A stretch of DNA of 64,000 bases from Natrialba hulunbeirensis JCM 10989 (lineage in GTDB: Archaea; Halobacteriota; Halobacteria; Halobacteriales; Natrialbaceae). The stretch spans positions 1 to 64,000 of the forward strand of contig NZ_AOIM01000006.1 in NCBI RefSeq assembly GCF_000337575.1, read 5' to 3'. Below the pieces are notes generated by a model. It was not told the origin of the DNA and searched no databases. It saw only the letters and a program-made list of their open reading frames with translations. The position numbers and the translations under genes are program-made. Positions 1 to 64,000 of this stretch are shown here, one piece after another (position 1 is the stretch's first letter; each line of letters begins with the position of its first letter).

Positions 1-48
1 AACGAGGCGTTGAGCCCGCGAGCACTAATCGGCCAAGCCACACATTCA
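1..48 (+). rRNA. 23S rRNA, 3' end (partial)
   Basis: The first bases (gttgagcccgcgagcactaatcggcc) look like the 3' tail of a haloarchaeal 23S rRNA, and a 5S gene follows about 130 bases later, the normal archaeal order. The exact mature end is uncertain. The spacer 49-177 shows no spacer tRNA. The rest of the operon lies outside the window. Confidence 0.75.
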
Positions 49-177
49 TACATATCGCATTGGATCCGTGACGCGAGAACGGGTCCGGACGTAAACTGGA
101 CTACACGTACGACACGGTCATCGAAGACCACTGATACTGGTGTCAGCGAGTCACGGTTCGATTCCGTGGATCAGCGT

Positions 178-299
178 TTAGGCGGCCATCGCGGCGGGGT
201 TCCTCCCGTACCCATCCCGAACACGGAAGATAAGCCCGCCTGCGTATTGGTGAGTACTGGAGTGGGAGACCCTCTGGGAGAGCCGATTCGCCGCCCTCA
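178..299 (+). rRNA. rrf: 5S ribosomal RNA
   Basis: About 122 bases beginning ttaggcggccat and ending cgccgccctca, so the terminal helix pairs GGCGGC with GCCGCC. It contains the highly conserved loop region cccatcccgaacacggaag and the archaeal block taagcccgcctgcg, then the helix around ggtgagtactggagtggga. It is the large-subunit 5S rRNA co-transcribed with the upstream 23S rRNA. The ends are set by the terminal helix and may be off by one or two bases. Confidence 0.93.
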
Positions 300-321
300 C
301 TCATACTACAATTCATACTCA

Positions 322-355
322 CGCCCCGCAGAGCACCTGCTCTGTGGGGCGTTTT
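322..355 (+). terminator. rRNA operon terminator hairpin
   Basis: A 13-bp stem (322-334 with 339-351, one G-U pair) closed by a 4-base loop and followed by TTTT at 352-355. It lies 22 bases after the 5S gene. No tRNA-Cys, which follows 5S in some haloarchaea, is present after it. Confidence 0.75.
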
Positions 356-534
356 GCATGTATACTGTGCCGAAACCAGAAAGACATAGCTCATGCCACA
401 CATCAATTTAGTCACATCGTTGCCACTCCCACGTAGTCGTATGTCCCCGTTTTATCGTTTACCTGATTGGTTGGTCTTCGTACCAAATTCTTTTGGAGCG
501 AACCTTATTCAACTGTCTCTGGTATGACCAGATC

Positions 535-915
535 ATGTCAGATTCCGGTGGATCATGGCTCGATACCGTTTATGGATTGATGTCTTCGTCCCGGCGACGG
601 TACATTTTGTACTACTTTTTAGACAACCAAGCAGCAACCGTTGACGATCTCGTCCGCCAGATCTCCGAGTGGGAATCGGATGTGGTATCCGATTCGATTC
701 GCGTGTCTCTCCATCATCATCATCTTCCGCGGCTTGCAGAACACGGTCTCGTAGAATATGGGAGCAGTGATGTCCACAGCACGTCCACGTTTGGAACTCT
801 TCGTGAAACTGTTGCTCAGGCGCGTGCGGTCGAAATGGATTCACAGGATGGTCAGCGTCCCCCCGTATTCAGGAGGGGATCCGAATCAGTCTCGGAACCG
901 GTTTCTGAGGACTAG
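535..915 (+). CDS. winged-helix regulator (DUF7344-like)
   Basis: A 126-residue protein starting MSDSGGSWLD. It carries one haloarchaeal winged-helix domain: an N-terminal helix with SSRRRYILYYF, a DDLVRQI helix, and the signature SLHHHHLPRLAEHGLVEY (histidine-rich recognition helix followed by the wing). Proteins with this fold are small cytoplasmic DNA-binding regulators with unknown targets. The frame stays open 14 codons further upstream, but the alignment to this family begins near 535. The tail is Ser/Glu-rich and probably disordered. A second member of the family is encoded at 6215-6673. No operon partner is evident; the next gene is on the other strand. Confidence 0.75.
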   Translation: MSDSGGSWLDTVYGLMSSSRRRYILYYFLDNQAATVDDLVRQISEWESDVVSDSIRVSLHHHHLPRLAEHGLVEYGSSDVHSTSTFGTLRETVAQARAVEMDSQDGQRPPVFRRGSESVSEPVSED

Positions 916-966
916 CGTCCAGCCGTTCACCAGGAACTGAGCAGGAGAATCGGGACAGTACCTGTC

Positions 967-2091
967 TCAGTCGTAGGTGTGGTGCTCAACTGCTTGTTCG
1001 AGTAATTCGTCTGGAATTCCTGGGACATCGTCGTTGCGGACCGGCCCGAGTTCGTCGATAAGGGACGGATCTCGTGGGAACTTACGCCGATCCCAGTGGA
1101 TCGAGATACCTGCCCGTGCACCTTCTCCGAGTGCGATTGGAACTTGATTGTGGCCTGGTGTGAGGTCGCCGACTGCGTAAACGTTTTCGACGGAGGTCCG
1201 ACCGTGATCGTCGACAATGACGGTCCCATCACCGTTGAGCGCACAGCCGAGTTCTGTCGCGAGGCCGTTGTTGTAGCTCGAGCCGTACAATGCAAATCCG
1301 CCGGTGTATTCGCGAACAGTCCCATCCTCAAAGGTCAGTGACTCGAGCCAGCCATCATCGCCGTTCTGGACGCTGGTGATTTCTTCGTGGACAATCTCAA
1401 TGGGGTGGTTCGAAAGCATCGATTCGGTTTCGTCACTCCAGGTTGGCTCTGTTCCCCGTGTGAGGAGATCAACATCTGACGTGAAATTGAGCATGATTGC
1501 AGCGACGTACGCAGCACTCTCGGACGTCCCCATGATATAGACCGGCTCGTCGACGAACATGTAGGCATCACAGTGCAAACAGTAGTGCAGGCCACGTCCA
1601 GTACGTGGGAGGGGAGGGTCTGGTCTCTCGTCGGTGAACCCGGTTGCGAGCACGACGTACTCGGCGACGTAGTCGGTGTCGGTTCCACAGAGGGTGATTT
1701 CTGGGACGTTGTCGGTAGTCGCTGGCTCATCGTGATTCTGTTTCTGTTCCTGTTCCTGTTCCTGTTCCTGTTCCTGTTCCTGTTCTTCTTCGGAGGAATC
1801 ACGAGTGCTCTGTTCTGCGCGCGAACAAGATGAAATGGTGTCCCGGAAGACCGTACACCCATAGGCTTCGAGCTGTTCTTTGCCAATCGAAAGGAGTTCA
1901 GCCCCACTCGTTTCCTCGGGGATACCGACGACGTTGTGGACGTCCTGCATCATGGCAGCGCGTCCACCTCCGCGGTCAACGAGCGCAGTCTTGTTGCCGA
2001 GCCGTGTACAGTACAGTGCCGCACTCAGGCCAGCAGGGCCGCCGCCAACGACAACGACGTCGAACCGTGCCGATGTATTCTCACTTGTCAT
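967..2091 (-). CDS. thioredoxin-reductase-like flavoprotein with an EQ-repeat insertion
   Basis: A 374-residue class-II pyridine nucleotide-disulfide oxidoreductase-type protein. The FAD-binding GGGPAG is at 16-21, the second FAD contact ATGF at 149-152, a redox CLHC motif followed by Asp at 171-174, and the C-terminal FAD motif near VENVYAVGDL. The order matches thioredoxin reductases (CxxC between the two halves). Two oddities stand out. The NADPH motif, normally GGGDSA, reads MGTSESA, so electron-donor use may differ. Residues 101-118 are a run of Glu-Gln repeats inserted in a loop of the first FAD half, encoded by a hexanucleotide array. The likely role is cytoplasmic disulfide or peroxide-related redox chemistry. 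The substrate is not determinable here. A ferredoxin-linked or orphan TrxR homologue is equally possible. Confidence 0.8.
   Translation of the reverse strand: MTSENTSARFDVVVVGGGPAGLSAALYCTRLGNKTALVDRGGGRAAMMQDVHNVVGIPEETSGAELLSIGKEQLEAYGCTVFRDTISSCSRAEQSTRDSSEEEQEQEQEQEQEQEQKQNHDEPATTDNVPEITLCGTDTDYVAEYVVLATGFTDERPDPPLPRTGRGLHYCLHCDAYMFVDEPVYIMGTSESAAYVAAIMLNFTSDVDLLTRGTEPTWSDETESMLSNHPIEIVHEEITSVQNGDDGWLESLTFEDGTVREYTGGFALYGSSYNNGLATELGCALNGDGTVIVDDHGRTSVENVYAVGDLTPGHNQVPIALGEGARAGISIHWDRRKFPRDPSLIDELGPVRNDDVPGIPDELLEQAVEHHTYD
1744..1785. repeat. (ctgttc)7 hexanucleotide microsatellite in coding DNA
   Basis: Seven perfect head-to-tail copies of ctgttc (plus strand), read on the minus strand as Glu-Gln codons within the thioredoxin-reductase-like gene. 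Degenerate copies extend it on both sides. A six-base unit can grow or shrink without breaking the frame. Confidence 0.95.
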
Positions 2092-2455
2092 ATCGCTGGT
2101 TCACCGAGGAGAGCCAAAAACCTCTCCGCGGGTCTGGGTCTGCTGAGCGATTTCTCTCGCGTGATTGTAGACAACCGCTTCGCTCACAGTGGTGATGGCG
2201 GTGTGACGTGTAAAATTGTCCCCCGGAACACTAACGTCCAGCCTCATCCCGTGGCGGCATGCCGCGTCGGCTGGCTAACCCTCGTGCCGGGTGGTTCACG
2301 TGTTGCGTGCCTGGGTTCGCCGTGCTGTCATCGCTCCCGAATGGGTACGCTCGGCCGGGGACTAAAGGCACGCAATTGACTTAGGAGCGTGGCGTGTTTA
2401 ACAGTTTCACTCCTGTTGGTAGGAACTTCGTCAGATGTCCCGATGGTATTTCAAT
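2092..2455. other. intergenic, nothing recognised
   Basis: This stretch lies between the thioredoxin-reductase-like gene and the catalase remnant. No coding frame with haloarchaeal codon bias, no tRNA and no clear hairpin was found. It may be further decayed DNA belonging to the catalase pseudogene. Confidence 0.5.
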
Positions 2456-2700
2456 TTATCCACGGACTGACTGACGGGGCTTGCTCGTCTTCAGGCGGGT
2501 TGTACGTGCTTGGACCCGGTTCGGGTGGAATTTCCGGACCATCTCCTGGTTTTCCTCCTGTGGACAATTCGCAGGAACGGGTATCGGTTCGTCGAGCGAG
2601 TCGGTGGCGGTGAGCCACTGATTCTGGTACATCGTATCGCGGGCGATCAGGTACGAGAGCATGTCCTCGATTGAATTGCGGAGGATGGAGACGTGCCACT
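2456..2700 (-). pseudogene. manganese catalase remnant (C-terminal fragment)
   Basis: The minus strand encodes EDMLSYLIARDTMYQNQWL (from about 2671 downward) followed by IPVPANCPQEENQE. This closely matches the last helix (DMLSYLIARDTMHQNQWL) and following loop (VPxxFPQEEENQE) of haloarchaeal dimanganese catalases, which convert hydrogen peroxide to water and oxygen. The family is about 280-300 residues. Here only about 80 residues remain. The four-helix-bundle core with the Mn ligands is absent, and after ENQE the frame departs from the family; the neighbouring frame resumes with a plausible Pro-rich tail, so a frameshift is likely. The recognisable part is joined upstream to a 9-bp repeat array. 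I judge it a dead fragment. Confidence 0.6.
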
Positions 2701-2714
2701 GAACGGTCGGTGAT

Positions 2715-2759
2715 GCTGGTGGTGCTGGTGGTGCTGGTGGTGCTGATAGTGCTGGTGGT
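2715..2759. repeat. five 9-bp repeats (gctggtggt)
   Basis: Five tandem copies of gctggtggt, the fourth being gctgatagt. The array sits just where the catalase similarity ends on its N-terminal side, so it may mark the deletion breakpoint. Confidence 0.85.
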
Positions 2760-2838
2760 TCTTGTGGTAGTGACTCGGGAGAATAATCCCGTCTGGCCCA
2801 CTGATGTTGGTGTCTGAGAAGAAGCCGCACCGGCGTGG

Positions 2839-4230
2839 TCAGTACATATAGTCGTCTTCGTTAAACTGGACGTACTTCCCGTTGCGGTAGGTGAACTTTC
2901 GCTTCTTGTATGCCGCGAGAATCTTCGTTGCGCCGATACCGGCGGAGTACGTCCGGTTAATCAGGGCGTTTCCGGAACTGTCGCCCTGCATGTCGGTGAC
3001 GACATCGAAGGCCCAGTCCCAGTCGTCGGGTTCGTACTCTTTGACGATGTCTGCGAACGAGACGTTACGCAGGATTTCGTCGCCGATGGCGCGCTTCCAG
3101 ACCTCGTTGTAATTTTCAAGCGAGTCGGTGGCGGCGAGCCGGCCGGCAATCTTGCCGGTACGAACGGCGACGTGGTAGCCGCCCTCGTGGAAGGCCGAGG
3201 TTGTCCCCATTGCACCGCCAGCCACGGCGATGTTCGCGCCGACGGGTGAGTCGATCGGCCGCGTCGAGGAGATGGGGTACGTCTCGGTCCCCTTCGATTT
3301 CCCGCGGTCCTTGACGATCGGGATGTCTTCCTCGATGTCGTACTCGTCACCGTACTCGAGTTCCAGCAGTCGCGTGATGTACTCGGAGCCGGAGGGAAGT
3401 TGGTCGTCCTCGGGGTCGAGCAGCGCGTAGGCATCGGGGTTGTCGATGTCCTCGAGGCGCATGCCGATGGGCATCGTCAGGCCGACGCGGGCGACGGTGC
3501 CGTCGTTGGGGAAGACCCAGGGGTAAGCAGTTTCGCCTGGCATATAGCCCCACCAGAACTTGAGGGTGTCTTCGAACTCCTCGAACAGTTCGGGGGGGAA
3601 CTCCCGGTACTCCTGATAGGCGATGTGGTTCGCTTCCGGTGGGGAGAGCTGGTCCGAGATGCTCCGTCCTGGCGGGGTGAACTGGTCGAGTGCCTCGAGT
3701 GTGATCCGGCGCTGTGGGCCGTCGGCGAGGATGACGTACTGGGCCTCGAGCTGGTCGCCGTTCGAGAGCGTCAGGGTGTGGGTTGGCCCTTTCGGACTCT
3801 CGGATCGGAGGTCGGTTTCCAGATTCGAGACGCCGGTGCCGACGCGCAGGTCCGCGCCGGCGTCGGTCGCGCGCTCGTAGAGCCAGTCGTCCATCCGTGC
3901 GCGGTGGAATGTGTAGCCGAACTTCGGATAGCTGGCGTCCATCCCCGTCGTGGTGAGTTCGACGGCGCTGTTCGGTCCGACGAACTCGGTACCCTCGAGT
4001 TCGCGGAGGACGACCTCGTCGGGGATCTCCTCGAACTCGAAGTCCATAATGTCGATCCAGTAGTCGAGCATGCCGGCGGCGTCCGTCGAGTCCGGCCCGA
4101 GTTCCTCCCGGTCCTCGCGGGGGACTCCCTGCTCGAAGAGGACCGTCTCGGCTCCGTGTGTAGCGGCCCGTTCGGCCGCGGTGGCACCCGCGGGTCCGCC
4201 ACCGACGACCGCGACCTCAACGCGTTCCAT
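2839..4230 (-). CDS. geranylgeranyl reductase family FAD-dependent oxidoreductase
   Basis: A 463-residue flavoprotein of the geranylgeranyl reductase/electron-transfer flavoprotein dehydrogenase superfamily. The N-terminal Rossmann motif VVGGGPAGATAAERAA is at about 7-22, and the second FAD motif lies around VGANIAVAGGAMGTTSAFHEGG. Members reduce double bonds of archaeal lipid chains or of menaquinone side chains, using FAD at the membrane surface. The start is the ATG at 4230 because the FAD-binding strand begins six residues later; the open frame continues upstream without similarity. The region around FWWGYMPGETAYPWVFPNDG is the typical substrate-domain strand set. Several paralogues usually occur per haloarchaeal genome, so the precise substrate is uncertain. 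It stands alone, divergent from the hydroxyacid dehydrogenase. Confidence 0.85.
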   Translation of the reverse strand: MERVEVAVVGGGPAGATAAERAATHGAETVLFEQGVPREDREELGPDSTDAAGMLDYWIDIMDFEFEEIPDEVVLRELEGTEFVGPNSAVELTTTGMDASYPKFGYTFHRARMDDWLYERATDAGADLRVGTGVSNLETDLRSESPKGPTHTLTLSNGDQLEAQYVILADGPQRRITLEALDQFTPPGRSISDQLSPPEANHIAYQEYREFPPELFEEFEDTLKFWWGYMPGETAYPWVFPNDGTVARVGLTMPIGMRLEDIDNPDAYALLDPEDDQLPSGSEYITRLLELEYGDEYDIEEDIPIVKDRGKSKGTETYPISSTRPIDSPVGANIAVAGGAMGTTSAFHEGGYHVAVRTGKIAGRLAATDSLENYNEVWKRAIGDEILRNVSFADIVKEYEPDDWDWAFDVVTDMQGDSSGNALINRTYSAGIGATKILAAYKKRKFTYRNGKYVQFNEDDYMY

Positions 4231-4392
4231 ACTCCGTGTGGAGTCAGTGGCCCGTATTAAAGTACCTGTATTTCCTCCCTGGAAGGGAGTCCACAGCGTA
4301 CCTGGCGGCCGCGATCGGTTGGGTCCTGCCCGATCCCTGCCTATCTCACCGTGAGACCAACGTTTTTGCCCGCACCGCGTGAGGCCACGTAC

Positions 4393-5424
4393 ATGCCATC
4401 GAATGACGCACACGACGAGTATGCCGAGTCTGCTACAGAACCGCCAGTGGCAGACCCAGACGTTCTCGTCCTCCGGAAGGGAACCCACGGAACGCCGGTC
4501 GAACAGTACGTCGACGCCATCCGTGATCGGCTCCCGGAGCACACGGTTGCTCTCGCGCGCACCCCTGCTGCGGAACGTGAAGCGATCAAATCCGCTAGCT
4601 TCGTCACCGGCATGACGCTCGACGAGGAGCTACTCGAGTCCGCCGAAAAGCTAGAGACGTTCGCCTGCGCGTACGCGGGGACGGGGCATCTGCCGCTCGA
4701 CGAACTCGAAGCCCGCGGTGTGACGGTGACGAACGCGTCAGGTGTCCACGGTCCGAACATCGGCGAGCACGTGCTGGGTGCGATCCTCCGGTTTACTCGC
4801 CGGTTCCACGTGGGAAATCGGCGACAGCGCCGGCGGGAGTGGCGCCACTACAAGGCGTACGAACTGCAGGGATCGACGGTGACGGTCGTCGGCCTCGGTG
4901 CCATCGGACAGGCGGTCTGTGAGCGACTGGAGCCGTTCGGTGTGAAGACGATCGGTGTCCGATACTCGCCGGAGAAGGGTGGGCCGACGGACGAGGTTAT
5001 CAGCTTCGAGGGAGAGGCGTTTCAGGACGCACTCGCCAGAACGGACTACCTCGTGCTGGCGTGTCCGCTCACGGAGACGACGCGCGGGCTGATCGACCGC
5101 GAGGCGTTGACGACGCTCGATCCCGAGGCCGTGCTGATCAATATCGCGCGCGGCCCCGTCGTCGACACGGACGCGCTCGTCAGTGCGCTGCGGGGCGGTC
5201 GCATCCGTGGCGCATCGCTCGACGTCACCGATCCTGAACCGCTTCCGGAGGACCACCCGCTCTGGACGTTCGACAACGTTCAGATCACGCCGCACAACGC
5301 GGGGCACACGCCGCAGTACTACGACCGGCTGGCCGATATCGTCGCGGAAAACGTCGAGCGGCTTTCGAACGAGAACGGTGAGGACAAGTCGGGACCCGAA
5401 CTCGTCAATCAGGTTCGTCCCTGA
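4393..5424 (+). CDS. D-2-hydroxyacid dehydrogenase, NAD-dependent
   Basis: A 343-residue protein of the D-isomer-specific 2-hydroxyacid dehydrogenase family, interconverting a 2-keto acid and a D-2-hydroxyacid with NAD(P)H in the cytoplasm. The nucleotide-binding GLGAIG is at 167-172. The catalytic set is visible: Arg253 in NIARGPVVD, Glu282 in DPEPLP and His301 in TPHNAG. The extra C-terminal ACT or intervening domain of true SerA is missing, so this is a generic reductase (glyoxylate/hydroxypyruvate or similar) rather than the serine-pathway enzyme. The start is the ATG at 4393; an earlier ATG at 4351 would only add unconserved residues. Its gene is divergent from the geranylgeranyl-reductase-like gene with about 160 bases between starts. 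Confidence 0.85.
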   Translation: MPSNDAHDEYAESATEPPVADPDVLVLRKGTHGTPVEQYVDAIRDRLPEHTVALARTPAAEREAIKSASFVTGMTLDEELLESAEKLETFACAYAGTGHLPLDELEARGVTVTNASGVHGPNIGEHVLGAILRFTRRFHVGNRRQRRREWRHYKAYELQGSTVTVVGLGAIGQAVCERLEPFGVKTIGVRYSPEKGGPTDEVISFEGEAFQDALARTDYLVLACPLTETTRGLIDREALTTLDPEAVLINIARGPVVDTDALVSALRGGRIRGASLDVTDPEPLPEDHPLWTFDNVQITPHNAGHTPQYYDRLADIVAENVERLSNENGEDKSGPELVNQVRP

Positions 5425-5647
5425 ACTGGCAGTCTGGTACTCGAGTCGTTGCCAGCAGTTCGGGATCTGTTCTTCGACTGCGGCGTTTGAGAGTCAGGCG
5501 AGAGATGCGTTCGTCTTCCCGTGAACTCAGTGGACGCGTACACTTTTTTAGCACTCTATCCCGAAGTCCCGGCATGGTATTCGAATCGGGTGTCGGAGAG
5601 ACGATGTGTGCGACGAGGAGTTTACAGTCGGTACCGGAGGGATTGCG

Positions 5648-6082
5648 ATGACGCTCACGTTCGACGGAACGGTAATCGTCCCAGCGGCCGATCCCAAGGA
5701 TGGCAAGCGTACGGCCGAAGCGCTCGCCCCACATCTCGATACGGACAGCCGGGTTGTCCTGGTGAACGTCATCGAGAAGGGAGGGGGCACGATCGACAAG
5801 GCACCGATGGAGCAGCGAAAGGAGTACGCCGACGAAATCTTCTCGGAGGCGCGCAAACCGCTCGTCGACGCCCCGGCAGCGATCGAATCCGAGACGCTGT
5901 TTGGAACCGACATTGTCGAAACGATCTTCGACGCAGCGGACGAGTACGATGCGGACGCTGTTGTCTTCACTGCTCGGGAAGGAAACCGGATCGCAGAACT
6001 GCTGACGGGCGACGTTGCCCGCCGGTTAGTCAAAGAGGGAACTGTTCCGGCGGTTGCCTTGCCACAGTCGACAGCGGAGTGA
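5648..6082 (+). CDS. universal stress protein family (UspA)
   Basis: A 144-residue single-domain UspA-fold protein. The first strand is TFDGTVIVPAADPKDG and the second covers VVLVNVIEKGGG, followed by the DADAVVFTAR strand. The usual ATP-binding signature GxxGxxxxxxxxxGS is not intact (REGNRIAELLTGDVARR), so nucleotide binding may be weak or absent. The start is the ATG at 5648, because the fold begins four residues later. Its function is inferred only as stress-related. The downstream spacer carries three CTAG sites. Confidence 0.78.
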   Translation: MTLTFDGTVIVPAADPKDGKRTAEALAPHLDTDSRVVLVNVIEKGGGTIDKAPMEQRKEYADEIFSEARKPLVDAPAAIESETLFGTDIVETIFDAADEYDADAVVFTAREGNRIAELLTGDVARRLVKEGTVPAVALPQSTAE

Positions 6083-6084
6083 CG

Positions 6085-6150
6085 CTAGATTGATCGTGGC
6101 CTGCTAGTGGCCCGCCGGTGGCTTGCTAGCGGCTTGTTAGCGGCCTGGAA
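6085..6150. repeat. imperfect repeats with three CTAG sites
   Basis: Directly after the usp stop codon, three variants of gctag plus a related gttag recur at about 20-base spacing (CTAG at 6085, 6104 and 6126). The surrounding motif is ggcctgctagtgg / ggcttgctagcgg / ggcttgttagcgg. CTAG is normally avoided in haloarchaea. Confidence 0.7.
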
Positions 6151-6214
6151 GCAAACTGACAACGGGCCGGCCCACAGAGAATTGATTTCAGTCAGTGTGG
6201 TATTTCCGGCCGTT

Positions 6215-6673
6215 TCAGTCGGCACTTACCTCGGGAACGAGGGGTCCGTCACCGTCGGTGTCGCTGTCACCGTTTCGCTCACTCGTCTCATCGCGTAGCT
6301 GCGCGGCGAGTTCGTCACCCGCCTCGCAAAGTGCTACGGTGTTCGTCTCCGGATCGAACTCGAGTACACCGGCGTCAGCTAGCTTCGGAACGTGCGTGTG
6401 ACGAAGTGAGATGTGGATCCGCTTGCGCGTTCCGAGCAGGGCGTCGCCGGTCGCAGCGAGAGCGCCGGTGCCCTGCTCGTCGGCGGCGAGAACGACGTGA
6501 TCGGCGACGTCCGACAGTGGGACTGGGTCCGTTTCCTCGAGTCCGTCGAGATACTGGAGTACGGCACGGCGGCGCCAGTCTGCGAGCAGCTCGAAGGCGG
6601 CGTCAGTGGCCGCAGCGTCGGCAGCGCCGGCAGGCGTCGAGAGCGATTCAGGATCGGAGATCACTGGAAGCAT
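6215..6673 (-). CDS. winged-helix regulator (DUF7344-like)
   Basis: A 152-residue protein starting MLPVISDP. The single winged helix runs from FELLADWRRRAVLQYL through the recognition segment RIHISLRHTHVPKLADAGVLEFD, the same family signature as the gene at 535-915 (SLHHHHLPRLAEHGLVEY). A flexible Ala-rich N-terminus and an acidic tail flank it. It is probably a cytoplasmic transcriptional regulator; the target is unknown. The start is the ATG at 6673 rather than the longer frame, because similarity starts well inside. It is convergent with the usp gene and lies about 100 bases downstream of asd on the same strand, but too far to call an operon. Confidence 0.75.
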   Translation of the reverse strand: MLPVISDPESLSTPAGAADAAATDAAFELLADWRRRAVLQYLDGLEETDPVPLSDVADHVVLAADEQGTGALAATGDALLGTRKRIHISLRHTHVPKLADAGVLEFDPETNTVALCEAGDELAAQLRDETSERNGDSDTDGDGPLVPEVSAD

Positions 6674-6775
6674 ACTCACTACTCTGGGTGCCACCCCCTT
6701 GTGTCGCGCGCCAAAATAACGAGGTAAACTACAACTACAAATAGAGTAAAAACCAGTCGATAGGGCTCGGGACCG

Positions 6776-7810
6776 CTACAGGTAGCCGTTCTCGAGTAAC
6801 AGTTCACCGTTCAGCACACTCGCGCCCGCAGCGCCGCGGATCGTGTTGTGTGCGAGGCAGTTGTACTGGAGGCCGAACGGCGTTTCCTGTAGACCGCCCG
6901 CGGCAATCGCCATGCCGTCGCCGACGGTGCGGTCCATCCGCGGCTGTGGGCGATCTGGTTCGTCGAAGACGTGAATGAGTGGTTCCGGCGAGGAGCGCAG
7001 GTCGAGCGACGGGAACGCACGCATTGCCTCGGCGGCGTCGGCCGGCGTGAGTTCGTCTTCGGTTTCCACCCAGACGTTCTCGAGGTGGCCGTCGATCGTC
7101 GGGATGCGGTTACACGACGCCGAGACCGCCATCTCGTTGTGCGAGAGTTCCGCGCCGTCGAACTCGCCGAGCAGTTTGCGCGACTCCGTCTCGAGTTTGT
7201 CTTCCTCGCTGCCGATGTAGGGGATGGCGTTGTCGATGATCTCCATCGAGGAGACACCGTCGTAGCCCGCGCCGGAGACGGCCTGCAGGGTCGAGACGTG
7301 GACCTTCTCGAGGCCGTACTCCGCGATCGCGGCGAGCGTCGGGACGAACGTAATCGTCGAGCAGTTCGGGTTCTTGACCAGCGCGCCGTCCCAGCCGCGT
7401 TCGTCGCGCTGGACCTCGAGCAGGTCGAGGTGGTCGGCGTTGATCTCCGGGATGACAAGCGGCACGTCCTCGGCCATCCGGCTGTTCGAGGAGTTCGAGG
7501 AGACGACGTAGCCCGCCTCACAGAACGCCGGTTCGACCTCCGCCCCGATACTCGAGGGGAGCGAGGAAAAGAGGAGGTCGATATCGTCGGGAACTTCCCC
7601 AGGCTCGGTCGCGGTGACGGTCATCTCCCCGATATCGTTGGGGATGGGGCTGTCGACGCGCCACTTTGCAGCCTGTCGGTATGTTTTTCCGGCACTCGAG
7701 TCGCTTGCAGTCAGGGCGGCGATATCGAAGTCAGGATGCGGCTCAAGAAGCTGAATCAGTCGTTGTCCAACGGCGCCAGTTGCGCCGAGTACGCCTACTC
7801 GTACTGCCAT
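6776..7810 (-). CDS. asd: aspartate-semialdehyde dehydrogenase
   Basis: A 344-residue enzyme. It reduces aspartyl-4-phosphate to aspartate-4-semialdehyde with NADPH, at the branch to lysine, threonine, methionine and isoleucine. The NADP-binding GATGAVG is at 9-15, the catalytic Cys150 lies in KNPNCSTI, and the substrate-binding Arg235 and acid/base His242 lie in SCNRIPTIDGH. Length and motif spacing match the archaeal/fungal-type ASADH. The start is well supported because the Rossmann strand begins at residue 3. The gene is isolated: a regulator lies downstream, and upstream is a 250-base gap to a divergent gene. Nothing looks unusual. Confidence 0.95.
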   Translation of the reverse strand: MAVRVGVLGATGAVGQRLIQLLEPHPDFDIAALTASDSSAGKTYRQAAKWRVDSPIPNDIGEMTVTATEPGEVPDDIDLLFSSLPSSIGAEVEPAFCEAGYVVSSNSSNSRMAEDVPLVIPEINADHLDLLEVQRDERGWDGALVKNPNCSTITFVPTLAAIAEYGLEKVHVSTLQAVSGAGYDGVSSMEIIDNAIPYIGSEEDKLETESRKLLGEFDGAELSHNEMAVSASCNRIPTIDGHLENVWVETEDELTPADAAEAMRAFPSLDLRSSPEPLIHVFDEPDRPQPRMDRTVGDGMAIAAGGLQETPFGLQYNCLAHNTIRGAAGASVLNGELLLENGYL

Positions 7811-8062
7811 TTTGTGTCACTGAGTGTCGTGGCCGCAAAACCGTTTGGATTTTCATCGCACAGCCGATAACGGCAGTATTTGTTGACATCTGTTCAATTC
7901 TCACGTGCTGACTGGTAGCATGGATTGTGTGTCTGCAGCCACGAACTGTGGGGTCGTCGCGCGCCCATAGAAGAAATTAAGAAAACGGGGCTGCATTGAA
8001 CGACCGATGAACCTTCGACAGACCCGATCCGTTGGGCGTGTCGCACAATCGGAGTGGTCACG

Positions 8063-8338
8063 ATGACCGAGGCGACGAACACACCGCGTGAGCCAGGGCT
8101 GCAGAAGACACCGTTCAGTATCGGCGCGACGGTCGTTGCGGCCATCGCTGCGCTGATCGGCCTTGTGTTGCTCTGGACAGGCTATCAGGCGGCCAGTGCA
8201 GAGGAACCGGCCGAACTCATGATCATCGGTACCGAACTCGACCTCGTGACGGCCACCGCCGGGGGCATGTTCGTGCTGTTCATCGCGCTCGTCGCGTTCG
8301 TCGCCGCGTTCTACATGGAACCCGGCTTCGATCAGTAA
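8063..8338 (+). CDS. small two-helix membrane protein, haloarchaeal
   Basis: A 91-residue protein beginning MTEATNTPREPG. There are two hydrophobic helices, about 22-42 (IGATVVAAIAALIGLVLLW) and about 62-83 (TATAGGMFVLFIALVAFVAAF), separated by an acidic loop. A GGAG at 8051-8054 lies 8 bases before the ATG at 8063 and supports that start over an in-frame GTG at 8054. No catalytic motif was seen and the function is unknown. It is convergent with rps17e. Confidence 0.65.
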   Translation: MTEATNTPREPGLQKTPFSIGATVVAAIAALIGLVLLWTGYQAASAEEPAELMIIGTELDLVTATAGGMFVLFIALVAFVAAFYMEPGFDQ

Positions 8339-8478
8339 CGTCGCACGGTCCGACACGATCGCACGGCAGCGATTCTGTTCTTCGCAGTCCCTAGCAGTAC
8401 AACTGACAGCGACACCAGTTTTCCTCAGTTGAGCACTACCGCTCACCGAACTCGAATCGAACGCAAGAATGCGACGGA

Positions 8479-8670
8479 TTACGCAGGAACCTGCGCGCCC
8501 TTCTTCCGCGTCACGTAGCCCGCAATGCGGTTGCGAACGCCCTTGGACTCGACGTTCGTGAGTTTGTCGACGCTGTCTTTGTTCTGTTCGAAGTCGGTCG
8601 TGAACGCGTCCGGGTACCGCTCCAGGAGGAGGTTCCCGGTCTTCTTGACGTAGGCCGGTTTGATTGCCAT
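8479..8670 (-). CDS. rps17e: 30S ribosomal protein S17e
   Basis: A 63-residue archaeal/eukaryotic-type small-subunit protein beginning [20 protein letters not shown], which is the family's hallmark N-terminus, with [21 protein letters not shown] sequence ([18 protein letters not shown]) near the C-terminus. The length matches archaeal S17e. An AT-rich stretch (ttctagagactcttataacg) upstream of the ATG probably holds the promoter. It lies upstream of nothing obvious; the downstream gene on the same strand is about 170 bases away in the opposite sense of transcription order. Confidence 0.95.
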
Positions 8671-8841
8671 AGAGGGGATTCTTTCTAGAGACTCTTATAA
8701 CGCACCATTTCCGCTGATGAAGAGTATAGAGTCCTCATCTCTCAGGCTCTCGATTAGGTTAGGGCGGATTAACTGATTTGAGCTGTTCAGTCCTCTTCCT
8801 TGCACAAACCGATCGATCCGCCACCTCGTACGCCCACCAGC

Positions 8842-9621
8842 TCACCACTCTGAATACTCTCGGACCAACTCGAGTGCCTGCCGATCTCGGGAGTCACCGG
8901 CGCGGTCGACGATGTCCGCGAAGAACGCGAGTCGCTCCCGGAGTTCGGTGTCGTCGTAGCCGGGGACGCCGAGTCGTGAGGCTGCGACGGTGGCCTCGAC
9001 GACGGCGCCGAAGCCGCGGTTGATGGTGGGAACGGTTTCGCGCACGACGGCGGCGTCGACGGGTTCGAGCGTCCATGCCTCCCAGTCGGTTCCGTTCTCG
9101 GTGCCAGAGTCGAACTGGGTGACTTCGACGCGGACCCAGGCGGCGGCTGCGTCGAGGACTGGCTCCTCGTGTTCGTCGATGGTGAGCGCGGCGTTGGTGA
9201 ACGCGACGGGGTCGTCGACGAACTGGACGTAGCCCTCGCCCTGGCGGTGGAAGTTGCGTCGGGTGCGGGTATTGCCCCAGGTTCGGGCGGTGATCGTGGG
9301 GGGCTTGGGGGCCGTAGTAGTCTTAGTGGCCTTCGAAGTTTTGGGGTCCGTGCTGGCCGCGTCGACCTCTGTCGTCGACTCCTTATCGGCCTCGCTATCT
9401 CCATCTCCATCGCCCTCGCCACCGTCCGCGAACAACCCAAGCGCCGCTGCGTTCCACAATCCGTTCGGTCCGAGCGTGGTGACCACAGACTCAGTGACGC
9501 CGGTGAGTTCGACTGGCCACTCTGTCGTCTCTGGGTCAGCAGCCGCTTCGTCCGCCCGATCGCTCTTGCTCTCATTCTCGCTTGCACCTCCATTCTCGTG
9601 ACTGCCGCGCTCACCACTCAT
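8842..9621 (-). CDS. DUF447 family protein (FMN-binding split-barrel type)
   Basis: A 259-residue protein of the archaeal DUF447 family. Conserved blocks are TTLGPNGLWNAAALGLF at the start of the domain, then ARTWGNTRTRRNFHRQGEGYVQFVDDPV, and the C-terminal helical RLGVPGYDDTELRERLAFF. Between the first two blocks sits an acidic low-complexity insertion (GEGDGDGDSEADKES and a Thr/Lys/Pro-rich run) that the family does not need. Known family structures have a flavin-reductase-like split barrel; the reaction is unknown. The ATG at 9621 overlaps the upstream stop codon by four bases (ATGA), so translation is probably coupled to the CitG-like gene. Confidence 0.82.
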   Translation of the reverse strand: MSGERGSHENGGASENESKSDRADEAAADPETTEWPVELTGVTESVVTTLGPNGLWNAAALGLFADGGEGDGDGDSEADKESTTEVDAASTDPKTSKATKTTTAPKPPTITARTWGNTRTRRNFHRQGEGYVQFVDDPVAFTNAALTIDEHEEPVLDAAAAWVRVEVTQFDSGTENGTDWEAWTLEPVDAAVVRETVPTINRGFGAVVEATVAASRLGVPGYDDTELRERLAFFADIVDRAGDSRDRQALELVREYSEW

Positions 9622-10469
9622 ATTGAAACCAGTTCGGACTCGAGTGCGATGAACAGTGCGGCCGCGGTGATGTCCGCCGTAGTCCCCGGGTTGATCCCCC
9701 GTTCGACGAGCTCGTCGGCGAACGCCTCGACTGCGTCCCGGTCCGTGCTGATCGCATCCTGCGCTGCCAACTCGGCTGCCCGGTCGGTGACCTCCCGTGC
9801 AACGTCCTCGCCGCGCCGAGTTGCCACCAGCGTGTCGGGCCGGTCTGCAAGCAACGAGAGAAACACCGTTGCGGCGCGGTCGGGTAGCGGCCCGTCGGCG
9901 TCCGCGAGCTGCTCCGCCGCGGCGAACGACCGCTCGAAGCCGGTCACCCACTCGCGGGCGACGTCGTCACCGGGCACACTTTGCTCCATCACGTCGACCA
10001 GCGTCAGCCCGCGCTTTTCGAGTGCCGGGATTGCGTCACTCCCGCGACGGACGTCGAGTGGAGCCATGTCTGCGGGTGGGTCGGCAACATGGACATCGAC
10101 ATGTTCGAACGCGCGGTAGAACGCTGCGGCGTCCGCGACGGTGGTCTCTTCGACGAGCGACTCGACGACGGGTTGGGAGAGGTCAGTCGCTGCAGCGCGG
10201 ACCAGCGGCGTGAGCAGGAGGAGTGCACCAAACTGGGTGTTGTCACCCTCCTGTTCGGCCATACCGGCGACGGCTCGCTCGAAGGCAGGGCCGATGGCTG
10301 CGCCGTCTGCGGCCATCTCGAGGCCACGTTGTGCGCCGACTGCGCCAGCGAGGAAGTGTTCGAACCGGAGGTCTGCGAGGTCGCGATGCCGATCGACGTT
10401 GCCAGGTTTCGGCGTGCTCGCGACTTCGAGTAGTAGCGCCAGGTGTGCGTTCTGTGCTGGCGTTCGCAT
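9618..10469 (-). CDS. triphosphoribosyl-dephospho-CoA synthase family protein (CitG/MdcB-like)
   Basis: A 283-residue all-helical protein. The N-terminal signature ALLLEVASTPKPGNVDRHRD is typical of the CitG/MdcB family, which makes 2'-(5''-triphosphoribosyl)-3'-dephospho-CoA from ATP and dephospho-CoA. Further family blocks are DNTQFGALLLLTPL and the C-terminal INPGTTADITAAALFI. No citrate lyase or malonate decarboxylase is nearby and haloarchaea lack them, so the archaeal members probably do related chemistry for another cofactor. The start is the ATG at 10469; the frame upstream is long but not conserved. It is the first gene of a coupled pair with the DUF447 gene. Confidence 0.82.
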   Translation of the reverse strand: MRTPAQNAHLALLLEVASTPKPGNVDRHRDLADLRFEHFLAGAVGAQRGLEMAADGAAIGPAFERAVAGMAEQEGDNTQFGALLLLTPLVRAAATDLSQPVVESLVEETTVADAAAFYRAFEHVDVHVADPPADMAPLDVRRGSDAIPALEKRGLTLVDVMEQSVPGDDVAREWVTGFERSFAAAEQLADADGPLPDRAATVFLSLLADRPDTLVATRRGEDVAREVTDRAAELAAQDAISTDRDAVEAFADELVERGINPGTTADITAAALFIALESELVSI

Positions 10470-11517
10470 GTGTTGTGCGAGTCGGTGCGGTGGTTTAGGC
10501 GTGTGGGTTATGTGGTTTCGGTGTGTGGCTGTGGTTGTACAGCGTGCCGTCCGTTTTGCGGGCGTTCGGAACGCCCGTACTGCCGGTAGTCCCGTCGCTC
10601 GCTGCTCGTTCTCGTAACCGTCTACACTGCTGTGAAAGACACCGCTGAGAAACTGCTGACAGGCGCGGTTTGGACCCAGCCGGAAGGTCCGTTTGCGATC
10701 CGTACGACCCTGCTGTGATCCGATTGGAGCACAGGTTCTCGAATCACGGTCACCCGCGATCCGATACTTGATCTTCTCGCAGATCTCCATCGATGACAGA
10801 GATCTGTACTGGATCGTCTGGGGCCTCCGTCGAGGACTGCATCTCGTGTCCGTCTTACGTGACACTTGATTTCTCCCGACTCGAGACGACCGGTTTCACA
10901 CTGGTTCGTCCCGATCGGCTGGTGTGTCCCCGCGACGCTGCCACAGCATGTTGTATGCTACCGATGAGCATAAGCGTTTGCTGGCGTTCTTCCGACTGTC
11001 CGGTTTGGTGATGCTTGGTGGTCAGTGTAATCGAGATGAGTCTCGTCTGCCCGATTTGTCGTTCAACTGCCGAGGAAAACGCGGACTGGTCAGGAACATC
11101 CTGACCAGTCAGCATCGACGTGACGTTCGTCTGCTCTCCGCTCGGTTGTGATCACGGGTGGATCCTACTGGTGGTCCGTCCACATCGGTGGTGACAGCCG
11201 ACCTGAACTCGTGATCGTTCCCGCCGTTGAATCGCGTCCGCGAGTCGCTGTGGCGCGGGTGTGCCCAGTATCGCTGTGCGAAGCGTCACTGCACCAGGAG
11301 TCAGTACTGGTTGGAAACGTTCGCCGGAGACTGTTCCTGTATCCGGTGCCGGCAACCTTGCCCTGGTGCACGTGAGCATTCACCACTATCTATCCTAAAG
11401 ATTTGCCCTTGGCTATTTGGGTACCCGTCGTCTGTCTGACTGTGAACTGGTCTAACGTGTATTCGCTGCCGGGGAGAGACCACTAGCCCTAAACCCGCAA
11501 GCGGTCAACTCTGACCG
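10470..11517. other. 1-kb gap with no convincing gene
   Basis: The frames are short and lack haloarchaeal codon bias. No tRNA or IS terminal repeat was recognised. The only clear structure is an 11-bp perfect hairpin at 11084-11110. The base composition is less GC-rich than in flanking genes, and the stretch reads like decayed coding DNA. The parent gene was not identified. Confidence 0.6.
11084..11110. repeat. perfect 11-bp inverted repeat, 5-base loop
   Basis: The arms gactggtcagg and cctgaccagtc enclose the loop aacat. No T-run follows on either strand, so it is not an obvious terminator. It could be a protein-binding palindrome, or part of an unrecognised RNA. Confidence 0.85.
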
Positions 11518-12459
11518 ATGACTGATACGGAGGCACCACAGTCCTCGCGCCTTCCCGACGACTGTGAGCCCGTTCGCGACGCGTTGATCACGTGGTACGA
11601 GGATGACCACCGCGACTTTCCCTGGCGTCGGACTGCGGACCCGTACGAAATCCTCGTCAGTGAGGTGATGAGCCAACAGACCCAGCTCGGTCGCGTCGTC
11701 GAGGCCTGGGAGGAGTTCCTTGAGCGCTGGCCGTCGACGGCCGATCTCGCGGCCGCCGACCGGGCCGATGTCGTCGGCTTCTGGACGGGCCACAGCCTCG
11801 GTTACAACAACCGAGCGAAGTACCTCCACGAGGCCGCAGCGCAGGTCGAAACGGAGTACGACGGAACGTTTCCCGAAACGCCCGACGAGCTCCAGGAGCT
11901 GATGGGCGTCGGTCCCTACACCGCCAACGCCGTCGCCAGCTTCGCGTTCAACAACGGAGACGCCGTCGTCGATACGAACGTCAAGCGCGTCCTCTATCGC
12001 GCGTTCGACGTACCGGACGACGACGCGGCGTTCGAGGAGGCGGCAAACGACCTGATGCCCGACGACCGCTCGCGAGTCTGGAACAACGCGATCATGGAAC
12101 TGGGCGGCGTCGCCTGCGAGCAGACGCCTTCGTGCGACGAGGCTGGCTGTCCATGGCGTGAGTGGTGTTCGGCCTACGCTAGCGGCGATTTTACCGCTCC
12201 GGACGTGCCGACGCAGCCCAGCTTCGAGGGGAGCCGTCGCCAGTTTCGTGGCCGAATCATCTCGACACTCAAAGAGTACGACGAACTCGAACTCGACACC
12301 CTCGGTCACCGGATCCGCATCGACTACACGCCAGACGGAGAGTACGGTCGGGAGTGGCTCAGCGGGCTCCTTTCGGACCTCGCAGACGATGAGTTGGTCG
12401 AGTTCGACGGAGACGGGGATGGAGACGGAGACGACCCTGTTGCACGACTCCGGCGGTAA
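11518..12459 (+). CDS. mutY: A/G-specific adenine DNA glycosylase (MutY)
   Basis: A 313-residue base-excision repair glycosylase that removes adenine mispaired with 8-oxoguanine. The helix-hairpin-helix segment is LMGVGPYTA (128-136). Catalytic Glu49 lies in SEVMSQQTQ, Asp152 in VDTNVKRV. The iron-sulfur cysteines are 200, 206, 211 and 217; the spacing C-x5-C-x4-C-x5-C differs from the bacterial C-x6-C-x2-C-x5-C but four cysteines are kept. A C-terminal segment of about 80 residues is much shorter than the Nudix-like domain of bacterial MutY. The C-terminus carries a GDGDGDGD run of the hexanucleotide-repeat type seen elsewhere in the window. Confidence 0.9.
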   Translation: MTDTEAPQSSRLPDDCEPVRDALITWYEDDHRDFPWRRTADPYEILVSEVMSQQTQLGRVVEAWEEFLERWPSTADLAAADRADVVGFWTGHSLGYNNRAKYLHEAAAQVETEYDGTFPETPDELQELMGVGPYTANAVASFAFNNGDAVVDTNVKRVLYRAFDVPDDDAAFEEAANDLMPDDRSRVWNNAIMELGGVACEQTPSCDEAGCPWREWCSAYASGDFTAPDVPTQPSFEGSRRQFRGRIISTLKEYDELELDTLGHRIRIDYTPDGEYGREWLSGLLSDLADDELVEFDGDGDGDGDDPVARLRR

Positions 12460-12600
12460 CGCCGACCGAACTCGGCTTCTGCCGTTTTTCGACCGATACA
12501 GGACACGAGTGGCCAGTCTGTGTGACTCACGTACTATTAGGCTCGAATACAGTTTATGTTTCCAATAGATTAAAGGATAAAGATTAGAAACGGTTCGAGT

Positions 12601-15351
12601 ATGCGAAGACGTGAACTACTTGCCGGAAGCGGTACCGTCGCAGCCATCGCCCTCTCCGGGTACACCGGTGCAGCGACGGACGGCGCTCTCGGCAGTCAGG
12701 CCTCCCTCCCGTCTGACATCGAGTCCGTTTTTGAGCTGGTCCCCGCAGAATCGACCCTCGAGACGACCGTTCAACACCTCATCTACTCGCGTGTTGACGG
12801 TCAGGAACACCAGCCTGGCTACCCTGGAATCCACGGCATCGTCGACGAGTTCGACGACATCGACGCCGACGAGATTGCTGAAACCGTCCTGGTTATCGGC
12901 GACGACATGCAACTCGCCGCGATCACTGGCTCGTTCGAGCAGCCAGATATCGGTGACGACGACACTGACGGCTGGGCTGTCGGCGAGGTCAATGACGATC
13001 CGCTCGCAGCCGCCGATGGAAAACTGGTCATCGCACTCGGTGACGACGGCGAGGACACCATCGACGCAGCCATTGCGGCGGCAAACGGAGACGAGCCGTC
13101 CATCCTCACCGATCCCGAGGTGACCGAGACGATAGTCGACCACCTCGATTCGATGTCGTACGTCACGATCGTTCCGGACGTGTCTGCGGTTCCGTCCCCC
13201 GGGTTCGACACTGAGCTGGTCGACGCGATCGGCATCGGACTCGAACACCCACTTGGAACACACAGCGACGACGACACGCTCGAAAACAGCTACGTGTTCC
13301 AGCTGTCCTCGAGTGCGGCCGATGTCGACGACGAGTGGGTCCACGAACAACTCCGGCGACTTGAGGAGGGGGATGTTCTCGAGGCGTCGATCGACCGTTC
13401 GGGGGCAGTCATCCACGTGGACGCAGTCGTCGAACAACCGCCAGAGCGGGACCGTGACGCCGCACCTGACGCCACCGTTCGCGCCCGACCGAACGCCGAC
13501 GAGGGTGTCGCGACGTTCGAACACGTCGACGGCGACTCGATCGACGCCGACATGCTCGACGTGTGGCAGAACGGCGACCTCGCCGACGACCAGCTTTCCG
13601 ACGAGTATGCGACGTTCTCGGAGGGAGATACCTTCGAACTCGAGACGGGGCCAATCGCCGACGTCGGACTGCGCTGGTTCGACGAGGACGAAGGCGTCTA
13701 TTACTACTACGGGACGACCACGGTCGGCAGGGAGTCGTTCGAGGCGAGCTACGACTACGATACCGAGACCGTCGAAATCACGTACACTGGTGAGCGCGAG
13801 GTAGACTCCGATCTCCTCGAACTGGTTCGGCGGGCCGACGGTGCTTCGGGGACCGAGCGATCGGCGATCGACGGCCGACGCTCGCTGACGACCGGCGAGA
13901 CGATTACAGTCGAGGACGTCACGCTGGGTGACCGGGTCTCGCTCGACCTGGCGGTGCCAGCCAATCCGAACAGGGCACAACGGTCGCTCGTCTCCTACCG
14001 GGTTCGGCCGCCTCGGATGTTCCTCTCCAGTCACGAAGAAACCATCACTGCCAGGTACCACGATGAGCAGACCCGCGACGCCGATGCGTTCCGCGTACTG
14101 ACCGACGACGAGCCAGCAGCGACCCAGTTTACCGACGTGACTGCTACCCTGTCGGAGGGCGACAGCATCGAACTCGGCGAGGTAGACCACGGCACGCACG
14201 TCGCCATCGAGTGGCACGAACCCGACGAGCCTGCGGTCCTCGCGGAGGAGGTCGTTCGACCGCACGCCCGTGTAGATATCACCTACGACGACAGCGAGGG
14301 AACGGTCACGGTCGACCACGTCGAAGGCTCTGCGGTCGATACCGACGATCTCGAGTTACGGGCAGGTGACGACCTGATGGCCGTACAGCCGGCCGACGAG
14401 TACGACACGTTCGAACCCGGCGACAGCCTCACGGCCGAGGCCGAGCCGTTCGCGAGAGTCGAACTCGTCTGGGAGGGTCCTGAGGACACCGAATACAGTA
14501 TCGGCCACACAACTGCTGGCCGAGACCTGCTCGACGCAGAGTACGACCACGACGCGCGCGAGGTCGAGATTGTCTACACTGGTAGCCAGCCTGCTGACCC
14601 GTCGTTCCTCTCTCTCAACTACAGACGCGACGGTCCCGCCGGCGCAGACGACGATCTGGGCGGTGATCTATTCGAGCAGGCCCACGAGACGTTGACCAAC
14701 GGCGACAGCATCGTGCTCGAGGACGTCGGCGTTGAGGACCGGATCACCGTCATGGTGGTTCAGGAGGGCGAGAACTACGTCTCACGCCGCTCTCTTTTCC
14801 ACTTCACACCGGAGCCGAATCGGTCGTTCCGCTTCGACGAACGCGAAGACGGACTCGTTGCCGCCTACCGAGAGCGGACGAGTCGAGACGCCGAGTCCTT
14901 CAACCTTCTCGTCGACGGCGAGCCAGCCGCGGTCCAGCCCGCGGATCGCCACGAGACGCTGACTGTCGGTGATGAACTCGAGCTCGGTACGTTCGATGCC
15001 GGCACTGAGCTTACCGTCCAGTGGATCGTGCCTGACGAACCGCGATCGGTCCGGAGTCACGTCGTTGCCCCGACTGTCGAGTTCGATATCGAATACGAGA
15101 CGGACGCCGAGGAGGTAACCGTCGAACACGTCGGCGGCGACGAAATCGGCGCTGACGACCTGGGCGTGATCGTCGAACCGACACAGATGGACCCCACTGG
15201 CTGGGACGAACATGAGACTGTCTCCGAGGGCGATACCACGACGATCGACGCGGTCGACGAATCCAGTCCACACGGCGACCAGGACCCGATCGTGGCGGTG
15301 GTCGTGTACAAGGAGGACAACCAGCTCACGTACGAGCGACTCGACGACTGA
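12601..15351 (+). CDS. large exported modular surface protein
   Basis: A 916-residue acidic protein. The N-terminus MRRRELLAGSGTVAAIALSGYTGA looks like a twin-arginine signal; where lipoproteins have a lipobox (LSGC), this one has LSGY. Residues about 30-285 form a globular domain. From about 290 to the end come seven modules of about 85-95 residues, each with a YxxxxxxVxVxHxxGxxxDxxDL-like strand-loop start and ending in an IEW/LRW/VQW strand. Modules 1-3 and 4-6 form a higher-order duplication of period about 265: compare SYDYDTETVEITYTG with EYDHDAREVEIVYTG. The HVGGDEIGADDL motif resembles the C-terminal beta domain of archaeal type IV pilins. It is probably extracellular and Tat-exported. 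The binding target is unknown. Confidence 0.7.
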   Translation: MRRRELLAGSGTVAAIALSGYTGAATDGALGSQASLPSDIESVFELVPAESTLETTVQHLIYSRVDGQEHQPGYPGIHGIVDEFDDIDADEIAETVLVIGDDMQLAAITGSFEQPDIGDDDTDGWAVGEVNDDPLAAADGKLVIALGDDGEDTIDAAIAAANGDEPSILTDPEVTETIVDHLDSMSYVTIVPDVSAVPSPGFDTELVDAIGIGLEHPLGTHSDDDTLENSYVFQLSSSAADVDDEWVHEQLRRLEEGDVLEASIDRSGAVIHVDAVVEQPPERDRDAAPDATVRARPNADEGVATFEHVDGDSIDADMLDVWQNGDLADDQLSDEYATFSEGDTFELETGPIADVGLRWFDEDEGVYYYYGTTTVGRESFEASYDYDTETVEITYTGEREVDSDLLELVRRADGASGTERSAIDGRRSLTTGETITVEDVTLGDRVSLDLAVPANPNRAQRSLVSYRVRPPRMFLSSHEETITARYHDEQTRDADAFRVLTDDEPAATQFTDVTATLSEGDSIELGEVDHGTHVAIEWHEPDEPAVLAEEVVRPHARVDITYDDSEGTVTVDHVEGSAVDTDDLELRAGDDLMAVQPADEYDTFEPGDSLTAEAEPFARVELVWEGPEDTEYSIGHTTAGRDLLDAEYDHDAREVEIVYTGSQPADPSFLSLNYRRDGPAGADDDLGGDLFEQAHETLTNGDSIVLEDVGVEDRITVMVVQEGENYVSRRSLFHFTPEPNRSFRFDEREDGLVAAYRERTSRDAESFNLLVDGEPAAVQPADRHETLTVGDELELGTFDAGTELTVQWIVPDEPRSVRSHVVAPTVEFDIEYETDAEEVTVEHVGGDEIGADDLGVIVEPTQMDPTGWDEHETVSEGDTTTIDAVDESSPHGDQDPIVAVVVYKEDNQLTYERLDD

Positions 15352-15364
15352 CTGCTCGCGTCGC

Positions 15365-16024
15365 TCACACGGTCGAATCGAGTAACCGCTGTACTCTGTA
15401 CTGGTGTGCAAGGAAGGCACAACAAACGAACGCGAGCGCTGCAACCTGTACTGCTTCGACCAGGATGACAGTGGAGGCGATCTCGAGTTCGACCAGTGGC
15501 GAGCCGTTCGTCCAGTCGGCGAACCAGGCGGTCGCGAGGAGCGTCGCGGCACCGATTGCGAGCAGGGCTGCGGAGATAACGGGACCGAACGAGGAGAGGT
15601 TCGTCGAGTGTGGTTGAAACAGTCGTCGTTCGAAACAGAACTGGGCGGTGAGGAGACCAGTCAGGAAGACGGTAGCAACGATGAGGCCGGTCAGCCCGGT
15701 GACGTACTCGGCGATGAGTAACCAGACAACCCAGCCTGCGGCGAGCGTCAGGGCAGTGGTGCCACGCCGAAGGAAGACCGCCGAGCGGATGTCGCTTACC
15801 GTTGAATCGACGATGCCGGCCCTGAGAAACGTCCCAGCGAGAAGGATTCCGAGTCCGAGCAGGGCTGCCGACGTCGTCCCGGAGCCGATGATGAGTCCGA
15901 ACCAGAGTCCGACTGCGAGCGCTTCGACGACGGCGATCGTGAGCGCTGCGGTCATCCCGACGAGCCGTTGCCGAGTTGTGCGGCCGAGAACACCGGGGTG
16001 TCGAATCACGCTCACAGTACTCAC
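15365..16024 (-). CDS. polytopic membrane protein, unknown
   Basis: A 219-residue, strongly hydrophobic protein with about six predicted membrane helices (first near 23-47 EALAVGLWFGLIIG, last near 188-208 AVQVAALAFVCCAFLAHQY). Charged residues are confined to short loops. No transporter or enzyme signature was recognised. Its stop codon lies only 13 bases from the convergent surface-protein stop. The start MSTVSVIRHPGVLG is the first good ATG; the frame extends no further upstream. Confidence 0.65.
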   Translation of the reverse strand: MSTVSVIRHPGVLGRTTRQRLVGMTAALTIAVVEALAVGLWFGLIIGSGTTSAALLGLGILLAGTFLRAGIVDSTVSDIRSAVFLRRGTTALTLAAGWVVWLLIAEYVTGLTGLIVATVFLTGLLTAQFCFERRLFQPHSTNLSSFGPVISAALLAIGAATLLATAWFADWTNGSPLVELEIASTVILVEAVQVAALAFVCCAFLAHQYRVQRLLDSTV

Positions 16025-16335
16025 ACCCGCCGTCTTTTGTCCCAGTGGGTTTCGTTATCCGATGATTACTGCATGCCGGACGCGTCCGAGTAGGAGACCC
16101 CACACGATCGACAGTGACTCCCTGTGTCTCTCCCTCACACACTCAGGCGGTCGTGAACGCGCAAACACCCGTATTAGCGCCGCGTGTGTCGATCGGCGTC
16201 ACGTCTGGTACCTCCAGTAGCACACTCATACTAGCAGCTACCGTCCGGGTAGGAGGCTCTTACCCAGTTTCCCCGCACACGGGCGCTGAAAAACAGTCCA
16301 CAGAATTATGTACGGGGGTGTTGTCGTGGCGGATT
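16025..16335. other. intergenic, divergent promoters expected
   Basis: This stretch separates the divergent genes starting at 16024 and 16336. The frame of the downstream gene stays open through much of it, but without recognisable similarity. No hairpin or tandem repeat was noted. Confidence 0.5.
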
Positions 16336-17016
16336 ATGCCCGAATCAGAGCAACAGGACAGGACACTCTCCGAACTCGTCGTCAAGGAAGCCGTCGGGAA
16401 GGGGCTCGACTCGTCGATGCGTGAGTCGATCCTCGAAGCCGTCGAAGAGGCCGACGGCTCACACGAACAGCGGTCGCTCGGACTCGCTGCCGGCGCGTTC
16501 GGCCTCGGTGCCGCCCTCGGATTTCTCGCCGGTCGCGAGTCACCGACACTCGAGGAGACGCCGCTCTCGGACGTCGATGAGCCGGACGTGATCGAGGATG
16601 TGATGGGGTCGGACACAGAGACGGAGACGGAGTCGGCGGTCGAGGAGACGACGGAGGCAGTTGAAGAGGTGACTGGCGACGAGGCCGCAGCTACGGATGA
16701 GGGAGGGAGCGGATTCATGCGGCTCGTCCTGCTGGTCGGAGCAATTGTCGGCATCGCGTATCTCCGACGGCGCTTCTCGGGCGAGGAAGAGGAGTGGGAG
16801 CCGATCGAGGAGTTCGAGCCGGCGAGCGACCTGGCGGAGAAAGCAGAGGAGGGACTCGAGGACGTTGCGGAGAGTGAGATGGGTATCGAAGACGAAGGTG
16901 GGGACGAGGGCGCGGACGAAGATACTGCGTCGGACTCCGATGGTGTCGGTGATGACGGCGATGAGGAGGCGGACGCTGAAGACGAGGGCGAGGACGAAGA
17001 CGAAGACGACGAATAA
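16336..17016 (+). CDS. acidic single- or double-pass membrane protein
   Basis: A 226-residue protein starting MPESEQQDRTLSELVV. It has an amphipathic N-terminal part, a hydrophobic stretch at about 53-68 (GLAAGAFGLGAALGFLAG), an acidic linker with TETETES-type repeats, a membrane helix at about 132-148 (LVLLVGAIVGIAYLRRR), and a very acidic C-terminal tail rich in Glu/Asp/Gly. It is probably membrane-anchored with a long charged tail. The function is unknown. The start is the ATG at 16336; the longer open frame upstream is not conserved-looking. No operon partner is visible. Confidence 0.65.
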   Translation: MPESEQQDRTLSELVVKEAVGKGLDSSMRESILEAVEEADGSHEQRSLGLAAGAFGLGAALGFLAGRESPTLEETPLSDVDEPDVIEDVMGSDTETETESAVEETTEAVEEVTGDEAAATDEGGSGFMRLVLLVGAIVGIAYLRRRFSGEEEEWEPIEEFEPASDLAEKAEEGLEDVAESEMGIEDEGGDEGADEDTASDSDGVGDDGDEEADAEDEGEDEDEDDE

Positions 17017-17196
17017 CCGGGGTATCCGATCTACGTCGCTCACGCTCCCTTTTCGGCAACTGACCGTCTCTGTCGTTGCAGTTCCCATTTCGGTCCCGGT
17101 GGCGCCCTTCCACACCCAGTCCTCACATGTCGGCACACGGTTACAGTCGCGCGCTGACGAAGGAGCTAAGGGGCCGACGCCGACAGTGTGAAGCCA

Positions 17197-18276
17197 ATGG
17201 AGACGACCCACCGCGTTTTCGTCGGTGACTCTCGTGATCTCGCCGCAGTCGACGACGATACCGTCGAACTCGTCGTCACGTCCCCGCCGTACCCCATGAT
17301 CGAAATGTGGGACGACCTCTTTACCGAACTCGACCCTGCGATCGGCGACGCACTCGAGTCCGGCGCGGGTCGCCGGGCGTTCGAGGCGATGCACGCCCAA
17401 CTCGATCGCGTCTGGGACGAGGTCGAGCGAGTGCTCGTCGATGGTGGCATCGCCTGTATCAACGTCGGCGACGCGACCCGATCGGTCGACGGGAGCTTTC
17501 GCGTCTTCTCGAATCACGCGCGGGTACTCGAGGCGTTCGAGTCGCGCGGATTCGATCCGTTACCGGACGTGCTCTGGCGCAAGCCGACGAACAGCGCCGC
17601 GAAATTCATGGGAAGCGGGACGCTGCCGCCGAACGCGTACGTGACCCTCGAACACGAGTACGTGCTGCTCTTTCGCAACGGTGGCGACAGCCGCTCCTTC
17701 GAGCCCGGTGCGGACCGGCGATACGAGGCGGCGTACTTCTGGGAGGAGCGAAACAGTTGGTTCTCGGACGTCTGGACGGACGTACAGGGTGAGTTACAGC
17801 ACCTCGAGCGCCCCGACGATACCGATATCGAGCCCAGTGATCAGGACACAGACTTGCGTGACCGCTCTGCCGCCTATCCGTTCGAGATTCCCTACCGGCT
17901 CATCACGATGTACTCCGCCTACGGCGATACAGTACTCGACCCGTTCTGGGGGACCGGCACGACGACGCTAGCCGCGATGTGTGCTGGCCGGCACTCGATC
18001 GGGCAGGAACTCGAGTCGGGCTTTCGCGAGGTCTTCGACGAGCGAGTCGAGCGGGTGCCATCGCTTTCTCGATCAGTTGGGCGAGCGCGACTCGAGCGCC
18101 ATCGCGAGTTCGTCGAGCAGCGTCGCGCAGACGGAAAGGATCTGTCCTACGATGCGGTCCACTACGACACGTCAGTCGTCACCAAGATGGAGCGGGAACT
18201 CCTGCTCAGAGAGGTAGTTGAGACGGACACCGTCACGGACGGCTATCGCGCCGTTCACGAACCGTTGTTCGAGTAG
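17197..18276 (+). CDS. DNA methyltransferase, N4-cytosine type (candidate CTAG methylase)
   Basis: A 359-residue SAM-dependent DNA methylase. Catalytic motif IV is TSPPYPM near residue 28, and the SAM-binding motif I, DPFWGTGTTTLA, comes near 248. This order is that of beta-class amino-methyltransferases, and SPPY is typical of N4-methylcytosine enzymes. No restriction endonuclease gene is adjacent, so it is an orphan methylase. Haloarchaea carry a widely conserved orphan N4-cytosine methylase (Zim, HVO_0794 in Haloferax volcanii) that modifies CTAG, and size and architecture fit it, but the target cannot be read from this sequence. An in-frame GTG at 17188 is an alternative start adding three residues. 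It is a single gene followed by gamma-glutamyltransferase. Confidence 0.8.
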   Translation: METTHRVFVGDSRDLAAVDDDTVELVVTSPPYPMIEMWDDLFTELDPAIGDALESGAGRRAFEAMHAQLDRVWDEVERVLVDGGIACINVGDATRSVDGSFRVFSNHARVLEAFESRGFDPLPDVLWRKPTNSAAKFMGSGTLPPNAYVTLEHEYVLLFRNGGDSRSFEPGADRRYEAAYFWEERNSWFSDVWTDVQGELQHLERPDDTDIEPSDQDTDLRDRSAAYPFEIPYRLITMYSAYGDTVLDPFWGTGTTTLAAMCAGRHSIGQELESGFREVFDERVERVPSLSRSVGRARLERHREFVEQRRADGKDLSYDAVHYDTSVVTKMERELLLREVVETDTVTDGYRAVHEPLFE

Positions 18277-18381
18277 ATCCACTAACTTACGGACACTATC
18301 CATACTAATACAGGTTTCATTCAACAGCTGACAGTACGTCGTTTGACACGGACACCGGTACTTTTGGTGGTTCACGCCAGT

Positions 18382-20067
18382 ATGTCAGGTGTGACCACTG
18401 TGAACGACTCAATCGATCTCGATCGCTTCGATTCGAAACGATCGACAGCATATGCGAAACGAGGGATGGTTGCGACCAGCCAGCCGCTTGCATCCCAAGC
18501 GGGTGTCTCGATCCTGCAAGACGGCGGAAACGCGTTCGACGCGGCCGTTGCGACGGCGGCCGCGCTCAACGTCGTCGAGCCGACCTCGACGGGCCTTGGC
18601 GGTGACGTTTTTGCACTCTATCGCACCGCAGACGGCGAGGTCGGCGCGATGCGTTCCTGTGGCGGCGCACCGGCCGAGACGTCGATCGAGACCGTGCAGG
18701 AGTTCCTCCGCGACTCCGACGACCCGGGACAGTACTATCCCGAGTCCCGTGGCTACGCAGTCGACGGTGACGCTGACGAAGACGAACTCGAGATGCCCTT
18801 CCTCGGCCCGCACGCGGTCACGGTACCCGGCACGGCCCGTGGCTGGGAAGCAACGGTACAGGAACTCGGCCGAAAGACGCTCGGTGACGTTCTCGAGCCG
18901 GCGATTCACTACGCAACGGAGGGGTATCCGGTTTCGCCAATTATCGCTCACCACTGGTCGGGTGCCGAGGACCTGTTCACGGACGAGAACGCCCGCGAGG
19001 CGTACCTCTTCGACGGCGAGAGCCCGGATCCAGGACAGGTCGTCACCCTGCCGAAACTCGGCAAGTCGATGCAACAGATTGCTGACGAGGGCGCGGATGC
19101 CTTCTACGAGGGCGAAATCGCGGACGCCATCGTCGAGGAGATCCAGGACGCTGGCGGGGTCATGAGCCACGACGACCTCGCTTCGTTCGAACCCGAGTTC
19201 ATCGATCCCGTCGAGACGACCTACAACGGTGCGACGGTGTACGAACTCCCGCCGAACAATCAGGGACTCATCGCGCTCGAGGCGCTCAACATCGCGGAGG
19301 AGATCGGTGCGGGTGAACACGAGTACGACTCGCCAGAGCGCATCCACGCCTTTACAGAGGCGATGAAACTGGCGTTCGTCGACGGCCACCACTACATCAC
19401 GGACCCCGAGTACGAGACGGTTCCGCCGCTTGCCGCCAAGTCCTACGCACGCGAGCGGGCGAACGCGATCGGTGACGCCCCGATTCAGGACCCCGAAGTC
19501 GGCGTCCCGAACGCGAACGCCGAGGACGCTGACACGGTCCTCCTTACGGTCGCGGACGACGAAGGGAATCTCGTCTCCTACATCAACTCCCGATTCGCCG
19601 GCTTCGGTAGCGGTCTCGTCGCGGGCGAAACGGGCATCGCGCTCCAGAACCGCGGCGCGTCGTTCTCGCTCGATCCGGATCATCCGAACAGTCTGGCAGC
19701 CGGCAAACGGCCGTTCCACACGCTCGTTCCCGCCATCGCGCAACTCGACGAGGACGACTGGCTCGCCTTCGGCGTGATGGGCGGCTACATGCAGCCACAG
19801 GGTCACGTCCAGGTCCTCTCGAACCTGATCGACTACGATATGTCGCTGCAGGACGCTCTCGACGCACCGCGCTGGCGCTACCGCGAGGACGGCACCCTGG
19901 GCGTCGAGGAGCGACTCCCCGCACTGGCGAAACTCGCTCGAACGGGCCACGACGTCGGCGTCCTCCCGCCGGTGATGTTCGGTGGTGCACAGATCGTCCG
20001 CCAGAACGGCGACACACTCTCCGGCGCAACAGAACCGCGCAAGGACGGGGCAGCGATCGGCTACTGA
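18382..20067 (+). CDS. ggt: gamma-glutamyltransferase family protein
   Basis: A 561-residue N-terminal-nucleophile hydrolase-type protein. The large-subunit block is QDGGNAFDAAVATAAALNVVEPTSTGLGGD, the usual GGT start. The autoprocessing site and nucleophile is expected at Thr385 (in EDADTVLLTVADDEGN). The family transfers or hydrolyses gamma-glutamyl groups, for example from gamma-glutamylcysteine, the haloarchaeal low-molecular-weight thiol. No signal peptide is present, so it appears cytoplasmic, unlike many bacterial GGTs. The second residue after the nucleophile is not the usual Thr-His pair, so substrate preference may differ. The start MSGVTTVND at 18382 is chosen because upstream codons lack similarity. 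Confidence 0.85.
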   Translation: MSGVTTVNDSIDLDRFDSKRSTAYAKRGMVATSQPLASQAGVSILQDGGNAFDAAVATAAALNVVEPTSTGLGGDVFALYRTADGEVGAMRSCGGAPAETSIETVQEFLRDSDDPGQYYPESRGYAVDGDADEDELEMPFLGPHAVTVPGTARGWEATVQELGRKTLGDVLEPAIHYATEGYPVSPIIAHHWSGAEDLFTDENAREAYLFDGESPDPGQVVTLPKLGKSMQQIADEGADAFYEGEIADAIVEEIQDAGGVMSHDDLASFEPEFIDPVETTYNGATVYELPPNNQGLIALEALNIAEEIGAGEHEYDSPERIHAFTEAMKLAFVDGHHYITDPEYETVPPLAAKSYARERANAIGDAPIQDPEVGVPNANAEDADTVLLTVADDEGNLVSYINSRFAGFGSGLVAGETGIALQNRGASFSLDPDHPNSLAAGKRPFHTLVPAIAQLDEDDWLAFGVMGGYMQPQGHVQVLSNLIDYDMSLQDALDAPRWRYREDGTLGVEERLPALAKLARTGHDVGVLPPVMFGGAQIVRQNGDTLSGATEPRKDGAAIGY

Positions 20068-20158
20068 CCATCGCTCTCGGACCGACTCCAATTCTCCCGG
20101 AGGAGGTCTGGAAATAATCCTGCGCGAAGTTTTTATTGCTGCTAGACACAGTGGCTGT

Positions 20159-23100
20159 ATGAACGACTGGCTCGAGACTGTCTCTCACCCCGAGCCCCCC
20201 GCGTCGTCGACCGCTCTTTCCGTTCCCTCCCCCGTTCGCGTTCTCGTCACTGGTTCGGCCTCCGTCCGCGACACCGTCTCCGAGACGCTCGCGGAGAGTG
20301 ATGTCGTTTCTGTCGTGACGGTTTCTCCGGAGGTGGATGGAGATAGCCACAGTAACGGCAACATCGGCAACAACAGGAACACCACCAACACCAACACTAA
20401 CACCAACACCAACACGAACCCGGACACAGCCACTCCACAGCCACCGCCACACTGCATCCTCACCGATGACCTCGACTCACTCCACGCGGTCGATACCCAC
20501 GACCTACTCGAGTCCGACTGTCCTGTTCTCTACGCGCCGCCCGACGGGGCCGAGCAGACGGCCGACGAGTCCGGGCGCATGGCGGTTTCGTTCGATGAGA
20601 GAGATGAGAGTGTGGGGAGCGAGAAGAGTACTGAGAGTAGCGTCCCCCTCACCACTGATACCGACGCAAATGCACCGAGTACATGTAGACCAGACTCAGC
20701 GTCACCGCCAGCGCCAGCAGCAACAGCGGAACCGGGACCGGAACCGGAACCCACCGAAATCGTTCCGTACGCGACACTCGAGTCCCGCCACCAACTCGAA
20801 CACCGATTACAACGGACGATCCAGTTCGCCACACTGACCGAGACAGTCACCGCCCAGCGCAAGTGGTACCGCTCGTTGCTCGAGCGCTCCGCTGACCTGC
20901 TGTTCGTCCTCGATGAGACGGGAGAGATCACCTACGTCAGCCCGTCAGCCCAGGACGACTCGAGTGCGGCGGAGCCAACGGGTGCGACGGCGGACGACCT
21001 GCAGACGCTCTGTGGCACTCACTTTCTCGACCGGATTCATCCCGACGATACCGACGGCGTCCGTGCGGCGATCGCGTCCGTTAGATCGGCCGACGTTGGT
21101 TCGACGGAAGCGGTCGAGTACCAGTGTCGAACCAGCGAAGAGACCGAAACCTGGGGCGTCTACGAGGCAACACTGACGAACCGACTCGACGACGAACCGG
21201 TCGACGGTATCGTCGCCTCAGTCAGGGACGTCACGGAGTATCACCGCGTCGAACGGGAACTGGACGAATCGTTCCGCCGCGTGACGGATGCGTTCTTCGC
21301 GCTCGATGCGGACTGGCGGTTCTCCTACGTTAACGAACAGGCCGCAGCCACGCTCGACGCTGACAAGGAGGACCTGCTCGGTGAATCAATCCTCGATGTC
21401 TTCCCGGAGATGGCCGGTACGGACTTCCAGCAGGCAGCGATCGAAGCGATGGAAGAACAGACACTCCAGTCACTCGAGCGCTACTACGGGCCGTATGACC
21501 GCTGGATCGAGGCCCGAATCTATCCCTCCGCAACCGGTGTCTCGGTCTACTTCCGGGACATAACCGACCGCATCGAACGCGAACGCGAACTTGAGGTCCG
21601 GACTGAACGACTGCAGGCAATCGTCAACAACGCGCCGCTCATCCTCTTTACGCTCGACCCAGACGGCACGGTGACGCTGGCCGAAGGGCAGGGCCTCGAA
21701 CGACTCGATACGGTTCCCGAGGAAGTCGTCGGCAGATCCGTCCTCGACCTCTTCGACGACGACCCCAAGGTCCGCTCCGATTTCCGTGCCGCACTCGAGG
21801 GCTACCCGATTCACGTCCAGAACGAAGTCGACGGGCGGATACTCGACGCCTGGTGTCGCCCAGTGACAGTCGACAGAGATAGAGACAGAGATAGAGATAG
21901 AGACGGAGACAGACACAGCGGAGAGTCCGTCTCCGGCCCAGCCACTGGCGAGCAATCCGACATCGAGCGCATCATCGGGACCGCCGTCGACGTCACCGAA
22001 CGCGTCCAGTACCAGGAGACGCTCAACGGCCTGCACGACGCCACAAGCCACCTGCTCACCGTCGAATCGAAGCAGGCTGCCTGCGAGTATATCGTCGACG
22101 TCGCCGCTGACCTCCTCGATCTCGACGCCTGTGTCTACCGGTTCGACGACCAGCAGAACGAACTCGTCCCTGCTGCGTACTCGACCGCACTCGAGTCCCT
22201 GGTTGGGTCACCGCCGCGGCTCCAGCCGGGTGAGTGTCTGGCCTGGGAAACGTTCGTCGCCGGGTCGCCATCGGTTTTCGACGATGTATCTCAAGAAGAG
22301 AAAGTGTACGACCCGGAGACGGATGCCCGCAGTGCGCTCTTCGTTCCGCTCGGCGAGCACGGCGTCCTCGTTGCCGTTTCGCCGGAACGGAACACGTACG
22401 ACGACGAAACGGCGGAGTTGGCCCAGTTGTTCGCCCGTACGGCAGAGGCAGCGCTTGACCGGATCGGACGAACCCGCAGACTGCACGAACGCGAGCGCGA
22501 ACTCAAACAACAGAACGACCGACTCGAACGTCTGAACGCGGCCAACCGTGTTCGACAGGAGATAGAACAGCTGTTGTTGATGGCCGACTCACGCGCTGAA
22601 ATCGAACAGGGAATCTGTGCCAAACTCACCGACCTCGACGCCTGCTCGATGGCCTGGATCGGTGCACCGGACCCGGGCGGGAACGAACTCCGCATGCGGG
22701 CTCAGGCCGGCCGTGATCACGGCTACCTCGATACTGTCGCCGTCACGACCGTCGAGGACTCGGCGGCCGAACCAGCGGGGAGAACGGCGCGGACGCGAAC
22801 ACCGACCGCCGTCGACAACGTTGCAGACGCCGTCCACGACGGCGATTGGCGCGCCGAAGCGCTCTCCCAGACGTTCCAGTCCGTGTACGCCGTTCCGCTC
22901 GTCTACGACGACTTCCTCTACGGCGTGCTCACGCTCTACGGCGACGACCGGAACGCCTTCGACGACCGGTTCCGTGAGGTGCTCGTCGAACTCGGTGAGA
23001 CCATCGCCTACTCGATCGACGCCGTCAAACGCAGACGGGCAGCCACCGACGACGACCGAACCGAGGTCGAACTCGAGATCGAACGCGGCTCGATTCTTGG

Positions 23101-23830
23101 CGACCTTGCAACCCACCTCGGTGCAACGGTTGAACTCGAGGGTGCGACGGCTGGTGCAGACGAGACGGTTGTCTTCGTTTCCATAGACGGGTTTGAAGAC
23201 GAAGATGAAGGTGAAAATGAAGATGAAGGTAAAGGTGAAAATGAGGGTAAAGGCGAGGGAGACAGCAACGATAACGACTCCGAGAAGGTGTCAGAACCGC
23301 TCCAGACGGCCAAACTGAACGAACTCACGGGGATCGTCGACAGCTCGGTCATCGCGAACTCCAATGGGCAAACGCTCCTCCAACTACGGATTGCCGGCTC
23401 CTTCCTCGGCTCTATCGTCGGTTCACAGGGTGGAACGCTCCGATCGGTCTCCGCCGCAGCAGGCGAACCGACTCGCGCCCGACTCGACGTCCCAGATGTT
23501 GTCGAAATCAGAGATATTCTCTCGGCACTCGATCGAAACGGTGTCGAAGCTACAATGGTCGCACGTCGTGACCAGCCAGCAGAAACGCCGCTGGCTCTCG
23601 ATGCGGCCGGTCGGAGTGCGCTGTTGGGCCAGTTGACCGAGCGCCAGCGCGAGGTCGTCCAGACCGCCTACCACGGCGGATTCTTCGACTGGCCACGCGA
23701 GACGACCGGTGAGGAAATCGCGGACTCGCTCGACATTTCCTCTCCAGCGTTTCACAAGCACGTCCGCGCCTCGGAGGCGAAACTCTTCGATACACTGTTC
23801 GACGATGCGTTCTCAACGAGTGATGGTTAA
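20159..23830 (+). CDS. PAS/GAF sensor-regulator with bacterio-opsin-activator HTH
   Basis: A 1223-residue regulator of the haloarchaeal Bat family. Domains in order: a degenerate receiver-like segment (VRVLVTGSASVRDTVSETL, about 25-150), a linker, PAS about 235-355 (ERSADLLFVLDETGEITYVS), PAS about 371-480, PAS about 484-610, GAF about 620-790, GAF about 799-960, the Bat-associated domain from about 968, and a C-terminal HTH (LTERQREVVQTAYHGGFFDWPR, about 1158-1215). It probably senses light, oxygen or redox through the PAS/GAF domains and binds DNA directly; no kinase domain is present. Three simple-repeat runs interrupt linkers (Asn-Thr at about 73-87, Asp-Arg at about 572-585, Glu/Gly/Asn at about 1013-1035). 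HalOD1 genes lie downstream. Confidence 0.88.
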   Translation: MNDWLETVSHPEPPASSTALSVPSPVRVLVTGSASVRDTVSETLAESDVVSVVTVSPEVDGDSHSNGNIGNNRNTTNTNTNTNTNTNPDTATPQPPPHCILTDDLDSLHAVDTHDLLESDCPVLYAPPDGAEQTADESGRMAVSFDERDESVGSEKSTESSVPLTTDTDANAPSTCRPDSASPPAPAATAEPGPEPEPTEIVPYATLESRHQLEHRLQRTIQFATLTETVTAQRKWYRSLLERSADLLFVLDETGEITYVSPSAQDDSSAAEPTGATADDLQTLCGTHFLDRIHPDDTDGVRAAIASVRSADVGSTEAVEYQCRTSEETETWGVYEATLTNRLDDEPVDGIVASVRDVTEYHRVERELDESFRRVTDAFFALDADWRFSYVNEQAAATLDADKEDLLGESILDVFPEMAGTDFQQAAIEAMEEQTLQSLERYYGPYDRWIEARIYPSATGVSVYFRDITDRIERERELEVRTERLQAIVNNAPLILFTLDPDGTVTLAEGQGLERLDTVPEEVVGRSVLDLFDDDPKVRSDFRAALEGYPIHVQNEVDGRILDAWCRPVTVDRDRDRDRDRDGDRHSGESVSGPATGEQSDIERIIGTAVDVTERVQYQETLNGLHDATSHLLTVESKQAACEYIVDVAADLLDLDACVYRFDDQQNELVPAAYSTALESLVGSPPRLQPGECLAWETFVAGSPSVFDDVSQEEKVYDPETDARSALFVPLGEHGVLVAVSPERNTYDDETAELAQLFARTAEAALDRIGRTRRLHERERELKQQNDRLERLNAANRVRQEIEQLLLMADSRAEIEQGICAKLTDLDACSMAWIGAPDPGGNELRMRAQAGRDHGYLDTVAVTTVEDSAAEPAGRTARTRTPTAVDNVADAVHDGDWRAEALSQTFQSVYAVPLVYDDFLYGVLTLYGDDRNAFDDRFREVLVELGETIAYSIDAVKRRRAATDDDRTEVELEIERGSILGDLATHLGATVELEGATAGADETVVFVSIDGFEDEDEGENEDEGKGENEGKGEGDSNDNDSEKVSEPLQTAKLNELTGIVDSSVIANSNGQTLLQLRIAGSFLGSIVGSQGGTLRSVSAAAGEPTRARLDVPDVVEIRDILSALDRNGVEATMVARRDQPAETPLALDAAGRSALLGQLTERQREVVQTAYHGGFFDWPRETTGEEIADSLDISSPAFHKHVRASEAKLFDTLFDDAFSTSDG
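20378..20419. repeat. accaac-type hexanucleotide run (Asn-Thr codons)
   Basis: Imperfect copies of accaac/aacacc within the Bat-type regulator gene, encoding an Asn-Thr run. They lie in the linker of the receiver-like N-terminal segment. Confidence 0.9.
21872..21913. repeat. seven gacaga/gataga hexamers (Asp-Arg codons)
   Basis: Seven consecutive six-base units, gacaga or gataga with one gacgga, inside the third PAS region of the Bat-type regulator. They encode Asp-Arg repeats. Confidence 0.92.
23194..23265. repeat. gaagat/gaaggt simple-repeat run
   Basis: A purine-rich run of imperfect gaagat, gaaaat and aaaggt units, encoding Glu/Asp/Gly/Lys repeats in a loop of the Bat-associated domain. 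Confidence 0.8.
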
Positions 23831-23937
23831 CTGTTTAACCGCCCTCGGCCGGCGTAGTTACACAGTTAACGATCAGGCTCTTTGCAACCAATCGTGAAGG
23901 TAGGGATGCCTTCCACGGAAAGCGGGGGTCGACAGCA

Positions 23938-24240
23938 ATGACTGAGATCGAAATGACTTCACAATCACCAGTTGCGAAAGGGGAGTATACTGTACAGTAC
24001 GATCGACTCGACGACGAGCCGTTAAGCGTCACGATCGCAACCGCTGTTGCCACCGTTTGCAACGCAGACGCGACCGAACTCGAACCGCTGCACTACGCCA
24101 TCAACGCCGATGCGCTCGAACGGTTGTTCGAGCCACGAGCGAACGGCCTCAGAAACGAGGGCTCGGTGACGTTCGAATACAACGACTGTCTCGTCACTGT
24201 CACGGCGGACGGAACGATCCGGGTTGAATCTGATACCTAA
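23938..24240 (+). CDS. HalOD1 domain protein
   Basis: A 100-residue protein made almost wholly of one HalOD1 domain (haloarchaeal output domain 1). The N-terminal helix is SVTIATAVATVCNADATELEPLHYAIN, then DALERLF, and the two strands SVTFEYNDCLVTVTADGTIRVE. HalOD1 domains are predicted small-ligand or protein-interaction modules in haloarchaeal signalling, often near Bat-type regulators, as here (107 bases after the regulator stop). An internal in-frame ATG (MTSQSPV) is an alternative start. The last five codons lie in a 21-bp tandem duplication that runs past the stop. Confidence 0.82.
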   Translation: MTEIEMTSQSPVAKGEYTVQYDRLDDEPLSVTIATAVATVCNADATELEPLHYAINADALERLFEPRANGLRNEGSVTFEYNDCLVTVTADGTIRVESDT

Positions 24241-24263
24241 TTGGTTGAATCTGACACCTAATT
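24222..24263 (+). repeat. 21-bp tandem duplication across a stop codon
   Basis: The unit ggttgaatctgatacctaatt (24222-24242) is followed at once by a copy with one C for T change (24243-24263). The stop codon TAA of the HalOD1 gene lies in the first copy. Confidence 0.92.
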
Positions 24264-24459
24264 CTTCCTCGGGCACGTACCCTGATGGCTGTTTTTGCCT
24301 GCCGAGTCGATTCGTTCCGTCGAGCTATCCAGCATCTCCACTCACAACACGGTAGCCGCTGGCGACTCATCACCGTGTGAGCCGAGACTGGTCACTCCCA
24401 GTCTCTCGCTGCCGCTATCAGTCTGGTGCTACCCGACTCACAGCATCGGCGTGGCGGTC

Positions 24460-25032
24460 TCAATCGCTTTGGACGTCCTCCGTTGAGCCGGTCGGCCCCG
24501 ATTCTGGCGGCTGGTGTGGGGGGATCTTGACGGCTCCAGTGCCGTCGACCTGAATCCGGTGTCCGCGGTACGTAAACACGATCTGCGAGAGTCCTGCGGG
24601 AGGCGTGTACGTTGGTCCAGTTCCCGTTTCAGGGTCTGTTTCCGGACTGATACCACCGCCGTCCCCTGTGTCTGTCTCTGGCTCCGGTTCTGTCCCAATC
24701 CCTGTTCCTGCCTCAGTTCCCGTCTCAACGCCTGTTTCTGTTTCAGTTCCCGTCTCAATACCTGTCTCAGTATCGGTATCGGTATTAGTATCAGTATCAG
24801 GTTCACTTTCACTGTCGGTACCACCAACCCCTGGTTCACGCACTACACCGACCGTCCTGGTTCGTGACTGTGTCTGAACCAGCGCATCGAGTGCATGCGG
24901 ATCTATGACTTCATACAGCGGCGGCTCGAGTTCTGCCGGTTCGAGCCCCTCGATCGCTGCGATCTGCTGGATAACGTTTTGACTCGGGTCGATCCCCGTC
25001 CCCATGCTCCCCTCTGCCACATCACGACACAT
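24460..25032 (-). CDS. HalOD1 domain protein split by a repeat insertion
   Basis: A 190-residue protein. Its N-terminal half matches HalOD1 (NVIQQIAAIEGLEPAELEPPLYEVIDPHALDALV) and its C-terminal half carries the two closing strands (LSQIVFTYRGHRIQVDGTGAVKI). Between them are about 85 residues of Asp-Thr, Glu-Thr and Gly-Thr repeats, where the neighbouring HalOD1 gene has about 15 residues. The module is thus probably still foldable, with a large disordered loop. The start is uncertain: the ATG at 25032 is used, 25005 (MGTGIDPSQN) is equally good, and the frame is open to 25113. It may act with the Bat-type regulator or the other HalOD1 protein. Confidence 0.75.
   Translation of the reverse strand: MCRDVAEGSMGTGIDPSQNVIQQIAAIEGLEPAELEPPLYEVIDPHALDALVQTQSRTRTVGVVREPGVGGTDSESEPDTDTNTDTDTETGIETGTETETGVETGTEAGTGIGTEPEPETDTGDGGGISPETDPETGTGPTYTPPAGLSQIVFTYRGHRIQVDGTGAVKIPPHQPPESGPTGSTEDVQSD
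24680..24812. repeat. extended hexanucleotide run (Glu/Gly/Asp-Thr codons)
   Basis: Plus-strand units such as gtttca/gttccc/gtctca and gtatca/gtatcg recur for about 130 bases inside the HalOD1 gene. This is the longest simple-repeat insertion in the window. Confidence 0.88.
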
Positions 25033-25216
25033 AAATCCGATGATGGTTTGCTGACGCTCGGCTGCCGTGTGTCTGACGCATGGCAGACGGTTCCCAGGCA
25101 CGTGAGTCATCACTCCCCCGCTCGCTCAACTCAGTTTCGAGTCCCAACAGCGTCTGGACGAACAGTCCTCTCTCATAGCCGCTCCGCTCTTCGAGTTGTA
25201 ATCACCGTCCAAAATA

Positions 25217-25370
25217 TGCCCGGGGAGGGCTCCGAACCCTCGATCTCCGCATGTCCCAGGTCCGAGGCTCGGCAGAGTCCTCGTGGGGACACGGAGGCTT
25301 CCAAGGCGAAACCGCACCGAATCTCTGAACCCTATGAGTGCGGCGCTATGTCCAGCTAAGCCACCCGGGC
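25217..25370 (-). tRNA. tRNA-Met (CAT), elongator, with intron
   Basis: The acceptor stem GCCCGGG (from 25370) pairs with CCCGGGC, and the discriminator A is at 25217. The D arm is gcttagctggacatagc. The anticodon stem CCGCA/TGCGG surrounds a loop with anticodon CAT (25334-25336), and the T arm is gaggg-ttcggag-ccctc. The first exon is 38 bases (25333-25370) and the second 36 bases (25217-25252). The 80-base intron sits one base after the anticodon, the canonical archaeal position. Elongator tRNA-Met with an intron is known in Haloferax volcanii. CCA is not encoded. Confidence 0.93.
25253..25332 (-). other. tRNA-Met intron
   Basis: An 80-base insert after position 37 of the tRNA. It begins gggttcagag and ends acctgggac on the minus strand. 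The expected bulge-helix-bulge for the archaeal splicing endonuclease would form from the exon edges with gggttcag and ctgggac. It contains a strong internal helix (gcctccgtgtcc...). Confidence 0.88.
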
Positions 25371-25472
25371 TCACTCTCCGGTAGTCGCCTGCCTTTCTTT
25401 AAGCTTCTCATTCCCGTTCGTCGTGCAATCTGGACCCACGGATTTATCACACGTTATTACGAACTGCGACGC

Positions 25473-26750
25473 ATGAACGTTCCCGGCATCGTTCAATCTA
25501 CTCTCGATGGCGAGGAGATCGCCGCACGAGTCTCGCTCGGGGGCGAGGACGAACTCTTCGTCACGTCTTCGAGAACACTCCTCTATCGCTCCGAGGGTCT
25601 CTTGAGCGACGAATCAGTCGACGACTATCCCCACGACGCCGACCGCCTCACTCTCTCGGAAGGCCGACGCAAAACCAAGTTCACACTCGAGTACCCACTC
25701 GAGGACGACAAACAGTTCACCGTGCCAGCGAAGGCGACGGACGACGTGTTACACCCGGTTATCGCGGGTGTGTTGAACGGTAACGGCATTACGAACGCCG
25801 GCGAGACGGTCGTCCAGACCTACCGCTTCAGCGAGTTGACTCTGATCATCACGAGTGACCGACTGGTCAAGCACATCGGCGGGGCAGTCTGGGACGAGGA
25901 TTACGAGGAGTATGCCTTTGAGGACGTGACGAACCTCGCTTTCGAGGATGGGAGCGTTGCGACGCAGATCGTTCTCTCGGTCGATGGGCGACCACAGCGG
26001 ATCAAAGCGCCGAACGATGAGGCGAACGATCTCCGGGAACGCCTCCAGCGTGCGCTGTTCGAGTACCACGACGTGAGTTCGCTTGCCGAACTCAATGACG
26101 TCGTTGGCGTCGAAGAAGACGACGAACCCGAGGAGTCCGGTTCGTCGATGGATTTCGGTGACGGTGTCGATCCACTCGATGCGAACCCACCGGAGTTGAC
26201 GGATCGGGAGGATGGTGGGCGTGCTCGGGAGCAGACACAGGCACAGCCACAGGAACAGACGCAGTCCCAGCCACAGGACCAGCCGACCGTCGACTCCGAG
26301 GCACAGACGGGCCAGGCGGCTTCTTCGGACCCGCTCGCCCAGCAGGACCAGGAGACGCAAACGCAAACACAGACACAGACACAGTCCAACGCGTCGAGCG
26401 AACCCGCCAGTGTCGAAGAGTGGGGACAGCAGGGTCAACAGTCGTCGGCCGATGCTGGCTCAGCCGACTCGCCACAGTCCACACCGTCCGACAGCGATGT
26501 TGCTGCTGGTACTCCCGAGGAGGCCACACACGAGGCCGGCATCGTGGACACCGATCCGATCTTCGAAGAGCCAGCCGACTCGAGTACGAACGAGAGCGAC
26601 GGCGACCTCGATACTGACCCCACCCCCGCACCAGAGGTGCTCGATCGACTCGATGCACTCGAGACGGCTGTCGATGAGCAGAACGAACTCATCGAGCGAC
26701 AACAGGAGACGATCGAGCAGTTGATCACCGAGCTTCGGCAGGGTCGGTAG
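25473..26750 (+). CDS. haloarchaeal conserved protein with PH-like N-terminus and C-terminal coiled coil
   Basis: A 425-residue protein starting MNVPGIVQSTLDGEEI. The N-terminal 200 residues are beta-rich with two similar halves (LFVTSSRTLLYRSEGLL and LIITSDRLVKHIGG), like duplicated pleckstrin-homology-type modules. There follows a long Gln/Ser/Asp-rich linker including five Thr-Gln repeats, and a C-terminal heptad helix (VLDRLDALETAVDEQNELIERQQETIEQL) expected to form a coiled coil. The function is unknown; a scaffold or oligomeric adaptor is plausible. The start is the ATG at 25473. The longer frame overlaps tRNA-Met, so it is rejected. Confidence 0.7.
   Translation: MNVPGIVQSTLDGEEIAARVSLGGEDELFVTSSRTLLYRSEGLLSDESVDDYPHDADRLTLSEGRRKTKFTLEYPLEDDKQFTVPAKATDDVLHPVIAGVLNGNGITNAGETVVQTYRFSELTLIITSDRLVKHIGGAVWDEDYEEYAFEDVTNLAFEDGSVATQIVLSVDGRPQRIKAPNDEANDLRERLQRALFEYHDVSSLAELNDVVGVEEDDEPEESGSSMDFGDGVDPLDANPPELTDREDGGRAREQTQAQPQEQTQSQPQDQPTVDSEAQTGQAASSDPLAQQDQETQTQTQTQTQSNASSEPASVEEWGQQGQQSSADAGSADSPQSTPSDSDVAAGTPEEATHEAGIVDTDPIFEEPADSSTNESDGDLDTDPTPAPEVLDRLDALETAVDEQNELIERQQETIEQLITELRQGR
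26355..26384 (+). repeat. five Thr-Gln codon pairs (acgcaa/acacag)
   Basis: Hexamers acgcaa x2 then acacag x3 in the linker of the preceding gene, encoding five Thr-Gln pairs. Confidence 0.9.
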
Positions 26751-26759
26751 TCACGTTCT

Positions 26760-26801
26760 GGCTTCTGGGTTTTGGCTTCTGGGTTTTGGTTTCTGGTTTC
26801 G
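26760..26801. repeat. 14-bp tandem repeat, three copies
   Basis: The unit ggcttctgggtttt occurs twice exactly (26760-26773, 26774-26787) and once as a degenerate copy ending at 26801. It lies in the gap between two convergent stop codons. Confidence 0.9.
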
Positions 26802-26849
26802 ATTAACGCCGTCGATATCCCTTGATACCGTCGGTATCTGTTATTCTCA

Positions 26850-28145
26850 TCACGCAGTCTTCGCTTCTGTTTGGCGCTGTCGATGATGATTGTCGATCAA
26901 CTCCCTGGCACGTTGTGCCTCTGTCACTGGGAGCGCCCGCAACATGACATCCACGTCGTCATCGTCGGCCCCGAACGAAGCGCTCTCGCGGCTCGAGAAC
27001 ACCGTTCGAAAGCGCCCGTCCCGCGCTCCGCTTGGCGGCTCCTCGAGTCGAAGACAGACCGAACTCAGGCCGAGCGCTCTGGGCAGCACGCCGCGGTAGC
27101 ACGTGCAGTCCTCGATAGTGTGGTACGGAACGAACCGGACAACCGTCTCGTGTCGCGTGTTGTAGATCGCAATCCCGGTCGGATAGATGTGGTACTCGAG
27201 TCCTCCGTATCGTCGGCGGAGAACGACAACACCGAACGCGGTGAGACCGATTGTTGCAACGAGGAACATACCGCCGAGAGCGAGCACGCCGGTGTAGGGC
27301 TGGCCGGCCACGTCCAGGATGAGGAGTCCGTAAAGGCCGAGTGTAAGAGAAACTGCGAGCACCGAGCCGGCAGCGATGACCGGGGTCCAGACGAGAGTGA
27401 GGGCGCGTACCGAAGGCTCGCCGGTCCAGTTGGGCGGTGCGGTCGGTGTAAACGATTCGGTTCGTGATCTGGCGGCTTCGGACGGTGGCTGAATGCGAAG
27501 TCCACGCCTCGCCAGCACGTCACCTGCGGTCTTGAACAGGATCAACACCGTCGCGAGCATCATCGGATTCCCGTCGAAGACAGTGTGGCCGCTCGCAAAG
27601 AGGAGCACGAGGAAGAACAGCCAGAGGTGTCCGATCGGTCGGACGAACTGAATCGCGGGTGTGACGCGTTCGTATTCGCACTTGCCGAGAAATTCAGTTC
27701 TAAATGCGAGCAACTGTGAGCCGAGCATCGCTCCGACCGTGAGCACCATGGTTCCGGCTGCGATCTCACCTGCACCGCTTCTCGAGAGCGTTATCTCGCC
27801 GAATACGGACCAGAGCGGCGACCCGCTCGTCACGACGAGGTACGCAAGTCCGTAGACGACGACCGAGAGGATGGCAAGCCAGGCCGTTCCGAGGCGAATT
27901 GTTGGGCCGTCGGGCCAGCAGCCGACATCGTCCGGCAGTCGTCCCGTCCGGTCGCCGCTTGCCAGCATGATTTTTGGCGCGTTCAGCAACAGGCGCACGC
28001 CGAACTCGAGCCAGTAGAGAAGGACGACGACCAGCGGATCCCACCCGAGGAGGACGATGCCGACCAGCGGGAGTGCGTTCCAGAGCCAGTGTGGTATCGA
28101 GTCTGCAGATGCAGATCGTGTCGATTCAAAACCTGGCCCGTTCAT
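26850..28145 (-). CDS. DUF6498-type membrane protein with C-terminal PH-like domain
   Basis: A 431-residue protein starting MNGPGFESTRS. The N-terminal 330 residues hold about eight membrane helices (the first two are LWNALPLVGIVLLGW and LVVVLLYWLEFGVRLLL) with the FRTEFLGKCEYE and FVRPIGHLWLFF blocks seen in DUF6498 proteins. The last two helices lead into a cytoplasmic beta-rich segment (YHIYPTGIAIYNTRHETVVRF), like a bacterial PH domain. The function is unknown. The gene starts 12 bases after the stop of the upstream DUF5830-type gene, so the two are probably co-transcribed. Confidence 0.7.
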   Translation of the reverse strand: MNGPGFESTRSASADSIPHWLWNALPLVGIVLLGWDPLVVVLLYWLEFGVRLLLNAPKIMLASGDRTGRLPDDVGCWPDGPTIRLGTAWLAILSVVVYGLAYLVVTSGSPLWSVFGEITLSRSGAGEIAAGTMVLTVGAMLGSQLLAFRTEFLGKCEYERVTPAIQFVRPIGHLWLFFLVLLFASGHTVFDGNPMMLATVLILFKTAGDVLARRGLRIQPPSEAARSRTESFTPTAPPNWTGEPSVRALTLVWTPVIAAGSVLAVSLTLGLYGLLILDVAGQPYTGVLALGGMFLVATIGLTAFGVVVLRRRYGGLEYHIYPTGIAIYNTRHETVVRFVPYHTIEDCTCYRGVLPRALGLSSVCLRLEEPPSGARDGRFRTVFSSRESASFGADDDDVDVMLRALPVTEAQRARELIDNHHRQRQTEAKTA

Positions 28146-28156
28146 CGTCGTCTCTT

Positions 28157-28759
28157 TCAGTCTGTCTCCCGACCCGTAACCTTCCGAATACACGAGGAGC
28201 CGAAGGGACCGAGCTCGCCCGCCTCGAGTGTGATGAAGTGGCCGGTCGAGAGGCCACAGCCACAGCGTTGGCAGTCGAACTCACCCTCTCGCTGGACGAC
28301 ATCCTGCTCGAAGCGGACGTACTGGCGGCTCTTCGGGCGAACGATGCCGTCTTCGCGGTCGATGATCCCGCGGAGTTCCGCCTCGTCGAGGATCGTCCGC
28401 GTGACGGTCGGATCGCTCGTCACCGTCTCGATGCGGTCGACGACGTCGGCGAGTGAGAGCGAGTCGTGCTCGAGTCGTTCCAGCAGTGCGAGTCCGAGTT
28501 CGACGCGCTCGTCGTCGTGTGTATAGCGTGCGGGTGTGCTCTTTTCGCCGGTTGCATCCGTCTCGGTGTCCGGCCGCTCTCGTTCGCCAGCCTCCGACGG
28601 GGCTGCTGTCGTTTGGTGTTCGTCTTCGTCACGTCGATCCTGCCAGTCCGTCAGTCGCTCGCCGTCGGCAGGCTTCCGACCCGCTTCAGGAGTCGAATCA
28701 GTGTCTCCGCTGGCGTCGTCAGTTGGCTCACCGTCGGAATCGGCCCCGTCGCGCACCAT
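28157..28759 (-). CDS. DUF5830-type protein with zinc-binding C-terminus
   Basis: A 200-residue soluble protein. The first 80 residues are acidic and low-complexity. The conserved part starts at ERVELGLALLERLEHDSLSL, continues as a small winged-helix-like segment (TRTILDEAELRGIIDREDGIVRP), and ends in a cysteine cluster (CQRCGCGLSTGHF ... GSSCIRK) that probably binds zinc. It is predicted to act in nucleic acid binding, but the role is undetermined. It is the first gene of a pair with the DUF6498-type membrane protein. Confidence 0.72.
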   Translation of the reverse strand: MVRDGADSDGEPTDDASGDTDSTPEAGRKPADGERLTDWQDRRDEDEHQTTAAPSEAGERERPDTETDATGEKSTPARYTHDDERVELGLALLERLEHDSLSLADVVDRIETVTSDPTVTRTILDEAELRGIIDREDGIVRPKSRQYVRFEQDVVQREGEFDCQRCGCGLSTGHFITLEAGELGPFGSSCIRKVTGRETD

Positions 28760-28913
28760 CGATGAGTGCTCACAGAGCAGCGCGAATAAACGTTGTGACG
28801 TTTCGGCCGGCGGAGCCGTCCTGAGCGACTGGTGAGTGGTCGGTGTCGGTTCCGCTGACTCAGCGCACCACTAGAGCACAAAAGCTTCAACACCCGATCC
28901 AAAATCTCGACCG

Positions 28914-29627
28914 ATGTCGGTTCCCTCGGTGTCTACCCGCGTGCTCGCTGGCGTACTGCTCGTCAGCGCAGCGGTCACCGCGGGGCTGCTCGTTTCCCCG
29001 ACTGCGACTGTGTCGGCGATGGAGTCGGTGACGGCGGATCCAACACTCTTCGGGGCTGCAATCGTCGGGTTGTATCTCGTCCGGCCGTTGTTTGCCTGGC
29101 CGACGACGCCGCTGGCCGCGGTCGTCGGCTACGGCTTCGGCGTGACGGTGGGTATCCCGGTCGCTCTCGCCGGTGTGGCCGTTACGGTGACGCCGGTCTT
29201 TTTTGTTGCTCGCAGAACGCTCGGTTCAGCCTCTCCCAACCCAGCAGCGACGAACACGTGGTTCGACTCTGCTCTCGGGCGAACACACGCCGTCGTCGAG
29301 CGGTACTTCACCACCGCCGGCCCAACTCGTGGCGTTGCCGCGTCGCGACTGGCACCGATCCCCTCGGATCTCTCGACTTGTGCTGCGGCCGCAAGCGGCG
29401 TCAGCTACCGTCACTTCTTGATCGGTACCGTCCTTGGTGAACTGCCGTGGACGATCGCAGCTGTCGTCGTCGGTGCCTCCGCGGGAACCGTCACCGCTGG
29501 CGGGTTCGGCGAACTGGGGCTCGCGCTGACGCTCGCGTGTTGTCTGGCAGCACTGGTCCTGCTCGCTGGGCCTGCATATCGCTTGTTCTGGGACCAATCC
29601 GAGGACCGCTCTCCACTCGACGGCTGA
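28914..29627 (+). CDS. TVP38/TMEM64 (DedA-like) family membrane protein
   Basis: A 237-residue integral membrane protein of the SNARE-associated/VTT superfamily. There are about six hydrophobic segments. The family core runs from PTTPLAAVVGYGFGVTVGIPVALAGV through the second half, RLAPIPSDLSTCAAAASGVSYRHFLIGTVLGELPW, including the conserved Arg-leu-x-Pro-x-P entry loop. Members act in lipid scramblase-like or membrane homeostasis roles. The start ATG at 28914 has an AT-rich sequence upstream. The gene is divergent from the DUF5830-type gene. Confidence 0.83.
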   Translation: MSVPSVSTRVLAGVLLVSAAVTAGLLVSPTATVSAMESVTADPTLFGAAIVGLYLVRPLFAWPTTPLAAVVGYGFGVTVGIPVALAGVAVTVTPVFFVARRTLGSASPNPAATNTWFDSALGRTHAVVERYFTTAGPTRGVAASRLAPIPSDLSTCAAAASGVSYRHFLIGTVLGELPWTIAAVVVGASAGTVTAGGFGELGLALTLACCLAALVLLAGPAYRLFWDQSEDRSPLDG

Positions 29628-29648
29628 TTGGTTTGCTCACCGCTCGGT

Positions 29649-29714
29649 CGAATTACGGCCGAATTACGGACGAATCAGAGTCGAGTCAGAGTCGAATCAA
29701 AGTCGAATCGGAGC
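29649..29714 (+). repeat. six tandem 11-bp repeats (cgaatnannnt)
   Basis: Consecutive 11-mers: cgaattacggc, cgaattacgga, cgaatcagagt, cgagtcagagt, cgaatcaaagt, cgaatcggagc. All six begin cga, and the period is close to one DNA helical turn. The array lies just after the TVP38 stop codon. Confidence 0.9.
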
Positions 29715-29803
29715 AGATCGCGAGCAATTGCAGGAACAGGCACTCGAGTTAGCCTCCACAGCAATCGTCCGTTCGCGAGGCAAGCCAGTGGTCTGCGTGA
29801 CAG

Positions 29804-29950
29804 TTACACCCAGAACGTATCCGCACAGTCGAATACGACGCCGTGTTGCGGGCAGACGTACTTGCAGTGGCGCTTGTACATCGGTGTCTCACACTGCGGA
29901 CAGGGGCGACCGTTCTGCCGAGGTTGTCGGTTCGCGTCGTTCGAATCAGT
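29804..29950 (-). CDS. tiny CPxC-type zinc-ribbon protein, start unresolved
   Basis: On the minus strand a frame of about 48 residues encodes RPCPQCETPMYKRHCKY followed by VCPQHGVVFDCADTFWV and TAA at 29804. Two Cys pairs (CPQC and CKYVC region) make a zinc ribbon as in the small zinc-finger proteins abundant in haloarchaea. The obvious ATG at 29952-29954 (MTDS) is out of frame by one base with this domain. In-frame candidates are only CTG (29948-29950) or ATT just after an in-frame TGA. Either a one-base indel broke the start, a non-ATG start is used, or the sequence has an error at the ttt run near 29941. Confidence 0.6.
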   Translation of the reverse strand, partial: TDSNDANRQPRQNGRPCPQCETPMYKRHCKYVCPQHGVVFDCADTFWV

Positions 29951-29954
29951 CATC

Positions 29955-30204
29955 GCAGGTTGTGAGTCGGCACAGTGGTTGGATCGAACGGCTGGCCGTG
30001 ATTCGCTGCCAGCCGTCGGTTCTCGCTTGTCCCCGTCGCTGTACTCGAGAGGCAGACCATTCAGTTCGACCGACGAGTTCCAGTCGCATGAACGCAGCGG
30101 AGACCTGGTCCAGCGTTCCCCTCACCTACTTAACAGTTCGCATCAGTTGCAGCTACGTAACCGCGAACCAGCGTTGAAACCCCCAATTCGTGTACGTACT
30201 GGCG
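29955..30204. other. intergenic, divergent
   Basis: This gap lies between the zinc-ribbon gene and the formyltransferase-fold gene. No repeat or RNA was seen. The sequence ccccaattcgtgtacgtactggcgatg leads into the next gene. Confidence 0.45.
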
Positions 30205-31119
30205 ATGGACTGTGAGCGCGTTTGTCTGCTCCTCGACGATGAGTGGTGTCCTGCGTATCAGCTGGCGGCCGTGCAAGAACTCGCCGCTCACACCGCGGTT
30301 GAAATCCCACTTGTCGTTCTCAACGACGAAACGTTCCGACTTCGAGAGCAGTCCCCGGCATACCTTGCCCGTCGGCTCCGCAGTTGGGGAACGTGGGCTC
30401 CAGTCTGTGGGGCTACCACCGTCTCGCGAGCGATACGTGGCCCACCGGCGTACGACGAACGCCACCATTATACGACGGTCGACGCGCTCGACGACGCAGC
30501 CGTTGTCCGCTGTTCCCCGATCTGGCAGGACGACCGCTGGCAATCACTTCCCGACCCAGTTGTCGACACCATCGCAGCCGAAAGCGACGTCGCGATCCGA
30601 TTCGGCTTCGGGCTTCTAACCGGTCGTATTCTGGGGGCACTCGAGTACGGCGTGCTCTCGTTTCATCTGGGAGACATCCGTGAGTATCGTGGCCGAATCG
30701 GGGCGCTCTGGGAGTATCTCGAAGATGAACCGGCGGCGGGCGTGACGCTACAACAGCTCACACAGCGGGTCGACGGTGGGCGGATCGTAGCTGTTGATGA
30801 TGTTCCGATCGCGCGCCGAGATACGTACGGTGCCGTCAAGCGACGACAGCGGTCGATACTGGGGGCGTTGCTGGTCGAGGGTGTACAGAACCTGAACGAC
30901 CCCGATTTTGAGCCGAAGGTTCCGGAGACGCTGGGTCCGTATCGGTCGTCGCCGACGGTTCGTGAGCTTGGTCGCTTTTTGCGAAAGAATGGGGCGAACG
31001 TGGTTCGACGGGTAGTTGCCAGCCATCCTGATTCTGGTTCTGATTCTGATTCTGATTCTGATTCACATTCGGATTCGGAACGCGAGACGCGACGCTACCA
31101 GGTAAACGAGTTTTCGTGA
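30205..31119 (+). CDS. formyltransferase-fold protein
   Basis: A 304-residue protein (MDCERVCLLLDDEW). It is similar to the N10-formyltetrahydrofolate-dependent formyltransferase family through GVLSFHLGDIREYRGRIGALWEYLEDEPAAGVTLQQL, where the Asn-His-Asp catalytic set of methionyl-tRNA formyltransferase is replaced by a Ser-x-His-x-x-Asp arrangement (SFHLGD). The N-terminal Rossmann part is poorly conserved. Archaea do not formylate initiator tRNA, so a sugar or other small-molecule formyl/acyl transfer is more likely. The C-terminus ends in a Ser-Asp repeat tract. An in-frame GTG at 30190 is an alternative start. There is no operon partner. Confidence 0.7.
   Translation: MDCERVCLLLDDEWCPAYQLAAVQELAAHTAVEIPLVVLNDETFRLREQSPAYLARRLRSWGTWAPVCGATTVSRAIRGPPAYDERHHYTTVDALDDAAVVRCSPIWQDDRWQSLPDPVVDTIAAESDVAIRFGFGLLTGRILGALEYGVLSFHLGDIREYRGRIGALWEYLEDEPAAGVTLQQLTQRVDGGRIVAVDDVPIARRDTYGAVKRRQRSILGALLVEGVQNLNDPDFEPKVPETLGPYRSSPTVRELGRFLRKNGANVVRRVVASHPDSGSDSDSDSDSHSDSERETRRYQVNEFS
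31030..31077 (+). repeat. eight gattct-type hexamers (Asp-Ser codons)
   Basis: Units gattct, ggttct, gattct x3, gattca, cattcg, gattcg encode a Ser-Asp run near the C-terminus of the formyltransferase-fold protein. Confidence 0.92.
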
Positions 31120-31185
31120 TCAGGGTTCGAGCCGCGAGCGCGATACGCCGACCAAGCCGAGAGCAGAGGCTGATCGGTGGGATGC

Positions 31186-31262
31186 AACGAGAACGGAGAG
31201 AGTGAGAGCGAGAGAGAGAAAGAGTGAGGCTGAGGGTGAGTGAGAGTGAGCGAGCGTCGCTC
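31186..31262. repeat. GA-rich low-complexity stretch
   Basis: Strongly purine-rich sequence (agagagtgagagcgagagagagaaagagtg...) in the gap between two convergent genes, with loose gtgagagtgag repeats. No coding frame was found. Confidence 0.8.
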
Positions 31263-31300
31263 GTAATCGAGACGTCAGACGGTCGGGTTACTGTTCCCCG

Positions 31301-34300
31301 TCAGCACTCGCTCCAGCCACAGGACTCGCAGGTCTTGCAGCCTTCGGAGAAGTACAGCGAGAGCGCGCCACAGGACGGACACTCCGGCGACTCGCCGGCG
31401 TCGATAAGGTCCTGTGTTGCGTCTTCGGTGTCACGGTCGGCGACACCGGCTCCGCCGTCGGTCTCTGGCTCGTTGAACTCGGCTTCGGTCTCGGCTTCAG
31501 CCGCGTCCTCGAGCGTCTGTTGGGTCGGGTACGGCTTGTCGATCTCGTTCTCTAAGTATCGGCGCATCGCGGTGCCGATGGCGTCCGGGATCGACTGAAT
31601 CTGTTCGCCCTTGTCCCAGGCGATCTTCGGCGAGCGGGTACCACAGAGTTCGTCGACGATCTCCTCTGGGTCGACACCCGAGCGCAGCGAGGTCGAGATG
31701 ACCTTCGCGAGTGCCTCGGTGAAGGAGTTCGTAAAGCCACCCGAGTGGCCGATGTTCGCGAACAGTTCGAACGGCTGGCCGGTTTCTGGATCTTCGTTGA
31801 TCGTCACGTAGACCTTACCGTAGCCGGTGTCAATGCGCTGGCTGACGCCTTGAAGTGCGTCGGGTCGTTCGCGCTTTTCGGTGAAGTCGACGTGGACCGG
31901 TTCGATGTCGGAGTCGTTGGACTGGCCGGTCTCGCGAGCAAGTGCGTCGATGTCCTCGTCGAGGACCGCCTGTACGTCGTCGCTCTCGATGAAGGCCTCG
32001 AGTCCGCCGAAGATCTCGTCGATCTGGTCGACGAGCGCTTCCGCGGCTTCGGTTTCGTCGGCGAAGTCGGCGTTGTCCGCGCGCGTGGTGAGCACCTGCT
32101 TCGAACGGGTGCCGTCGCGGTAGTAGGTGACGCCCTTGCCACCGTTCTCGTAGACCCACTCGAAGACGTCCTTGGCGTCTGCGAGCGAGGAGTCGTTCGG
32201 CGCGTTGACGGTCTTCGAGATGGCGGAGTCGACTCCCTTCTGGCAGGCACACTGGACTGCAGCGTGCTGTTTTGCCGAGAGGTCCGAGGTGATGACGAAC
32301 AGTTCGCCGATCGCGTCCGGCACCGTCGAGAGTCCTTCGACGCCCTCGAACTGATTGGTCGCCATCTGCTCCTGGGCCTCTTCCTTGACGGCGTCGACAT
32401 CGATGTCGTTCGCCTCGAGGGTTCGGAGGAAGTAGTCGTCGAACTCGACTAACATCTCGTCGCCCTGAACGTCGTCGGTGACGTTCTTGTAGTAGGCGAC
32501 GTTGTAGATCGGCTCACAGCCACCGGTGGTGTTGCCGACCATGCTCGTCGTTCCGGTCGGGGCGATGGTCGTGACGTTGTGGTTCCGAATTGGGAAGCCA
32601 TCCTCCCAGTCGTCGGCGTCCTCGCCCGTCTGGTGTTCGAACCACTCACGGTACTCGGTTGGGTTCGCGTACTTGGATTCGTCCCAGTCGTTGAACGAGC
32701 CGCGCTCGGTCGCGAGTTCGTGGCTCGTCGCCTTCGCGCCGTGGTTGATGTGGGTCATCAGCTGGCGGGCGACCTCGTTGCCCTCCTCGCTGCCGTAGCG
32801 GATGCCAAGCTGGATGTAGAGCTGTGCGAGCCCCATGATGCCCAGGCCGATCTTGCGCATGTCGCGGACGGTCTGCTCGATATCCTCGACCGGGAAGTCG
32901 GACATCGTCACGACGTTCTCGAGGAATCGAGTGCCGTACTCGATGCGCTCGTCGAACTCCTCGTAGTCGATGGCCTCCGCAAGGAAGGCGTCGACAGCCT
33001 CGGCCTGCGAGTCGTACTCGTCTGCGTGCGCCTCGGACCAGACGCGCCAGTCGGGAGCGTCCGTATCTGCGAGCGTCGAGAGGTTGATGTGACCGAGGTT
33101 GCAGGCTTCGTTCTCCTCGAGTGGCTGTTCGCCACAGGGGTTCGTCGCAAGGATGCGGTGATCTTCGTGTTCCTCGGTGTCGAAGGAGTGTTCCTTGTTG
33201 ACTCGCTCGAGATAGATCACGCCAGGCTCGCCGTTCTCGTGAGCGCCCTCGACGATTCGCTCCCAGATGAGTTCCGCGGGGATCGACAGCGGCTCGCCGA
33301 CCTCGACGTGCTCACCGAGGTCGTAGCGGCTGTACATCTCCTTGGTCTCCTCGGTCGCGATGTGGGGTTCCTCGGTCCGTGGGTTGGTGAAGGTGTACTC
33401 CTCGTCGTTCTGCAGCGCTTCCATGAACCCGTCGGTGACGCCGACGGAGATGTTGAAGTTAGAGAGATGCCCCTCGACAGCGTTGCGGAGGTGCTTTGGA
33501 ACGCGCCCGTCCTCGTCGATGAGATCACGGGCCTCCTCGAGTGCCTCCGAGAAGGTAGTGTAGGTGTAGTCGTCGGGGTCGTTGAGTCGCAGCGTGTGGG
33601 CCAGGGAGACGTCCTTGTTCTTCGCGTGGATGAACTCGATGACGTCGGGGTGGGAGACGCGCATGATGCCCATCTGGGCACCGCGGCGGGTGCCGCCCTG
33701 GGCAATCGTCTCACAGAGCTGGTCGTAGGTCCGCATGAAAGTGATCGGGCCGGAGGCAATGCCGCCGGTCGAGCCGACTGAGTCACCGTAGGGTCGCAGC
33801 TGCCAGAAGCCGTAACCGACGCCGCCGCCGGACTGGAAGACCTCTGCGGCCTTCTTGGCCGTCTCGTGGATGTCAGAGAGGTCGTCGTCCGGAGACATGA
33901 CGAAACAGGCCGAGAGCTGCTGGAGTTCGTCGCCGGCGTTCATCAGGGTCGGCGAGTTCGGCATGAACGAGAGCGTTTCCATGCCCTCGGTGAACGTGTC
34001 TGCGACGTTCTCGACGTGTTCGCGGACCTCGTCTGGCAGCTCCGGAACGATGGTTTCGTAGGCGAACTTGTTGACGTTGTGTTCCGTCAGGGCCGTCTCC
34101 ACGTCGTCGTCTGTGGTCGTTCCCTCGCCGAAGACTTCCGCGGCGAGTTCGTCTCGGCGCGGGTGGTCGGGCTTTAGCTGGTCCGGTGTGACGGTGATCT
34201 CGAGGTCGTGCTTGTCGGCCTCGTAGACGGCTTCGGCCAGCGCGATGTTCTTGCCAACGCGGTCGAAGAGGTCCTCTTGCTCTTCGATGAGGTCGCCGTT

Positions 34301-34435
34301 GGCGTCCTTGCGCAGATAGCGGGCTGGCAGGATGTTGTGATAGGCGTTGTCCGTCATCCGCTGCTCGAGTGTCTCCCCCTCGGTGCGCTTGATCGGGAGG
34401 GTGAGGTCGGCCGCGGAGATGTCGTGTTCGCTCAC
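31301..34435 (-). CDS. nrdJ: class II (adenosylcobalamin-dependent) ribonucleotide reductase
   Basis: A 1044-residue enzyme that reduces ribonucleotides to deoxyribonucleotides using a B12-generated thiyl radical. The active-site block NPCGEQPLEENEACNLGHINL holds the radical Cys and the Asn/Glu pair. SACFVMSP holds the first redox Cys, and QGGTRRGAQMGIM and APTGTTSMV are also conserved. The C-terminus has a zinc-ribbon tail (CPSCG ... CKTC) ending in the shuttle pair CGWSEC. Length and layout fit archaeal NrdJ. No nrdAB or nrdDG is nearby. The ATG at 34435 is followed closely by conserved sequence (LPIKRTEGETLEQRM). Confidence 0.95.
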   Translation of the reverse strand: MSEHDISAADLTLPIKRTEGETLEQRMTDNAYHNILPARYLRKDANGDLIEEQEDLFDRVGKNIALAEAVYEADKHDLEITVTPDQLKPDHPRRDELAAEVFGEGTTTDDDVETALTEHNVNKFAYETIVPELPDEVREHVENVADTFTEGMETLSFMPNSPTLMNAGDELQQLSACFVMSPDDDLSDIHETAKKAAEVFQSGGGVGYGFWQLRPYGDSVGSTGGIASGPITFMRTYDQLCETIAQGGTRRGAQMGIMRVSHPDVIEFIHAKNKDVSLAHTLRLNDPDDYTYTTFSEALEEARDLIDEDGRVPKHLRNAVEGHLSNFNISVGVTDGFMEALQNDEEYTFTNPRTEEPHIATEETKEMYSRYDLGEHVEVGEPLSIPAELIWERIVEGAHENGEPGVIYLERVNKEHSFDTEEHEDHRILATNPCGEQPLEENEACNLGHINLSTLADTDAPDWRVWSEAHADEYDSQAEAVDAFLAEAIDYEEFDERIEYGTRFLENVVTMSDFPVEDIEQTVRDMRKIGLGIMGLAQLYIQLGIRYGSEEGNEVARQLMTHINHGAKATSHELATERGSFNDWDESKYANPTEYREWFEHQTGEDADDWEDGFPIRNHNVTTIAPTGTTSMVGNTTGGCEPIYNVAYYKNVTDDVQGDEMLVEFDDYFLRTLEANDIDVDAVKEEAQEQMATNQFEGVEGLSTVPDAIGELFVITSDLSAKQHAAVQCACQKGVDSAISKTVNAPNDSSLADAKDVFEWVYENGGKGVTYYRDGTRSKQVLTTRADNADFADETEAAEALVDQIDEIFGGLEAFIESDDVQAVLDEDIDALARETGQSNDSDIEPVHVDFTEKRERPDALQGVSQRIDTGYGKVYVTINEDPETGQPFELFANIGHSGGFTNSFTEALAKVISTSLRSGVDPEEIVDELCGTRSPKIAWDKGEQIQSIPDAIGTAMRRYLENEIDKPYPTQQTLEDAAEAETEAEFNEPETDGGAGVADRDTEDATQDLIDAGESPECPSCGALSLYFSEGCKTCESCGWSEC

Positions 34436-34541
34436 GCGCGCGTCACCTCGCAGGTGTTACGTCGCGCTGTGTCGATTCGTGGGTCTTGTGGAGTCCTGGC
34501 TCTCATCATTCGTGACGAAGGTCTGGTATTCATGCATTCCC

Positions 34542-34548
34542 TATAAAA
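34542..34548 (-). promoter_or_regulatory. TATA box of nrdJ
   Basis: Minus-strand TTTATAG lies about 110 bases upstream of the nrdJ start, implying a leader of about 80 bases. Confidence 0.5.
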
Positions 34549-34569
34549 TGTGGTGTTGTTATCCTACCT

Positions 34570-34584
34570 GTGTTGGAGTAACAC
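34570..34584. promoter_or_regulatory. short inverted repeat upstream of nrdJ TATA box
   Basis: GTGTT-ggagt-AACAC lies about 22 bases upstream of the TATA box. The core ttggagt recurs at 34594-34600 (ttggagtgatg), giving a direct-repeat pair. This is a position for an activator. Confidence 0.4.
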
Positions 34585-34585
34585 A

Positions 34586-34882
34586 AATTTAGTTGGAGTG
34601 ATGCCTCTCTCCTGTCTGTCGTGAGAGGGCCGTGGAGAGCCCTCGTTGGTCGTGTTCACAACTACGTAGTCAAGTGCCTTAATCATTGTTAGAGCATCCT
34701 GAAAGTGAAGCCGAGAGCGCTCATATGCCAGAATCTTGGTAGAACAAAAAGCGGCGAAATTGACGCGTTACTCCCCTGGGAGTGAGCCTCCTGAGAACGA
34801 GTCACCGGCGATGAACACTCAGTGATTCTCTGTTGTCACGATATCCGGAAAGATTACGGCACTGGGGTACGGGGATTCGACT
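34586..34882. other. intergenic, no gene seen
   Basis: This is the divergent region between nrdJ and the 55-residue membrane protein gene. It contains tctcctgtctgtcgtgagaggg, a weak inverted repeat. No cobalamin-riboswitch-like box was found. Confidence 0.5.
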
Positions 34883-35050
34883 ATGCTCGAACCACTAACG
34901 GGGTCGACGGTGCTGCTCGTCCTGGCGGGACTCGCCGCCGTCGCAGTCGCCATCGTCGCGATTCGCATCGCAATCAAACTCGCCATCCGCCTCGGACTCA
35001 TCGCCGCAGTCGTCCTCGCCGGCCTCTATACGGTTGGCTACCTCGGTTGA
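34883..35050 (+). CDS. 55-residue membrane protein
   Basis: A very small gene: MLEPLTGSTVLLVLAGLAAV at the start, with a second hydrophobic stretch ending VVLAGLYTVGYLG. It has two closely spaced membrane helices joined by an Arg/Lys-containing turn (AIRIAIKLAIRLG). Codon choice (GC-ending third positions) is fully haloarchaeal, which supports a real gene. The function is unknown. It is convergent with trpG, with about 140 bases between stops. Confidence 0.65.
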   Translation: MLEPLTGSTVLLVLAGLAAVAVAIVAIRIAIKLAIRLGLIAAVVLAGLYTVGYLG

Positions 35051-35187
35051 AAGCAACGACCGACACGCTCACCACGCTATTCTGGCTACAGATACTCGAC
35101 GCCACAAGCGGTCAGTTCTACCACACTGTCGTTCGGTCCAACTCGTCCGACTCTTCGCCTTTCCGCTTGGGACTCGATTACCGTTAC

Positions 35188-35841
35188 TCACACCTGCTCG
35201 AGAAAGTTCTCGATAACGTCGTGGCCCACAGCAGTCAGCACACTCTCCGGATGGAACTGCACGCACTCGAGTGGGTACTCTCGATGACGGATCCCCATGA
35301 CGAGTTCGTGACTATCATCGCTACCGTCACCGTGAACCGCCGTTGCAGTAACCTCGAAGCAGTCGGGAACTTCGGTCGCGACCAGTGAGTGATAGCGCCC
35401 GGCCTGAAAGCCCTGTTCGAGACCAGCGAAGACGCCCGTCCCGTCGTGGTCGACGCTCGAGGCCTTGCCGTGAATCGGGTCTGGTGCCCGGCCGACGCTG
35501 CCGCCGTACTCGTAGACGGCGGCTTCGAGGCCGAGACAGACGCCCAGGGTGGGAATCTCCGGACTACATTCGCGGAGGACGTCCATCGAGACGCCGACAT
35601 CGCGGTCGTTTTTCGGGTGACCTGGTCCGGGGCTGATGATGATTGCGTCCGGGTCGACGGCTCGCACCTCCTCGAGTGTGGCAGTATTTTTCAGAACCTC
35701 GGTTTCGGTGCCCTCCTGCTGGCTGACGTACTCGACGAGGTTGTAGGTGAAGGAGTCGTAGTTGTCGATGAAGAGGATGCGCTGGTGCTGGCCGTCTCCG
35801 CACTGTGTCCCTGCGTCTCGAGTACCGAGCTGCTCGCTCAT
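35188..35841 (-). CDS. trpG: anthranilate synthase component II (glutamine amidotransferase)
   Basis: A 217-residue class I glutamine amidotransferase that supplies ammonia to TrpE. The N-terminus ILFIDNYDSFTYNLVEYV is typical. The nucleophile Cys lies in LGVCLGLEAAVYEYGG, where the usual GHQA becomes GLEA, and the His-Glu pair in VQFHPES. The first 20 residues are extra and poorly conserved. The ATG at 35841 overlaps the trpE stop (ATGA), so translation is probably coupled. It is the last gene of trpDFEG, an order known in Haloferax. Confidence 0.93.
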   Translation of the reverse strand: MSEQLGTRDAGTQCGDGQHQRILFIDNYDSFTYNLVEYVSQQEGTETEVLKNTATLEEVRAVDPDAIIISPGPGHPKNDRDVGVSMDVLRECSPEIPTLGVCLGLEAAVYEYGGSVGRAPDPIHGKASSVDHDGTGVFAGLEQGFQAGRYHSLVATEVPDCFEVTATAVHGDGSDDSHELVMGIRHREYPLECVQFHPESVLTAVGHDVIENFLEQV

Positions 35842-37688
35842 CGGCGCACCTCCTGCGGTTCGGCCTCGTCCTGTGGACCGTCCGCCTCGGATTCCGTCTG
35901 TGTGTCCACTTCAGCAGGCTCTCCTTCGATGGACTCGAGTGCTGCGAGCACGCCGCCCATCTTCTTCTCGGTTTCCTCGAACTCGGCTTCGGGGTCGCTG
36001 TCGGCGACCAGTCCGGCACCGGCCTGGACGCGGATTCGGTCCTGGGTGTTCCCGTTCCCGTCTTCGTCCCTGTTTCCGTTTCCGTCCCCGTTTCCATTCC
36101 CGTCTCCGTCTTCATCTCCGGACTCGTGTTCGACCGTCGCCGTCCGGATCACGATCGCGAAATCGGCGTCGCCGGTCCAGGAGTAGTAGCCGACACCGCC
36201 GCCGTACAGACCGCGGGGTTCGGTCTCGAGATCGTCGATGATCTCCATCGCACGGATCTTCGGCGCACCTGAGAGCGTCCCGGCGGGGAACGAGGCTCGC
36301 GTCGCGTCGAACGCGTCGGCCTCGGCGGCCAGGTCGCCGGTGACCGTCGACTCGATGTGCTGGACGTGGCTGTACTTCAGGACGTTCATGAACTCGTCGA
36401 CGCGGACGGAGCCGGCGTCTGCGACACGGCGCACGTCGTTTCGCGCGAGATCGACCAGCATGGTGTGCTCGGCGCGCTCCTTTTCGTCTGCGAGCATTTC
36501 GCCCGCGAGTCGGCGGTCCTCGACGGGGCTCGTCCCGCGAGCGCAGGTGCCCGCGATCGGGTTCGACATGATCTCCGTGCCGCGAACCGAGATCAGGGTC
36601 TCGGGACTCGCGCCGACGACGGTCAGATCGTCGTGCTCGAGGAGGTACATGTACGGCGAGGGGTTCACGTCGCGCATCGCCTCGTAGAAGCCCAGCGTAT
36701 CGATCTCGCCGGTGAGTTCTCGGGTTCGGGAGATGACGCCCTGGTAGATGTCGCCGTCGAGGACGTGCTCTTTTGCGCGTTCGACACTCTCCTCGTAGGT
36801 CGCCTGCGAGCCGGCAACTTCGTCCTCGCGGACGAATCCTCCCGTTTCGGGCCGCTCGGCGTCTCGAAGTGTCGACGCGACTGCCGCGGCTTCCTCGCAG
36901 AGTTCGTCGTAGACCGCATCCGGGTCGTCGCCGGACTCGAGTACCGGCGTGAAGATGAGTGAGACGGTCCCGTCGTGCTCGTCGAACGCGAGCGTCTTCG
37001 TCGTCAGGACGAACTGGGCGTCGGGAAACCGCGAGTCGGGTCGTTCGCAGCCGACCTCCTCGAGCCAGAGATCGTAGACCGCGTCGTAGGCGAGAAAGCC
37101 GACGAGGCCGCCGTCGAGGTGCTGGCGGTTGCGGTCATCGTCTGGGACGTTCTCGAGTCGGACGTCCGGCATGACGTGTCGGAGACTGTCAACGGTGTCC
37201 CCGTCTCCAGCTTTCTCCCCGTTGGTGGTAGTAGCCGACTCGAGTACCGCCTGCGGCGCTCGGTCGCTGAGCGCCTCGACGTGTGTTCCATTGGGGTCGA
37301 CCGTGACGACGGCGTCGGGGTCGTAGCCGACGTACGAAAAGCGCGCGTGGCGGTCGGTGCCGTCGGATCGTGGGCGGAACGCGCCGTCGGGATCGCTCGA
37401 GGGCGTCTTGTCGGCGCTCTCGAGCAGGAAGGCGTACGGCGAGCGCGTGCAGTTGCTGCCGCTTGAACGGCCGGTCAGGGCTGCGTACGCGGTGAGTGGT
37501 GTCGTCTCGACGTCGAGCGTTGCGACGGCTCGGACGACGACGGGACGCTCGTCGGCACCGTCGCTCTCGCCGTTGGGGCCCGTCGCCGTCGTCTCCGCCT
37601 CGCCGGCCGCGAGGGCACAGAATTCTGCGCGGTCGATGTCGAACTGGACAGGCTGGCTGTCGTCGTGCGTCTGCGTCAGATCGGTCAT
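35838..37688 (-). CDS. trpE: anthranilate synthase component I
   Basis: A 616-residue enzyme that converts chorismate and ammonia to anthranilate, the first step of tryptophan synthesis. The C-terminal chorismate-binding domain contains GTCARGTSPVEDRRLA, LVDLARNDVRRV and SFPAGTLSGAPKIRAMEI. The N-terminal half carries the usual tryptophan feedback region. Two low-complexity inserts occur: one near residues 30-50 and one near 535-560 (GDGNGNGDGNGN type) encoded by a six-base repeat run between the last conserved strands. This makes the protein longer than the typical 500-530 residues. Eight bases separate its start from the trpF stop. Confidence 0.94.
   Translation of the reverse strand: MTDLTQTHDDSQPVQFDIDRAEFCALAAGEAETTATGPNGESDGADERPVVVRAVATLDVETTPLTAYAALTGRSSGSNCTRSPYAFLLESADKTPSSDPDGAFRPRSDGTDRHARFSYVGYDPDAVVTVDPNGTHVEALSDRAPQAVLESATTTNGEKAGDGDTVDSLRHVMPDVRLENVPDDDRNRQHLDGGLVGFLAYDAVYDLWLEEVGCERPDSRFPDAQFVLTTKTLAFDEHDGTVSLIFTPVLESGDDPDAVYDELCEEAAAVASTLRDAERPETGGFVREDEVAGSQATYEESVERAKEHVLDGDIYQGVISRTRELTGEIDTLGFYEAMRDVNPSPYMYLLEHDDLTVVGASPETLISVRGTEIMSNPIAGTCARGTSPVEDRRLAGEMLADEKERAEHTMLVDLARNDVRRVADAGSVRVDEFMNVLKYSHVQHIESTVTGDLAAEADAFDATRASFPAGTLSGAPKIRAMEIIDDLETEPRGLYGGGVGYYSWTGDADFAIVIRTATVEHESGDEDGDGNGNGDGNGNRDEDGNGNTQDRIRVQAGAGLVADSDPEAEFEETEKKMGGVLAALESIEGEPAEVDTQTESEADGPQDEAEPQEVRR
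36048..36119. repeat. gttccc/gtttcc hexamer run in trpE
   Basis: Plus-strand copies of gttccc, gtcttc, gtttcc and gtcccc repeat for about 70 bases, read on the minus strand as Gly-Asn/Gly-Asp/Glu-Asp codons in a loop of TrpE. Confidence 0.9.
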
Positions 37689-37696
37689 GTGTGGTG

Positions 37697-38365
37697 TTAT
37701 GGTTGTGGCCGGACCGGTGCTTCCCCGTCGGCACGACTCGCTCGCTCGACGAACGACCGGACGGCGTCGGTGTCCTTCACGCCGCCAGTCGCTTCGACAC
37801 CGCTCGCAACGTCGACTGCGAACGGTTCGACGGTCTGTACTGCTTCCGCGACGTTCTCGGGGGTCAATCCGCCCGCGAGAATCACGGGCGTCTCGAGTGC
37901 TGCCACGAGATCACGGGTCCGCTCCCAGTCGTGAGTCTCACCTGTGCCTCCGCCGCCGTCTTCGTCGGTGCTGTCGACGAGGAGCGCGTCAACCGCTTCG
38001 GTCACAGCGGCAGCGTTGCCTGCCGAAACTGCCTGACTATCCACCGCGTAGATGAGCTCCGCGTCGATCTGTGCGCGGACGGACTCGAGTGCCGCCGCCT
38101 CGAGACCGCCGTGGATCTGGAGCGCGTCGGGTTCGACGCTTGCGGCCAGTTCGGCGGCCGCAGCGGGCGTTTCAGGCATCGTGACGAGAACTGATGTCAC
38201 GAACGGCGGAACGCTCGCGAGGAGGTCGCGCGCCTGCTGAACTGAGACCTCACGAGGCGAGTCGACCGGAACGTCGCAGATGACGCCGACGGCGGACGCA
38301 CCCGCGTCGACGGCGGTCTGTAGGTCGTCTTCGTTTGTCAGGCCGCAGATTTTGACCCGCGTCAT
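37697..38365 (-). CDS. trpF: phosphoribosylanthranilate isomerase
   Basis: A 222-residue beta-alpha barrel. It isomerises N-(5-phosphoribosyl)anthranilate to CdRP, the third tryptophan step. The catalytic Cys7 lies in MTRVKICGLTN, the catalytic Asp in LLVDS, and the phosphate-binding ends are LAGGLTPENV and DVASGVEATGGVKD. The loop after LLVDSTDED is Gly-rich and slightly expanded. The ATG at 38365 overlaps the trpD stop by four bases. It lies between trpD and trpE. Confidence 0.94.
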   Translation of the reverse strand: MTRVKICGLTNEDDLQTAVDAGASAVGVICDVPVDSPREVSVQQARDLLASVPPFVTSVLVTMPETPAAAAELAASVEPDALQIHGGLEAAALESVRAQIDAELIYAVDSQAVSAGNAAAVTEAVDALLVDSTDEDGGGGTGETHDWERTRDLVAALETPVILAGGLTPENVAEAVQTVEPFAVDVASGVEATGGVKDTDAVRSFVERASRADGEAPVRPQP

Positions 38366-39402
38366 TGGGCACTCGGCTCCGCCTCGGCCGCTGTCTCGGC
38401 GTCAACTGCGCCGTCACACAGGTGTTCGAGCTTCGTCGCCGCCGCGCCGGACTCGATCGCCTCGCGTGCGATGGTTGCACCCTCCGCCAGGGAGTCAGCC
38501 TCGCCCGCGACGTAGATCGCCGCGCCGGCGTTGGCGAGGATCACGTCGCGCTTGGCTCCCGTCACGTCGCCCGCAACAATCCCACGGAGATCGGTCGCGT
38601 TCTCCTCTGGAGTTCCGCCCGCGATGTCGTCGATTGCGTGTTCGGAGAGCCCGAGATCCGCGGGCTCGACGGTGAATTCCTCGACCTGATCGCCTTCGAC
38701 CTCGGCGACGGTCGTCTCGCCGTGGATCGCGATTTCGTCGGTGCCGGCACCGTGGACGACCAGCGCGTGCTCGACGTCCATCCGAGCGAGTGCGCTCGCG
38801 AGGATCGGCACGAGTTCGGGATCGTAGACGCCGATCACCTGCGCGTCCGCACCTGCGGGGTTCGTCAGCGGCCCGAGGACGTTGAAAATCGTCCGCATCC
38901 CGAGCTCCTTTCGCGGGCCGATAACGGCCTTCATCGCCGGGTGGAACACCGGTGCGAGCATGAAGCCAATCCCGTCGTCCTCGATCGCGTCTTCGACAGC
39001 TGGCGGCTCGGCTTCCACGTCGACGCCGGCGACCTCGAGGACGTCCGCGCTGCCCGAGGAGGAGGAAACGGAGTAGTTGCCGTGCTTCGCGATCGGGACG
39101 CCTGCGCCGGCGGCGACGATCGCGCTCGTGGTGGAGACGTTGATCGTGTTGTAGTCGTCACCACCGGTGCCGCAGGTGTCGACCAGCGGTTCGCGGTCCG
39201 GTGTGATCGTTCGCGCGGCCTCGCGCATCCCCTGTGCGAAGCCGGCGATTTCGGCTTCCGTCTCGCCTTTCGCACGCAGCGCGGTCAGCAGTGCGCCAAT
39301 CTGTGCGTCCGTCGCGTCCTCGAAGACGGCTGTCGACGCCGCTCGAGCCTCCGCTTGTGTTAGGTTCTGTCCCTCGGTCACTCGTTCGACGTACTCCTGC
39401 AT
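38362..39402 (-). CDS. trpD: anthranilate phosphoribosyltransferase
   Basis: A 346-residue enzyme that transfers phosphoribose from PRPP to anthranilate. The signature DTCGTGGDDYNTINVST is the PRPP-binding loop. KHGNYSVSSSSGSADVLE carries the second (KHGNR) motif with Tyr instead of the common Arg, and NVLGPLTNPAG is conserved. The start is the ATG at 39402 (MQEYVERVTEG), because the helical N-terminal domain begins there; a longer frame begins at 39441. It is the first gene of trpDFEG, with a promoter upstream. Confidence 0.94.
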   Translation of the reverse strand: MQEYVERVTEGQNLTQAEARAASTAVFEDATDAQIGALLTALRAKGETEAEIAGFAQGMREAARTITPDREPLVDTCGTGGDDYNTINVSTTSAIVAAGAGVPIAKHGNYSVSSSSGSADVLEVAGVDVEAEPPAVEDAIEDDGIGFMLAPVFHPAMKAVIGPRKELGMRTIFNVLGPLTNPAGADAQVIGVYDPELVPILASALARMDVEHALVVHGAGTDEIAIHGETTVAEVEGDQVEEFTVEPADLGLSEHAIDDIAGGTPEENATDLRGIVAGDVTGAKRDVILANAGAAIYVAGEADSLAEGATIAREAIESGAAATKLEHLCDGAVDAETAAEAEPSAQ

Positions 39403-39413
39403 AGTGGACACCA

Positions 39414-39458
39414 ATGTACGTAGTTGTCTTACGATGTCCAAATCCGTACATCATATTA
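39414..39458 (-). promoter_or_regulatory. trpD promoter with a flanking inverted repeat (candidate operator)
   Basis: A TATA-like TTAATAT on the minus strand (39452-39458) points to transcription starting near 39430. The 7-bp inverted repeat ATGTACG (39414-39420) and CGTACAT (39445-39451) has a 24-base spacer and brackets the expected start site. The second arm abuts the TATA box. Confidence 0.5.
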
Positions 39459-39581
39459 AGCCTGTCGGAGCGTGGGGTCGACTCGCGTACGGCGTCCGAT
39501 TCGAAACCTTCAACTAGGGTGGCCGGCAACCAACGAGTGCAGACAAGGTGGCGTCGCGCCACGATGCACGCAAAACCGGAC

Positions 39582-39656
39582 GGGTTGGTGGTCTAGTCTG
39601 GTTATGACACCTCCTTGACATGGAGGAGGCCGGCAGTTCAAATCTGCCCCAACCCA
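39582..39656 (+). tRNA. tRNA-Val (GAC)
   Basis: The acceptor stem GGGTTGG pairs with CCAACCC (39649-39655), and the discriminator A is at 39656. The anticodon stem CCTCC/GGAGG encloses TTGACAT with the anticodon GAC. The T arm is ggcag-ttcaaat-ctgcc. No intron and no encoded CCA. It lies between trpD and the BCCT transporter. Confidence 0.94.
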
Positions 39657-39707
39657 TTTTTGACGACACAATACGACGAGCGTAGCGAGGATCTGTGTCG
39701 TCAAAAA
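39657..39707. repeat. 14-bp perfect inverted repeat right after tRNA-Val
   Basis: TTTTTGACGACACA (39657-39670) pairs with TGTGTCGTCAAAAA (39694-39707), with a 23-base loop. No T-run follows on the plus strand, so it is not a standard terminator. Confidence 0.88.
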
Positions 39708-39776
39708 TTGTTACGGGAGATTTGAACCAGACGAGTCGCAGCGCTCGAGCACCGCGAGAGCGACCGTCTCGGCGTG

Positions 39777-39795
39777 GTTCAAATCTGCCCCAACC
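39777..39795 (+). mobile_element. duplicated 3' end of tRNA-Val (att-like site)
   Basis: The 19 bases gttcaaatctgccccaacc equal 39636-39654 of tRNA-Val (T arm to acceptor stem) and recur 141 bases downstream. Partial tRNA copies like this are the usual product of integrase-mediated insertion. No integrase gene lies between them; the interval holds only the inverted repeat and short frames. Confidence 0.65.
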
Positions 39796-40264
39796 GCTGT
39801 TCCTGAACAAATACCCGACTAACGCGTAGTGCGGTAGTGCCACGAGTTCCCAACCGACGACATTTTGGGTACCTCGTGACGTTACAGATCCATCCTCGAT
39901 CATTCGGATCTGCCGTCTCTTCTCTCAACAAGCAACGTCCGCAGCAGTGGCTACTCGACGTGGTTGACGGACTCGAGTACAGGGCTGGGTACAGCCGAGT
40001 CTCGTTCTCGTCCCTGCGCTCTGGATCCGGACCACATAATCGAGCACGTGGGGGCGAGCGTTTGCCTGCAGCGGGGAGAACACGGTTTGGCAAGCAGTGA
40101 CCTCATAACGGCAGCGAGTGTGGTGGGGATGTATGTGTACCCCGGGTCGGATGAGCGTGAGCCGTGGATTGACTGTGGGTGCGTCCGTGGCCATGGTCGT
40201 GCTCGTGGCTGTCGCTGGTATCGCTGGTATCGCTGGTGTGACTGAGACCACACTCGTGTAATCT
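39796..40264. other. intergenic, short direct repeats only
   Basis: No coding frame with haloarchaeal bias was found. There is a small run of three ggtatcgctggt units near 40215-40240, just before the BCCT gene. Confidence 0.5.
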
Positions 40265-42016
40265 ATGTCTGATGATGAGTCTGGCGACGACGAGTGGGTG
40301 GCGGACGGGTTGTTCGAGGCGGATCCAGATATCGAGCCGGGTGAGACGAACGTTCAGATCGCTGGTGTGAGCGTACAGCCCCACGTCGTCCTCATTTCGT
40401 CGGTTGTGATCCTCGCGTTCGTGTTCGGGACGATTCTTGCACCGGATCGCGCCGAGCAGTTGTTCAGCTGGGTTTCAGACGGCGTCAACACGACGTTCGA
40501 CTGGGTGTACGTGCTCGCGATGAACGTGTTCATTCTCGTCGTCCTCTACTTCGCGTTGAGCAAGTACGGAAAGATCAGAATCGGCGGCGTCGACGCCGAC
40601 AAGGAGTTCAGCGACCTGTCGTGGTTCGCGATGCTGTTCAGTGCGGGGATGGGGATCGGCCTCATGTTCTGGAGCGTCGGCGAGCCGCTCTTTCATTTCG
40701 CCGATCCGCTGTTCGGGACCGAGCCGGAGTCGACGGCCGGCGCGGAGTCAGCGATGGCGCTTACGTACTTCCACTGGGGGATTCATCCGTGGGCAGTCTA
40801 CGGGCTCGTCGGGTTGGGGCTCGCGTTCTTCACGTTCAACCGAGGGCTGCCGCTGACGTTTCGGTCGGCGTTCTGGCCAATTCTCGGCGATCGTATCTAC
40901 GGCTGGGGGGGCCACGTCATCGACATCCTGACCGTGTTCGCTACGTTGTTCGGTATCGCGACCTCGCTCGGTCTCGGCGCGCTACAGATCAACGCGGGAC
41001 TGTCGTTTCTCGGCGATGGCGTTCTCGGAACGGCGATACCTGAAGGAACAGGCCCACAGGTCGTCATCATCGGCATCATCACGACCTTCGCGCTGATTTC
41101 AGTCGGCCTCGGCCTGAAGGCGGGCATCCGCCGGTTGAGTAACCTGAACGTCATCCTCATGGCGTTCCTGATGGTGACCGTGTTGCTCGTCGGCCCGACG
41201 CTATTCGTCCTGGGGCTGTTCCCACAGACGATCGGAAACTACCTCTCGAACTTGCCTGGAATGTCGCTGTGGACCGGCTCTTTCGGCGGGATCCCCTACG
41301 AGGGGTGGCAGGGCGAGTGGACCATCTTCTATTGGGGCTGGTGGATCGCCTGGTCGCCGTTCGTTGGCATGTTCATCGCCCGAATCTCGCGGGGTCGAAC
41401 GGTCCGCGAGTTCGTGTTGGCCGTGCTTTTCTTGCCATCGCTATTTTCGTTCCTCTGGATGGCCATCTTCGGCGGCACCGCGCTTCATTTCGAGCTGTTT
41501 ACCGACCAGACGATCGTCGGGACCGTTCTCGAGGTCGGCGAGGAAGTCGCGATGTTCGAACTCTACATGCTGTTGCCGCTGACGGCTATCCTCTCCGGTG
41601 TTACCGTTTTGCTGGTGACGACGTTCTTCGTCACATCCTCCGACTCCGGCTCGCTCGTACTCGCCCACATCACCTCTGGCGGACTTCACCGAGCACCGCG
41701 AACGCAGCGTCTCGGCTGGGCGCTCACTGAGGGCATCATCGCTGCCGTCCTCCTCATCGGCGGCGGCCTCTCCGCACTCCAGACCGCGTCGATCACTGCC
41801 GGGTTACCGTTTGCGTTCGTCCTGCTGGTGCTGTGTTACAGTCTCTGGAAGGGGCTCGGCGAGGAGTACGAGACACTCGAGTCCGAGGAGTTCGCAGAGG
41901 CGGTCGACGAGTTGGTCGAAAACCGGGATGTGGTGGTCGAGCGAACGGGAACGGGGGGGGTGACGGACATACAGGACGCGACGGATGAGGAGCCGGCTGT
42001 GGATGAGCGGGAGTGA
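40265..42016 (+). CDS. BCCT family betaine/carnitine/choline transporter
   Basis: A 583-residue protein with about twelve membrane helices, a sodium- or proton-coupled importer of glycine betaine-type solutes used for osmotic balance. Family blocks are AGMGIGLMFWSVGEPLFHF (helices 3-4), FYWGWWIAWSPFVGMFIARISRGRTVREFV (helix 8, with the substrate-binding aromatics), and VTSSDSGSLVLAHITSGG. The N-terminus is an acidic cytoplasmic tail and the C-terminus is a long acidic tail. The UspA-like gene downstream is convergent and may be regulated by similar stress. Confidence 0.93.
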   Translation: MSDDESGDDEWVADGLFEADPDIEPGETNVQIAGVSVQPHVVLISSVVILAFVFGTILAPDRAEQLFSWVSDGVNTTFDWVYVLAMNVFILVVLYFALSKYGKIRIGGVDADKEFSDLSWFAMLFSAGMGIGLMFWSVGEPLFHFADPLFGTEPESTAGAESAMALTYFHWGIHPWAVYGLVGLGLAFFTFNRGLPLTFRSAFWPILGDRIYGWGGHVIDILTVFATLFGIATSLGLGALQINAGLSFLGDGVLGTAIPEGTGPQVVIIGIITTFALISVGLGLKAGIRRLSNLNVILMAFLMVTVLLVGPTLFVLGLFPQTIGNYLSNLPGMSLWTGSFGGIPYEGWQGEWTIFYWGWWIAWSPFVGMFIARISRGRTVREFVLAVLFLPSLFSFLWMAIFGGTALHFELFTDQTIVGTVLEVGEEVAMFELYMLLPLTAILSGVTVLLVTTFFVTSSDSGSLVLAHITSGGLHRAPRTQRLGWALTEGIIAAVLLIGGGLSALQTASITAGLPFAFVLLVLCYSLWKGLGEEYETLESEEFAEAVDELVENRDVVVERTGTGGVTDIQDATDEEPAVDERE

Positions 42017-42082
42017 TCGGGGAGTGCTGTGCTGTGAGCGTGGGACTGCGGCCGAAATCGAGGACGAGTCCGCCGTGGCTCT

Positions 42083-42517
42083 TCACCCTCGATGACGAAT
42101 CGTCGTTACAGGCACGTCCGTCGTTCGAACGACCTTCTCGGTCGTCGTCCCAGTAATGTAGTCGTCGAGTCCAGTCCGCCCTCTCGTCGCCATGACGACC
42201 CCATCGAGGTCTTTCTCGTCGGTGTAGTCCGTGATTTCCTGTGCCACACTCCCAGTTCGGACTGAACCGACGGCGGAGAGGCCCTCTCCTGCCGCTTCGT
42301 CGACGACCTCCGTGACGACCCGTTCGCCGTACTCGCGGTACTCTTCGAGTTCTCCCGGATCGTGGCCGGCGCTGGTGAAGATGTAGTGGGCTTTGGTTTC
42401 GATGACGTAGAGTGCGTGCACGGTCGCGTCGAACGCGTTTGCCAGGCCAATTCCGTGGTACATCGCTCGTCTCGCCTGCTCGCTCCCATCGGTCGGAATG
42501 AGTATCGAGTCGTACAC
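42083..42517 (-). CDS. universal stress protein family (UspA), ATP-binding type
   Basis: A 144-residue single UspA domain. It starts with GTG (42515-42517), then YDSILIPTDGSEQARRA. The ATP-binding signature is well preserved (GRTGLDDYITGTTTEKVVR), unlike the copy at 5648. It probably responds to stress such as salt or nutrient change. It sits next to the BCCT transporter, where haloarchaea often have UspA genes. Confidence 0.87.
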   Translation of the reverse strand: MYDSILIPTDGSEQARRAMYHGIGLANAFDATVHALYVIETKAHYIFTSAGHDPGELEEYREYGERVVTEVVDEAAGEGLSAVGSVRTGSVAQEITDYTDEKDLDGVVMATRGRTGLDDYITGTTTEKVVRTTDVPVTTIRHRG

Positions 42518-42689
42518 GCTTTCTCGTTCGGTGTACGACGGCCAGGCGCAAATAAGCGGGGCTGTGGTGGCTGTCGTCCGCTCTGTTATGGTCAGTTGTG
42601 AACCGATGGCCGCTGCTACCGATTCCCAACCTGTCGCAGTATCGACCGGAACCGAACGCTACAAACACCCAAATCGACTGAGGCGACGT

Positions 42690-43598
42690 ATGGAGGTCCT
42701 CGGTCGGCTGCTGGCGCTTCTCGTCGTGTTGCTCCTCGGTGCGGGGCTTCGGATGAGCGGCGTCCTCGACGAGCGCCGAACCGACCGGCTCAATGCCGCG
42801 GCGTACTACGTCGCCCTCCCCGCACTCATCTTCGTCTCGACGTACGACCAGGCGATCGGATCGCTTCTCTCGGTCGAACTCGCCGTGGGCGTAACCGTCG
42901 TCCTGTTCTCGACGGCGGGGCTCGCCTGGCTCGTCCACCGACACCGATCCTCGCCCGCGCGTCGGAGCGTCGCCATCGTCCAGTCGTACCACTCGAACCT
43001 CGGCTATCTCGGCCTGCCGCTCGTCGCGGCGACCTTTGGAGGGGATGTGACGGCCATCGCAAGCGTCGTGCTCGGCTTCGTCACACTGATGCAACTCCCG
43101 CTCACGGTCGTCCTTCTCTCGACGATCAACGGCGCCAGCGCCAACATCGGTGTCGAACTGCGCGGTCTCGCGACGAATCCCGTTTTGCTCTCGCTGCTCA
43201 TCGGCCTCGGCGTCGGATCGCTCGGCGTCACGGTACCGTCGGGAGCGGCAACCGGAGTCGACGTGCTCGGCGCGCTGGCGCTCCCGCTCGCACTGTTGTG
43301 TGTCGGTGCGTCGCTCCAGCTTGAGACACCTACTATCGACTTCGAGGCGACTGGAACCGTCGTCGCGCTCAAAATCTGCTGTATGCCGGTGCTCGCCTGG
43401 GCTGTTTTCTCCGCACTCGCCGTCGACGCCGCGACGCTCACCGCGACCGTCGTGATGCTCGGTACTCCCACCGCCGTCTCGACGTTCGTCTTTGCGAGTT
43501 CGCTCGGCGGCGACGAGGAGTTCGCCTCGCTCAACGTGTTCGTCACGACCCTCGCCTCCGTCGCCACGTTGTTCGTGTTGATCACGCTCGTTGGCTGA
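42690..43598 (+). CDS. AEC family transporter (auxin efflux carrier-type)
   Basis: A 302-residue membrane protein with about nine to ten helices. The N-terminal repeat starts MEVLGRLLALLVVLLLGAGLRMSGVLDE, with the LPALIFVSTYDQ segment, SYHSNLGYLGLPLVAATFGG (kinked helix) and PLALLCVGASL in the C-terminal half. Members export organic anions. The ATG at 42690 is preferred over the longer frame, which reads through the divergent usp promoter. The substrate is unknown. Confidence 0.8.
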   Translation: MEVLGRLLALLVVLLLGAGLRMSGVLDERRTDRLNAAAYYVALPALIFVSTYDQAIGSLLSVELAVGVTVVLFSTAGLAWLVHRHRSSPARRSVAIVQSYHSNLGYLGLPLVAATFGGDVTAIASVVLGFVTLMQLPLTVVLLSTINGASANIGVELRGLATNPVLLSLLIGLGVGSLGVTVPSGAATGVDVLGALALPLALLCVGASLQLETPTIDFEATGTVVALKICCMPVLAWAVFSALAVDAATLTATVVMLGTPTAVSTFVFASSLGGDEEFASLNVFVTTLASVATLFVLITLVG

Positions 43599-43631
43599 GA
43601 TCGCCGGCCCGAGGCACCGAACAACCGAGGC

Positions 43632-44564
43632 CTACCGTGAGAAGAACTGCTTCAGTCGAGCGAGGAACCCGTCCGACTCCGAGTCGTCGGCAGTTTCGCT
43701 CGCACTCGTTTCCGCAGTCGCACCTGCACTCGAGTGCTCTCCGCTCTCACTCCCTGTTTCCGTCGCGCCGTCGACTGTTCCAGTCCCAGTCCCAGTTCCA
43801 GTTCCAGTTCCGGTCCCGGTCTCGCCCCCGCCCGAGGACTCTGTCACGTCGATCGCGCCAGCGAGCGGCCCAGCATCGTCGGGGAGTGAGTCGACAGGTG
43901 CTCTCTGGCTGTCCGTACTCGAGTTCTCACCCTCACCGACACCCGTCTCCAGGTCGTCCAACGAGAGGTCGACGTCGTCGATCTCGGGCGTCGACTCGCG
44001 ACCGGTGCCGGATTCGGCGGCGCGGACGTCTGCGCCGGTGACGTCGCCACTGTCGATTCGTGCGGCGAGTTCGGTGGCGGCGTCGTCGACGCTGTGTCCT
44101 GGTTCGGAGTCTGTGGCACTGGTGGTGGTGTCGGCGGGTGTATCCGCCGAGTCGTCTAGGGCTGTGTCAGGAGAGTCAGTGTCCGGCTCACGTTCGTCGG
44201 CTGTGTCTGCGTGTCCGTCGGTGCGAGCTGTCGTCGGGTCGTCGTCGGGAGTGTCGGTTTGTTCGCTACTGCTACTGGACGGTTGCTTGCCCGAAGTCTC
44301 GGAGGGCGGTTTCTCGCTGTCGTCAGGGGTGTCGGAGTCGGATCCACCACTGATCTCTATGCCGGCGTTCGTCGTCTCGCCGAGGGAGTCGAGGATGTCG
44401 TCGACGCTCTCCTCTGAGACGACACGCTGGGGACCGCCGCTCGGCTGGAGCGGGTCGTCGGCGCTGGTGTCGTCGTCGGGACTGTCGCCGGTATCGGCCT
44501 CGGAGTCACCAGCGGCCGACTCGTCCTCGCCAGCCGAGCCGGGCTGCACTCGGTCGTCGCTCAT
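43632..44564 (-). CDS. acidic disordered protein with amphipathic C-terminus
   Basis: A 310-residue protein dominated by Asp, Glu, Ser, Thr and Gly. Residues 48-70 (VVSEESVDDILDSLGET) may be a small helical motif. A Gly-Thr run of eight pairs is encoded by hexamers at 43777-43824, and the C-terminus ends GFLARLKQFFSR, which is amphipathic and could touch the membrane. No known domain was recognised and the function is unknown. It is convergent with the AEC transporter and lies about 50 bases from the CAP gene on the same strand. Confidence 0.6.
   Translation of the reverse strand: MSDDRVQPGSAGEDESAAGDSEADTGDSPDDDTSADDPLQPSGGPQRVVSEESVDDILDSLGETTNAGIEISGGSDSDTPDDSEKPPSETSGKQPSSSSSEQTDTPDDDPTTARTDGHADTADEREPDTDSPDTALDDSADTPADTTTSATDSEPGHSVDDAATELAARIDSGDVTGADVRAAESGTGRESTPEIDDVDLSLDDLETGVGEGENSSTDSQRAPVDSLPDDAGPLAGAIDVTESSGGGETGTGTGTGTGTGTGTVDGATETGSESGEHSSAGATAETSASETADDSESDGFLARLKQFFSR
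43777..43824. repeat. eight gttcca/gtcccg-type hexamers (Gly-Thr codons)
   Basis: Units gttcca, gtccca, gtccca, gttcca, gttcca, gttccg, gtcccg, gtctcg on the plus strand, read as Gly-Thr codons in the acidic protein. Confidence 0.92.
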
Positions 44565-44611
44565 TGACCGACTCTGCTAATGCCGTGACCATAATCGTTC
44601 CCCTGCCGGTG

Positions 44612-45487
44612 TCACCATTCCAGACAGAAATTGTGCGACGCGTACACTGCACCGTCCTCCGCGATGTAGACGCCCACACCGCCGCGGTCCCAGCCGAAAT
44701 CGCTGTGCTCTTCGAGGATCGCCTCACGGTGCTCGGTCGAGTTCATCCACTGATTGACCAGCCCGGTCGCGAGCCCCTCCGCCGTCTGGTACTCGACGAC
44801 CTCGTCCTGCCCGCTCGACTCGACGGGCCGATCCACCCACGTCATCGCGATGTTCTCACCGTAGGCCCGACAGTAGTTATCTACCTCGGAAAATCGATCG
44901 TACGGCCCCTCGCCGTCCGGGTTCGTATGCGCGAAGTAGTCCCGTTCGTTCATGTCCACGCTGTGGGCGCGCGACACCGAGGCGACAGTGCCGTCCCACT
45001 CGAGTGGCCCGATGCCGTGATCGGCTCGACGTTCGTTGACCTCGGCGTGGACGAAGTCCTCGACGTCGTCGGAGGTGATGGTCTCGACGTCGGTGTCGTA
45101 GCTCGACGGGCCGGGGTCGTCGGGATCGGTGACGGCGGGGTTGCGCTCACCTGCTGGTGGCGGCTCCGAGCTTGGTGCAGGCCGGTCGTCGAGCGGGAGG
45201 TCGCCGATAGAGTCGATGGAGTCGAGGTCGTCGATGACGACGGGTGCGAGGATGGCTCCACCGGTGAGGAGCGCGGTGATGAGGAGGGCGGTGACGAAGA
45301 GCCGGGCGAGAGTTCCGAGGATGGAACCGCCGTTCGATTCGTCGGAGTGTGGTGGGGCGTTCGGCGAGGTAGCGGACGGTGTGTCGGAGTGAGGCGGGCC
45401 AGTTGCCGAGGTCGTGGGCCGCGTGTCGGCCGAGGACGAATCACTGGATGGCTCCCACTCGCTCGGTTGCTCGTCCCGTCGATCCAT
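44612..45487 (-). CDS. CAP-domain (SCP/PR-1 type) protein, membrane-anchored
   Basis: A 291-residue protein. There is a Ser/Pro/Asp-rich cytoplasmic-type N-terminus, one membrane helix at about 62-84 (LFVTALLITALLTGGAILAPVV), an acidic stalk, and a C-terminal CAP domain: VHAEVNERRADHGIGPLEWD, then HSVDMNERDYFAHTNPDGEGPYDRF, the GENIA segment (YGENIAMTW) and the closing GVGVYIAEDGAVYASHNF. The family's His/Glu site (H-S-V-D ... GENI) is retained. CAP proteins in prokaryotes are exported and have roles in envelope binding or protein processing. The domain is probably outside the cell. Confidence 0.83.
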   Translation of the reverse strand: MDRRDEQPSEWEPSSDSSSADTRPTTSATGPPHSDTPSATSPNAPPHSDESNGGSILGTLARLFVTALLITALLTGGAILAPVVIDDLDSIDSIGDLPLDDRPAPSSEPPPAGERNPAVTDPDDPGPSSYDTDVETITSDDVEDFVHAEVNERRADHGIGPLEWDGTVASVSRAHSVDMNERDYFAHTNPDGEGPYDRFSEVDNYCRAYGENIAMTWVDRPVESSGQDEVVEYQTAEGLATGLVNQWMNSTEHREAILEEHSDFGWDRGGVGVYIAEDGAVYASHNFCLEW

Positions 45488-45596
45488 TCATCTCGACTAT
45501 CGGGAGCGAGTAATAAGACAGCCCTGATTGGTCTCACCCGGTGATACCTGTGCTCGTTTCGCCCACGTCCGTCGTGTTCGGCGTCTCTTCGTTGGA

Positions 45597-45923
45597 CTAG
45601 TCGGACTCATCGGATTCGTCGGATCCGTCGCCGAAGATCGTCTCGTGAAAGCCAATCACCAGCCCGGGAACGACCGCCATGAACAGGTGTTCCTCGAGTG
45701 GGATGCCGGCGATGTCGATTCCCGTTCGGAGTTTGATGTCGAAGACGTCGACAGCGAGGGTGTAGCGATCCCAGAGATAGGCGATCGGGTACAGTGCGAG
45801 GATCGTCACTGCGGCTTTCCGGAGCGCGTTGGCTCGGTAGAGCAAGGCGGCGGCAATGGCTCCCCAGAACAGTTCGGTCGCGAGGTAGGTGTAGCGGCCG
45901 AGGACGCCGATATTTGGCACCAT
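45597..45923 (-). CDS. single lycopene-cyclase-domain membrane protein
   Basis: A 108-residue protein with three helices. The conserved PLEEHLFMAVVPG motif is the active-site signature of the CrtYcd lycopene cyclase domain, which makes beta-carotene from lycopene. Full archaeal CrtY is a fusion of two such domains (about 240 residues); this gene has only one, and no second half is nearby. It could work as a homodimer or with an unlinked partner, or act in retinal precursor supply. The ATG at 45923 is divergent from the CBS gene at 46028. The tail is a Gly/Asp/Ser repeat. Confidence 0.7.
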   Translation of the reverse strand: MVPNIGVLGRYTYLATELFWGAIAAALLYRANALRKAAVTILALYPIAYLWDRYTLAVDVFDIKLRTGIDIAGIPLEEHLFMAVVPGLVIGFHETIFGDGSDESDESD

Positions 45924-46027
45924 AGACGTCCGACACCACGATGGGACAAAACGGTTGCTCGTGTCCCCACCCGGCCAAAACGTGCGGTATGTTCAAAACC
46001 CTTGACGCAGTACACCCATTCGTAAGG

Positions 46028-47185
46028 ATGAATATCGCTGATATCGCCACCCAGGACTACATCGAGGTTGATGTCGGAACGCGAATGGGGAAAGTCCGTT
46101 CGACGTTCGAGGACGGCAACCCCAAGGGAATTATCGTCACGAACGACGGGGAGTACGAGGGCGTCATCAGCGAGCGGGAGGTCCTCCAATCTCACGTCGA
46201 GGACGACGCGAAGGTCGCAGCACTGACGAAGCCAAGCCGGAACTCGCCGGCACCCAAGGTCGACCGCCAGGAGGACGTCCGCGAAACCGCACGTGTACTC
46301 ATCGAGAGCAACTCGAAGGTCGCACCGGTGTTCGAGAACGACGAACTCTGGGGTGTCATCACCGACGACGCGATTCTCGAGGCAGTACTCGAGAACCTCG
46401 ACACGCTGACCGTCGAGGACATCTACACCTCCGACCCGGTGACGCTCGAAGAGGGCGACGGCATCGGCAAGGCAATCAACCACCTCCGTGAGCACGGGAT
46501 CTCCCGAATTCCGGTGTTGAACGACAGCGGCTACCTCACCGGCGTCGTCACGACCCACGATATCGCGGACTTCGTCATCCGGGAGAACCACACGATGACG
46601 ACGGGTGATCGGGGTGGCGACTCGCAGCGCCTGCTCGACGTGCCGATCTACGACATTATGAACAGCCCGGTCGAGACGACGACGCTCGACGCCACCGCAA
46701 AGGGGGCTGTCGAACGGATGCTCGACCAGGATTACGCAGGACTGATGGTCACGCCGGCTGACGACGACCGGGTCGTCATCGGCGTCATCACCAAGACGGA
46801 CGTCCTCCGCGCGCTCACGTTCACCGAAGAAGAGCGCATGGACGTTCAGATCACCAACATTTCGATGCTCGACACGATCACTCGAGAGAGTATCGTTGAG
46901 AGCATTCAGGATGTCACGGACAAGTACGCGGACATGCAGGTTGTCCACGCTCACGTCCGTTTCAAGGAGCACAAGGAGAAGCTCCGAGGGACGTCGCTGG
47001 TGCACTGTCAGATTCGCCTCCGGACGAACAAGGGCCAGGTCGCCGGCACGGGCGAGGGGTACGGCGCGGAGAACGCCTTCCGTGTCGCACTCGACAAACT
47101 CGAGCGCAACGTCCTCGAGGTCAAGGGTGTGACGAGCGACGAGGAGTACCGCGGGCAGCTGCTTCGGAAACTGAACGAACTCTGA
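46028..47185 (+). CDS. four-CBS-domain protein with HPF-like C-terminus
   Basis: A 385-residue cytoplasmic protein. Four CBS motifs are at about 1-58 (MNIADIATQDYIEVDVGTR), 65-117, 127-183 (TVEDIYTSDPVTLEEGDG) and 206-270 (VPIYDIMNSPVETTTLDATAKG). They are followed by a 105-residue domain (VVHAHVRFKEHKEKLRGTSLVHCQIRLRTNKGQVAGTGEGYGAENAFRVALDKLERNV) with the beta-alpha-beta-beta-beta-alpha pattern of ribosome-hibernation factor/sigma-54 modulation (S30EA) domains. CBS pairs bind adenine nucleotides, so it may couple energy state to ribosome activity. The start is the ATG at 46028 after a short AT-rich stretch. Confidence 0.82.
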   Translation: MNIADIATQDYIEVDVGTRMGKVRSTFEDGNPKGIIVTNDGEYEGVISEREVLQSHVEDDAKVAALTKPSRNSPAPKVDRQEDVRETARVLIESNSKVAPVFENDELWGVITDDAILEAVLENLDTLTVEDIYTSDPVTLEEGDGIGKAINHLREHGISRIPVLNDSGYLTGVVTTHDIADFVIRENHTMTTGDRGGDSQRLLDVPIYDIMNSPVETTTLDATAKGAVERMLDQDYAGLMVTPADDDRVVIGVITKTDVLRALTFTEEERMDVQITNISMLDTITRESIVESIQDVTDKYADMQVVHAHVRFKEHKEKLRGTSLVHCQIRLRTNKGQVAGTGEGYGAENAFRVALDKLERNVLEVKGVTSDEEYRGQLLRKLNEL

Positions 47186-47354
47186 GTCTCCAATAGCGGC
47201 TTCACCGTCTCGGTTTTTACGTACTGGTGGCGGGTTCAACTGCGTGAGTGACGAGTCACGGCCGAAGGGCGATCACTATAATTGTTCCTTATTTTCTCAT
47301 CATCTGAACTCTTCAGGTGGTTATACCGATAGCCGATGGTAAGTGTGGTGTGTC

Positions 47355-48563
47355 ATGGCAGACAACACCACACGTCGAACGGTACTGGCTGGAACAGCGG
47401 CAGGACTTGGCCTGCTGACGGTCGGGACGGTGAGCGCGGACGAAGACCAGGTGCGGTACGTCGTCACCGGTGGGAATCCACAGCAACTCGAGCGCGAGGG
47501 GTTCACGGTCGTCCACGAAATTTCGGACGCGAACGTCTATCTCGCACTCGGTCCCGAGGGGGCAGACCCAGCGACCGTCAACGGCGTCAACAGCGCCTTT
47601 GAGGACTTCAAATACGAACTCGACGTTGCCGACGAACCGACCGAAGCACCGACGGGTGAACTCGAGGACGAACAGTGGGACAAAGACCTGATCAACGCGT
47701 TCGACGCGCACGAGTACGCGACGGGTGCCGGGACTCGGATCGGCATCATCGACACCGGCGTCTACGACGGTCACCCCGATCTGGGGAACGTCGACACCGA
47801 TGCCAGTCGGGTGTTCATCGATTGGGACGAGTCTGACCACACAGGCGATGTGCAGTACCACGGTACCCACGTCGCCGGCATCGCCGCGGCGACCGGCGCC
47901 GAAGGCGTGACTGGCGTTGCCCCCGAGGCAGAGATCGTCTCGCTTCGGGTCTTCCCGTCGGAGGGTCCACTCCTCGCCAGCGTCGGTGACACCTTCCTCG
48001 CGCTCGATCACGCCGCAAAACAGGGCCTCGACGTCGTGAACATGAGCATCGGTAGCCCGCCACAGCCACCCGAGGAGAACCAGGAGGGGTATCGTATCGC
48101 TCGCCAGCGTGTCGTTCGAAGCGTTGCCCAGCGGGGCACGTCCGTCGTCGTGAGCGCGGGCAATGACAGTCAGAACCTCCAGCAGGGCGGCTGGATCAGT
48201 CTCTGGGGAAGTATACCCCGTGCGTCGTCGATCAGCGCGACCACGGAAGCCGACGAACTCGCAGACTTTTCGAACTACGGCGCGAACGAAATCTCGGTTG
48301 GTGCGCCTGGAGAGGGGATCCTCTCTACGTTCGACCCGAACAACGAGGCGCTTCCCGGTGCCGAGTACGCGAGCGTATCCGGGACCTCCATGTCCGCCCC
48401 ACAGGTCGCCGGCCTCGTCGGACTCGTCCGCGAACTCGATCCGAGTGCCAACGCAAATCAGGTCGAAAACGCGATCGAACGCGGTGCGACAGGCAACGGT
48501 CGCGGCGACCCTGAGACGGGTGCCGGCCGCATCGATGCACTCGAGACGGTGACGAGTCTGTAA
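47355..48563 (+). CDS. exported subtilisin-family serine protease (halolysin-like)
   Basis: A 402-residue protein with a twin-arginine signal (TTRRTVLAGTAAGLGLLTVGTVSA), a short propeptide (to about residue 110) and a subtilase domain. The catalytic triad is Asp133 (GIIDTG), His169 (HGTHVAG) and Ser345 (GTSMSAP). It lacks the C-terminal extension of halolysins. It is probably secreted folded through Tat and matures by cleaving its own propeptide. The start is the ATG at 47355 (MADNTTRRT); an earlier ATG at 47343 adds four residues. Confidence 0.92.
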   Translation: MADNTTRRTVLAGTAAGLGLLTVGTVSADEDQVRYVVTGGNPQQLEREGFTVVHEISDANVYLALGPEGADPATVNGVNSAFEDFKYELDVADEPTEAPTGELEDEQWDKDLINAFDAHEYATGAGTRIGIIDTGVYDGHPDLGNVDTDASRVFIDWDESDHTGDVQYHGTHVAGIAAATGAEGVTGVAPEAEIVSLRVFPSEGPLLASVGDTFLALDHAAKQGLDVVNMSIGSPPQPPEENQEGYRIARQRVVRSVAQRGTSVVVSAGNDSQNLQQGGWISLWGSIPRASSISATTEADELADFSNYGANEISVGAPGEGILSTFDPNNEALPGAEYASVSGTSMSAPQVAGLVGLVRELDPSANANQVENAIERGATGNGRGDPETGAGRIDALETVTSL

Positions 48564-48821
48564 CGTCTGAAACCGCTGAACCATCGGAACCGCTGCAACA
48601 CCGAAGTTACTACAGAACCATCCCGTGGACCACTGTAACGCCAGAACTACCTTTTTGCAGTCTGGTTCTCTACGCTGTATCCTGTACCACTCTTAGCGCG
48701 TCGTTCACTCACCAACAATCGCGAGCAGTCTACCAGTACCCCTACAGCACTGACAACGACAGGCGAACGGACCTGACAGCCAAGCACAAAGTCTATTAGC
48801 GATGGCTGTGGCCTCTGCTGT

Positions 48822-49751
48822 ATGGCCGCCATCGAACTGCGCGGCGTCACGAAACGCTACGAGCGACGCGGGCTCCGCCGTAGCAACGTCGTGACCGCCC
48901 TCCACGACGTCGATCTTGCCGTCGAAGACGGTGAGGTATTCGGCTTTCTCGGCCCCAACGGGGCCGGCAAGTCGACTGCAATCGACATCATGCTCGACTA
49001 CGTCCAGCCGACCAGCGGCGCCGTCCGCGTGCTCGGCCACGACGTCCAGACCAACAGCGTCGCCATCCGGGAACGGACCGGCGTCCTCCCCGACGGCTAC
49101 GACGCCGTCGGCGAGCGCACCGGCCGCGAACACGTCGAACTCGCCATCGAGGCCAAGGGAACTAACGACAACCCCGATGCCCTCTTAGAGCGCGTCGACA
49201 TGCTCGGCCCCGACAGCTATCCCGTCGAGCAGTACTCGAAGGGGATGGCCCAGCGACTCATGCTCGCGATGGCCCTCGTCGGCGAACCCGACCTGCTGAT
49301 CTTAGACGAGCCCTCGACCGGCCTCGACCCCAACGGCGCACGCACCATGCGCCGCATCGTCCGCGAGGAGAACGACCGCGGCGCGACCGTCTTCTTCTCG
49401 AGTCACATTCTGGAGCAGGTCGAGGCCGTCTGCGACCGCGTCGGCATCCTCGACGGCGGCGAACTCGTCACCGTCGACAGCATCGACCGCCTGCGCGAAA
49501 CCATCGGCGGGACTGCGCGGGTGACACTCGAGTGCTCGCAGGTTCCGAACGGGGCTCCTGATCGCATTGCTGCGATCGACGGCGTCGCCTCGGTGGAGAC
49601 GAACGGGACGAAGATTCAGGTGGCCTGCGAGAATCGTGCGAAGGCACCCGTCATCGCGGCGTGTCACGACTCCGCGACGGTGACGAACGTCTCGACGACG
49701 GATCCGTCGTTAGAGGATCTTTTCGCGACGGTGACTGGAGGTGGCGCATGA
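48822..49751 (+). CDS. ABC transporter ATP-binding protein
   Basis: A 309-residue ATPase of the ABC-2 (export or drug resistance) class. Walker A FLGPNGAGKS, signature VEQYSKGMAQRLMLA, Walker B DLLILDEPSTGLDP and the H-loop FSSHIL are intact. A C-terminal accessory segment follows, as in NatA-type and YhaQ-type ATPases. Its last four bases overlap the permease start (ATGA, 49748-49751), so translation is coupled. The substrate is unknown. Confidence 0.92.
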   Translation: MAAIELRGVTKRYERRGLRRSNVVTALHDVDLAVEDGEVFGFLGPNGAGKSTAIDIMLDYVQPTSGAVRVLGHDVQTNSVAIRERTGVLPDGYDAVGERTGREHVELAIEAKGTNDNPDALLERVDMLGPDSYPVEQYSKGMAQRLMLAMALVGEPDLLILDEPSTGLDPNGARTMRRIVREENDRGATVFFSSHILEQVEAVCDRVGILDGGELVTVDSIDRLRETIGGTARVTLECSQVPNGAPDRIAAIDGVASVETNGTKIQVACENRAKAPVIAACHDSATVTNVSTTDPSLEDLFATVTGGGA

Positions 49752-50599
49752 GTCAGCCGGGATTCGTCGAGCGATTACTGTTGTTCGCTCGTGAGGACAT
49801 TCAGGACTCGGTTCGCGAGCGTCAGGCCCACCTTCTGATCGCCATGTTCGCGCTCGTCGGTGGTGGACTCGCCTACGCCGCGGGGCAGCAGGTCCAACGC
49901 TGGGCGAACCGAGAGGGCGATTTCGTCGTCGAACTGATGCCACAGCTGCTCGGTCCGCTCATGTTCCTCGTGCCACTGGTCGCACTCGGTGTGGTTGCGC
50001 CGGCAATCGTCGAGAAGCGCTCGACGGGAGCGCTGACGGTGTTACTCAGCCTGCCGTTCTCGCGGTGGGTGGTCGTGCTGGGCACGCTCATCGGTCGGCT
50101 GGTCGTCATCACGACGGCGGCACTCGCCGCGATCGCGATCGCAATTCCGATCGCTGCCCTGTTCGGCGTCTCGGTCGACCCCGCGCAGGTGGCTGCAGGG
50201 GTCTTCGCGGTCGTGCTTCTCACGGTGACGTTTACCGCAATCGCAGTGTCGATCTCGGCAGTCTCGCAAACGTCGACGCGGGCGTCGTTCGCCGCCATCT
50301 TTGCATACGTCCTCTTCGTATTCCAGCTCTGGTCGATCATCCCGATTTACGTTCTCTCAGGCTTCGAGATGCCGGAAACGACACCCGCCTGGGGTGAGGT
50401 TCTCGCCGCATTGAACCCGATGGCCGCGTTCAGTAACTTGCTCGCGGCGATTCCGGAACTGGCCGATATCGGCATTCACGGAACCGCAGAGAACCCGGCG
50501 GTCTACGAGCAGCCGGCTGTCGCACTCGTGATCCTGCTCGCATGGATCGCGGTTCCGATCGGTGCGAGTTACCTGCGATTCCGGACGGCGGACCTCTGA
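49748..50599 (+). CDS. ABC-2 type transporter permease
   Basis: A 283-residue membrane protein with about six helices and an N-terminal cytoplasmic segment that precedes helix 1 (HLLIAMFALVGGGLAYAAG). The central ALGVVAPAIVEKRSTGALTVLLSLPFSRW block matches NosY/NatB-type ABC-2 permeases. It forms the membrane part of an exporter with the preceding ATPase. The final helix is AVALVILLAWIAVPIGASYLRF. Confidence 0.88.
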   Translation: MSQPGFVERLLLFAREDIQDSVRERQAHLLIAMFALVGGGLAYAAGQQVQRWANREGDFVVELMPQLLGPLMFLVPLVALGVVAPAIVEKRSTGALTVLLSLPFSRWVVVLGTLIGRLVVITTAALAAIAIAIPIAALFGVSVDPAQVAAGVFAVVLLTVTFTAIAVSISAVSQTSTRASFAAIFAYVLFVFQLWSIIPIYVLSGFEMPETTPAWGEVLAALNPMAAFSNLLAAIPELADIGIHGTAENPAVYEQPAVALVILLAWIAVPIGASYLRFRTADL

Positions 50600-50625
50600 T
50601 CGGCCGGGATCGACCGGTTTCTGCA

Positions 50626-51876
50626 CTACCCGTCGCTTCGCTCCGCTGTGTCCGACTCAGCACGGGGCTCCCGAAGCGGCGGCATCGACTGATACGTCAG
50701 CGACCGCCACAGCCACTCCATCGGCCCGTACCGGAAGTACCGCAGCCACAGCACCGACAGCGGTACCTGCACCGCCCAGATGGCGACCACGATGGCGAGC
50801 AGTTCGACCCGCGTAACCGCGCCGAACAGTCCGAGGCCGTGGCCGTAGAAGATGGACGTGGCGAGCACCGTCTGCAGGAGGTAGTTACTGAACGCGGTGC
50901 GGCCGACGGCGGCGAACGACCGGGTCGCGAGGCCGTCGGGTCGCCACTGGCAGTACCACATCACGAGCGCGAGGTAGGCGGCGGCGAGCGGGAGGCTGCC
51001 CCAGTAGTTGAACTGCCGCCAGAGGAGCGCGCCCTCGACGCCCCAGTCGTGGACGTGGATGTAGGCGACGCCGGACAGAATCACGGCGAGACCGCTGACC
51101 GCGCCGACGGCTGCCAGCCGAGCGTAGAATCGTGCGGAGCGCTCGTTCGTCATCACGCCCCACTTGAACAGCGCCATTCCGAGGAGCATCACGCCACCGA
51201 CGCGCCAGGCGGTGTAGCCGACAAAGTCAGTCGTCTGGCGTCGGAACGAGGTCGACGCGCGGTGGTCGAACTGCTCGAGCCAGCCGCTTCTGTACGTCTC
51301 GATTTCGGCGCGGAGGACCGACTCGGCTGGCCGCCACGTGTCCGCGACTACACTGGGGTCTGCCGTCAGCGCCGCCAGTATCTCGAGGAGCGACGGCACT
51401 GCGATGAGCCCGATTCCGATCGCTGAGAGCGTTCGTGCGGGCAGGTCTCGAAGGACGAGAACGCCAAACGCGCAGGCACCGTACGCGACGAGAATATCGC
51501 CGTACCACAGCAGATAGGCGTGGGCGAGCCCGAACAGCACGAGCCAGCCGAAGCGGCGCGCCGACAGCACGGTCGCAGCGTGTTCCGTCGATTTCGACCG
51601 CACACTCTGCGTGAACAGGATGATGCCGGCCCCGAACAACAGCGTAAACAGGGTGATGAACTTCTGCTGGGCGAAGACGTGCGTGCCGAACCAGGCCCAG
51701 TAGTTCGCACCGGTGAAATCGCCGTGCACTGTCGGGTTCGACAGGGTCGTCTCCGGCATCGAAAACAGCCAGATGTTGACGAGCAAGATGCCGAGCAGGG
51801 CAACTCCACGCAGCGCATCGAGGGCGACGATCCGTTCCGAGGGCGGCGTCGGTCCGTCCTCGGTGCGTTCACTCAT
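50626..51876 (-). CDS. DUF418 family membrane protein
   Basis: A 416-residue protein with about ten helices. DUF418 features are ALDALRGVALLGILLVNIWLFSMP near the N-terminus, QKFITLFTLLFGAGIILF, and the C-terminal YRFGPMEWLWRSLTY-type segment (RYGPMEWLWRSLTY). Relatives are acyltransferase-like membrane proteins of unknown activity. It is convergent with the ABC permease. The start ATG at 51876 lies opposite the region of the hexamer array past radB. Confidence 0.83.
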   Translation of the reverse strand: MSERTEDGPTPPSERIVALDALRGVALLGILLVNIWLFSMPETTLSNPTVHGDFTGANYWAWFGTHVFAQQKFITLFTLLFGAGIILFTQSVRSKSTEHAATVLSARRFGWLVLFGLAHAYLLWYGDILVAYGACAFGVLVLRDLPARTLSAIGIGLIAVPSLLEILAALTADPSVVADTWRPAESVLRAEIETYRSGWLEQFDHRASTSFRRQTTDFVGYTAWRVGGVMLLGMALFKWGVMTNERSARFYARLAAVGAVSGLAVILSGVAYIHVHDWGVEGALLWRQFNYWGSLPLAAAYLALVMWYCQWRPDGLATRSFAAVGRTAFSNYLLQTVLATSIFYGHGLGLFGAVTRVELLAIVVAIWAVQVPLSVLWLRYFRYGPMEWLWRSLTYQSMPPLREPRAESDTAERSDG

Positions 51877-52014
51877 CGCTCACTTCTTCTCGTCTCACGA
51901 CAAAAGCGGTGTGTCTTCGCGTCAGGACGACTCGCTATCGGGCCGTTGGCTCCGTTGTGTCTCTCTTTGGTTCTGATTCCGGTCACGGTTCCGTCCCCCA
52001 ACATCAGCATCAGA

Positions 52015-52068
52015 ACCAGCATCAGCACCAGTACCAACACCAACACCAACACCACTACCGCTACCGCG
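52015..52068. repeat. nine accaac-type hexamers running past the radB stop codon
   Basis: Units accagc, atcagc, accagt, accaac x3, accact, accgct, accgcg. The radB stop codon (cta on the plus strand, 52061-52063) lies inside the array, so most of it is non-coding. Confidence 0.92.
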
Positions 52069-52906
52069 ACATCGACTCCGCCCCACCGTCGACGCCCGAA
52101 TCCGTAATCTGGAACTGCGAACTCTCACCCACCGGCTTCGAGCGGTGCTTCTCGAGTGTCGCCCGGCGCTTGCCACCCCGGAAGCGATCCAGTCGGAGCA
52201 CGACACCGGTCCAGTGTTCGAGGGTGTTGCCACCGAGTGCGCGCGTGCGATCCGATTCCGGGTCCGAGAACACCTGATTCGTGAGGACGACCGCGAGATT
52301 GTACTTGCGCGCAAGCGAGAGCAGGTGTGTCACCTGCCGGGTAACGCTTCGCAGCGCCTCACCGTCGCTTCCCTCACCGGTCCGCTCGAGTCGGTAGAAA
52401 CCGGTCGCGCTGTCGAGGACGATCAGATCCGCGCGCTCGGCGAACTCCTCGGCGTCGCGGACGGCCTCTGCCTGCTCTTCGAAATCGAGTGCGTCCTCGA
52501 TGACGATTCGCGAGGCGACGGTTTCGACATCCGGCGTGGACGCTGGATCGTTCGATTCTGAGTCGGACTCGAGTGCCCCGGGCCCAGATCCGGACTCGTT
52601 CCCGGCCCCAGCCCCACCGTCTCTCGCGACGGGGGCGTCACTGTCGGTGGCAGTGGTAGTGCCGGCCTCAGCGTTGCCGACGCGTGCGCGGAGCAGCTGA
52701 TCGAATCGGTCGACGGAGACCCCCTCGGTGTCGATATAGACGACGGTGCCGCCGTTCGCGGCCGTTTCGACGGCAGCCGAGAGCGCGAGATTCGTCTTGC
52801 CCGCGGCTGGCGGACCGTACAGTTGTGTCACGGTCCCGCGTTCGAAACCCCCACCGAGTAGCTCGTCGACCGGCCCACAACCGATCGGAAGTGCCGCGTC
52901 GTTCAC
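52061..52906 (-). CDS. radB: DNA repair and recombination protein RadB
   Basis: A 281-residue RecA/RadA paralogue that assists RadA in homologous recombination. Walker A is YGPPAAGKTNLA and Walker B is LIVLDSATG; the N-terminal LPIGCGPVDELLGGGFERGTVTQLYGP is diagnostic. No helix-hairpin-helix N-terminal domain is present, as expected for RadB. The usual length is 220-240; the surplus is an acidic, Gly/Ser-rich insertion of about 45 residues near 80-125. The start is the GTG at 52906; the longer frame upstream lacks similarity. It is divergent from the RNase H-fold gene, sharing a 116-base promoter region. Confidence 0.9.
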   Translation of the reverse strand: MNDAALPIGCGPVDELLGGGFERGTVTQLYGPPAAGKTNLALSAAVETAANGGTVVYIDTEGVSVDRFDQLLRARVGNAEAGTTTATDSDAPVARDGGAGAGNESGSGPGALESDSESNDPASTPDVETVASRIVIEDALDFEEQAEAVRDAEEFAERADLIVLDSATGFYRLERTGEGSDGEALRSVTRQVTHLLSLARKYNLAVVLTNQVFSDPESDRTRALGGNTLEHWTGVVLRLDRFRGGKRRATLEKHRSKPVGESSQFQITDSGVDGGAESMSR

Positions 52907-52993
52907 GGCCGTAGTTGGGTCTGTCCGGGCAAAAAGCCCCCGAAAGCCGACCGTCGTGGGGTGCGTGGCTGGCCGACGGTGCCGTCGAACACG

Positions 52994-52999
52994 TTTATT
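52994..52999 (+). promoter_or_regulatory. TATA box for the RNase H-fold gene
   Basis: TTTATT (followed by catat) lies about 26 bases before the GTG at 53023, the spacing expected for a leaderless transcript. Confidence 0.55.
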
Positions 53000-53022
53000 C
53001 ATATCCGCGGCGAAGACTGCGT

Positions 53023-53874
53023 GTGATCGTCGTCGCGACAGCGGATTTCGAAGTGTACCACGGCGTCGTCAACGAGCTACGGGACCGTGGCACGGAGTTC
53101 ACGACCGTCGAACCGGACGCCGAGTTACCGGAGCGGACGGCCGTCCTCATCACGGACGCAGCCTCTGCTGGCACGTTCGAGGGCCATCAGACCATCGTCG
53201 ACGATCCCGAGGATCCTCGCCGGGCAGTCGATCAGGCGCTGACTGCAGTGCGCGGGTCGGGTGGCCGAACCATCGTCGGCGTCGACCCAGGCCGGAAACC
53301 GGGTATCGCCGTCCTCGCCGGCCAGATGGTTGTCGCCGCCTTTCAGGTCCCACTCACCGACGCCGTCGACGTCATTCAGCGTGAGGTGAGCGACGCGCCC
53401 GACCCAGTCGTCCGGATCGGTGACGGCGCACGCCTCCAGAGCTCGAAACTCGTCAACGAACTGGAGGACATCCGAGTCGAACTCGTCGACGAAACGGGAA
53501 CGACGCCGTACCTCGGCACCGGCGGCCGCGGCATGGAGGACGTGCTGGCCGCGGTGAACATTGCCCGACTCGAGGGCGAGGTGGTCGACGCGCGGGATAT
53601 CGAGCCGACGGCTGGGGAGTTACAGGTCATCAAGGATCGCTCGCGCGAACAGAGTCGGACGAATCGGGCGATCGACGAGGTACTCGCACGCCGGGTTGCA
53701 GCAGGTGAGTTGACAATTTCGGAGGCGCTGGCCGAGCACCGGAGTGGGGATCTGGATTCGGGTTGTTCAGACGGTTCAGACGGGTCAACAGAGGAAGCAA
53801 CTATGAAGGAGTCGAAAACCGATGAGAATGTGGCTTCGTCAGGACCAGCGGACGGTACTCGAGAACAGGAGTAA
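53023..53874 (+). CDS. RNase H-fold protein opposite radB
   Basis: A 283-residue protein beginning with GTG (VIVVATADFEVY). After a 75-residue N-terminal alpha/beta segment comes TIVGVDPGRKPGIAVLAGQ, a typical first strand of the RNase H/RuvC superfamily with an acidic residue. Later blocks are DPVVRIGDGA and VELVDETGTTPYLGTGGRGMEDVLAAVNIA. Relatives include Holliday-junction and DNA-processing nucleases, but a nuclease activity is not proven here. The C-terminal 60 residues are Ser/Glu-rich and disordered. The divergent location with radB suggests a recombination or repair role. The TATA box supports the start. Confidence 0.7.
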   Translation: MIVVATADFEVYHGVVNELRDRGTEFTTVEPDAELPERTAVLITDAASAGTFEGHQTIVDDPEDPRRAVDQALTAVRGSGGRTIVGVDPGRKPGIAVLAGQMVVAAFQVPLTDAVDVIQREVSDAPDPVVRIGDGARLQSSKLVNELEDIRVELVDETGTTPYLGTGGRGMEDVLAAVNIARLEGEVVDARDIEPTAGELQVIKDRSREQSRTNRAIDEVLARRVAAGELTISEALAEHRSGDLDSGCSDGSDGSTEEATMKESKTDENVASSGPADGTREQE

Positions 53875-53894
53875 CAGAGACGGTTCGCTCGGGA

Positions 53895-54599
53895 TCACTG
53901 CGTAATCGAGGTCCAGACGTCTTGGACACGTGGCTGCATGCTCACCCACCAAGCAGCAGCGCCGCCGACACAACCCGCGAAGGCGAGCCAGCCGTCCGTC
54001 TCGCCGCTGGTGATGAGGAGTGCGATCGTACCGAGACCGACCGCCCCGGCGAACATGGGCGCAGGCTGTTCATTTGTAAGCCGAGCGGCGAGGTAGAGAT
54101 AGCCGAGTCCGAACGCGACCGAGGCCAGTACGTCGACGAGGAAGTGAACGCCGAGCGCGAGCCGCGAGAACGCGACGAGCCCGATGATGCTGGCTGCGAC
54201 GATTGTTCGTCGCCGGGCCGTCGACCAGAGACTCCAGGTCGCGAGTGCGCCCCAGAGAACTGTCGCGGCCATCGTGTGTCCGCTCGGAAACCCATCGCTC
54301 TCGCGAGGGACCGCCTGAAGCGACTCCGGCGGGCGCGGGGAACCAAACGCGGTCTTCAGCACTAGCGTGAGTGCAAGGCCGCCGAGCACAACCGCCAGGA
54401 CGAACGCGGTTCGATCCGGGACCAGTCTGTGAGTGTCGCTGGTACTGGCGGCCTGGTAAGCTCCCGCAATCGCGAACAGGCCGAGCACGCCGACGACGAG
54501 GAACTCGTCACCGAACAGTGCCGTCACCTCGAAGATCGGAACCGTCCACTCCGGGAGGGTGTTTCGGACGAGTTCGGTGACGCCAAGGTTCCGACTCAT
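53895..54599 (-). CDS. PAP2-family phosphatase
   Basis: A 234-residue membrane protein with about six helices. The three catalytic motifs are KTAFGSPRP, FPSGHTMAA and SRLALGVHFLVD, so it is an intact type 2 phosphatidic acid phosphatase/undecaprenyl-diphosphatase-fold enzyme. In archaea it probably dephosphorylates a polyprenyl or lipid phosphate, possibly recycling the dolichyl carrier for glycosylation. The start is the ATG at 54599. It is convergent with the RNase H-fold gene. Confidence 0.88.
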   Translation of the reverse strand: MSRNLGVTELVRNTLPEWTVPIFEVTALFGDEFLVVGVLGLFAIAGAYQAASTSDTHRLVPDRTAFVLAVVLGGLALTLVLKTAFGSPRPPESLQAVPRESDGFPSGHTMAATVLWGALATWSLWSTARRRTIVAASIIGLVAFSRLALGVHFLVDVLASVAFGLGYLYLAARLTNEQPAPMFAGAVGLGTIALLITSGETDGWLAFAGCVGGAAAWWVSMQPRVQDVWTSITQ

Positions 54600-54749
54600 G
54601 GGTGGCGGATGGGTACTCGAACTGCCTGCATCTCGTCTCGCTGGTAGCGCTGGACCATCGTCGTGCGAGTCGATACGAGCGCCGTGACGTTAATTCTTCG
54701 AACTGTTGGTCTGATTCGTGGCTGGTTCGTGGCTGGTTGCGTCGTATTG

Positions 54750-56003
54750 TTAGGCGTGTTCTCCCCCGAAGAGAGCCGCAAGCGTGTCGACAAGGACATC
54801 CTTGCTCTGTTCGACAGCATCCCAGTGAACGTACTCGTTCGGGAAGTGTGCATTGTCAATTGAGGCGGGCCCAAAGAGAACAGTTGGTATCCCTGCGGCC
54901 TGATAGTGTCTTGAATCCGCTCCGTACGTTGCGCCTTTCGGTGTGGTATCTGCGAGCTCGTTCTGTTCCATCCCCGCTTGCAAGTGTTGGACGATGGGCT
55001 CATCGTGGGAAACAGACGCCGGTTCAAACTGGACTGAAAACCGTTCGAGCGATGGCGGATGTGCTTCAAGCCAGTCGTCACCGTCAACCACAGTGTCGAT
55101 TCGATCACGTACGATCGATTCCACCTCCGAGACTGTTTCACCGGGTGCAACACCGACTCGGATCTCAGCGGTGAGTGTTGACGGCACTGAGGACGCCCAC
55201 GACCCGGCCTGGACGGTTCCAACTGAGATCGGCCACGGTGTCTCAAACTGCTCGTAGAGCGGGTGTGTGACGGTGAGTGACCGTTCTGTCTCCAGTTCTC
55301 GGAGCGCTGTTCGAATCCGCTCGAAGTGCGGCAGTACTGATTCCCCCCGCCACCGTGTCGCCGCATGGGCAGATTTCCCCTCGAGTTCCAGGCGAAGCAT
55401 CACCGAGCCCTCGACTGCTGTGACCAGTTCTAGCTCTGTTGGTTCAGCGACGATTGCTGCATCTCGCTCAAATGGATAGGGGTTCGATAGTGCGGCCATT
55501 GCTGCACCAATCCCACCCTCCTCTTCGCCAACGACACTTTCGACGACAAGACGCCCATTCAGTTCCTCTTCGGCTGTGTTCCGCTCAACAAGTTCCTTTG
55601 CAGCGAAGAGACAGGCACTCAGGCCAGATTTCATGTCTGCAGCGCCACGCGCAATCAGATTCTCGCCGTCCCACGTTGGTGTGAACGGGTCAGTGTCCCA
55701 CTGGTCGTTCTCGGCGGGGACGACATCTACGTGGCCGTTGAGAACGATCGTCTCTCCCTCCTCGGGATCCCCAAACTCGACGACGCCAGCGACGGATGGC
55801 CGTTTCGCGGTGTCTAGTGTGGCTGGATCTGATGGAAACGATGGATGGCTCGCAAGGAGGTCTGGATCTGCCGTCCACTCATAGGTTTCAAACCCACATG
55901 CATCTAGCTGGCCACGAATCCACTGCTGTGCTGATTGCTCGTTCCCGGACTCTGTACGGAATGACAGGAGTTTTTCGGTGAATGATTTGAATTGGCATAC
56001 CAT
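54750..56003 (-). CDS. M20 family metallopeptidase (ArgE/DapE-like)
   Basis: A 417-residue dinuclear zinc amidohydrolase. The first zinc ligand block is VLNGHVDVVPAE, the second is RGAADMKSG, the catalytic base and ligand Glu-Glu lie in GEEEGGIGAA, and the lid domain is HAATRWRGESVLPHFERI. The final His ligand is in DNAHFPNEYVHWD. Members deacylate N-acyl amino acids such as acetylornithine or succinyl-diaminopimelate; the substrate is not set by sequence. Third codon positions look less GC-rich than in neighbours, which may indicate acquisition. Confidence 0.85.
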   Translation of the reverse strand: MVCQFKSFTEKLLSFRTESGNEQSAQQWIRGQLDACGFETYEWTADPDLLASHPSFPSDPATLDTAKRPSVAGVVEFGDPEEGETIVLNGHVDVVPAENDQWDTDPFTPTWDGENLIARGAADMKSGLSACLFAAKELVERNTAEEELNGRLVVESVVGEEEGGIGAAMAALSNPYPFERDAAIVAEPTELELVTAVEGSVMLRLELEGKSAHAATRWRGESVLPHFERIRTALRELETERSLTVTHPLYEQFETPWPISVGTVQAGSWASSVPSTLTAEIRVGVAPGETVSEVESIVRDRIDTVVDGDDWLEAHPPSLERFSVQFEPASVSHDEPIVQHLQAGMEQNELADTTPKGATYGADSRHYQAAGIPTVLFGPASIDNAHFPNEYVHWDAVEQSKDVLVDTLAALFGGEHA

Positions 56004-56180
56004 AGTTTGTTTGCCATTCTATGTGTGGGTAGTTATTAACCCTCTTATAACCTGCCTATCACTCTGGACTTTCATTCACTAATTGCCCGGAGAGCCGAAC
56101 AGGAGTCGGATTTCCAAACCGTTCTGGGACTGATCGGTATCGTGATAGTGGTTGCTATTCTCACTCGTACTATACTCTCT

Positions 56181-57317
56181 ATGAGCAACGATACGTCGCT
56201 GTCAGTCTACTGGCACCCGCGAACGTTCGATCACGCCCCACCGGATGGTGCCTTCAAACTCCCGTCGATGCCGTTTCTCGCGTCCGATGAACCGCATCCG
56301 GACCAGCCTGAACGGGCCAAGAACATCAGGAAGATCATCGCCTCCACGTTTGGGGATGGAGTGTTCACGACCGCGGACCCTGCACCGGAGGATGCGATCG
56401 AGCGCGTCCACGATCCGGAGTACGTCTCCTGGCTCAAGGCGTTCGCCGATGACGGCGGCGGGTATATCGACGGCACCACCACCGCCATGAATGATGCCAC
56501 GTTCGAAGCAGCACAGCATGCCGCCGGTGCAGCCCTCGCCGCAACGGACGACGCGCTTGCTGAGGACTCCCAGTCGGTCCCGTACGCGCTCGCCAGACCC
56601 AGCGGCCACCACGCCCAGAGCGACCGCGCCGACGGCTTTTGTTTCCTGAACCACGCTGCAATTGCAGCCCAGCACGCACTCGACACCGACTCGGCTGTCG
56701 ACCGGGTCGCGATCGTCGACTGGGACGTCCACCACGGCAACGGTACGCAGGAAATCTTCGAGGACCGCGACGACGTGCTCTTTCTGAGCATTCACAACGA
56801 CCACGGCGCCTGGGACCCGACGTATCATCCCCAGACCGGCGGCCTCGAGGAGGTCGGCGTCGGCGACGGCGAGGGATACACGGTCAACGCACCGGTTCCG
56901 CCGGGCACCGGCGACGAGGGCTACGAGCGCGTGTTCGACCGCCTCGTCGATCCCATCGTCACCGAGTACGATCCAGACCTGCTCATCTACAGCGCCGGGC
57001 AAGACCCCGGCCCATCCGATCCCCTCGGCCGAAACCTCGTCTCGCGTGATGGCTTCCGGATGCTCGGCTCGCGCGCCGCGGAACTCGCCTCGACGGTGAC
57101 TGACGGCCAGTATCTCATTCTGCAGGAGGGCGGCTACCAGATCAGCCACCTGGCGTTTGCGACGCTGGGGGTACTCGAGGGCGCGACCGGCGAGACACAT
57201 GACCTGCCCGAGTACGGTGAGGGTGATCCCTACGCGTGGCTCGACGAGGACACGGGGCCGCTCGTCGATGCACTCGAGAAGATCCGTGAGGCACACGGGA
57301 AGTACTGGTCCGTCTGA
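56181..57317 (+). CDS. histone deacetylase/acetylpolyamine amidohydrolase family
   Basis: A 378-residue zinc-dependent deacetylase. The charge-relay block is RPSGHHAQSDRADGFCFLNHAAIAA, the zinc-binding WDVHHGNGTQEIF follows, and the closing Asp ligand lies in SAGQDPGPSDPLGR. The motifs are complete. In haloarchaea related genes act as protein or polyamine deacetylases. The start is the ATG at 56181, since the fold begins at SVYWHPRTFDH. It is divergent from the M20 gene. Confidence 0.87.
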   Translation: MSNDTSLSVYWHPRTFDHAPPDGAFKLPSMPFLASDEPHPDQPERAKNIRKIIASTFGDGVFTTADPAPEDAIERVHDPEYVSWLKAFADDGGGYIDGTTTAMNDATFEAAQHAAGAALAATDDALAEDSQSVPYALARPSGHHAQSDRADGFCFLNHAAIAAQHALDTDSAVDRVAIVDWDVHHGNGTQEIFEDRDDVLFLSIHNDHGAWDPTYHPQTGGLEEVGVGDGEGYTVNAPVPPGTGDEGYERVFDRLVDPIVTEYDPDLLIYSAGQDPGPSDPLGRNLVSRDGFRMLGSRAAELASTVTDGQYLILQEGGYQISHLAFATLGVLEGATGETHDLPEYGEGDPYAWLDEDTGPLVDALEKIREAHGKYWSV

Positions 57318-57439
57318 GGCGCGGCGGCTGTGACAACGGTTCTGCGAGCGTGACAGGCGTCCCTGCCGTTTATCGTGCCGGCGGCGGTACGTTCGGCTGA
57401 TTCTGGACTGTCCATTCGGCGGTCGTCTATGCTGTCCGG

Positions 57440-58303
57440 ATGGAGACAGCGATGAAGGTATCGCGTGACATGGCACCCGCACTGACTCACTTTCTCGCCG
57501 GCGCGACGCTCGTCCTCCTCGCAGCGGGACCGCTTGCGCTTCGTGGCTACCTTACACGTCGCCACCTCTGGCTAGTCGTCCTCGGCGGGCTCTGGGGGCT
57601 GTTCCCGGACGTTCACTACGTAACTCCCGTACTCCAGTCCGAACTAACGGCCATGCACAGCTCGCGCTGGGCGGACCTCTTTGCCTTCCACTACACGCTC
57701 GACCAGCCGCCGTTCGACACGCGCGAGCTCTTGAGCATCGCCGCCTCGGTCGTGACCTTCGTCACCGCCGTCGCCGTGTTCACCGCTGCAACCGCCGTCG
57801 GCGACCGTGACAGCCGCGGACGACCGCCGCGGTACGGCCTGCTGGCCCGAACACTCGTCTTCGGCTACGCCGCCGGGATTGTGGGTCTCCTCGGGGCACT
57901 CGTCGTTGGTGGGGCCCTCGTCTGGACGGGGCAACTCGAGTTGGTCGCCGAACTGGTGGGTCGCGAGAGTACGGCCGCGGGCTGGCTGGTCCTCATCGGT
58001 GGGTGTGTGGTGGCGAGTGCTGGGTTCGCGAGTGGTGTCTCGGTGCTCAACAGGCGCTGGCACGTGCTGCGGCCGGGGCCGTCGCTGGTGCTTGGCGTCT
58101 GTTATGGGCTCGGTGTCTGGCTCGTGGTTGTCGCGTTCGCGGTACCGATCTGGATGCGCGTCGTGCTGGATCTCTCCCGGCCGGTGCCGTCCCTTCACGT
58201 GTTTGGGCTGGTCGTCCTGGGTAGCTTTGGCGCGGTGGTCGGGTTTGCCTTTCCGCTCGTCTGGCGATTCATTGGGCCACCGGTTGCGGGTCTGCGGTCC
58301 TAA
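57440..58303 (+). CDS. polytopic membrane protein, unknown
   Basis: A 287-residue protein with about six to seven helices. The start of the hydrophobic part is ALTHFLAGATLVLLAAGPLALRG, and GLFPDVHYVTPVL follows, a region that recalls a metal-binding Asp/His pair in some membrane hydrolases, but no complete catalytic set is seen. An alternative start is the ATG at 57470. The function is unknown. Confidence 0.62.
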   Translation: METAMKVSRDMAPALTHFLAGATLVLLAAGPLALRGYLTRRHLWLVVLGGLWGLFPDVHYVTPVLQSELTAMHSSRWADLFAFHYTLDQPPFDTRELLSIAASVVTFVTAVAVFTAATAVGDRDSRGRPPRYGLLARTLVFGYAAGIVGLLGALVVGGALVWTGQLELVAELVGRESTAAGWLVLIGGCVVASAGFASGVSVLNRRWHVLRPGPSLVLGVCYGLGVWLVVVAFAVPIWMRVVLDLSRPVPSLHVFGLVVLGSFGAVVGFAFPLVWRFIGPPVAGLRS

Positions 58304-58371
58304 AAGTGGATGTCGGAGCAGTGATCGATCAGAAACGGGTGAAGCTACTGTTTAATGTCTCCTCAATATAG

Positions 58372-58878
58372 TCACTGATCACAGTTACAGACGCCGCCCT
58401 CACGAATCTGGTCGGTAACGTGTTGATGAATTGTACGGGCTAATCGATGCATCGTTTCGGCTTGCCGTTTCGTTGGATGGCGGCCGCCGTAGTAGCTGTC
58501 CGTCCGGTTATTCCCATACAGATTTTTGAGCTCATGTGTCAGCTCCCGTGTAAAGAGGCCGAACCGCGCCGCTTGATCATAACACCGATCGTGTGAATCG
58601 GTCTGGAAGTCGCGCAGTTCATCGCTGCCTTCCACGATGGCAAACGCCTCCAATGACCGTTCGATGATGCCGAAGCACAGTTCGACGACAGCGGTATAGT
58701 ACTCGCCACTTTCTATTTCCTTGACAACAGCGAGGAGACGACAGCCTTTGGTGAGTTGTGTTTTCCAGTCAGCGTCCGTGTCGATTTCCGGTTCCCGCGT
58801 CGGAATGCCGTAACCTTCCTGGTTGAACGCATCAATGGCTGCGTTGAGTGCCTCCCTAACAACGTTCGGGTCACTCAT
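58372..58878 (-). CDS. HEPN-like toxin partner
   Basis: A 168-residue all-helical protein. Its start overlaps the end of the upstream MNT gene (alternative ATG at 58884 or GTG at 58887). A four-helix-type pattern spans 5-160 with RTDSYYGGRH at 125-134, where haloarchaeal HEPN proteins have the RxxxYYGG-type motif; the classical Rx4-6H motif is not clear there (R145-x5-H151 fits). HEPN proteins of this class are RNases inhibited by their MNT partner. There are three Cys near the C-terminus (CNC). It is probably the second gene of a toxin-antitoxin pair. Confidence 0.65.
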   Translation of the reverse strand: MSDPNVVREALNAAIDAFNQEGYGIPTREPEIDTDADWKTQLTKGCRLLAVVKEIESGEYYTAVVELCFGIIERSLEAFAIVEGSDELRDFQTDSHDRCYDQAARFGLFTRELTHELKNLYGNNRTDSYYGGRHPTKRQAETMHRLARTIHQHVTDQIREGGVCNCDQ

Positions 58879-59563
58879 CGCCATCACCGTGCAGAATCAT
58901 ATTCCGGACAGTTATGAACTCGTCAGTTCGGTGGACAGCGATACCGTCACGAAGGACTTCTCGAAGTTCGTTCGCATAGTTCGGAATGGCTTGCAGACCC
59001 TCGACATCGATCTCGAACGCGTAGCGGTTCGCATCGAACGAATCCGATTCGAGCGATTGTCTGACACGGTTCGCCCGTCGCTGGTTGCCCATCCTGTTCT
59101 CACGCACTAACACCCAGAGGTCGATGTCGCTGCGGCGGTCTGCCTCCCCGCGGGCGACGCTTCCGTAGAGGACGACGGCTAGAACATCATCGAGTTCGTC
59201 CAACAACTCCTCCATTGCCGCCTTCACCGGAGCGTGGAACTCTGACTGTGGAATAGTAAGATAGGGTTCGTCTGGCTGCGTCAACCGGTCGCGGTTGATC
59301 TGTACGAGCCGCCGGGTCCCATCACGTTCCTCGACGACGAGGTCGTTGTCAGAGAGGATGTCGACCGTTTTTGTAATCGTTGGCCGCGTGTAATCGACTG
59401 TCTCTGCGATGTCCGTTATGGAGAACGATTCGTCGTGATGCCTTGATAAAAAGAGGAGGATCTCGTCAGTGGCCTCGCTTCTGAATAATCCACCGCTTTG
59501 CGGTGGTATATCGACTTCTATCCGTGTCCTATCAGTTGATGTACTGTTCGGGTGCGTTTTCAT
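58871..59563 (-). CDS. winged-helix/minimal nucleotidyltransferase fusion (MNT)
   Basis: A 230-residue protein. The N-terminal part (about 25-95) is a winged helix (ITDIAETVDYTRPTITKTVDILSDNDLVVEE), and the C-terminal part is a minimal nucleotidyltransferase: GS at 134-135 (VLYGSVARGE) and the catalytic DID at 146-148 (SDIDLWVLV). MNT antitoxins of MNT-HEPN pairs AMPylate their HEPN partner. The HTH suggests it also represses its own promoter, where a palindrome overlaps the start. It ends within the HEPN start, so the two are translated together. Confidence 0.78.
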   Translation of the reverse strand: MKTHPNSTSTDRTRIEVDIPPQSGGLFRSEATDEILLFLSRHHDESFSITDIAETVDYTRPTITKTVDILSDNDLVVEERDGTRRLVQINRDRLTQPDEPYLTIPQSEFHAPVKAAMEELLDELDDVLAVVLYGSVARGEADRRSDIDLWVLVRENRMGNQRRANRVRQSLESDSFDANRYAFEIDVEGLQAIPNYANELREVLRDGIAVHRTDEFITVRNMILHGDGDE

Positions 59564-59603
59564 TGTAAAGGAATGCTTTCTACAACGACTTAGGTTTTAT
59601 TGT
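59563..59603 (-). promoter_or_regulatory. promoter and imperfect palindrome at the MNT start
   Basis: TTGTAAAG...CTTTCTACAA (59563-59585) is an imperfect palindrome covering the start codon, and the minus strand reads a TATA-like ACAATAAAA just upstream (59594-59602). A self-repressor site is plausible. Confidence 0.45.
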
Positions 59604-59810
59604 AATACAGGCGTATCAGCCATTTGAAAACCTTGTCGCTAAATCGTCACCAATATTGGCATTTATATTATTGTATGAGGTGAGAGGCCGCTGGTTGCTG
59701 CCCGACTGTCACGTTGCCAGTTTATTCGACACTCGTTCGGACCGTCTTGCACTGACACTGTGAACAAAGCATCATACTACCCACAGCAGCTTGACTGTCA
59801 GAATACGCTG

Positions 59811-59817
59811 TATATAT
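59811..59817 (+). promoter_or_regulatory. TATA box of the double-HTH gene
   Basis: TATATAT, about 34-40 bases before the ATG at 59851, in an AT-rich region. Confidence 0.5.
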
Positions 59818-59850
59818 CTTTTATTTGAGAAAATTATAACGGGACGGTCG

Positions 59851-61476
59851 ATGTCAGATGCGTTAACTGATATCGGTCCACTGGTGAGAATGAGCAACTC
59901 GACATCATCACCGACAGCTACCCGGAGGCACAGCAGTCGAAATCGGATGCCTCGCGCCATCCTCCACAAGAAGGTCCTCGACGTCGCCGCCTCCCGACCG
60001 GACGCCTCGCTGGAGGAACTCGCCGACGAGGTCAGCGGTGCAACCGTCTCGATCGTCGAGCAGGTACTCGAGGAGTACGGTGATCCAGGCGAGACGGCAG
60101 CCGAGAGTGCTGCGAGTACGAGCAGTGGCGCTACCGGGAACGAAGAGGGTGACGAGGACAGGTCGGCGTCACAGGGAGCGACAGAGACAGACGGAGAGGA
60201 TGGGGACGAGCGTGAGGGTGAGGATGAAGAAGTGAGTGTGAGCAACGAGGAAGATGTAGCCGCGGGCACAGAGGAGGAAGCGAGCGCAGACGAAGACGAG
60301 AACCAGTGCATTGCAGATCCACCCACCGACCGAGATTCTAACGACGATGCGGGGGAGACGCCTGTTTCTATGAATGACGCACCAACAGCCGACGCATCAA
60401 CGACCTCGGACACAGCCGACGATTCGACGATGACCACCGACAACTCGACGGACTCGACACCCGACGTACCGACCGACCCGACAGCACTGACGCCACGCCA
60501 GCGCGAAACGCTCCAGGAGATTGCCGCCCGGCCTGACGCAACGCAGGCCGCACTCGCCGAGACGCTCGGCGTCACCAGCGCGACGATCAGCCAGCGGGTG
60601 AACTCGATCGACGGCTTCGAGTGGTCGCGCCGACGCGAGTTCGTCGCGAACCTGTTCGACGACGAAGACGGTGCAGTGGAGACCGCTCGTGATCGCGAGG
60701 GTGCTGGCGAGTCCGACTCCAGCGCTGCAGATGATGTGGATGGCGAGGGAGTACTCGAGTCCGAGTCGGAATCGGCGGTGACCGGGAACGGGAATGGGAC
60801 CGAGACCGAGACTGAGAGTGAGATCGAGAGTGGGACGGAGCCCGTGGACAGTGACGCTGTTGGCTCTGCGTCGGAGGCTGCCGATTCGATTGGCGATGGG
60901 ACTGGACAGCGAGTTGCTGCGTCCACATCCGAGTCTGAGTCTAAGTCTGCTGCTGGGGATGGGGCTGGGAGCGAGCACAGCGAGAAAGAATCCACCGGAA
61001 GCACGTCCGAATCGCGTCGGTTCGACCGCCAGGAGACACAGACACGGGCTGACGAGCCGGAGGAGACGACCGACTCCGTTGCAAGTTCCGAGTCGGAGGC
61101 GGAAGTGAGACTGGAACCCGGCATAGACTCCCCCACAGAGTCGGGCACAGACGCGGGTGCAGGCACCGTCGACACCACCAGCACCAACACAGAAACTACC
61201 GTCACTAGCACTGCCAACCCAGAGACCAACGCCACTATCGACACCCACACCCTCGCCACTGACATCGCCACACTCGCCGAGCAACTCGAGTCACTCGAGT
61301 CCACCGTCCGTTCTGCGTCGTCCGAACGCCAGGACTGTCTCGCTGATCCCGAGTTCGCACACAAGGTCCTGCGCGCGTGCTTCGACGCCGAGCACATCAC
61401 CGAGGAAGACGAGGTGCGACTGCTGCGAGAGATCGCTGGTGAGGGTGGGGACTCGAGTTTGGGTTCCGCGGAGTAG
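59851..61476 (+). CDS. acidic protein with two winged-helix segments
   Basis: A 541-residue protein. The N-terminal winged helix covers LHKKVLDVAASRPDASLEELADEVSGATVSIVEQVLEEYG. A second one, LTPRQRETLQEIAARPDATQAALAETLGVTSATISQRVNSI, comes near residues 215-270. Between and after them are long acidic, Ser/Thr/Gly-rich linkers with repeat character. A final helical part (ATLAEQLESLESTVRSASSER and PEFAHKVLRACFDAEHI) could dimerise. It is probably a DNA-binding regulator. Alternative starts are the ATGs at 59890 and later; 59851 is favoured by the TATA box spacing. Targets are unknown. Confidence 0.7.
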   Translation: MSDALTDIGPLVRMSNSTSSPTATRRHSSRNRMPRAILHKKVLDVAASRPDASLEELADEVSGATVSIVEQVLEEYGDPGETAAESAASTSSGATGNEEGDEDRSASQGATETDGEDGDEREGEDEEVSVSNEEDVAAGTEEEASADEDENQCIADPPTDRDSNDDAGETPVSMNDAPTADASTTSDTADDSTMTTDNSTDSTPDVPTDPTALTPRQRETLQEIAARPDATQAALAETLGVTSATISQRVNSIDGFEWSRRREFVANLFDDEDGAVETARDREGAGESDSSAADDVDGEGVLESESESAVTGNGNGTETETESEIESGTEPVDSDAVGSASEAADSIGDGTGQRVAASTSESESKSAAGDGAGSEHSEKESTGSTSESRRFDRQETQTRADEPEETTDSVASSESEAEVRLEPGIDSPTESGTDAGAGTVDTTSTNTETTVTSTANPETNATIDTHTLATDIATLAEQLESLESTVRSASSERQDCLADPEFAHKVLRACFDAEHITEEDEVRLLREIAGEGGDSSLGSAE

Positions 61477-61490
61477 CGATCGTAGTCAGC

Positions 61491-61524
61491 CTAGTACTAG
61501 TCAGGAGAGAGACGCTAGTACTAG
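61491..61524. promoter_or_regulatory. paired CTAGTACTAG palindromes
   Basis: CTAGTACTAG at 61491-61500 and again at 61515-61524, separated by 14 bases (24-base period). Each is a perfect 10-bp palindrome containing two CTAG sites. A further CTAG lies at 61614. Confidence 0.85.
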
Positions 61525-61681
61525 GACCCCCGTCTCGGTAGCGTCACCGTCGATGGGTTGTCGCGCTTTCAGAGTCGGAATCCGTCGCCGAGTGTGACTG
61601 TTCACTGGTCGTCCTAGTGTCGGCTTCGAATCCGAGCGCTCGCGCCGGTTTGGCGGGCATCCAGCATGGACAGGGGATGGC

Positions 61682-61688
61682 TATTTAT
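61682..61688 (+). promoter_or_regulatory. TATA box of aglF
   Basis: TATTTAT centred 28 bases before the ATG at 61713, consistent with a leaderless transcript. Confidence 0.6.
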
Positions 61689-61712
61689 CCCGGTTCGAAG
61701 TGGACAGTGTCT

Positions 61713-62486
61713 ATGCAAGCGGTCGTTCTCGCAGCCGGAAAGGGGACTCGCCTCCAGCCGCTCACCGACGACAAGCCGAAGGCGCTCGTCGAAGTCGACG
61801 GGCGGCCGATCATCGAGGACGTCTTCGATAACCTCATCGCGATCGGTGCGACGGAGTTGCTCGTCGTCGTCGGCCACCTGAAAGAGCAGTTGATCAACCG
61901 CTACAACGACGAGTACCGTGGCGTGCCGATCACCTACGCCCACCAGCGCGAGCAGTTGGGGCTCGCCCACGCCATCCTCCAGGTCGAGTCGCTCGTCGAG
62001 GACGAGTTCATGCTGATGCTCGGCGATAACGTCTTCCGGTCGAACCTCGGCGACGTGGTGACCCGCCAGCGCGAAGACCGCGCAGATGCGGCGTTCCTGG
62101 TCGAGCAGGTGCCCTACGAGGAAGCCTCGCGCTACGGCGTGCTCGATACGAACGAGTACGGCGAAATCGTCGAGGTCGTCGAGAAACCCGACGACCCGCC
62201 GTCGAATCTCGTGATGACCGGGTTCTACACGTTCACGCCCGCGATCTTTCATGCGTGTCGGCTCGTTCAGCCGAGCGACCGCGGCGAGTACGAACTCTCG
62301 GACGCGATCGATCTGTTGATCCAGTCCGGGCGAACGATCGACGCGATCCGGATGGAGGGCTGGCGCGTCGACGTCGGCTATCCCGAGGACCGGGATCAGG
62401 CGACGGCGTTCCTGCAGGGGGAAGCGGTCCCACCAGCGGAAGTCCCCGGGTCGTCGGTTAGTGCGCCGGAACTCGAGACTGACTGA
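61713..62486 (+). CDS. aglF: glucose-1-phosphate nucleotidyltransferase (AglF-like)
   Basis: A 257-residue nucleotidyltransferase of the RmlA/GalU type that makes a nucleotide-sugar (UDP-glucose in Haloferax AglF) for N-glycosylation. The signature MQAVVLAAGKGTRLQPLTDDKPKALVEVDGRPII is complete, followed by LMLGDNVF and VVEKPDDPPSNLVMTGFY. The start is the ATG at 61713, strongly supported by the N-terminal motif and by the TATA box; the open frame continues upstream. It lies before a methyltransferase and aglB. Confidence 0.85.
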   Translation: MQAVVLAAGKGTRLQPLTDDKPKALVEVDGRPIIEDVFDNLIAIGATELLVVVGHLKEQLINRYNDEYRGVPITYAHQREQLGLAHAILQVESLVEDEFMLMLGDNVFRSNLGDVVTRQREDRADAAFLVEQVPYEEASRYGVLDTNEYGEIVEVVEKPDDPPSNLVMTGFYTFTPAIFHACRLVQPSDRGEYELSDAIDLLIQSGRTIDAIRMEGWRVDVGYPEDRDQATAFLQGEAVPPAEVPGSSVSAPELETD

Positions 62487-62559
62487 ACTCCCTATCATTG
62501 CCCGCTCGTAGTGGTTTTCAACAAGAAAGTACAAGCAACCAGCTCAGAAATCATGTGAT

Positions 62560-63276
62560 ATGAGTGCCATCCGTGATTCTATTACGCGCTTTAATTCTAG
62601 AATCGACGACTATCTCGCACCTTCGAAACCCAATCGAATGCGTGTCTACCGTTCAATAATTACTGAAACAGATTTTTCAAAAGCACTCCACTTTGGTTCT
62701 GGGCGAGACAAGAGACATCTCGGATCAGAACTCTCTTCGGCGGACAGGGAAGTTATCGCTCTTGATCCCGATCCGCACGGACTAGAGCAAAACGACACAC
62801 CAAAGAGAGTACTCGGCGACGGACAACGACTGCCGTTCGCAGACAATACCTTTGATCTCGTCTTCTCAGAATACGTTTTCGAACATCTCCCAGAGCCGGA
62901 ACTGGCCCTCCGTGAAATCAATAGAGTACTCGAACCTGGCGGAGCCGTCGTTATTCTTGTTCCAAACCCCAAACATTACTACGCTAAGATTGCTGATCTG
63001 ACTCCGTTCTGGTTCCACCATCTCTGGTTTTCACTTCAAGGAAACACATCTGCCGACGAGGATAAGTTCCCGACACAATTTGAGTGGGGAACGTACACTG
63101 ATATACAGAGTGGCGCATTCGATTGGGAAATAGAGCGACTCTATAGTTTCCCAGGCCCAACAGGATATACGAAAATCCTCCCAGTCCATTTTCTCTTTAC
63201 CCTCTTTGACAGAGCAATGAAGAACAGACCACAGCATCATGTAGCTTACCTCGTGTATTATCAAAAGCAGGAGTAG
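62560..63276 (+). CDS. class I SAM-dependent methyltransferase
   Basis: A 238-residue Rossmann-fold methyltransferase. SAM-binding motif I is ALHFGSGRDKRHLG (G-x-G), then VIALDPDPHGLEQND, LPFADNTFDLVFSEYVFEHLPEP, and INRVLEPGGAVVILVPNP. It lies between aglF and aglB, so it may modify a glycan sugar (Haloferax AglP methylates the hexuronic acid). Codons end in A or T more often than in neighbours (for example gattctattacg), suggesting a different origin. The substrate is not determinable here. Confidence 0.75.
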   Translation: MSAIRDSITRFNSRIDDYLAPSKPNRMRVYRSIITETDFSKALHFGSGRDKRHLGSELSSADREVIALDPDPHGLEQNDTPKRVLGDGQRLPFADNTFDLVFSEYVFEHLPEPELALREINRVLEPGGAVVILVPNPKHYYAKIADLTPFWFHHLWFSLQGNTSADEDKFPTQFEWGTYTDIQSGAFDWEIERLYSFPGPTGYTKILPVHFLFTLFDRAMKNRPQHHVAYLVYYQKQE

Positions 63277-63312
63277 AATCGCAGTTCTCGTACCGGCTTC
63301 GTGAACACGCAG

Positions 63313-63320
63313 TTTTTATC
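63313..63320 (+). promoter_or_regulatory. TATA box of aglB
   Basis: TTTTTATC, about 28 bases before the ATG at 63345, consistent with a leaderless start. Confidence 0.55.
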
Positions 63321-63344
63321 AGATTCCCCATAGAGCTATAGCTA

Positions 63345-64000
63345 ATGGCTGACGAACCGGACGCCGCCACCGTTGCTGACGCAGCAGTTGCTTTCTGTGA
63401 GGACTTCGATAGCGGCGAAGATGTTCTTGAGGCAATTCTTGAGGTGGACGCAGAACACGAGACGTGGACATTCGATGATTTGAATCTTGATTCGGGCACG
63501 TTCGGTGAACTCGTCTCTCGTGATATCGTCGTGAAAGATGCGGGCGAGTACCGAGCTGCAAACCGGGATGGTATTCGAGCGGCGATTACTGGTGCAGAGG
63601 TCACAGCAGAAGGGACATCGAGTTCGGGCTCCACTCAGTTGCGCTTGCCTTCGATCGATGTGCGTACTGCTGCTGGTCTAGCAGGAGCACTCGTTGTTCT
63701 CCTTGTAATGCGACTCCTGACCTACCAATCGGTGTTTCGTGACGATCAGGTCGTGTTGCGCGGCAATGATCCGTACTACTACCGATACTGGGTAGAACAG
63801 TTGCTTGCGGAATCGAACGGTCCGACAGACTGGAGTATGCTTTCGTCTCTCCCTCCCGGGGCCGTCGAGCGACGTCCCTTGACCCATGCTGGAAACTGGT
63901 TCTTTGCTGAGTTACTCGGTGGGGACCAGTGGGCTGCAGATATGGTCGCAGCGTGGCTTCCAGTCGTTGCCACGCTCGCACTCGGTATTGTTATCTACTG
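63345..64000 (+). CDS. aglB: oligosaccharyltransferase AglB (partial, N-terminal)
   Basis: The first 218 residues of the archaeal STT3-type oligosaccharyltransferase, which moves glycans from a dolichol carrier to Asn-X-Ser/Thr. A soluble acidic N-terminus (MADEPDAATVADAAVAFCED) is followed by the first membrane helix (TAAGLAGALVVLLVMRLL), the catalytic loop VVLRGNDPYYYRYWVEQLLAE with the metal-binding Asp of the GND motif, the external loop RRPLTHAGNWFFAELLGG and the next helix (VAAWLPVVATLALGIVIY). The window ends inside it. The start is the ATG at 63345. Confidence 0.88.
   Translation, partial: MADEPDAATVADAAVAFCEDFDSGEDVLEAILEVDAEHETWTFDDLNLDSGTFGELVSRDIVVKDAGEYRAANRDGIRAAITGAEVTAEGTSSSGSTQLRLPSIDVRTAAGLAGALVVLLVMRLLTYQSVFRDDQVVLRGNDPYYYRYWVEQLLAESNGPTDWSMLSSLPPGAVERRPLTHAGNWFFAELLGGDQWAADMVAAWLPVVATLALGIVIY

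Follow-up and report, generated by a model that had tools for sequence, protein, structure and literature searches.

The DNA analysed here, termed the window, is a 64,000-bp stretch of Natrialba hulunbeirensis JCM 10989 (contig NZ_AOIM01000006.1, positions 1 to 64,000). Towards its right end, a group of CTAG sites lies between a gene encoding a protein with two helix-turn-helix (HTH) domains and aglF, the first gene of a protein-glycosylation cluster (Table 1). An earlier note on this DNA had described two CTAGTACTAG palindromes at this junction, 24 bp apart from start to start, together with a further CTAG, and all three were found. The array is located 5' of a conserved TATA-like box, and the genes that follow it comprise aglF, a methyltransferase gene, an AglB-like gene and a sugar transferase gene. 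Just past the window (G000:C6:68642-69964), a protein that carries an eCIS core domain (PF13699) is encoded 3' of the glycosylation genes, beside several proteins without a Pfam match. A possible toxin-antitoxin pair of the HEPN/MNT type lies at 58372-59563, where an MntA-like nucleotidyltransferase (below cut-off) bearing an HTH at its N-terminus overlaps a small protein that matches nothing in Pfam.

Table 1 Positions of the features discussed, in window coordinates
Feature	Position	Strand	Remarks
Second CTAG cluster	6085..6129	.	between convergent genes; not conserved, judged unrelated
N4/N6 DNA methyltransferase (N6_N4_Mtase, PF01555)	17188..18276	+	E 1.2e-33; near-universal family ortholog
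Two-HTH regulator gene	59848..61476	+	start codon uncertain, 59848 to 59944; 542 aa from 59848
N-terminal HTH-like three-helix domain, residues 36-77	59953..60078	+	pLDDT above 90
Second HTH domain (HTH_24/MarR/AsnC type) and following helices, residues 216-279	60493..60684	+
C-terminal helices, residues 461-529	61228..61434	+	likely oligomerisation (inferred)
CTAGTACTAG palindrome, copy 1	61491..61500	.	one of the genome's only two; in five of six other Natrialba genomes
CTAGTACTAG palindrome, copy 2	61515..61524	.	24 bp from copy 1; 20, 25 or 10 in relatives
Third CTAG (GTCGTCCTAGTGTCGGC)	61614..61617	.	about 100 bp 5' of the aglF ATG; invariant in four Natrialba
TATA-like box (TATTTAT), aglF promoter	61682..61688	+	unchanged in four Natrialba
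aglF, UTP--glucose-1-phosphate uridylyltransferase	61713..62486	+	NF041313, above cut-off
SAM-dependent methyltransferase (Methyltransf_11)	62560..63276	+
aglB-like gene (AglB_L1 domain; AglB-like oligosaccharyltransferase)	from about 63345, past window end

CTAG is rare in this DNA, as had been proposed: the window holds 34 copies versus 101 (sd 10) in dinucleotide shuffles, an approximately threefold under-representation. The HTH-aglF junction holds the only two copies of CTAGTACTAG in the entire genome (4,159,606 bp), where CTAG triplets with gaps of at most 30 bp are found at only about eight places. Shuffling of the 242-bp HTH-aglF gap alone, a hard test since the CT, TA and AG content of the gap is retained, gave an expectation of 1.46 CTAGs against the 5 observed (p = 0.004). 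The earlier note had also listed three CTAGs in the second cluster, and these are present at 6085, 6104 and 6126; its suggestion that the two clusters represent the same phenomenon was not borne out, as the second is species-specific and not conserved even in sister species, with 0-1 CTAG at this position in three close Natrialba genomes and none in three more distant ones.

Outside the domains listed in Table 1, the two-HTH protein consists of disordered, acidic linkers of low complexity and a C-terminal coiled coil bearing a conserved helical tail, and the whole-protein structure model is mostly disordered (mean pLDDT 58). Structure searches with its domains returned generic HTH folds only, none at a significant E-value, and no close solved structure of the protein was found. 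Kinship of the second HTH with TrpR, an idea taken from the CTAG core of the Trp operator, found no support, as the PDB sequence matches up to E 10 included no Trp repressor. A chain with two DNA-binding domains and a coiled coil would suit binding to multiple sites.

Within the genus, CTAGTACTAG also precedes the aglF ortholog in five of the six other Natrialba genomes. Two copies are spaced by 20 bp in G005, 25 bp in G003 and 10 bp (abutting) in G001 and G002, and the gaps between paired copies before aglF across the other Natrialba are 0, 10, 14 and 15 bp. The pair is kept in G001 and G002 although the remainder of the gap is very different, and G004 carries one CTAGTACTAG with additional CTAGs surrounding an inserted 84-bp element; no copy of the HTH gene and no array was detected in G006, the sixth genome. 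Among the four closest genomes, neither the third CTAG nor the TATTTAT box varies. A scan of 84,980 genomes for tandem pairs gave haloarchaeal matches in four Natrialba only, the others being scattered and mostly bacterial. The element in G004 (locus L159, 10716-10801) is an 84-bp imperfect palindrome (CTATAGTAGCCACTGC...GTTACTAT) resembling a MITE; the repeat also adjoins the arrays of G001 and G002 and has 19-47 matches per Natrialba genome. In G003 (locus L158), an IS200/IS605-like palindrome (CCTCCGTCTTCAGGCGGAGG) abuts the array directly 5' of the first CTAGTACTAG.

Orthologs of the HTH gene were sought in 125 genomes of the family Natrialbaceae, followed by retrieval of their neighbourhoods. 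A junction was counted where aglF or a DUF1616 gene (PF07760) lay at most 1 kb after the HTH gene in the same direction. Such gaps usually contain 3-9 CTAGs, and they occur in seven genera (g1, g10, g13, g15, g16, g20 and g23). In total, the 26 gaps hold 138 CTAGs in 9.6 kb (14.4 per kb), an approximately 10-fold excess over 34 control aglF promoters away from the HTH gene, which hold 15 in 10.2 kb (1.5 per kb; 0-3 each). Dinucleotide-keeping shuffles of the same 26 gaps gave an expectation of 43, with a maximum of 66 in 1000 shuffles. Clusters of at least 4 CTAGs per 150 bp numbered 24 on the 3' side of the HTH gene (within about 360 bp of its stop codon, with one cluster farther only owing to a frameshifted gene), versus 12 in the remaining ~0.9 Mb of the same neighbourhoods. 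Where aglF lies elsewhere and the DUF1616 gene comes next, the arrays still stay with the HTH gene; in G067, genes for an epimerase and a glycosyltransferase lie within a few kilobases after the DUF1616 gene. Spacing, site number and flanks differ among arrays, so that the conservation is one of kind, and the distance from the array to the next start codon is variable.

Arrays were absent from several related settings. In G061, G070 and G075 the HTH gene is followed by the DUF1616 gene with one CTAG only, and no array was found beside HTH orthologs in other families (40 loci), beside short paralogs of the HTH gene, or at distant aglF promoters in genomes possessing the HTH gene. Conversely, an array is present in G076, where the neighbouring HTH gene is probably broken and neither aglF nor a DUF1616 gene follows directly. 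The array is thus not a fixed feature of aglF promoters, given the 0-3 CTAGs of the 34 controls, nor of the HTH gene, given its 40 array-less orthologs outside the family, and the HTH protein therefore does not always need one. A CTAG is also present at exactly -13 from the DUF1616 start in G061, G070, G072, G073 and G075 (loci L124, L126, L127, L128 and L129), with or without an upstream array.

A palindromic form, GYA-CTAG-TRC, is preferred across the sites, which often overlap as CTAGTACTAG. After lineage weighting, G(-3), Y(-2), A(-1) and the mirrored T, R and C after CTAG are present at 51-75% per position versus 31-56% at other CTAGs of the neighbourhoods (A(-1), 58% versus 34%; G(-3), 51% versus 31%), a preference partly produced by the 6-bp CTAGTACTAG doublets themselves. 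Among the site spacings, 6 bp (the CTAGTACTAG doublets) is the commonest, followed by 12 and 19, then 8. In genus g10, where five arrays could be aligned, 7 of 11 CTAG sites are invariant, whereas among the gap's other tetramers this holds for 57 of 256.

The recurrence of this arrangement in seven genera makes the junction cluster very probably a real control element and not a product of chance. The proposal of a regulatory element in the earlier note is thereby well supported: arrays are found at the same junction in all seven genera and are absent at control promoters, and the N. hulunbeirensis array lies 5' of a conserved TATA-like box. On balance, we favour an operator with multiple sites that controls surface-glycan genes and to which the adjacent two-HTH protein most likely binds, consistent with repeated palindromic sites that share flanks within promoter DNA and that persist at the same junction beyond alignable sequence. 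Gene linkage points to the HTH protein as the candidate binder. In the proposed mechanism, an oligomeric transcription factor would bind cooperatively to the CTAG-centred palindromes 5' of the aglF TATA box; the likeliest factor is the protein encoded immediately 5' of the array, with its two HTH domains and C-terminal coiled coil. Expression of the surface-glycan operon (aglF, methyltransferase and aglB) would be set by this binding, as would that of the DUF1616 gene occupying the same place in other genera. The location of the sites 5' of the TATA box slightly favours activation over repression. Marking of the sites with m4C may modulate binding, although the evidence does not require it. 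In relatives, some lone copies of CTAGTACTAG lie near flippase, glycosyltransferase or ABC transporter genes, ~5-70 kb from the HTH gene; some of these are within coding sequence, and the islands have raised CTAG density, so that they are only suggestive of a wide regulon and are not counted as proof. No wide regulon is seen, because distant aglF promoters in HTH-bearing genomes lack arrays.

Methylation sensitivity, which the earlier note had suggested, is possible, and it was considered in light of the candidate CTAG methyltransferase that the note had placed in the window, where a gene of the N6_N4_Mtase family is indeed present. Its predicted product of 362 aa contains TSPPYPM and matches what has been described for the orphan CTAG methyltransferase of haloarchaea (Zim/HVO_0794, cHG U), namely a Type II N4/N6 fold, an SPPY motif and a length of about 300-364 aa (size and motif from PMC5867850). 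An ortholog is present in 121 of 125 family genomes, including 111 of 111 complete ones, making it near-universal within the family; comparison with phage records gave distant relatives only, with no CTAG-specific annotation. The orphan methyltransferase might m4C-mark the clustered sites such that methylated, hemimethylated or protected states alter factor binding, placing glycosylation under epigenetic or replication-timed control. Each site is a target of the conserved haloarchaeal methyltransferase family (PMC5867850, PMC6471742), for which the window holds the near-universal ortholog, and in Haloferax lucertense, where CTAG is enriched in the DNA before transcription starts, a regulatory role has been proposed (PMC11001535). 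We nevertheless regard such a switch as unlikely. The methyltransferase occurs in every complete family genome, with or without an array, and therefore neither predicts nor excludes arrays; these are confined to HTH-linked junctions, and their predictor is the adjacent HTH gene. In addition, a methyltransferase target needs no flank preference beyond CTAG, and H. volcanii shows no growth defect on losing CTAG methylation (PMC5867850). A combined version, in which the orphan methyltransferase and the two-HTH regulator compete for the clustered CTAGs and the methylation state sets N-glycosylation, appears distinctly doubtful; if true, it would give the orphan methyltransferase a concrete regulatory target.

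The arrays might instead reflect mobile elements that target CTAG or TA and have accumulated at, or prefer, this junction, in which case the CTAG-rich DNA would be a target or relic of insertion with no regulatory role. A passage of PMC6471742 cites CTAG as a known insertion sequence target, the multicopy 84-bp palindrome is found within the array of G004 and next to that of G001, and the IS200/IS605-like palindrome adjoins the G003 array. However, the spacers change around perfect CTAGTACTAG doublets and CTAG tetramers that are retained, and aglF promoters away from the HTH gene have no arrays, leaving this explanation very improbable. We give similarly little credence to the array as part of the HTH transcript (a 3' end, terminator or RNA feature) in place of an operator for the next gene. 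Arrays can begin at the HTH stop codon itself (G029, G067), and the G076 array does without a following aglF or DUF1616 gene; yet HTH genes that lack these neighbours have no arrays, whether in this family or in others. Visual inspection shows neither an evident T-tract nor a hairpin design, and the distance from the HTH stop codon to the array ranges from about 0 to 300 bp. Isolated intergenic CTAGs at control promoters, and the chance-like appearance of the window's cluster at 6085, are in keeping with accidental clustering in intergenic DNA, which is already contradicted by the recurrence in seven genera and the excess over control promoters and is scarcely credible for the junction.

The operator array can be compared with several known systems. 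CTAG clusters upstream of orc1/cdc6 genes are a published, origin-linked haloarchaeal class (Blow et al. 2016, PMC4752239), and three are present in this genome outside the window, ~0.5-1.7 kb upstream of such genes (G000:C34:76116-76433, C39:79687-79707 and C43:98183-98244). They likewise cluster the target of an orphan methyltransferase in non-coding DNA, whereas the aglF array recurs with the HTH gene and a glycan operon, and its CTAGTACTAG doublets are absent from the rest of the genome. An origin-type cluster was ruled out for the aglF array, as all Cdc6_C matches are on other contigs and none on C6. The Trp and Met repressor operators of E. coli, which have a CTAG core (PMC1166578), also present repeated CTAG-centred sites in a promoter region, but the proteins are different and the aglF sites lie far upstream of the TATA box. 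The H. lucertense enrichment (PMC11001535) similarly places CTAG within haloarchaeal promoter DNA; it is a statistical trend seen across the genome within 75 bp of starts, in contrast to a dense and conserved array at one junction.

A text search of the literature for aglF, aglB and transcription factor returned nothing titled as a regulation study. For surface glycosylation in archaea, the two-HTH protein offers a candidate regulator of transcription. Why CTAG is scarce in haloarchaea and what their conserved CTAG methyltransferase does have been stated as open questions (PMC6471742), and a 2024 study described regulation by cytosine methylation as experimentally untested in archaea (PMC11001535). 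With a defined and conserved array before N-glycosylation genes, a candidate binder and a deletable methyltransferase, both questions become directly testable.
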